DNA of 22,211 bases. Source: a virus. A program made the translations under genes and the position numbers. This document shows, in pieces, positions 1 through 22,211 of the stretch. The notes below the pieces were generated by a model. That model saw only the letters and a program-made list of their open reading frames with translations, was not told where the DNA came from and did not search any database. Each line of letters starts with the position of its first letter. Within the stretch, counting starts at the first letter, position 1. Where the stretch lies: IMG/VR virus record IMGVR_UViG_3300031775_001407, positions 1-22,211 of that record; one strand, written 5' to 3'.

Positions 1-116
1 AACTGAGTCAAAACCGAGGCAAAAAACTCAATGGAGAATTAACTGATTTAGACAAAATAATAAACCGCGTTGATCGCGTTAAAAAACTAATACTTAAAAA
101 AGATGAACTTATCTGA
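1..116 (+). CDS. C-terminal end of an unidentified protein (partial)
   Basis: A reading frame is open from the left edge (first full codon at base 3) to a TGA at 114-116, giving 37 residues that end in KKDELI. It is rich in Lys, Asp, Leu and Ile, for example DLDKIINRVDRVKKL, and should form an amphipathic helix. The start lies outside the window. Its last 14 bases overlap the ATG of the next gene, an arrangement used repeatedly in this genome, which supports it as real coding sequence. I do not recognise the family. It could be the end of a longer protein or a small helical protein. Confidence 0.5.
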   Translation, partial: LSQNRGKKLNGELTDLDKIINRVDRVKKLILKKDELI

Positions 117-297
117 ATTTGAAAGGGCTAAACCCACGGAAACTTACAAAGCTATCATAAAGGCAAAGGATAAGTATGAGACTTTACTTAAAGAAACCGT
201 GATTATGGAAGATACAGATGCCGTCCGAGTGGAGATGGCTAGAGTTTTCTTAAGAGATTTAAAAGAAATTTTTCTAAAATTCAAATCTGGCAAATAA
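103..297 (+). CDS. small helical protein of unknown function (64 aa)
   Basis: A 64-aa, strongly charged and probably all-helical protein with no signal peptide or membrane segment. The ATG at 103 lies inside the end of the preceding frame, suggesting translational coupling, although only an A-rich stretch precedes it and no clear Shine-Dalgarno is visible. It ends just before the inverted repeat at 297-313 and the DUF2589-type gene. The size and position would also suit a tail-assembly chaperone partner, but I see no family motif and no convincing minus-one slippery site linking it to the upstream frame. Unrecognised. Confidence 0.55.
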   Translation: MNLSEFERAKPTETYKAIIKAKDKYETLLKETVIMEDTDAVRVEMARVFLRDLKEIFLKFKSGK

Positions 298-313
298 TAT
301 TGTGTAACAATAT
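297..313. repeat. perfect 7-bp inverted repeat before the first DUF2589-type gene
   Basis: ATATTGT and ACAATAT are exact reverse complements separated by GTA. The repeat starts on the last base of the preceding stop codon and ends two bases before the ATG at 316. No Shine-Dalgarno is present here, so the element occupies the translation-initiation region. It could be a repressor site or a weak AU-rich RNA hairpin affecting initiation. It has neither the GC-rich stem nor the U tract of an intrinsic terminator. It also contains the GTGTAA hexamer seen in other gaps. Confidence 0.45.
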
Positions 314-315
314 AC

Positions 316-930
316 ATGGCTAGTATAGCAGATCAATTCAAAGGACTCCCTATTGGGACACTCATCGCGGAACCATTGCTTGGAGCGGCAAAAGCACAGG
401 GTCAACTCGCTCACACGACAGAAAATTTTATAAAAGATATCGGGCTGCAAGACGACGGCAAAGGTAATCTTAGCGCACGTACCGTAGAATTTGATTATGA
501 TGCCCCAGTTGAATCTAAAGATGCAAAAGGAGCCTTAACGACAACAATCGAAAACCGTAAACTCAAAGTCCCCCTTCTCTCTATTATACAAACGCCTAAC
601 CTAGGTGTTAAAAAAGCCACCGTTGACTTCGACATGGAGGTTAAATCCAGCACTCAGGACACTAGCTCTGTTGATACTAAAACCGACCTTAGTGTCAAAT
701 ATGACAACTGGTGGTCTCCTGTTAAAGTAGATTTAACCGCTTCCGTATCCACGAAAAGCGAAAACATTCGCAAGACTGATAACTCCGCCAAATATACAGT
801 TCACGTAGAAGCGCGGGATGACGGGGCTCCAGAGGGGCTTATGAAAGTTCTTGACATTCTTGGAGCAGCTATTCAGCCTGTTCCTGCTGGCGGAGGAAGC
901 AACACTCCCGCCACGCCGCCTAGTAATTAA
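316..930 (+). CDS. DUF2589-type protein, first of a pair (204 aa)
   Basis: The opening MASIADQFKGLPIGTLIAEP, followed by LLGAAKAQGQLAHTTENFI, is typical of the DUF2589 family as I know it: an N-terminal helix with P-L-x-A-A-x-x-A-Q, then a beta-rich body. Shared landmarks are VPLLSI (85-90), a strand reading DFDMEV (104-109) and a C-terminal PEGLMKVLDIL (172-182). A low-complexity PVPAGGGSNTPATPPSN tail ends the protein. The function of the family is unknown. There is no signal peptide or membrane segment, so it is probably cytoplasmic or packaged. The stop overlaps the next start (TAATG at 928-932), so the two are likely co-translated. The next gene has the same strand and helix landmarks, indicating a paralogous pair. 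Confidence 0.75.
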   Translation: MASIADQFKGLPIGTLIAEPLLGAAKAQGQLAHTTENFIKDIGLQDDGKGNLSARTVEFDYDAPVESKDAKGALTTTIENRKLKVPLLSIIQTPNLGVKKATVDFDMEVKSSTQDTSSVDTKTDLSVKYDNWWSPVKVDLTASVSTKSENIRKTDNSAKYTVHVEARDDGAPEGLMKVLDILGAAIQPVPAGGGSNTPATPPSN

Positions 931-1406
931 TGGCTGACGATAAACTACCTTATTCAAAATCTGGATCATTTAGAGGTGCTCCGGCGCTAAAGACGTTCGA
1001 TCACCTTATCCAATGTCTCTATAACTCTGTAGTTTATGCTCAACGTTATGTGGAAACTGAGCATTTAAAGCGGGTTATAGGGACGTATTTTGACGACCAC
1101 GGACGTCCAGTAACCAAAAAGATAATCTTACCCACTACAGAGGGGGAACAGGAGGTGGAAATACCCATCATGACCCTTGCTGGGCACAACCACTTAAAGA
1201 TAGATAGTTTAGATATGGAGTTTGAAGTGGATTTGGGTCAATTTGAGAACTCAGATAACCATCAAAAAAGAAGAATGATAGCTATGATAGGGAGAAAAGA
1301 CCCAAAAAATACCCTCGCTAAAGTTAAGCTTACAATTAAAAACGGCGACACCCCTGAAGGGATAGCTCGAATAAACGATAAAATTGTAAAAACCATCCCT
1401 AGTTAA
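930..1406 (+). CDS. DUF2589-like partner protein, second of the pair (158 aa)
   Basis: This protein follows the same plan as its upstream neighbour: a helical N-terminus (DHLIQCLYNSVVYAQRYVE), then IPIMTL (78-83), HNHLKIDSLDMEFEVDL (87-102), and a closing strand-helix with PEGIARIND (142-150). The paired elements (P-x-x-x-L, then D-x-x-[FM]-E-V, then D-x-PEG-x-x-x-x-x-D) match the upstream protein in order and spacing. I recall bacterial DUF2589 proteins of this second sub-type with a HNxLxI-x(n)-EFEVDL signature, often next to a sub-type resembling the gene at 316. The start overlaps the previous stop by one base. Function unknown; a hetero-oligomer with its neighbour is my inference. Confidence 0.7.
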   Translation: MADDKLPYSKSGSFRGAPALKTFDHLIQCLYNSVVYAQRYVETEHLKRVIGTYFDDHGRPVTKKIILPTTEGEQEVEIPIMTLAGHNHLKIDSLDMEFEVDLGQFENSDNHQKRRMIAMIGRKDPKNTLAKVKLTIKNGDTPEGIARINDKIVKTIPS

Positions 1407-1412
1407 TATAAT
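1384..1412 (+). promoter_or_regulatory. possible sigma70-like promoter before the coiled-coil gene
   Basis: TTGTAA (1384-1389) and TATAAT (1407-1412) are separated by exactly 17 bases, spanning the end of the DUF2589-like gene. The minus-10 matches consensus fully and the minus-35 matches 4 of 6. The expected start of transcription falls on or next to the ATG at 1419, so the transcript would be leaderless or nearly so, in keeping with the lack of a Shine-Dalgarno. The 13-mer AATATAATAAAAA (1405-1417) recurs exactly at 9884-9896 in the better-placed divergent promoter region. AT-rich sequence makes chance matches common. Confidence 0.3.
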
Positions 1413-1418
1413 AAAAAT

Positions 1419-1655
1419 ATGGCCAGTGGTTATTTAAGATTAATGTTGGATTCAGCTCGTCGTTGCGCCTCGGCTACTCAAGACGCAGCAGAAGATGCTC
1501 GAAAAGCCTCGGAAGAAGCTAGGCACGAAGCTCAGGAGATTGATCAAATGGCTCAAGATGCAGCGTCTAAAGCTGTAGAAGCCAGTGAAAGAGTCAAAGT
1601 CCTTGAGGCTAAAGTGCTTAAACATGACAATATGGGCGATGAACCCAACACCTAA
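1419..1655 (+). CDS. small Ala/Glu-rich coiled-coil protein (78 aa)
   Basis: About residues 15-65 form one long amphipathic helix rich in Ala, Glu, Asp and Lys, with repeated A-x-x-A and E-x-x-x-A spacing, for example AEDARKASEEARHEAQEI. This is typical of a coiled coil or helical bundle. It has no signal peptide and no membrane segment. It lies directly after the two DUF2589-type genes and before the pyrophosphatase, whose preferred start overlaps it by 17 bases. It might be a small partner of the DUF2589-type pair or a helical virion protein; neither can be decided from sequence. ATG at 1419 is the only reasonable start and has no obvious Shine-Dalgarno. Confidence 0.6.
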   Translation: MASGYLRLMLDSARRCASATQDAAEDARKASEEARHEAQEIDQMAQDAASKAVEASERVKVLEAKVLKHDNMGDEPNT

Positions 1656-2214
1656 TCTCGTTAACGACATCCCAATTACTTGCGATGGGTTTGCCCACGT
1701 TAGCTGTATAGTAGAAATCCCGAAAGGGACAAATACCAAATACGAATACAACGAGGAATATAATATTTTTGAATTAAATAGATGCCTTGTATCATCTTTG
1801 CAGTATCCCATCAATTACGGCTTTATAAGCCAAACTTTCGCATTAGATAGGGACCCTCTAGACGTGCTTATTTTTAACCACGATCCTATAGACAGGGGAA
1901 GTTTGGTTAGGTGTAGAGTTTTGGGGGTGTTAGATTTTGTTGACAATGATGAAATAGATTATAAAGTCATAGCGGTTCCTCACTGGACGCCTAAAAGTCG
2001 CTACCCTCGCTTAAACTCTATTGAAGCGGAGCACCTTAAGATATTTAAACAGTTCTTTAGGATTTACAAAATAGATCGCTCTGACAGCGTGAAAGTAGGA
2101 GAATGGAAGAACGGCCGGGCTGCAAGCAAGGTAGTCTCCGAGGCTCACAATCGGTGGTCTTTAAAAAAATACGAAGAAACAAGAAAGGAAACGGAAAGAC
2201 ATGGGAATGTTTGA
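1639..2214 (+). CDS. ppa: inorganic pyrophosphatase, family I (soluble)
   Basis: This enzyme hydrolyses inorganic pyrophosphate to two phosphates in the cytoplasm, using Mg2+, and so pulls nucleic-acid synthesis forward. All the catalytic and metal-binding positions of E. coli PPase that I know have counterparts (from ATG 1639): E26, K34, E36, R48, Y56, Y60, the D70-x-D72-x-x-D75 signature in LDRDPLDVL, D102, D107, K109, and Y143-K144. The 191-aa length is normal for a bacterial family I enzyme. The frame also extends upstream to a GTG at 1585 and an ATG at 1624, but 1639 gives the family's usual N-terminal length and the smaller overlap with the coiled-coil gene. The stop overlaps the next gene by 14 bases. 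The residue set argues for an active enzyme. A pyrophosphatase inside a phage structural neighbourhood is uncommon. Confidence 0.93.
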   Translation: MNPTPNLVNDIPITCDGFAHVSCIVEIPKGTNTKYEYNEEYNIFELNRCLVSSLQYPINYGFISQTFALDRDPLDVLIFNHDPIDRGSLVRCRVLGVLDFVDNDEIDYKVIAVPHWTPKSRYPRLNSIEAEHLKIFKQFFRIYKIDRSDSVKVGEWKNGRAASKVVSEAHNRWSLKKYEETRKETERHGNV

Positions 2215-2710
2215 CAATATAAAAGTACCTAAAGCTTATTTAAAAAGCTTATTAACTAAAGAGCAGGAAAAGTTAGTCGACAGGACTGATTTTCAAACAA
2301 AGAGTCTAGATAATTCTCTTTTTGACTATAAAGTATATAAGCAGCATCTTTTCCTAAAGAGTTCAAAAAAGAACAGTCCTAAAGAAAAGTGGGATAAAGT
2401 TTATCATACAGGAGAAGTAACTTTCTACAACCTCCTCAAGGAAGAGGGCGACGTCTCTTATTGGGTTGTATTCCGCTTTACTTTTGAGCACGGAAAGGTA
2501 GATAAAAAAGAACTGATCACTTTGGAACTTCACCAATCACCAAAAAATTCTGACCGCGTAGTCCCAGAAGAGGAACAAGAATGGCTGTCAGAAAGAGACG
2601 CTTTTAATAAGACTTTCAAATATAAATTTTTTTTAAGGCTACTTAGAACTTTTACTCGTATCCACAACTGGATAGCCAACAAAACTATCCCTATTCACAA
2701 GAAAAAATAA
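2201..2710 (+). CDS. MGMFD-type phage protein of unknown function (169 aa)
   Basis: It starts MGMFDNIKVPKAYL and continues with FQTKSLDNSLFDYKV (32-46), a W (64) and VTFYNL. This fits a family common in phages and prophages that begins MGMFD and contains FQTK-x-L-x-x-x-L-x-x-Y, then a beta-rich region with a G-x-[VI]-x-FY motif. The function of the family is not known to me. The C-terminal third is basic and aromatic (YKFFLRLLRTFTRI, ending IPIHKKK), possibly an amphipathic or nucleic-acid/membrane-contacting tail. ATG 2201 overlaps the pyrophosphatase end by 14 bases and has GGAAA upstream. ATG 2207 is an alternative start that removes two residues. Confidence 0.75.
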   Translation: MGMFDNIKVPKAYLKSLLTKEQEKLVDRTDFQTKSLDNSLFDYKVYKQHLFLKSSKKNSPKEKWDKVYHTGEVTFYNLLKEEGDVSYWVVFRFTFEHGKVDKKELITLELHQSPKNSDRVVPEEEQEWLSERDAFNKTFKYKFFLRLLRTFTRIHNWIANKTIPIHKKK

Positions 2711-2711
2711 A

Positions 2712-2740
2712 GTGTAATAACCCTTGTAAACTAGCAGGAG
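2712..2740 (+). promoter_or_regulatory. GTGTAA motif and ribosome-binding site before the GspC/PilP-like gene
   Basis: The 38-base gap holds AGTGTAATAA (2711-2720), a member of the GTGTAA motif set found in several gaps of this window, and a good Shine-Dalgarno AGGAG (2736-2740) eight bases before ATG 2749. This is one of the few genes here with both a real spacer and a clear ribosome-binding site, so it may have its own promoter. No good minus-35 is visible; the best candidate is TTCACA at 2694-2699. Confidence 0.35.
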
Positions 2741-2748
2741 CTTTAGTT

Positions 2749-3432
2749 ATGAAAAAAATAATTGTATTCTTCTTTATAGTAACGGCCGTCGGCGGCCAAA
2801 ATGAATATAACTCAATTAACGAAAGAAACGCCTTTTCCCTAACCGAAGGAATTCTACCTCCCATCGACACAATCCTCGCGCCCCCAAAACCCTCAGCAAA
2901 ACTTTACTTAACCGGTATAATGAGATACCAAGGACTTACCAACGTCTTCCTCTACTCCAAAGATACTCCTAAAAGATTCCTCACCCTCAACCACCAACAA
3001 CGGAGTGACAGCGGGATTCAGCTTCTCAGCGTAAAGAAAGGAACAGTTGAAGTCCTTAATAACGGAGTGGTGGAAAAACTCTCCTTTGCTACTCATAAAA
3101 TGCCTACGACTATAGGCCCTGCCCCGGTCTTCAACCGGCCCACCGTGATAAAAAAGAGTGAGAAGGACGATAAAAATAAAAATAAAGAGAAAAAAAGTGC
3201 CCCTTCTTCTCCGCGACCTTCTGTTATTAAGGTTCCCTCTCGCCAACCCAAGGTAGACCCAAGTATAATTCAGAAGAGTCTGGAGTACTTGAGCAAAACA
3301 GAAGATAAAGAAAAAAGAGAATACCTCATCCAAAGACTGGAACTGCTTCAAAGTAGCCAAAACAATCTCGATAGAAAAATTGACACTAATGAAAGACGTC
3401 GCCAATACGATGAGCGTCGGCGCGACAAATGA
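2749..3432 (+). CDS. exported protein with a GspC/PilP-like HR domain and coiled-coil tail (227 aa)
   Basis: An N-terminal signal sequence or anchor (MKKIIVFFFIVTAVGG) is followed by NAFSL (27-31) and a Pro-rich linker. Then comes a small beta domain (about 52-113) with LTGI (54-57), a middle strand RFLTL, then GIQLLSV, KGTVEVLNNG and LSF. This is the layout of the GspC/PilP homology-region domain: N-x-F-x-L, P-rich linker, LxGI, GIxVLxV, GTVxVxN-G, LxF. I know such short proteins as numerous in Verrucomicrobiota, often near type II secretion or type IV pilus genes. Residues about 130-165 are a charged, Ser/Pro-rich linker; 165-227 form a very charged coiled coil ending in RRR-rich sequence. 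Exported or inner-membrane-anchored in the periplasm. The stop overlaps the next ATG (ATGA). Role in the phage unknown. Confidence 0.75.
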   Translation: MKKIIVFFFIVTAVGGQNEYNSINERNAFSLTEGILPPIDTILAPPKPSAKLYLTGIMRYQGLTNVFLYSKDTPKRFLTLNHQQRSDSGIQLLSVKKGTVEVLNNGVVEKLSFATHKMPTTIGPAPVFNRPTVIKKSEKDDKNKNKEKKSAPSSPRPSVIKVPSRQPKVDPSIIQKSLEYLSKTEDKEKREYLIQRLELLQSSQNNLDRKIDTNERRRQYDERRRDK

Positions 3433-3641
3433 ATATCCCCAAAGAAGGACTAATAGAGTTTGTTAATTTTGTTAATGAGTGTTGCGCTGTTATGGAGGAT
3501 AGTTATGTGGCTGAATGGCTCAATAAGCCTCATCCAGATTTGAACATGGACAGTCCTATGGATCTAGTTAATGATGAAGCCGGTAGAGAGAAACTTTATC
3601 GCCTCCTTTATTTTATTGATATAAACGAAGCTGACCTTTAA
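3429..3641 (+). CDS. orphan antitoxin-like protein, Xre/MbcA/ParS toxin-binding domain (70 aa)
   Basis: Residues about 15-65 match the C-terminal toxin-binding domain of Xre/MbcA/ParS antitoxins (also called DUF2384). The match includes W30-L31, P34-x-P36-x-L38, S42-P43-x-x-L46 and then E-x-G52-R-E followed by a Leu-rich helix (LYRLLYFID). In known systems this domain binds and inhibits RES-type toxins such as MbcT or ParT. The N-terminal helix-turn-helix of Xre antitoxins is absent and the protein is little more than the domain. There is no RES toxin upstream or downstream. The start overlaps the GspC-like gene by an ATGA; the stop shares TTAA with the opposing IPT/TIG gene. It could neutralise a host toxin, but it might also have been co-opted for something else. 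Confidence 0.7.
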   Translation: MNIPKEGLIEFVNFVNECCAVMEDSYVAEWLNKPHPDLNMDSPMDLVNDEAGREKLYRLLYFIDINEADL

Positions 3642-6600
3642 GACTTAGGGATACTGCTGACTAACATTGTGGTTCCGTCTGGGAACTTAGTTCTGGTGAC
3701 TAAAAAGATAATTCCACCTACATTTTCTTCCATAGTGTAATTTGTCGTGCTGCCTTGAGGTGGAGCAGGGGCCATTGCGCCTGTGGAGATGATATTGTAG
3801 TTTATTCCTTCTGTTCCTACTCTTACTCCAACATGTATAAGAGCAGGTTCACTATCACTGTTTCGTACCCCGGATGAAGTCATCCCAAGATGAGACGCGT
3901 AAGTACTTACCCCATCGCCTACCAGTTCGAGAAAATTCTCTCCTACAAACTCCAGATCATAAGGGAGAGCAACCTGAGCTTCATTCGAATTCCCCGACAC
4001 ATATTGTGAAGGCTCCCTATTTTGACCATTTATTAAATTGTACCCTGTCACCCTGTCTAAGTACTGCCCACTTAAATTAATAAGCCCTCCTTGCTGAACC
4101 GTGACGGGGTGAAATCCGGTGACACAAAAAGAGTCCCCTGTGATAGCAAGCGAGCCGCCGTTTCCTGTTCCATAAAAGCTTAACTTTTTATCGACTATAC
4201 TATAAGCATGCGAGGGAGCGCCCAGATCGCTATCTCCTAGTACGGCTCCTGTTATAGTGGGAGAAGGAAGCTGAAAATCAGCGTAAGAAGTGTTTAAGGT
4301 ATACTCGCTTGGAGTATAAAGAAGATCCCCGGTCCCTACAGAAGGCGCAGTTGAGATGTACGACTGAGTCCACCATGGATCAATTATAAAAGGGGTGCCT
4401 GTCTCTATGGCTTCCCTCGGAAACTCCACCTCTATCTTTGTATAAAAGGTATTAGCGACTCCCCCTATAGTAGCTGTTCCCGTGGAATAACTTTTTATAC
4501 CGAAAGGCTCTTCGTAACCGGGCGCGGGCGGTGCCATCACTACTCCGACATGGGGGTACACGGGATTTCTCCACCCACTAAATCCCACAATCTTCACACC
4601 ACTTCCACTTTCCGAAATGGATGAAACAGAGCCGATATTAGGGTCAAATGAATTAATACCTGTGATAGAGACGACGGTGTTAGGGGAAACTTGCCTATGC
4701 AAGTTCAACCCTTCCATGCCTGTGACGACCCCCACGGGGTAAAAAGGATTACTATCTATCGCATTGGACCTTCCTGTCACTCTTATATCCCCTTCTATTA
4801 TTCCTGTTGGAACTTGAGTTTCTAGGGCGTAGGCGCCATCACTTAAAAGGGTTGTTGAGTGAGCCGTCGTCTTAATGTATCCTCCAGTTGGAGAAACGAA
4901 TAGAAAGTCCATGCCACTAATGTTATAGCCCGTCATTTTCATCGTTTCGGCAGGAGCTAAATAATTATCAAAGCCTGAAACACTAATTAAATTGATCCCG
5001 GTAGGGTTACTGTCAGTGACCCTACCTAAAGAATCTAAAAGTTGGAACTTACCACTTGCCCCATTGATGGCATTGGGCACTTCTAACCCTAAAACAGAAT
5101 AATTCTGCTCAACAAAATTACTGAAATCTAAAGAACCAGACTGCCCAGAGAATCTTACACCTGTGACAAGGTTCATACGTGCTCCCGAAATAGTTAGCCG
5201 GTCTCCTTCCGCGAAGACCTGTTCGTAATCAATTATATTAGGAGCCCTAACTCCACTGTAATAACCGCTTATATCTGGCGCACTTGGGGTGACACTTAGG
5301 AATCCCGTCGACTCAACAAATCCGCCGCTAGTAGCTATTGATATGAGGTCGCTTTGAGTATTTGGTGGGATGGTAAAACGAAACCCAGTGGTGCCAGTTT
5401 GGGTGAAGTCGCTAACGGTAGAAAGACCCACCGACAAACCACTCTCCACAATATTTTCTAAATGGCCCGAAACCGTTATGACTTCTCCAAATTCTCCACT
5501 TAAGGGCTCAAACCCACTGATAAAAGGAGTACTTAATACGGTTATGTGAGAATCAGCGTCTGTATGCGGAGATGCACTCCTCCTGTTACGTGCTCTTAGT
5601 CGATATTCAATTCCTGTCTCGAAACTGGCGGGGTATTGGAATTTCAATACGTCGTGATTGGTTAAATCATACCCGCTCACAGGCAGGTTCGAGTAATACT
5701 TAAAGGTCGACGTAGGACCTGTACCTGTCCATAATTCTAGAGTAGTACCACTATATAGACACGTTCCCTCAAACAATCCAGTGACACCGGGCACGACTTC
5801 GATAGACGGGGTTACGGAAGAGACTGTAGGATTTCCGAATACAAAAAAGATATTTTCCCCAGTAACCGATCCATAAAAACCAGAGAGAACCATATCGAAA
5901 GATTCTCCGTAGCTACTCCCCAAACTAGCGGCGCTTCCTATCTCAAAAGCTAGCTCAAAACCGGGGGAAATCTCGGCTATCGACCCAGCATCATATGTCC
6001 CAATACCCACGTTTGAGTATGGGGTAAAATTTACGCCGGTTATTCCATAAAGGTCATTTCCCTTTATAGTTACGGTGTCCCCCTGTATACCGGAAGATGG
6101 TGTGATGCTTGTAATTTTAGGTAAACCTATAGTTGGCGTAAAATAAGACTCCGATGGATAGCTTTCGGGATAATTGTCAGAAAATAACGTGACTAACCCA
6201 GATGATACCTCAGGGCTTATCCCCACATTCCCTCCAGAGGTGGCAATAGGGATACCTGTAGGGATTAGACCGGAAACAAGAGTGTCGCTAATTAATTTAA
6301 ACTCACCCGTTTGACCCATTATTGAGCCGAGATAGTTACTCCCTGTTTTATACAAGATGCCCGTAGTAAAATTTTCTCCTGATACTAACAACAAGGTTCC
6401 CGTACTTCCTGCCGGTTTAGAAGCGTTAACCCCTACGGTTGAATATGCTGTTCCCGTAATTCGAGCCAATGGAGATAAAGGGAAATCGTCTATTGGGGAA
6501 ACCTGACCGCTCTGCAAAAGCAAATCAGCTTTACCACGAATATTCCCAGAAGGAACAATGGCTGTAACGGTATTAGGCGAAAGAGTTGTAGCGGCAATTA

Positions 6601-7207
6601 AATTATTATTTTGAGCAAAGCGAATCCCGGTAACCCCACTCAAGGAGAACCCTGTAATAAATAACGATTCTCCCGAAGCTAACTGATAAGAGTTAAGGCC
6701 TGAAATTGCAGGGATAGGAACGAATTCATCCACGCTAAGACCACTAGCCAACGTTTGATTACCATTTAACCCGGTCCGTAAGGAAGAAAAGACGGTGACC
6801 CCCCTATAGTCTGCGTCTTGAGGAACCACTGACTCGATAGTATTAGGGTCTACTAACTGAAAACTACTTTCTACATCTCCAAATTTTACATTAGTTATTT
6901 GATAAAAATTTTCTCCTGAAATTGTAAAGATATTACCAGCTGCCCCGCTTATCGAAGGAAGAGTTCCGACTAAAACCTGATCATCTGTTGTCAAAATAAT
7001 ATCCTGCACTCCTAATGAAAAGGTCCCATGAGAAGTTAAGGCTAAAATCTCTTGAGTGTAAGCGTCTAAAGGGACTGTGCCGGATATTCCTGTTGCGCCT
7101 ATGAGCTCAAGATCCGTAACGAAACTCTCTCCAAACTTAACGTCACGGATGAAGTTGAGGTTACTTCCGCTTATCGAGAATGGGGTATTTGGACTTAAAT
7201 ACGACAT
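3638..7207 (-). CDS. IPT/TIG repeat protein, probable tail fibre or adhesin (1189 aa)
   Basis: The protein consists of about ten divergent immunoglobulin-like IPT/TIG repeats. Each has a strand such as P-x-ISG, a turn, then [LIVF]-x-[IV]-[ST]-G-x-[NL]-[FL], often followed by [IV]-T-[GN]-V-x-F. Clear copies begin near residues 1, 83, 167, 248, 363, 460, 560, 665, 740 and 1033, with fainter ones between 828 and 1030. Good examples are FTISGENFYQITNVKFGD (94-111) and VTIKGNDLYGITGVNF (379-394). Gly, Ser and Thr are abundant and Cys is rare. There is no signal peptide or anchor, unlike bacterial surface proteins, so placement in the virion (fibre, decoration) is the likely reading. The ATG at 7207 is preceded by AAGGAT, three bases after the upstream stop. 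Receptor or polysaccharide binding is inferred. Confidence 0.75.
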   Translation of the reverse strand: MSYLSPNTPFSISGSNLNFIRDVKFGESFVTDLELIGATGISGTVPLDAYTQEILALTSHGTFSLGVQDIILTTDDQVLVGTLPSISGAAGNIFTISGENFYQITNVKFGDVESSFQLVDPNTIESVVPQDADYRGVTVFSSLRTGLNGNQTLASGLSVDEFVPIPAISGLNSYQLASGESLFITGFSLSGVTGIRFAQNNNLIAATTLSPNTVTAIVPSGNIRGKADLLLQSGQVSPIDDFPLSPLARITGTAYSTVGVNASKPAGSTGTLLLVSGENFTTGILYKTGSNYLGSIMGQTGEFKLISDTLVSGLIPTGIPIATSGGNVGISPEVSSGLVTLFSDNYPESYPSESYFTPTIGLPKITSITPSSGIQGDTVTIKGNDLYGITGVNFTPYSNVGIGTYDAGSIAEISPGFELAFEIGSAASLGSSYGESFDMVLSGFYGSVTGENIFFVFGNPTVSSVTPSIEVVPGVTGLFEGTCLYSGTTLELWTGTGPTSTFKYYSNLPVSGYDLTNHDVLKFQYPASFETGIEYRLRARNRRSASPHTDADSHITVLSTPFISGFEPLSGEFGEVITVSGHLENIVESGLSVGLSTVSDFTQTGTTGFRFTIPPNTQSDLISIATSGGFVESTGFLSVTPSAPDISGYYSGVRAPNIIDYEQVFAEGDRLTISGARMNLVTGVRFSGQSGSLDFSNFVEQNYSVLGLEVPNAINGASGKFQLLDSLGRVTDSNPTGINLISVSGFDNYLAPAETMKMTGYNISGMDFLFVSPTGGYIKTTAHSTTLLSDGAYALETQVPTGIIEGDIRVTGRSNAIDSNPFYPVGVVTGMEGLNLHRQVSPNTVVSITGINSFDPNIGSVSSISESGSGVKIVGFSGWRNPVYPHVGVVMAPPAPGYEEPFGIKSYSTGTATIGGVANTFYTKIEVEFPREAIETGTPFIIDPWWTQSYISTAPSVGTGDLLYTPSEYTLNTSYADFQLPSPTITGAVLGDSDLGAPSHAYSIVDKKLSFYGTGNGGSLAITGDSFCVTGFHPVTVQQGGLINLSGQYLDRVTGYNLINGQNREPSQYVSGNSNEAQVALPYDLEFVGENFLELVGDGVSTYASHLGMTSSGVRNSDSEPALIHVGVRVGTEGINYNIISTGAMAPAPPQGSTTNYTMEENVGGIIFLVTRTKFPDGTTMLVSSIPKS

Positions 7208-7210
7208 TTT

Positions 7211-8077
7211 TTATCCTTGGAACGTAGTGCTCCCCATTCCGACATTCCCTCCCGCTGAATTAAACAGGATCACCGGATTTACTATTTTTATTTGACTATC
7301 ATTTTGGATAACGTTAATGCTTTGCTTAATATAAGCTCCCGCAGCAGAAGCTAAATTGCGAGATTGCATAACTCCCGAACATGAAAAAACATCTAAATTG
7401 GTAAAGTCATTGACCGCTCCTCCTCTTAATTTAACTTCTATTTTAGCCTCACTTCCGTCAACGGGGAGATTCCCAGTCGGGTTATCTACTTCAAAATTCA
7501 TGCTTGTAGTTTTTTTACCAAAGCTAATACTACTAGGTTTAGTTTCCCCCATTAAATAAACAGGAGCTACTTCCGAACTATAATTATACCCCCCCGCAAT
7601 AAAATTGTTTATTATGTCTGTCTCAAAGTCTGAAGTTACCGCAATTCTGGAAGTGTTCAATACGGTAGCCGCTTGGGCTTGCTCCTCTGTGGGCGTAAAC
7701 GTTCCTTGGAGATCGTCAAAAAAAGCAATAGACACACTCGCTGTGACCGGGGAATTAGGCGAAAAGTCGACGTTATAGGAAGTCAAATATCCACTATCAA
7801 AATTCAACCCCCCAAAGTTTCCAGAGATGGTTTGGCTGGCGCTTTGAGGAATTTCCCCTTGCCCAGTGATAAAAGATTTAAAATAATCATTCCCCGTTAA
7901 AAAATAATTGAACTGCAGTGACCCCGCAATACCGTTAGACGCTGCATAAAAGTTAGTGTTTCTATCCCCTATTACATAATTAGCCTCAAGAGAAGCACTT
8001 AAAGAAAGAGAAGCATTAGAGGCTAGTATTTCTGTCCCATTGATTTTAAGAGTGGCGTTGTTTGCGGAATATAGCAC
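7211..8077 (-). CDS. virion-like beta-rich protein, paralogue C (288 aa)
   Basis: The third member of a tandem family of three. Landmarks are an N-terminal strand with INGT (12-15), YVIG (34-37), GSLQFNYFLTG (52-62), LTSYNVDF (98-105), and in the second half APVYLMGETKP (171-181). The last recurs as P-[ILV]-Y-x-[VM]-G-x-x-x-P in the two upstream paralogues. The arrangement suggests two related beta domains, as in tail-tube or tail-adaptor proteins, but I cannot assign the family firmly. The start is GTG: the only ATG nearby (8079) is out of frame, and GTG gives an N-terminus that lines up with the 9848 paralogue. The preceding stop is only one base away, so coupling is expected; no Shine-Dalgarno is clear. 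Confidence 0.65.
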   Translation of the reverse strand: MLYSANNATLKINGTEILASNASLSLSASLEANYVIGDRNTNFYAASNGIAGSLQFNYFLTGNDYFKSFITGQGEIPQSASQTISGNFGGLNFDSGYLTSYNVDFSPNSPVTASVSIAFFDDLQGTFTPTEEQAQAATVLNTSRIAVTSDFETDIINNFIAGGYNYSSEVAPVYLMGETKPSSISFGKKTTSMNFEVDNPTGNLPVDGSEAKIEVKLRGGAVNDFTNLDVFSCSGVMQSRNLASAAGAYIKQSINVIQNDSQIKIVNPVILFNSAGGNVGMGSTTFQG

Positions 8078-8078
8078 A

Positions 8079-8975
8079 TTAATAAGCTGCTGTTAAAGTT
8101 TTTTGGCTTCGGATTATATCGTCCAGCCCCGCCGTAGCTGATGTAGAAACCTGTACGCCACTTATCATCTTGACCTCCATTTGTTGAAGAGCGTTACCGT
8201 CCACACTTCTTAACTCTATTAAATAATCTGCGGGAACTCCTGTGTATGCCAGCCCCGAATTAAATATATCCTCCGCAACGTTTACAGATTCGGAAGCGTT
8301 GGTATAAAGAGTTAACTCTGGAAATTCTTGCCCTACCCTGTATATAGGATTGTGACTAAAAGAGATAGAATAGTCGGCAGAATAAACTACCCCTGCTTGA
8401 TTCCCCCCTCCTGCAGCTGGCGCGTTAATAGTGGTTTGAAGTCCCTCCACATTTATATATCTACCATGGGCAACTCCGGTTGCTACCGCGACCCCTCCGG
8501 GATTTGATAAGTTCACAGTGTCCCCGCTAAGCCGACCACTGATAGGAAGACCCTGATGACCATCCCCGTCTATACCTCCAAAAAAACTAAATGAAGCGCT
8601 AGAAGTAGATACGGAATTACTTGCCGTGTTAAAAGCATAAGAGTTTAAAAATCCAATACCGCTTACCCCCGCGCATTTGACAATAATACCGGAACCCGTA
8701 GACCCAATAGAATGCTTTAGACCACTTGCAAGATAGTTTATGACGTTACCTGCATGACCATGTGTAGAGCCTGTTATACTAGTGAGGAAATTAAAAGATA
8801 TATCACCCGCTCGTGGTCCTGCTGGCACGTGGCCTAGGCTCCCTTTATTTCCTATCACATAGAGAGGTTGCAGAGAATTATTGAAGTTTATACTACAATC
8901 CGACGCTAAAAGGGTTTCACTCACCCCCGCAACCGTGACTTCTACCGCCGCCTTATCATAAAATACCTGTGCCAT
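8079..8975 (-). CDS. virion-like beta-rich protein, paralogue B (298 aa)
   Basis: The middle member of the tandem family. It starts MAQVFYDKAAVEVTVAGVSE, followed by PLYVIG (37-42), AGDISFNFLT (57-65), FLNSYAF (109-115) and SASFSFFG (126-133). In the second half it has YSISFSHNPIYRVGQEFP (202-219), which repeats the YxxG/P layout of the first half. It is Gly, Ser and Ala rich with no signal peptide or membrane segment, as expected of a structural protein. A GTGTAA motif and AAAGGAT sit in the 30-base gap upstream, so it may be expressed more strongly than the first gene, as a major structural protein would be. Tail tube or tube-like shell protein is the likeliest role, by inference. Confidence 0.65.
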   Translation of the reverse strand: MAQVFYDKAAVEVTVAGVSETLLASDCSINFNNSLQPLYVIGNKGSLGHVPAGPRAGDISFNFLTSITGSTHGHAGNVINYLASGLKHSIGSTGSGIIVKCAGVSGIGFLNSYAFNTASNSVSTSSASFSFFGGIDGDGHQGLPISGRLSGDTVNLSNPGGVAVATGVAHGRYINVEGLQTTINAPAAGGGNQAGVVYSADYSISFSHNPIYRVGQEFPELTLYTNASESVNVAEDIFNSGLAYTGVPADYLIELRSVDGNALQQMEVKMISGVQVSTSATAGLDDIIRSQKTLTAAY

Positions 8976-8994
8976 ATCCTTTAGTAGTTAGTTA

Positions 8995-9000
8995 TTACAC
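8995..9000 (-). promoter_or_regulatory. GTGTAA motif upstream of paralogue B
   Basis: Read on the minus strand the gap is AGAGTGTAATAACTAAC, then ACTAAAGGAT and the ATG at 8975. It contains the extended motif GTGTAATAAC that also precedes the gene at 2749 (AGTGTAATAACCC). The gap between paralogues A and B is the only one in this minus-strand operon that is long enough to hold a promoter. No convincing minus-35 is visible. Confidence 0.35.
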
Positions 9001-9005
9001 TCTTT

Positions 9006-9848
9006 TCACCTCAAAATGAAAGATCTTAAGTTAAAATTAACCCCCGCATTGCCTTGGTCGCTAGCTTGGAAAGACTCCGAGGTTAAAAGCATATCATCAA
9101 AAGAGTACTCTAATAATTTAGTCTGAGAGTTGTTTTTATTCAAAGTTATTTTAGTATTCTTGAAAACTGTTTCTTCAGGAACAAACCTCATATTTTTAAT
9201 CTCGTAGTCATCTACATCTAATACGAAATTCACATTTACCTCCACAGGAGTGCCCGCTATCACTCCCGTCGGGACATCCAAGCCCACAGCATAGAGAGGA
9301 ACCCGAGGGGTAGCTATTTCAATACTGAAAGAAAGCATCCTATTAGTATTGAATTCACCCAAATTCACTTCCATTGAATTGTAACTGGGGATACTCAGGA
9401 CCGGCTCCGTTGGACTTCCCTGCTCCCAAGACGAAACGTAATTTCCTGTACCCATTTGTCCATAAATAACGGAGGTGGTTGATGTACTCGGTACCTCCCC
9501 GATACCGCATGACATAGTGTAGGTCTCCAAATAAGCTTCCGTAAAGTCGATTCTCTCACTTCCATACCTTACTATTCCACTAAAAGATAAATCTCCGGTA
9601 AAATTCAGTAGCGGGTCAGAGGCCGTTATGTCACTATAATTTTCTGGATAATAGTGAGTAAGAAGCGTATTCAGCTGCAAACTTGCCGTCTGGGGGCCTT
9701 GAGGAGCGTATTTTATGCTATTTATACCTAAATTAGAGAGCGGAGATCCAGCTACTGAGTCATAACTTAACTGAGCAGAGGTTAAACTCTGTATCCCCGT
9801 GCCGTTAATAGTAACGTTCTCCGCATTTCGCCTAATTCTTCCTAACAT
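9006..9848 (-). CDS. virion-like beta-rich protein, paralogue A (280 aa)
   Basis: The first gene of the minus-strand operon. It shares with its two downstream neighbours an N-terminal strand with INGT (14-17), an IKYAPQGPQTASLQLNTLLT stretch (45-64) in the place of their G-x-x-x-FN-x-L-T, and VPLYAVGLDVP (183-193) in the second half. It is beta-rich with no signal peptide or membrane segment. The C-terminus (VNFNLRSFILR) differs from the others. It is the most divergent of the three. The start ATG 9848 has AAGG close upstream. A tail tube, tail terminator or adhesin-base role is plausible for this set, but no single known family can be named from the sequence alone. Confidence 0.6.
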   Translation of the reverse strand: MLGRIRRNAENVTINGTGIQSLTSAQLSYDSVAGSPLSNLGINSIKYAPQGPQTASLQLNTLLTHYYPENYSDITASDPLLNFTGDLSFSGIVRYGSERIDFTEAYLETYTMSCGIGEVPSTSTTSVIYGQMGTGNYVSSWEQGSPTEPVLSIPSYNSMEVNLGEFNTNRMLSFSIEIATPRVPLYAVGLDVPTGVIAGTPVEVNVNFVLDVDDYEIKNMRFVPEETVFKNTKITLNKNNSQTKLLEYSFDDMLLTSESFQASDQGNAGVNFNLRSFILR

Positions 9849-9909
9849 TGCCTTATCTTTATTTTACACTTCTTTTTACGTGTAATATAATAAAAAGGAA
9901 TAAGGAAGT
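9849..9909. promoter_or_regulatory. divergent promoter region between the two tail operons
   Basis: On the plus strand TTTACA (9863-9868), a 17-base spacer and TATAAT (9886-9891) form a near-consensus sigma70-type promoter, followed by AAGGAAG (9902-9908) and ATG 9910. On the minus strand GTGTAAAATAAAG precedes AAGG and the ATG at 9848, with TAAAAT as a possible minus-10. The hexamer GTGTAA occurs once on each strand (9864-9869 minus, 9880-9885 plus), forming a TTACAC...GTGTAA inverted pair around a 10-base centre. This gap is the origin of both operons, so a shared control site for the late structural genes is likely. Confidence 0.55.
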
Positions 9910-10497
9910 ATGGCATTTGACAATAGCGTTTATAATGTGGAGAAGTGGATCTCGGGTAAATCGTATTCAAAAAACGATATCGTCGCTCGCATAGAGTACG
10001 TAGGAGGCACTGCAAGCCTTAACCGTGTCCCTCGAAACATTAAGTATTATTACAATTTAACCGGTGCTAATACCTCCACAGCTCCCGAAAATGACGCGAC
10101 GAACTGGGGAGGATACACCTCTGTTAATAACAAAGAAATCCCCTTTTTCCTTTGGAAACCTTCTTATAATATCTCCACAAGGCACAACCCCCGGGTTAAT
10201 GTAGTTCAATTTGGTAATGGCTACGAGCAACGTAATCCAAATGGCCTCTTTAGCCAATTAATAACTTTAGATATAAATTTCGAGAAAAGAACTGAAGACG
10301 AGGCTCGGGCTATTATCCATTTTTTAAAGGCCCGGAAGGCTGTGGAAAGCTTTGCAATAAAAGAACTACCTAATTTATACGCCGATAATACGGCTGGAGG
10401 ATGGAAAAAAAGGTTCGTATGCCCTACTTTTAATAGTAATTATATTTTTTATAACAACTACAGCGTCACAGCAACCTTTAATCAAGAAAATAACTAA
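9910..10497 (+). CDS. minor tail protein M homologue with an N-terminal carbohydrate-binding-type module
   Basis: Residues about 78-195 are a lambda gpM-type domain (Phage_min_tail). Landmarks are a W82-K-P-S opening, P94-R-V, FGNGYEQRNPNGL (101-113), then a strand DINFEKRTEDEA and FLKARKAVESFAI. This protein joins the tail-tip complex beneath the tape measure. The first 70 residues are extra: W13-I-S-G-K-S-Y19-S-K-N-D23-I-V, K45-YYY, a T-x-x-P stretch and W66. That spacing resembles the CBM5/12 (chitin-binding type 3) fold, which has W..G..Y..GD.V, then K.Y, T..P and a final W. A related stretch occurs in the next protein. First gene of the M-L-K-I-J operon, with a good promoter and ribosome-binding site. 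Confidence 0.85.
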   Translation: MAFDNSVYNVEKWISGKSYSKNDIVARIEYVGGTASLNRVPRNIKYYYNLTGANTSTAPENDATNWGGYTSVNNKEIPFFLWKPSYNISTRHNPRVNVVQFGNGYEQRNPNGLFSQLITLDINFEKRTEDEARAIIHFLKARKAVESFAIKELPNLYADNTAGGWKKRFVCPTFNSNYIFYNNYSVTATFNQENN

Positions 10498-10505
10498 AAA
10501 TTTTC

Positions 10506-11756
10506 ATGAATAAAAGCCAAGCACACTCTTCGATTAAATCTCTCGCTCATGAAATGAGCAATTTGACGCCTTCTGCAATGGTGACCCTGTTTGAAATAGA
10601 TCTTAGCGATATTTTAGATGCCGCGTCTCAACCGTCCCTTCAGGCTGAAGCGGCGAACATGGGTTTCCCCGGCGCTGTAGATAAGATCTTACGCTTTCAT
10701 AATAATATTAAGGTCTTTAATTCCAAAATTATATGGAATGGCGAAGACTACTGGCCAGTACCGATCCAAGGGAGTGGTTTTGAAACTTCCAGCAAGGGAG
10801 CGCTTCCCACCCCTACTCTTACTATAGCCAGTCAAAGTAGTGAAGCTGTCACTCTTTTAACGCTGTTGAAGCATTCTATTCTAAAGTTTGGGGATATCAT
10901 CGGGGCAAAAGTGACCAGAAGACGTACCTTCGCCAAATATTTAGATTGGGAGAATTTTGATTTCAATACAATTATAAGATCCAATCCTCGTGACAGAGTT
11001 TTCTCACCCAGAATGCAAGAACTTCCCGAGGGGTATGAACCAGATCCTAACGCCGAGCTCCCTCAGGACATTTACTATATCGAAAGAAAGACTTCGGAGA
11101 ACAAGAATACTCTTCAATACCAACTTTCCTCTAGTCTGGATCTTGAAGGGGTAAAAATCCCCCGCCGCGTCATTATCTCGGATAGATGCAATTGGGAATA
11201 CCGAGGCCCGGGATGTTGGTATGAATGTGTAAATAAAAGTGAAATTGAAGATGGGAAACAAGGTGTTCCCGTCTTACAGAAAGCCCAGCTTTCAACCCAC
11301 CAAATAACATTACCAGACCATGCTCCCCCTGTAGCAACCGACAATGACGAACTAATAAAATCTATTACAGGAAATACGGCTGGTTACAAAGGGTCAGTGC
11401 TGGATGAATGGGACCGCGACCAACAAGCAACAAATTCAACAGGAGGGATCATAAAAGATGTTAGCTACTCGAAGGATGAAGTAGTATATATAATTAAAGA
11501 CAAGATCAAATACTATTTCGTGGCTAAAGGAGATGTCCCCCTTGCTACCCCTCCCCCTAATAGCGATTATTGGATCGCGGACGAGTGCTCCAAAACGTTA
11601 CGTGGCTGCAGATTAAGATGGGGGGTCAATGGGCAGGCGGCCACGGGAGGTGGCTGCCTTATTGGAGGGGACGCTGGAAGAGATGAAAATTCTAAAGCTG
11701 GAGGCCTCCCTTTTGGAGGGTTCCCTGCTGCGCGGAAAGTAGCCCGAGGAGGATAA
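10506..11756 (+). CDS. minor tail protein L homologue, Fe-S type, with inserted module (416 aa)
   Basis: A lambda gpL homologue. Landmarks are NIKVFNSKIIWNGEDYWPVP, then a block of LPTPTLTIAS, R-R-x-T-F and the stretch DIYYIERKTSENK leading to LSSSLDLEGVKIPRRVI. Lambda gpL binds a [4Fe-4S] cluster through two cysteine pairs spaced C-x8-C and C-x6-C. Here C228-x8-C237 and C361-x6-C368 keep both spacings. In lambda the pairs are about 22 residues apart; here about 123, because a segment is inserted. The end of the insertion (about 320-356: YSKDEVV, KYYF, GDVP, PP, YW356) looks like the carbohydrate-binding-type module in the preceding gpM homologue. The Gly-rich tail has a further Cys (384). 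The stop overlaps the next ATG (TAATG) behind a strong GAGGAGG. Confidence 0.9.
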   Translation: MNKSQAHSSIKSLAHEMSNLTPSAMVTLFEIDLSDILDAASQPSLQAEAANMGFPGAVDKILRFHNNIKVFNSKIIWNGEDYWPVPIQGSGFETSSKGALPTPTLTIASQSSEAVTLLTLLKHSILKFGDIIGAKVTRRRTFAKYLDWENFDFNTIIRSNPRDRVFSPRMQELPEGYEPDPNAELPQDIYYIERKTSENKNTLQYQLSSSLDLEGVKIPRRVIISDRCNWEYRGPGCWYECVNKSEIEDGKQGVPVLQKAQLSTHQITLPDHAPPVATDNDELIKSITGNTAGYKGSVLDEWDRDQQATNSTGGIIKDVSYSKDEVVYIIKDKIKYYFVAKGDVPLATPPPNSDYWIADECSKTLRGCRLRWGVNGQAATGGGCLIGGDAGRDENSKAGGLPFGGFPAARKVARGG

Positions 11757-12556
11757 TGATGATCGCTGACTATATTAAAAAACAAATAAGGACCCATGCT
11801 CAAGAAAATTCAGAACAGGAATGCTGCGGCTTCGTCTTCGAAAAAGAAGCGTTACAATGTTACAATAGGTCCGAAAATCCCAGTGCTCACTTCAGTATTT
11901 CCCCGCGAGACTATCTCCAAGCGTCTCGCAAAGGGGAGATAAGAGGGGTCTATCATTCTCATATCGGGAATAATAAAGAATTTTCCATGGAGGATAAACA
12001 AATGAGTCATGGACATAACGTACCTTACTTCCTTTACCATTTACCCACAGACAACTTTTTATGCTACGATCCTAAAAAAGAAAAAGTCGTAGATATTGAT
12101 AAAAAATTCGAATTAGGAAAAAGAGATTGCTACACCTTAGTAAAAGATTATTACAAAGACTTAGGGGTAGAAGTTTCAGGAAACAACGATCTTGGTACTG
12201 ACTGGTTAGAAAGGAATCCGGACTTAATAGAAAATCTTTTTGATCTTAATAAAATGGACACTGAAACGTTGGAGGCTTTAAAAGATAAAGACGACGACCT
12301 AACAGGACTGCCCATCTCAAGAATAGAATGGTGCGACTGCCCCTCTTGCGGCCTTAAGCTTCTCAAAAAACATGACGTATTAGTTTTTGAGTTAATTAAG
12401 GGTGCTGGCCCATGTCACGTAGGAGTTTATATAGGAGAAGGAATGATGTACCATCATCCTCGCAAACGGTTTCCCACTACTGAAAAGCTTTCGGGGCTCA
12501 TAAGAAAAAAAATCTTTAAAATATACAGATACAACAATTTAAATGAACAGAGTTAA
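11756..12556 (+). CDS. tail assembly protein K homologue, JAMM plus NlpC/P60 peptidase (266 aa)
   Basis: Two catalytic domains follow the lambda gpK order. The N-terminal MPN/JAMM domain has E22 (in ECCGF), H67-S-H69, then x7, S77-x-x-D80, an intact metalloprotease motif. The NlpC/P60 domain has the nucleophile C125 in KRDCYTLVKDYY, H221 in CHVGVYIG and a further His pair at 233-234. This enzyme probably cleaves peptidoglycan or processes tail-tip components during assembly or entry. A Cys cluster C193-x-C195-x2-C198 in the linker before the last strands is unusual and may bind metal. ATG 11756 sits in a TAATG overlap with gpL and has GAGGAGG upstream; ATG 11759 is an alternative. Confidence 0.92.
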   Translation: MMIADYIKKQIRTHAQENSEQECCGFVFEKEALQCYNRSENPSAHFSISPRDYLQASRKGEIRGVYHSHIGNNKEFSMEDKQMSHGHNVPYFLYHLPTDNFLCYDPKKEKVVDIDKKFELGKRDCYTLVKDYYKDLGVEVSGNNDLGTDWLERNPDLIENLFDLNKMDTETLEALKDKDDDLTGLPISRIEWCDCPSCGLKLLKKHDVLVFELIKGAGPCHVGVYIGEGMMYHHPRKRFPTTEKLSGLIRKKIFKIYRYNNLNEQS

Positions 12557-13337
12557 AGTTACATTGCATGGAATTCTTGCTGAGCAAGTCGGTGAAAAAG
12601 AATGGAATCTTAAAGCGGCGAATGTGCGAGACGCGATAAGGGGGGTCCAGTCTAGTTGTAAAAAATTCTATACGTGCCTTCTAAATAATGACAAAAAGAA
12701 TATTAAATATCGCGTTCTAATCAATGAGCAAGATTTCCTTATTGAGGAAGGTAAAGATCCGAGCACTCCCGAAGGACTGAAATCTTCCCAACTTTGTTTA
12801 GAAAAAATCTCAAATTTGAAATCTATTGATATAGTGCCCGTCATAGAAGGCTCTGAGGATTGGTTTGATTGGTTCACTATCATCTTGGGGGTAGCCTTAA
12901 TTTGGATTGGTGCTCCAATGGCTATGGGAGCAGCTGGATGGGGTAGTATGTATGGGGCGGCAGTAGTAGCAGGTATAGGTCTTGTTGCTGCGGGGGTAGC
13001 AAACCTTCTGACTCCTGATCCAGAATTTGATGATTTTAGAGAGATAGAAGGAGGAGGGAGGCCTTCCTATACTTTTTCGGGACCTCAAAACGTAACTAAT
13101 GAAGGTGGGCCAGTTTTTGTAGGCTATGGAAGGCTCCTTGTAGGGAGCCAAGTAATACAAGCTTCTAACGATATTGCTGATGCTTCAGCCGGAGTTCCTT
13201 TTACAAAAAACCCTAATAAAGGTAACAATAATATCGTATGGGGCCGCACAGATTACGGCTTAAGATATAATATAAGAGGAACCGACCAAAGGCTCTATAA
13301 GAGGATTCTCCAAATCAACAAACCTTTTGCAACATGA
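12543..13337 (+). CDS. tail assembly protein I homologue (264 aa)
   Basis: The lambda gpI layout is present: an N-terminal beta-grasp-like part (VKVTLHGILAEQVG ... YRVLINEQDF, about 4-66), then IVPVIEGS, and a hydrophobic region of about 110-154 (FTIILGVALIWIGAPMAMG, AAVVAGIGLVAAGVANLL). It then has a C-terminal part with YTFSGPQNVTNEGGPVFVGYGRLLVGSQVI, the conserved gpI ending motif (YxFxGPxN, GxPVxxGYGRLxVGS). gpI is thought to help assemble the tail tip together with J, L and K, and is not found in the mature lambda tail. The hydrophobic segments could span a membrane or fold into the tip complex. Overlaps gpK by 14 bases and J by ATGA. Confidence 0.9.
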   Translation: MNRVKVTLHGILAEQVGEKEWNLKAANVRDAIRGVQSSCKKFYTCLLNNDKKNIKYRVLINEQDFLIEEGKDPSTPEGLKSSQLCLEKISNLKSIDIVPVIEGSEDWFDWFTIILGVALIWIGAPMAMGAAGWGSMYGAAVVAGIGLVAAGVANLLTPDPEFDDFREIEGGGRPSYTFSGPQNVTNEGGPVFVGYGRLLVGSQVIQASNDIADASAGVPFTKNPNKGNNNIVWGRTDYGLRYNIRGTDQRLYKRILQINKPFAT

Positions 13338-16300
13338 TAAGTGACATAGATATAATTATTGCGGCTATATGTTTCGTTTATGAAATACCTTTAATCTTAT
13401 TGGATAACGCCGTGGATGTGATATGGGACTCTCTGACCATGGGGAGCCCTGCTTTGTTGGCGAATTTTTTTGGAGGAGGGTCGGTTCCCACTAATAGATC
13501 GCCGGTTACAGACCAACGAGGAGTGGTGTCCGGCAAAATTTCCTCGGACGAAAGCAAGGGGCAATTAGTAGTAGTAGATTCTGATGCAGAAGTTGTAGAT
13601 TTAATAGGAGAAGGTTCTATAGAAGGCCTCGTCTCCGGGACATGGAGCTTCGAAGGAGCAAAGGGGGCCACTGGCTACACTACAACAACGCCTTGGATGG
13701 GGTCCAACGGGTTTACTCATTATATCGCGACGGGGACCCTCGTTGACTCAGACAGTGAGGAGGCCAAACAACAGCGCAAGGACTTGGGCTTCTTGCAGTC
13801 TATATACTGGAACAACACTCCTGTAGCAGATAGAAACGGATTCTATAATTTCTCCAATATCAACGTTGAATATACTAAGGGGCTACCAGAGGGCAATTTA
13901 GCAGCTTTAAATCCAGACCTCCCTTTTCAGGAATCGATGGATTTGACAGTTGAAAGACCTATTGGGGAAAGATTGTACGGCCTTTCCCTCCAAGGGGGCA
14001 GTATCCCCAGCGCCACAAAAGACAGTACACCATCCCAGAGCGAATTGGCGGAAAGCGCCGCTATAGATACTGTTGCTAAAACTTATTCAATAATCAACAA
14101 AGAATGCGGCAAAGTTCAATTACGCGTGAGAGTGTCTCAGTTGTTCGAACAAATAAGAGACGATGATGCCCCTAGGAGTTATGATGAAGACGATGACATC
14201 CCAGCAGTGGGGTATGGAGACATTAAAGCTCGCTCTATTAGATACAATATTTATTACCGCCCTTTATTTGACACTTACTCAGACACTACCGACGGTACAC
14301 CCCCAGAAATCCCTAAATGGGAATTTTACAAAACGGAAACTATACAAGGTCATGTAGATCAAGTATATGTGCGTTCTACAACTATAGACTTCCCTTCTGA
14401 ATATTTTGATCAACCCGGCTTCAATGGATGGGAAATTAAAATCATCAGGACAACCCCAGAGTCTCTTACTGCTTATTTAAAAAACCAAAGCTTTGTAGAT
14501 TCTATTGTAGAAATTTATGGCACTAAGCTGCGTTACCCTTATAGCAGCATGGTATACTCTAAATTTGATGCCGAATTTTTTAGCAGAATTCCTTCGCGCT
14601 CGTACGACACGAAGCTTTTAAAAGTTAAGATCCCTAACAATTACAACCCCATAAAGAAAACGTACGGCAGAAGTGATGCGCTAACCATACTAGACGCGGG
14701 ATGGGGGCTAGGAGGCGGTACAATTAACTGTAAGGTTACTACTAAACTGAAAGAAGATCAATTAGTCTACTTTCAAAACGGGGCCATTATGAAAGTTGGG
14801 ACCGAAACTCTCCCTACTGCTAGTACGTCTATACCCGCCGGGTCAACATGGGTAAGAGGAGGGTCACATGGAGCTCTCTATGGAAACTATCAATACCCCA
14901 CTCTTGGAGACCAAGCAGCGACTACCGAAGGATACTCCGGAGGAACTGATAGCGATAATTTTTGGGATGGAGGCTTTAAGCAGATAGATCAGTGGCCCGC
15001 AGGGATGGCGGTTCCTTTTCCGACCCCTGCTCTTGTGGAAAAAGAATGGACCGATAATCCGGCGTGGTGTTTTTATGATTTATTAACTAATCCTAGATAC
15101 GGTTTAGGAGACTTTTTGGAAGAATCCCAAGTGGATAAATGGGCCTTGTATGAAATTTCCCAATACTGTGATGTTATAGTTCCTGATGGAAATGGGGGGT
15201 TAGAGCCCCGTTTTACCATGAACCATATAATCACTTCGCGCGAAGAAGCTTACAAGGTTGTCAATGACCTCTCTTCTATTTTTCGGGGAATTGTCTACTA
15301 CTCTAATGGCCTCATACATGCAGTTCAAGACGCTTTCAAGCAACCCCTTTATCAATTTAACAATTCTAACGTGGTGGAGGGTAGTTTTAATTATTCCTCC
15401 TCCTCAAAGAAGTCTCGTCACAGCGTAGCAGTGGTAAGATATATAGATAAAACTAACCTATATCAACCCGCGGTAGAGTATGTAGAAGATCCAGAATCTA
15501 TAAAAAGATATGGCTTACGTCAGATAGAAACTACCGCGCTGGGGTGTACTAGTCGCGGTCAAGCTCGAAGATTTGGTCAATGGCTCCTAGCGAGCGAGTC
15601 TCAGGAGACCGAAAGTGTTTCATTTGACGTAGGTCAAGATGGAGCTTATTTGAAACCGGGCGATATAGTTCAAATATATGATCAATACCGCACCCCTTTG
15701 AAGTTTGGCGGAAGGACTAATATAGTTCAAGGAGTCGAATCTTCTCCGGCGGGACCGATAACCTACCCCGAGCCTGTAATAGTTGACGGCGAATATACTC
15801 TCGGCCCAGACCAAGGACCCGTAACGGGGAATAGTATTATAATTGATAATGCCGTAGCTTTTACCCCGGATACTATTTATAAGTTCTCGCTTTTAACTCC
15901 TACTTACAATTATGAGTCTACGGAAATTAGCGACCTAGCCTCCACGGATGAAGTAAGAAGGTCCCAAATTCAAAATTTATATTTCGATGGAAGCCATACC
16001 CAGACGATCACAGGATCTTATGGCGATAACCTATTACGGTCCGACTATGAAGAAGGAGGAAGCGGGATTGCTACTCAAATTTATTTCCATACCGGGCTTA
16101 TGCTCACAGATGGAACCCCTATAGGAACAGGGAATCAGTTGGATTTCGACAATTATGTTATTACTGGCTACACCAATGATTATGTCAAAGGGGACGTGGA
16201 TGGAACCACAGATGTCCCCGCTTCTTATTCGGGGGGATGCTTTTCTGGAGAAAATCTAGTGTGGAGCGCTGAGGTAAACAACCCCACGGGAAGTGAATAT

Positions 16301-19300
16301 ATTAGTGGGCATTTTGCTAACTATCGTATTATAAACGTTGCTGAGAGTGACCAAGATAATAGCTACGGAGTATCCGCTTTAGCCTATTCTACAGGAAAAT
16401 ATGACTACGTAGAGAATCGCTTAGCTTTTGAGGACGTGCAAGTAGATAAAAGACCGATTTGGCCTTATCTTCATTATAACAGAACTATTCCACAGTCGGG
16501 TATTCAAGACTGGGCAACTATAGAGGCCGGGCACCCTAATGATAATACCGCTGGGTTTCCTGAAGCTCGGTACGACGACTATTCAACGTTTGAAGTCACT
16601 TTCCCTCAAGCCTCCACCGCTCTCGAAGCTGGTATGGCAGCGGGCGTTAACACCCGGTATGACATACAGTCAGCAAGTAAATTTTCATTGCCCCAACGGA
16701 TGAATTATCACATTTACGTAATGGAGCAGGATACATTGGGGAATGGTTTCAATGATGCTAGTCTTACAAAGAACAGTTTTACTATCCCCATCAACGATGG
16801 CGGCGCTACTGAAAATGTAGGAGCCATCCTTCATGAAGTAACCGACGAGGAATATAATAAGAACTTTTTAATGACCGATTCGGATAACCTTCCCCCTGAG
16901 CGGCCGGTTCTTTATTACTTAGACGGGGACCCTACAAAAAGCGCCTCCCAAAAAGGCTTTGCTATTGGGGCGACAACAGTAGAAGATGGTAAGACACCCA
17001 AGGCGGTTCAGTTTTTCTTAGAAAAATTAATTACGAAAGACACTAATTATTGGTTTGCTATATTTGCATTCAATAATCGAACCCGTTCCCGTGAAGCTAT
17101 TGTCGGATTGATCCCTTCTACGACAGCGGTAGTCTCGAACGGTCTAATCTCCTCTAAAAGAATTAAATCTAATCAAACTTTTTCTCTCGTTAAAGGGCTT
17201 AATATAGATGGGTTGTCGACTCAAAGCCTGATTGGTCCCTCCACTACGCGAAATGCCTTAAATGTATTAAATTCCACTCAGCCTTCTTTTAACTGGGACC
17301 TTTCAAATATTTACGATGAAGATAACGTAGGTTTAATAGATTTTTATGACGATTACGGAAAGAGAATGGCTCTCTCAAGTACGCAGTTATACCGTATTAC
17401 TATAAGAAAATATAACAAACGCTTCGAAACTAATAGCGCGGTTAATGACTGGACCCCTTCTTCCGATATATATTTAGAAATAACGGGATATGAACAGCCA
17501 ATATTTAACGCTTCTTTTGTCTTCTTACGAGACTATAACAGTCCCCATATAGTTTCCAGTCTTCATGAGAATAGTGACGCCACCAAATATGACGCCCAAG
17601 GAAAAGCAGACGCTTCTCTCTCTCAAGAAGATACCGCATGGTATAAAGTAGATGAAAGTGGGGTTATATTCAAAAATAACCCTAATGCTTTCCCTCTAAG
17701 GCAGTTTGATGTTGTTGTAGAAGCTCATGACAGAGATGGGGCCACTAGCGCGGGCAACTTCGTTTGGAACGGAACAATTAACCCCGTGCTTACAGTGGGA
17801 GAGGAAACAACCAATACTTACCAAGAGATGAACGGGTATAACTTCTTGCCATGTTCTCTGGGAACACCTAGCGGTTTAGTGTTTGCTCAGTATGATGAAG
17901 ACCCTAAGGATAGGTTGGATGATTATTCCTTCTTGACGCAAGGCCAAGCCCATACGAGAGAATACCCTTACTTGGCTCATGCAGCGGTTTATACAAATGG
18001 AGAACTTCACCTAAATTTGGATCTCTCCCAAGATCTGGCAGGCAATACTATTTTAGATCCCGCACAACTAAAGAATAGTTTTCCTGATGTAAGAGGTTTG
18101 GTTTATTATTATAGCACGGGAGACAACTCAAGTATTGACAGTGAAGTAGAAGGATTGAACGGGAAGAGTCAAATAGTCTTCAACCCAAATAATAAGGCTC
18201 CCTTCTTTGACCTCCAGCCGGAAAACATAGCGAGCTCTTTTAATTTTGGGCGCCAAGGAAATGTTAAATATATAAAAAGCAATGGCGATTACGGCGACTA
18301 CGGAAAAAAGAATTCTCCAGCCGCGACTGAAGGTCAGCTGGCAGAAAATATAGCGGAGGAAGGGCAACCTCCGGTTTATCGCGACACAGGAAAAAATGTA
18401 TTAGTTTATAGATATTTTCATCTTTTTGATAGTTCTACCGATCCCCGTAATATAATCATTAAGTTCCCTAAAATTGCGGCAAGTAATGTACAAAATCTTT
18501 ATTTGACCGTGGCTCTTTTTGATAGTCTATCTTTCTTAGAACATTTTGATGAACGGGGATTTCCTAAAACTAAAGCGTTAGATTTAAACGGCGCTGCTTC
18601 CGAGACAAGTAAAACACCAGTTCCGGGCGTAATAATAAAACCTAACGGAGATCCCGAGGTTGTAGCTCAAACAGTTGAGACTATTCTTCTCGACGACACC
18701 CTGAATTTCTCTACCATTCCATATGACAGCCATGACGCTGCGGGCCAACCTGTTGACTGGAAGGATGAGCTTAGGAATGAAACAGTGAATCCCCCAGTAG
18801 GGTTCATGCTCCCTCCGGGATCCCCTATTTTCCTTAAAGAAAGGAGCTTACAGACCAAAGGTCAGTCGGCTCTAGCTTACAGGGCATGGTGGGATATAAC
18901 CCTAGATCCGGGAGAGCAATATTTTGAAATGGATTTTGATCAGCCACTAGTAACTACAGAGGGAGACACGACCCCATTCTACAGGGGGCCATATAAACTA
19001 AATCGAGCAGAGCTCCCTGAGAGCGAAGCTGCCATAGAGAAGATTTCTGGTCCTTTTGTGAAATATGCCGAGAGCGTCACGGCTGCCCTTAATAAAAATA
19101 AGTTTAAAGGAATATCCTCTATCGATTTTGAGGTGACACCCTCGAGTCTTCTTGAATATGGCACCCCGGGAGACCGAAGGCATTTTCCTTTCGAGGGATA
19201 CCTCACTATTAATTTTGAGACCGAGCAGGACCCGTCTAAATATACGGTGGATTTAGAATTCAAAGGAATGACGGCGGCCTCCTCCCAGCAACAAGTAGTA

Positions 19301-20107
19301 AAAATAACAGATGGCCCCAATGAAACCAATCAAAATTCTAATTTAAGGGATTACGTCCCTAATGATTACCCCCTTGGAGACTGCCGCCTTGAAGAAAAGT
19401 CTAAAAAATATATTAAACTCTTTCTCTCCCCCTTCTATATAGGCAGCGTCTCACAAGGGGGAATGTCTGCGGAAGAAAAGGTGCAGTCAGGTGAATGGTG
19501 GTGGTGGAGAAAGTGGTGGGTGGCGAGCCCCGGGAGGGTCGATTACGGCACATATAGGAATCAGTGGAAAAGTGGTGGTTATCCTGCAAATGGCGCACGA
19601 ACCAAGGTACAGTTAAGAGCGGGAGTTACCCTGAAGGCGCAGCCCTACGGAGCAAGGTACCTACAGTTTGACTCTAGGGTTACTGCTGGTGTTACTACGA
19701 ATGTGAGGTACTTTAGCACCTTCGGGTTTCAAGACTACCTGAAAAACGCCACAACCAACGAGATAATAAAAGGCTGGGTTCCTAACAATAAGACGTGGTA
19801 CCCCAACTTTAATGGAGGAGGAGACGACCTTAATAACAATGGAAGATTTTACATGATGACAAACCTAAACTCTGAGGGATCCCTTGATTACATTCAAGAA
19901 GGTAAGTGGTCCATTGATACTTGGGTTACGGGTATGGAGGGCTCGGTGGAAGCAGAGGCTCTTTCTAAACAGCAGCAAAAGGTAAATACTTTTATCGCCA
20001 ATGCTTACGGGAAATCCGGTTTGGCTAACTGGAACTTTTTAGGTCAACAAATCAAGATTAAAGGTGGTATATTGCAGACGGATACTTTTGACGTCGTACC
20101 CCTTTAA
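13334..20107 (+). CDS. central tail-tip / host-specificity protein J homologue (2257 aa)
   Basis: The lambda J type begins with a conserved N-terminal signature: VVDLIGEGSIEGLVSG near residues 86-101, followed by QSIYWNNTPV. The tip-attachment domain follows (about 570-785) with NPAWCFYDLLTNPRYGLG, then EAYKVVNDLSSIFRGIVYY, QARRFGQWLL and LKPGDIVQIYD. Residues 785-2257 are beta-rich and unassigned, including a fibronectin-like stretch near 1190-1260. They contain a Trp cluster at 2055-2062 (four Trp, Arg-Lys, two Trp). Lambda J is about half this length; the extra C-terminal region is where receptor recognition is expected. The start overlaps gpI by ATGA and gives an unusual hydrophobic first 25 residues; ATG 13439 is a possible internal start. 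This is the receptor-facing hub of the tail. Confidence 0.9.
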   Translation: MISDIDIIIAAICFVYEIPLILLDNAVDVIWDSLTMGSPALLANFFGGGSVPTNRSPVTDQRGVVSGKISSDESKGQLVVVDSDAEVVDLIGEGSIEGLVSGTWSFEGAKGATGYTTTTPWMGSNGFTHYIATGTLVDSDSEEAKQQRKDLGFLQSIYWNNTPVADRNGFYNFSNINVEYTKGLPEGNLAALNPDLPFQESMDLTVERPIGERLYGLSLQGGSIPSATKDSTPSQSELAESAAIDTVAKTYSIINKECGKVQLRVRVSQLFEQIRDDDAPRSYDEDDDIPAVGYGDIKARSIRYNIYYRPLFDTYSDTTDGTPPEIPKWEFYKTETIQGHVDQVYVRSTTIDFPSEYFDQPGFNGWEIKIIRTTPESLTAYLKNQSFVDSIVEIYGTKLRYPYSSMVYSKFDAEFFSRIPSRSYDTKLLKVKIPNNYNPIKKTYGRSDALTILDAGWGLGGGTINCKVTTKLKEDQLVYFQNGAIMKVGTETLPTASTSIPAGSTWVRGGSHGALYGNYQYPTLGDQAATTEGYSGGTDSDNFWDGGFKQIDQWPAGMAVPFPTPALVEKEWTDNPAWCFYDLLTNPRYGLGDFLEESQVDKWALYEISQYCDVIVPDGNGGLEPRFTMNHIITSREEAYKVVNDLSSIFRGIVYYSNGLIHAVQDAFKQPLYQFNNSNVVEGSFNYSSSSKKSRHSVAVVRYIDKTNLYQPAVEYVEDPESIKRYGLRQIETTALGCTSRGQARRFGQWLLASESQETESVSFDVGQDGAYLKPGDIVQIYDQYRTPLKFGGRTNIVQGVESSPAGPITYPEPVIVDGEYTLGPDQGPVTGNSIIIDNAVAFTPDTIYKFSLLTPTYNYESTEISDLASTDEVRRSQIQNLYFDGSHTQTITGSYGDNLLRSDYEEGGSGIATQIYFHTGLMLTDGTPIGTGNQLDFDNYVITGYTNDYVKGDVDGTTDVPASYSGGCFSGENLVWSAEVNNPTGSEYISGHFANYRIINVAESDQDNSYGVSALAYSTGKYDYVENRLAFEDVQVDKRPIWPYLHYNRTIPQSGIQDWATIEAGHPNDNTAGFPEARYDDYSTFEVTFPQASTALEAGMAAGVNTRYDIQSASKFSLPQRMNYHIYVMEQDTLGNGFNDASLTKNSFTIPINDGGATENVGAILHEVTDEEYNKNFLMTDSDNLPPERPVLYYLDGDPTKSASQKGFAIGATTVEDGKTPKAVQFFLEKLITKDTNYWFAIFAFNNRTRSREAIVGLIPSTTAVVSNGLISSKRIKSNQTFSLVKGLNIDGLSTQSLIGPSTTRNALNVLNSTQPSFNWDLSNIYDEDNVGLIDFYDDYGKRMALSSTQLYRITIRKYNKRFETNSAVNDWTPSSDIYLEITGYEQPIFNASFVFLRDYNSPHIVSSLHENSDATKYDAQGKADASLSQEDTAWYKVDESGVIFKNNPNAFPLRQFDVVVEAHDRDGATSAGNFVWNGTINPVLTVGEETTNTYQEMNGYNFLPCSLGTPSGLVFAQYDEDPKDRLDDYSFLTQGQAHTREYPYLAHAAVYTNGELHLNLDLSQDLAGNTILDPAQLKNSFPDVRGLVYYYSTGDNSSIDSEVEGLNGKSQIVFNPNNKAPFFDLQPENIASSFNFGRQGNVKYIKSNGDYGDYGKKNSPAATEGQLAENIAEEGQPPVYRDTGKNVLVYRYFHLFDSSTDPRNIIIKFPKIAASNVQNLYLTVALFDSLSFLEHFDERGFPKTKALDLNGAASETSKTPVPGVIIKPNGDPEVVAQTVETILLDDTLNFSTIPYDSHDAAGQPVDWKDELRNETVNPPVGFMLPPGSPIFLKERSLQTKGQSALAYRAWWDITLDPGEQYFEMDFDQPLVTTEGDTTPFYRGPYKLNRAELPESEAAIEKISGPFVKYAESVTAALNKNKFKGISSIDFEVTPSSLLEYGTPGDRRHFPFEGYLTINFETEQDPSKYTVDLEFKGMTAASSQQQVVKITDGPNETNQNSNLRDYVPNDYPLGDCRLEEKSKKYIKLFLSPFYIGSVSQGGMSAEEKVQSGEWWWWRKWWVASPGRVDYGTYRNQWKSGGYPANGARTKVQLRAGVTLKAQPYGARYLQFDSRVTAGVTTNVRYFSTFGFQDYLKNATTNEIIKGWVPNNKTWYPNFNGGGDDLNNNGRFYMMTNLNSEGSLDYIQEGKWSIDTWVTGMEGSVEAEALSKQQQKVNTFIANAYGKSGLANWNFLGQQIKIKGGILQTDTFDVVPL

Positions 20108-20122
20108 AATTATAATTAATTG

Positions 20123-20989
20123 ATGGAATCGGCAGCTTTCTCAGCAAGTATAAAAAAAGATAGCAAGAATCTATATCTTTCTACTAATTATTTAGTTTCC
20201 ACTCCTAACGGGACTTACGTTAAAGTTGGTAAAAATGAAATATTTTATCAGGTAGAATCCTCCCGTACCCTTCAACTAAAGAAGAAGTTCGTATGCCATG
20301 GGGATTATATCACAATAAAAGGAGATTATACCTCCCAGATAAGCCGAGGAGACTCTGCTAAGCTTTATTTCGCCGAAAAAGAGGCAGTTTCCATAGGTGA
20401 AGTAGTTAAAGGAGCGCCTAAAAGAGCTTTTGGAGAAATTTTTGCTGCTCAAGGTGGTCATCAATCTAGTTCTCGGGATAACCTTACAGGCTTTCCCGCT
20501 TCTATTAGGATAGGGTCGGTAGATAAAAAAGGCTTTCCTCAGGAATGCTTCATAAACGAGGGAGGTCGTTATCTTACGCCGCCTTCTAATCCTGTGGAAG
20601 TTACCCATGAAGATGGCACTACCCTTGAATTAAATATTGAATTTGATGACGCATCAGAGACTTCGGTATTTGAAAGGGATTTTCAACACGTTGAGTTCCG
20701 TGGTGGACTAACAAAACTCCACATGAGCTACCCTTTTCCTACGGATATACAAGAGGGAGAGATGATCCTTTCTAAAACAGTTTTCTCTTTATCCCAACCT
20801 TATTCCGCTGAAGGTGTTGATAACGTACCTTGCCAGACTAGCTCCGACTTTTCCCCTATTAATAAAATCCCCCTCATGCCGCCTAGCTGCATAGCTCCCC
20901 ATTCGATATATAATAAAGCGATGGAAACTATTGATATAAGGCTCATGGAGCTTGAGCGGGAAATAACCCGCTTAAAAGCAAAGAATTAA
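20123..20989 (+). CDS. probable virion structural protein downstream of J (288 aa)
   Basis: A beta-rich protein without signal peptide or membrane segment, placed directly after the J homologue where fibre or tail-tip accessory proteins are common. The region GGRYLTPPSNPVEVTHEDGT, followed by a strand-rich stretch, resembles the GGxGYTxPPxVxVxxGxGxxA repeats of phage fibres, here in a single copy. The last 25 residues (DIRLMELEREITRLKAK) are a strong coiled coil, consistent with trimer formation. ATG 20123 is preferred to the in-frame TTG one codon earlier; neither has a Shine-Dalgarno. The stop shares TTAA with the opposing tape-measure gene. I cannot assign a specific family. Confidence 0.65.
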   Translation: MESAAFSASIKKDSKNLYLSTNYLVSTPNGTYVKVGKNEIFYQVESSRTLQLKKKFVCHGDYITIKGDYTSQISRGDSAKLYFAEKEAVSIGEVVKGAPKRAFGEIFAAQGGHQSSSRDNLTGFPASIRIGSVDKKGFPQECFINEGGRYLTPPSNPVEVTHEDGTTLELNIEFDDASETSVFERDFQHVEFRGGLTKLHMSYPFPTDIQEGEMILSKTVFSLSQPYSAEGVDNVPCQTSSDFSPINKIPLMPPSCIAPHSIYNKAMETIDIRLMELEREITRLKAKN

Positions 20990-22211
20990 ACTGACCCAAA
21001 CTTGGTAGTATTTTGGAGAAGCCCCCCGGGTCGCTGCTGCTTTATAATTTCCTGAACGACGACAGTCTGTAAAGCGGCACCCAGTTGTTTGTTTTTCTCA
21101 GCCTCTTTCACTGACCCCTCGGAAGATGCATTGCTACTGTCCTGAGAGGCATCTACGCTAGCATTTCCTCGTTTATCAACATTGACGTTGATGCTAACGT
21201 TATTGTTAATGCCAGCTCCTACTGTACCTGCCGAACCAACATACCCTCCATTGGCGTAACCGGGAACATTACCACGATTGAGCTCGTTCATAAAACCCAA
21301 TCCGTGAGTACGGACGGTATCAGGACTCATTACGTATTCACCACCCATTAACATAGCTGGAGAACGTTTAGCCGATCCACCTTGCGCCATATCAGGTAAG
21401 CCGCTATCGTTTATACCCACTCCCGCATCCAAATAATCACGAGCGCTCATGCCGCCCCGTTGTGAAGCGCTCAAGGCATTAAAGTTTTTCCTGCCTCCTC
21501 CGCTTACACTGGCACCCGTTAATTCGGATGTCAGTGGTCCGGTTTTCCCCATCATATAACTTCCGCCGATTAACATGGCTGCATTAGCGTAGGCGCTTAT
21601 GAGCCTTCCCCTTTTTTTAGCCTCATGAGCTCTCACTACTTCTTTGCGACGACGAGTCTCATCAGTTAAATAGTCCTGATAACCCCCCATAGCCTCTTCC
21701 CTACTAAACATTCTAGCGGTTTGAGGGTCATCGGCTCCTAACCTTCCTGCTAATGATAAACCGCTACTTACATCGTAGGCACCTTCAGTGGGGCGAGACC
21801 TCTCACTTACCAAACGTCCAGTCGCGGGATCTCTACGGTAAAAATTGAACCCCTTACTCAAGGAAATAGCAGCGCTCTGAGATGAACCACCCGCAAAGCT
21901 AGCCCCTGTAGCGTTAACATCCGGCCCTCCGTAATAACCGTAAGCCCCTCGACCATGACCGTAATCCTGCCCCCTCCAAGGGGAGGCCTGCTTTTGATTA
22001 CTTTGATTAATTAATCCTGACACAGCGCTTGCTCCAGCCGAAACCGCAAACATCCCCCCCATACTGTACCCCGGCGCTCCACCATTAATTGCATTTAAAG
22101 CACTATAGCCAATCTTTTGAGCTGCAGATTTTTTAATAACAAACTCCCCGCCATTCATCATGGCTGGAACATCATCTTTGTAACCAGAACCACCAGTTAC
22201 TATCCCCCCTC
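20986..22211 (-). CDS. tape-measure-like protein, C-terminal part (partial)
   Basis: The frame is open through the right edge; at the edge it reads GGIVTGGSGYKDDVPAMMNG, then GEFVIKKSAAQKIGYSALN. This is a well-known tail tape-measure C-terminal motif (GGSGxKDDVPAxLxxGEFVI). A second copy of the same block (PAMLMGGEYVMSP ... GYANGG) lies near 21244-21360. The end (INVNVDKRG, then ALQTVVVQEIIKQQRPGGLL) also matches the closing helix with RPGGLL. The tape-measure protein sets tail length and is injected or ejected at entry. At least 407 residues are visible; the N-terminal part, with its helical rod, is outside. Unlike lambda, it is on the opposite strand to, and convergent with, the M-J operon. 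Confidence 0.85.
   Translation of the reverse strand, partial: GGIVTGGSGYKDDVPAMMNGGEFVIKKSAAQKIGYSALNAINGGAPGYSMGGMFAVSAGASAVSGLINQSNQKQASPWRGQDYGHGRGAYGYYGGPDVNATGASFAGGSSQSAAISLSKGFNFYRRDPATGRLVSERSRPTEGAYDVSSGLSLAGRLGADDPQTARMFSREEAMGGYQDYLTDETRRRKEVVRAHEAKKRGRLISAYANAAMLIGGSYMMGKTGPLTSELTGASVSGGGRKNFNALSASQRGGMSARDYLDAGVGINDSGLPDMAQGGSAKRSPAMLMGGEYVMSPDTVRTHGLGFMNELNRGNVPGYANGGYVGSAGTVGAGINNNVSINVNVDKRGNASVDASQDSSNASSEGSVKEAEKNKQLGAALQTVVVQEIIKQQRPGGLLQNTTKFGSV
21244..21360 (-). repeat. protein-level repeat block 2 in the tape-measure-like gene
   Basis: It encodes PAMLMGGEYVMSPDTVRTHG, then LGFMNELNRGNVPGYANGG, about 39 residues, matching block 1 at 22054-22167 in order and spacing. The DNA sequences have diverged, so the duplication is old. 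Confidence 0.55.
22054..22167 (-). repeat. protein-level repeat block 1 in the tape-measure-like gene
   Basis: It encodes PAMMNGGEFVIKKSAAQKIG, then YSALNAINGGAPGYSMGG, about 38 residues. It is similar to block 2 at 21244-21360 in P-A-M, GGE-[FY]-V, a G, N-x-x-N-x-G and PGY-x-x-GG. Such paired blocks are common near tape-measure C-termini, and I treat them as a folded unit rather than a DNA repeat. Confidence 0.55.

Follow-up and report, generated by a model that had tools for sequence, protein, structure and literature searches.

Phage-borne pairs of DUF2589 paralogues and their bacterial counterparts in the vicinity of peptidoglycan hydrolases

The window analysed here comprises the full length (22,211 bases) of an IMG/VR virus record, which may be part of a larger genome and contains lambda-type minor tail genes. 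It encodes two adjacent DUF2589 proteins, hereafter A and B, which are followed by a short Ala-rich ORF and preceded by another small ORF (Table 1). The A protein displays an N-terminal helix, a β-rich middle region, the segment PEGLMKVLD and a Pro/Gly-rich tail. Both proteins match the Pfam family PF11655 over nearly the whole profile, scoring 117.8 bits (A) and 57.7 bits (B) as against a curated cut-off of 23 bits, and a search of the full record recovered no PF11655 matches other than these two. Hence, the assignment of both neighbours to DUF2589 in the initial annotation is borne out, for the second protein as well as for the first. The one-base overlap that it reported between the two genes is likewise real and is retained in every close relative inspected. 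As the number of terminator-like sites in the window is that expected by chance, and promoter-like sites exceed this expectation only to a moderate degree, no operon boundary was drawn from either.

Table 1. Features in and around the DUF2589 gene pair, in coordinates of the window
Feature	Position	Strand	Evidence
64-aa ORF upstream of A, found in the whole phage group of the window; membership of the unit uncertain	103..297	+	cluster 36, 17 loci
DUF2589 A-type protein, 204 aa	316..930	+	PF11655, E=7e-34; alignment; pN/pS 0.05-0.14 among close relatives
TAATG, stop of A and start of B with one shared base	928..932	+	sequence; 16/16 close relatives
DUF2589 B-type protein, 158 aa	930..1406	+	PF11655, E=2.2e-15; hhalign against A, 94%; pN/pS 0.06-0.12 among close relatives
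78-aa Ala-rich candidate coiled-coil protein, 20.5% Ala	1419..1655	+	17 loci; heptad pattern; sub-threshold Alanine_zipper match

The third ORF is a good coiled-coil candidate on account of its heptad pattern, with hydrophobic residues or alanine occupying 88% of the a/d positions in the best heptad frame, and it matches the Alanine_zipper family just below the threshold (22.6 versus 23.1 bits). This gene is fixed solely in the phage group of the window, and no relatives were detected by BLAST in the remaining phage groups. The earlier proposal of a three-gene unit including the coiled-coil gene is therefore supported within this phage group, but probably does not extend to the other phage groups, or to the bacteria, whose third gene is an unrelated one (see below) and many of whose A proteins bear long C-terminal extensions instead; the coiled-coil gene as a general third component was set aside as unlikely on the same grounds. 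Directly 3′ of it lies a gene for a Family I inorganic pyrophosphatase (window positions 1633-2214, plus strand; PF00719, 1.2e-43; no PHROG match), which is also found in a related phage contig (L018, 9657-10193). Further downstream, at positions 3429-3641 of the plus strand, a 70-aa ORF shows a weak match, slightly under the cut-off (1.3e-4), to the Xre/MbcA/ParS toxin-binding domain.

Profile-profile comparison with hhalign aligned phage A with phage B over 133 columns at 94% probability (E=1.2e-7), indicating that the two are true paralogues. The sequence landmarks originally noticed in both proteins fare differently in this alignment: D-x-x-[FM]-E-V and PEG-x5-D occupy homologous positions, but P-x-x-x-L, while present in both proteins, occurs at non-homologous places, with VPLLSI of A being paired with IPIMTL of B, and PIGTL of A with TFDHL of B. 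B is the faster-evolving paralogue, and the A alignment retains 48 invariant columns over 14 divergent phage copies. In the phylogenetic tree all A sequences, phage and bacterial, form one clade (support 100/99), within which phage A constitutes a single clade (98/95) nested among the bacterial versions; the B-type sequences fall outside the A clade, with deep and uncertain branching. A and B are separate lineages, and both include phage as well as bacterial sequences. Further, both are under strong purifying selection, with dN of 0.03-0.09 and dS mostly above 1 in the phage group of the window, alike for A and B, in addition to the low pN/pS values listed in Table 1.

A scan with A recovered 173 viral stretches encoding relatives, 80 of which were kept for analysis. 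Together with the window these make up 81 viral loci, at 78 of which both paralogues are present, with the B-type copy beside or near A. In the three exceptions (L040, L058 and L067) A is situated close to the contig or locus end, and B has probably been cut off by the end of the contig. Since the phage A copies reduce to approximately 14 distinct types at 85% identity, many of these loci are near-duplicates. The window's group and some others have the order A-B, and the remainder B-A.

The genomic neighbourhood of the pair varies considerably among the phages. In the window's group it is flanked by nrdB on one side and the pyrophosphatase on the other, and elsewhere among the loci of this group and L019-L029 it adjoins nucleotide-metabolism genes. 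In many of the loci L030-L082 recombination genes are nearby, and the opposite strand carries an endolysin-like gene; other neighbours include the terminase large subunit (L191), a capsid gene (L193) and a weak holin-like match (L201). One locus, L068, displays the order holin-B-A-88 aa-endolysin, and in 29 further viral loci an endolysin-like gene is found 0.25-1.6 kb from A. Up to a distance of 8 kb from the pair, a small query set detected no lysin homologues either in L019-L029 or in the phage group to which the window belongs. The idea that phages share a uniform lysis context was thus rejected, given that the pair also occurs near terminase, capsid and recombination genes, and its variable neighbours suggest that it behaves as a movable cassette. 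Such an unfixed position, which is frequently close to genes of nucleotide metabolism or recombination, together with the placement of phage A as one clade among bacterial A, might point to a host-takeover or counter-defence cassette that was taken from bacteria and is functionally unrelated to the wall. We regard this as quite improbable, however, as the strong conservation of the proteins is ill-suited to a fast arms race and neither of them matches any PADLOC family.

Beyond the viruses, a scan of genome contigs identified 193 bacterial relatives, of which 80, chosen by similarity to A, were retained; by their record titles, they come from Proteobacteria, Desulfobacterota, Clostridia, Bacteroidota and Actinomycetota. 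The window A is 38-46% identical to the bacterial A proteins. At least two DUF2589 copies are present at 79 of these 80 loci, and scoring against the phage A and phage B profiles resolves them into two types, the second copy of Clostridia being divergent. At 75 loci A and B form a three-gene core with a further gene of about 87 aa, here termed C3, with the gene orders BAC, BCA, ACB and ACBB. The invariant positions of C3 are G, N, L, Y-H, G-F and P, and the two members tested had no match in Pfam or NCBIfam; the versions at L101-L180 (e.g., L104, 6628-6891) represent a candidate new protein family. No C3 match was found among the ORFs of the phage loci examined, including the window, and a scan of the viral collection with a single peptide pattern recovered it in one contig only (L184), in the order GH108-B-A-C3. 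Among other bacterial neighbours, a gene with a YopT-type cysteine protease domain lies directly 3′ of the DUF2589 genes in Amycolatopsis (L160, 7641-8747), and a peptidase-domain ABC transporter is found elsewhere along with an HlyD adaptor.

The recurrent pairing anticipated by the initial annotation is thus seen across many phage groups as well as bacteria. A and B are ancient paralogues that have been held together in both, and the pair in the window is a phage copy of this paired form of DUF2589. Additionally, the A and B distances are correlated (Spearman 0.57 in bacteria and 0.53 in phages, with 0 of 1000 permutations as high), a pattern that common ancestry alone could also yield. This correlation, along with constant pairing despite swaps in gene order and the purifying selection, is compatible with an obligate pair.

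As the 80 bacterial loci had been picked by their likeness to A, an even sampling of genomes was added, in which PF11655 was present in 32 of 1557 genomes (3/369, 2/299, 7/297, 19/296 and 1/296 in the individual samples, with five centre genomes counted). The sampled genomes nearest to A (G746, G936 and G941) contain the paired genes with C3, and many DUF2589 copies of Bacteroidota are single, with no C3 nearby. Pairing is hence a property of the A/B lineage rather than of PF11655 as a whole. The notion that DUF2589 is always paired was rejected on account of single-copy lineages, chiefly from Bacteroidota. Single- and multi-copy lineages of the latter phylum, nearly all without a nearby C3, are represented by L215-L230.

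The most prominent neighbours of the bacterial core are peptidoglycan hydrolases, which are found beside it at 53 of the 80 loci (51 detected by seven query families, in addition to L168 and L172) and belong to about eight unrelated families, namely GH24, GH108, GH19, GH25, Amidase_2, CHAP, the PF11860 muramidase and PG_binding_1 (Pfam-confirmed as PF00959, PF05838, PF00182, PF01183, PF01510, PF05257, PF11860 and PF01471). Of the hydrolase matches, 58 are at most 1.5 kb away from the core (57 of these on the same strand) and just one is found at 1.5-6 kb. This enrichment is much stronger than that of any other neighbour class seen, with the query families having been taken from among the neighbours and the loci being phylogenetically non-independent. 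A recognised lysin is missing at the other 27 loci, which include most of those from Vibrio. In the even sample, a PF11860 muramidase is encoded 1.1 kb from C3 in G936 and a PG_binding protein adjacent to the core in G941; inspection by eye revealed no hydrolase near the core of G746. A simple hydrophobicity window found 57 of the 59 hydrolases to be without a transmembrane or signal-like segment, and a small transmembrane gene in the operon at only 4 of the 51 lysin-bearing bacterial loci. By the same approach, no membrane segments or signal peptides were seen in phage A and B, and a clear membrane anchor was found in none of A, B and C3.

These contexts also bear on the possibility that A and B constitute a virion or intracellular structural assembly, such as a scaffold, decoration or filament, whose product the bacterial lysin would merely release in a tailocin-like manner. 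The unusual conservation of A, the long extension of its C-terminus in many Clostridia as well as some Vibrionaceae (which by eye looks coiled-coil in L119 and L130) and the adjacency of the pair to capsid, terminase or tail genes in some phages would be in keeping with such a role. Nevertheless, we consider it unlikely, given that the bacterial operons show no prominent structural family, whether of tail, capsid or other type, and that the pair has no fixed place within phage structural modules.

Structural and database searches add little to this picture. The predicted models of A and B are poor (pLDDT of 46 and 56, respectively), the PDB offers no sequence relative or related solved structure, and a Foldseek search of viral models with these poor queries returned one significant match, to an unnamed protein which is probably a sequence relative. 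Neither protein has a match in PHROGs, NCBIfam or PADLOC, and a reading as anti-phage defence was dropped for want of any match. Pfam records no function for DUF2589, and the open-licence literature provided one passing mention and no functional study. DUF2589-related genes have been noted in the archaeon Archaeoglobus (PMC3949148), and hence the family is not bound to peptidoglycan. This archaeal occurrence, the apparent solubility of the proteins and the neighbouring YopT-type protease and peptidase-domain ABC transporter with its HlyD adaptor could be accommodated if A and B were a cytoplasmic adaptor or chaperone pair of general scope, serving exported or toxic cargo of which lysins would be one common class; that hydrolases far exceed the other neighbour classes in their enrichment makes this improbable.

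The interpretation that we tentatively put forward is that A and B could form a hetero-oligomer helping endolysin-type enzymes, or cell contents, across the envelope. Under this proposal, the two proteins would assemble as one complex acting at the cell envelope alongside endolysin-type hydrolases, as a lysis or release accessory that helps the hydrolase or cytoplasmic contents past membrane and wall. In bacteria the complex would work with the small C3 protein and an interchangeable lysin, and in phages A and B would act without C3, the pair forming a movable cassette that certain genomes carry next to or within their lysis genes. The window's phage might use the same activity, the coiled-coil protein being an addition specific to its group; this transfer of the envelope role is the weakest step, since in this group no lysis genes were recognised in the vicinity of the pair. 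A more specific version, which we view as rather doubtful, would have A and B (with C3 in bacteria) function as an undescribed machine, independent of holins, for the arming, holding or export of endolysin-type wall hydrolases, the phages using the two-protein form for lysis or release. Together, the pairing, the new small bacterial partner and the hydrolase link provide DUF2589 with a first specific and testable functional hypothesis, which, if true, would explain how bacterial endolysin-like enzymes lacking both signal peptides and nearby holins exit the cell, and would add a new kind of component to phage lysis. For the host-interaction role raised as a possibility in the initial annotation, the association with hydrolases in bacteria is the strongest lead.

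In relation to known systems, the window is a phage-borne instance of DUF2589 in which both proteins match PF11655, unlike the many single-copy members from Bacteroidota. It shares the two adjacent paralogues with the bacterial A/B/C3 core, but, like other phage loci, is devoid of C3; moreover, the bacterial core usually has an adjacent hydrolase, whereas no lysin was recognised close to the pair in the window's group, in contrast to some other phages. The placement of the pair between holin and endolysin in L068 recalls the holin/endolysin/spanin cassettes, yet phage A and B have no membrane segments or signal peptides and their position varies among phages. In type 10 secretion, a holin and a peptidoglycan hydrolase together act in the release of ChiA and, via TtsA, of typhoid toxin in Salmonella (PMC10109510). 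Most DUF2589 loci differ from it in being without a holin-like gene alongside, and the partner proteins are unrelated. However, in the bacterial loci, too, phage-like hydrolases without export signals adjoin a conserved non-enzymatic partner, and type 10 holin/hydrolase secretion is the closest known working analogy for the DUF2589 loci.

What the first reader, a model, noticed from the sequence alone, without database searches (positions are those of the whole stretch)
3429..3641. Orphan Xre/MbcA/ParS-type antitoxin domain without toxin
Seen: a 70-aa protein with W-L-x-x-P-x-P-x-L, SP-x-x-L and E-x-G motifs of the toxin-binding domain, no helix-turn-helix, and no RES-like gene on either side. 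Known: these domains inhibit NAD-consuming or ADP-ribosylating RES toxins. Inference: the phage may supply a minimal antitoxin to block a host toxin-antitoxin defence, similar to other phage antitoxin mimics.
Basis: partly seen in the sequence, partly recalled or inferred. Interest (0 to 1): 0.75.

Follow-up and report, generated by a model that had tools for sequence, protein, structure and literature searches.

The report
Solitary RES-antitoxin domain in marine phages
A lineage of uncultured marine phages carries, as a conserved standard gene, just the toxin-gripping half of a bacterial antitoxin with no toxin beside it; the best guess is that it blocks an NAD-destroying bacterial toxin during infection, but the target has not been identified.

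Summary
The 70-aa ORF (3429-3641, +) is a free-standing Xre/MbcA/ParS C-terminal toxin-binding domain. Pfam scores it just under threshold (22.4 v 24.5 bits), but eight viral relatives pass. A confident AlphaFold model (pLDDT 92.8) retrieves RES-antitoxin chains (MbcA, VPA0769, ParS, Xre, NatR) as its nine best PDB folds. It starts where the HTH ends in bacterial homologues and ends at the same place. About 70 uncultured marine contigs carry it. No RES was found in 50 records up to 200 kb, whereas all ten plasmid homologues examined have RES next door. It is under purifying selection and is core in its lineage (22 of 22 contigs picked by another gene). It was not found in bacterial genomes or cultured phages. 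The C-terminal plug has been rewritten: bacterial R-x-[E/D]-x-G-V-Y-x became F-I-[D/E]-x-x-E-A-D, with E-A-D invariant. I favour inhibition of a host RES-type NAD-consuming enzyme (about 0.5). The rewritten plug and slow, core-like evolution keep a different target open (about 0.3). No target was tested. New variant of a known kind.

The parts
3429..3641 (+). 70-aa stand-alone Xre/MbcA/ParS C-terminal (toxin-binding) domain protein
3465..3485 (+). Helix 1 block N13-F-V-N16-E17-C18-C19; N13 and C19 kept in all compared relatives, E17 nearly so, first Cys not kept in the most divergent ones
3510..3608 (+). PF09722 match (residues 28-60): W-L-x-x-P-x-P-x-L and SPxxL core
3612..3638 (+). C-terminal tail F62-I-D-I-N-E67-A68-D69-L70, at the position of the active-site plug of RES antitoxins but with different residues; E-A-D invariant
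   Evidence: plug role of this end in NatR and GndX from PMC11535050 and PMC12457610
2749..3432 (+). Upstream gene (227 aa, secretion-signal-like start, function unknown); its TGA overlaps the ATG of the antitoxin-like gene (ATGA), so probably translationally coupled
3638..7207 (-). Convergent downstream 1189-aa protein with a weak TIG-domain match, next to tail genes; not a toxin candidate

Best explanation
The gene makes only the toxin-gripping half of a RES antitoxin. The phage makes it, without DNA-binding domain or toxin of its own, so that it can dock on a host RES-type NAD+ phosphorylase or ADP-ribosyltransferase and push its C-terminal tail (FIDxxEADL) into the NAD pocket, keeping host NAD available while the phage replicates. 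Shown here: the domain family, the predicted fold, the matching C-terminal end point, the lack of HTH, the lack of a recognisable phage RES partner, purifying selection, and core status in the lineage. Inferred: that the partner is a RES-type enzyme, that it is host-encoded, and that the tail plugs its active site.
For: Domain: 46 of 57 relatives hit PF09722 and 48 of 57 hit NF049845; eight exceed the Pfam cut-off, best 33.2 bits. Profile-profile comparison with ten RES-paired antitoxins: probability 95.5, E 1.4e-8. Profile search of the PDB: MbcA first, E 3.9e-4, residues 3-59. Fold: pLDDT 92.8 and the top nine PDB matches are all RES antitoxins, probability 0.98 or more and TM 0.65-0.81 on the query for the top eight. 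Best plasmid matches by tblastn are annotated RES antitoxins, and all ten inspected have a RES gene directly downstream. Domain borders coincide with those of full antitoxins at both ends. Published complex: the antitoxin's C-terminal helix enters the NAD cavity of NatT (PMC11535050). Precedent: phage ICP1 AdfB, a core-genome antitoxin mimic against DarT (PMC11481870). Selection: median dN/dS 0.10 over 21 unsaturated pairs; 22 of 22 contigs picked by their pyrophosphatase carry it.
Against: The plug residues differ: bacterial R-x-[E/D]-x-G-V-[Y/F]-x against phage F-I-[D/E]-x-x-E-A-D. An arms-race protein facing varied toxins might be expected to diversify and to come and go, but this one is core and more conserved than the tail proteins. 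No host is known, so no host RES could be examined. One published RES system, NatRT, made no difference to susceptibility to more than 50 phages (PMC11535050), so RES systems as phage defence are not established by the papers read here.
Confidence: 0.5

Rival explanations
1. The RES-antitoxin domain has been re-purposed: it grips a different, slowly evolving partner (a phage enzyme or a conserved host enzyme) with its own tail chemistry, as a core step of infection unrelated to toxin-antitoxin systems.
For: Plug replaced by an invariant E-A-D tail; N-x-x-N-[E/D]-x-C helix pattern conserved in phages and absent in the bacterial antitoxins compared; core gene under strong constraint, more conserved than tail genes; no NAPRT-family genes in the records to suggest an NAD conflict.
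Against: All detectable non-phage relatives are RES antitoxins. No neighbouring gene is shared by all phage clades, so no phage partner stands out.
Confidence: 0.3
2. Two-gene antitoxin or unrecognised cognate toxin: the phage carries a RES/ART-like toxin too divergent to recognise, or a separate HTH partner, elsewhere in its genome.
For: In L077 an HTH-like protein follows the gene at once, and similar proteins lie within about 1.1 kb downstream in L070, L071 and L075. The records are fragments or of unknown completeness.
Against: No PF08808 match in 50 records and none with a RES profile in every phage locus fetched, while that profile recovers the ten plasmid genes it was built from. The HTH neighbour is absent next to the gene in the other clades. 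The ART search was uninformative because its controls did not ring.
Confidence: 0.12
3. Relic: leftover antitoxin domain of a captured toxin-antitoxin locus, without present function.
For: Only half of a known antitoxin remains, without its toxin.
Against: Intact in about 70 contigs, median dN/dS 0.10, 22 of 22 presence, overlap with varied upstream genes.
Confidence: 0.03

Closest known systems
MbcA (Rv1990c) of MbcTA, and ParS, Xre, VPA0769, NatR: C-terminal domains of RES antitoxins (PF09722, NF049845)
   Same: Predicted fold, sequence profile, W-L-x-x-P core, and length from the first helix of the domain to the C-terminus
   Different: No HTH, no RES gene next door, plug residues replaced by F-I-[D/E]-x-x-E-A-D
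Phage antitoxin mimics: ICP1 AdfB against DarT, T4 Dmd, phage TE pseudo-ToxI (PMC11481870)
   Same: Small phage product without its own toxin, proposed to neutralise a host toxin; AdfB is also core in its phage
   Different: Different families and targets; those were tested by experiment, this one was not
Small phage proteins with this fold in BFVD, e.g. A0A6J7XBF0 (73 aa, uncultured Caudovirales phage, named Xre/MbcA/ParS-like)
   Same: Short domain of the same predicted fold in a phage
   Different: Only 11-21% identity in the alignments; context and function unknown

Membership tests
Xre/MbcA/ParS C-terminal domain (PF09722) | Profile score over the curated cut-off | tested here: inconclusive
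   Window protein 22.4 v 24.5 bits; eight relatives pass, 24.5-33.2 bits
Xre/MbcA/ParS C-terminal domain (PF09722) | Helical toxin-binding fold of MbcA/ParS/Xre | tested here: met
   Nine best PDB folds are RES antitoxins; predicted model, pLDDT 92.8
RES/Xre type II antitoxin | N-terminal HTH DNA-binding domain (autoregulation) | tested here: not met
   Protein begins at the toxin-binding domain; no room upstream
RES/Xre type II antitoxin | Paired with an adjacent RES toxin gene | tested here: not met
   0 of 50 records, none by the RES profile; 10 of 10 plasmid homologues paired
RES/Xre type II antitoxin | Conserved C-terminal plug, R-x-[E/D]-x-G-V-[Y/F]-x in most proteobacterial members compared | tested here: not met
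   F-I-[D/E]-x-x-E-A-D instead; the actinobacterial members and one proteobacterial member also deviate, so this is not strictly defining
RES/Xre type II antitoxin | Binds and inhibits a RES enzyme | not testable with these tools
   No complex prediction or experiment available
Phage antitoxin mimic | Toxin-less phage gene related to an antitoxin | tested here: met
Phage antitoxin mimic | Rescues phage or cells from the host toxin | not testable with these tools
   Needs experiment

The most novel reading that the evidence does not exclude
A core phage protein built from the RES-antitoxin domain whose rewritten E-A-D tail plugs an NAD-binding enzyme other than RES toxins, making the domain a more general phage inhibitor of NAD-using enzymes.
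Probability: 0.2. Interest if true: 0.8.

Novelty: new variant of a known kind. Interest (0 to 1): 0.55.

Why it matters
If it inhibits a RES enzyme, it would be direct evidence that RES toxins act against phages, a point left open (or doubted, for NatRT) in the papers read here, and a minimal HTH-free inhibitor of NAD phosphorylases. If its target is something else, it shows a toxin-antitoxin domain re-used as a fixed phage tool, and the invariant tail would lead to the target.

Tried and rejected
RES partner in the phage: rejected as far as the fragments allow. Relic: rejected by selection and presence. Structural tail protein because of the neighbouring tail genes: rejected, as the context differs in other clades (PfkB kinase, cupin, oxygenase, small unknown genes). 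Host-borne gene: no match in GTDB contigs with two scans. Cultured phages: no significant match; a bacterial antitoxin and its RES toxin also find nothing convincing there. NAD salvage by NAPRT-family enzymes: none in 50 records. ART family: uninformative, controls silent. PHROGs and PADLOC: no match worth having. First AlphaFold run with 13 sequences was weak (pLDDT 70.9) and was replaced by the 57-sequence run. Scanning with the single upstream protein, and with the single downstream protein, gave none and four relatives; the pyrophosphatase was used as anchor instead. Promoter and terminator scans were near chance. Key structure papers on MbcTA, ParST and Xre-RES were not held.

Full report
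WHAT WAS CHECKED. The ORF 3429-3641 on the + strand encodes 70 residues: MNIPKEGLIEFVNFVNECCAVMEDSYVAEWLNKPHPDLNMDSPMDLVNDEAGREKLYRLLYFIDINEADL. Pfam returns one family only, PF09722 Xre_MbcA_ParS_C, at 22.4 bits, just under its cut-off of 24.5. A profile of ten bacterial antitoxins that sit beside RES genes finds this ORF in the window at E 6.5e-8, and 20,000 shuffles of its residues never score above 15.4 bits against 27.3 for the real one.

RELATIVES. Four scans of IMG/VR with this family bring in about 70 contigs, up to 200 kb long. In an alignment of 57 distinct members, 46 hit PF09722 and 48 hit NCBIfam NF049845, type II RES/Xre antitoxin. Eight of the 50 records searched hold a member over the Pfam cut-off, best 33.2 bits. 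No relative was found in GTDB genome contigs with two scans, nor a significant one in cultured phages. These genome scans rely on short conserved peptides, so distant relatives could be missed.

FOLD. With 57 sequences AlphaFold gives mean pLDDT 92.8 and pTM 0.78, with four helices. The nine best matches in the PDB are all RES antitoxin chains: MbcA, VPA0769, ParS, Xre and NatR, with TM-scores on the query of 0.65-0.81 for the first eight. The E-values are modest (0.02 and above), which I attribute to the small size of the domain, but the unanimity is telling. Sequence profiles agree: MbcA at E 3.9e-4 in the PDB, and profile-profile E 1.4e-8 against the ten plasmid antitoxins.

ANATOMY. Aligned with full-length antitoxins, the phage protein starts just after their HTH and ends at about the same C-terminal position. 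It is therefore the toxin-binding half alone. In the NatR-NatT crystal structure the C-terminal helix of the antitoxin enters the NAD cavity of the toxin (PMC11535050), and the same is predicted for GndX (PMC12457610). In most proteobacterial antitoxins of this set that end reads R-x-[E/D]-x-G-V-[Y/F]-x. In the phages it reads F-I-[D/E]-x-x-E-A-D, and E-A-D is invariant even in the most divergent members. A helix-1 pattern N-x-x-N-[E/D]-x-C is also special to the phages. The acidic tail could sit against the arginines of an NAD pocket; this is inference.

NO TOXIN, NO HTH. PF08808 (RES) has no match in 50 related records, with control genomes ringing. A RES profile built from the ten plasmid partners finds nothing in the phage loci, while it recovers all ten plasmid genes, from which it was built. 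By contrast all ten plasmid homologues examined have RES directly downstream. The phage records are fragments or of unknown completeness, so absence is strong but not absolute.

SELECTION AND DISTRIBUTION. Median dN/dS is 0.10 over the 21 pairs not saturated at synonymous sites; pairs with the window's own copy were saturated. The protein is more conserved between the same phages than the tail proteins beside it (mean identity 0.71 against 0.45-0.57), about as conserved as its upstream neighbour, and less than the pyrophosphatase. To test core status without picking by the gene itself, contigs were collected by their pyrophosphatase: all 22 whose pyrophosphatase is at least 79% identical to the query carry the gene within the flank fetched, and none of the 58 with a more distant pyrophosphatase does within the flank held. 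Twenty-one of the 22 were already known carriers, and the alignment used as query came from carriers; the remaining one yielded a new divergent member. Carrying it is thus the rule in this lineage.

CONTEXT. The gene usually overlaps the gene upstream (26 of 68 loci by exactly 4 bases), but that gene differs between clades: a secreted-looking protein, a 2OG-Fe(II) oxygenase, a PfkB kinase or small unknowns. The tail genes downstream in this window are therefore incidental. The 170-kb relative carries terminase, DNA polymerase, UvsX, RIIA and ribonucleotide reductase genes, consistent with a lytic phage (inference). Several relatives encode prepilin-like proteins near the gene; their long forms resemble proteins common in Verrucomicrobiota and Planctomycetota (own knowledge), which suggests, without proving, such hosts.

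MECHANISM. The most economical reading is a phage inhibitor of a host RES-type NAD-consuming enzyme (confidence 0.5). Shown: family, fold, borders, lack of HTH and RES, constraint, core status. Not shown: any partner. The rewritten plug and slow evolution are what a changed or fixed partner would produce, so the re-purposed domain stays a serious rival (0.3). An unrecognised phage partner keeps 0.12 and a relic 0.03.

NOVELTY. The domain is known, and phage proteins of this fold already sit unnamed or auto-named in databases. The searches of the open-access library found no description of such a protein's function in phages. Phage antitoxin mimics as a kind are known. Hence: new variant of a known kind.

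Noticed in passing
window 1585-2214 (+): Inorganic pyrophosphatase gene (PF00719, E 1.5e-43), highly conserved in this phage lineage (88% mean column identity in nine relatives) and useful as its marker.
   Followed up: partly
window 316-930 and 930-1406 (+): Two adjacent genes both matching DUF2589 (PF11655); function unknown.
   Followed up: no
L038:4933-6884, L052:6067-7047, L003:5675-5950, L020:9792-12322: Related phages encode one to several prepilin-like proteins (TIGR02532 over its cut-off) near the antitoxin-like gene; long forms look like those of Verrucomicrobiota/Planctomycetota. A phage carrying pseudopilin genes is odd and hints at the host.
   Followed up: partly
window 2749-3432 (+): 227-aa protein with signal-peptide-like start and a highly charged C-terminal half, conserved upstream neighbour in 24 of 68 loci, no family match of note.
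   Followed up: partly
L077:8219-8563, L070:2208-2549, L071:4992-5333, L075:5285-5629: 114-aa family with a weak HTH match (HTH_31) just downstream of, or near, the antitoxin-like gene in four phages; could be a split DNA-binding partner or coincidence.
   Followed up: partly
window 3638-9848 (-): 1189-aa protein with a weak TIG-domain match, then three related ~290-aa proteins in tandem on the minus strand beside a plus-strand tail module.
   Followed up: no
window 13334-20107 (+): 2257-aa protein related to tail-tip protein J over only about a quarter of its length (best cultured match 37.5% identity).
   Followed up: no
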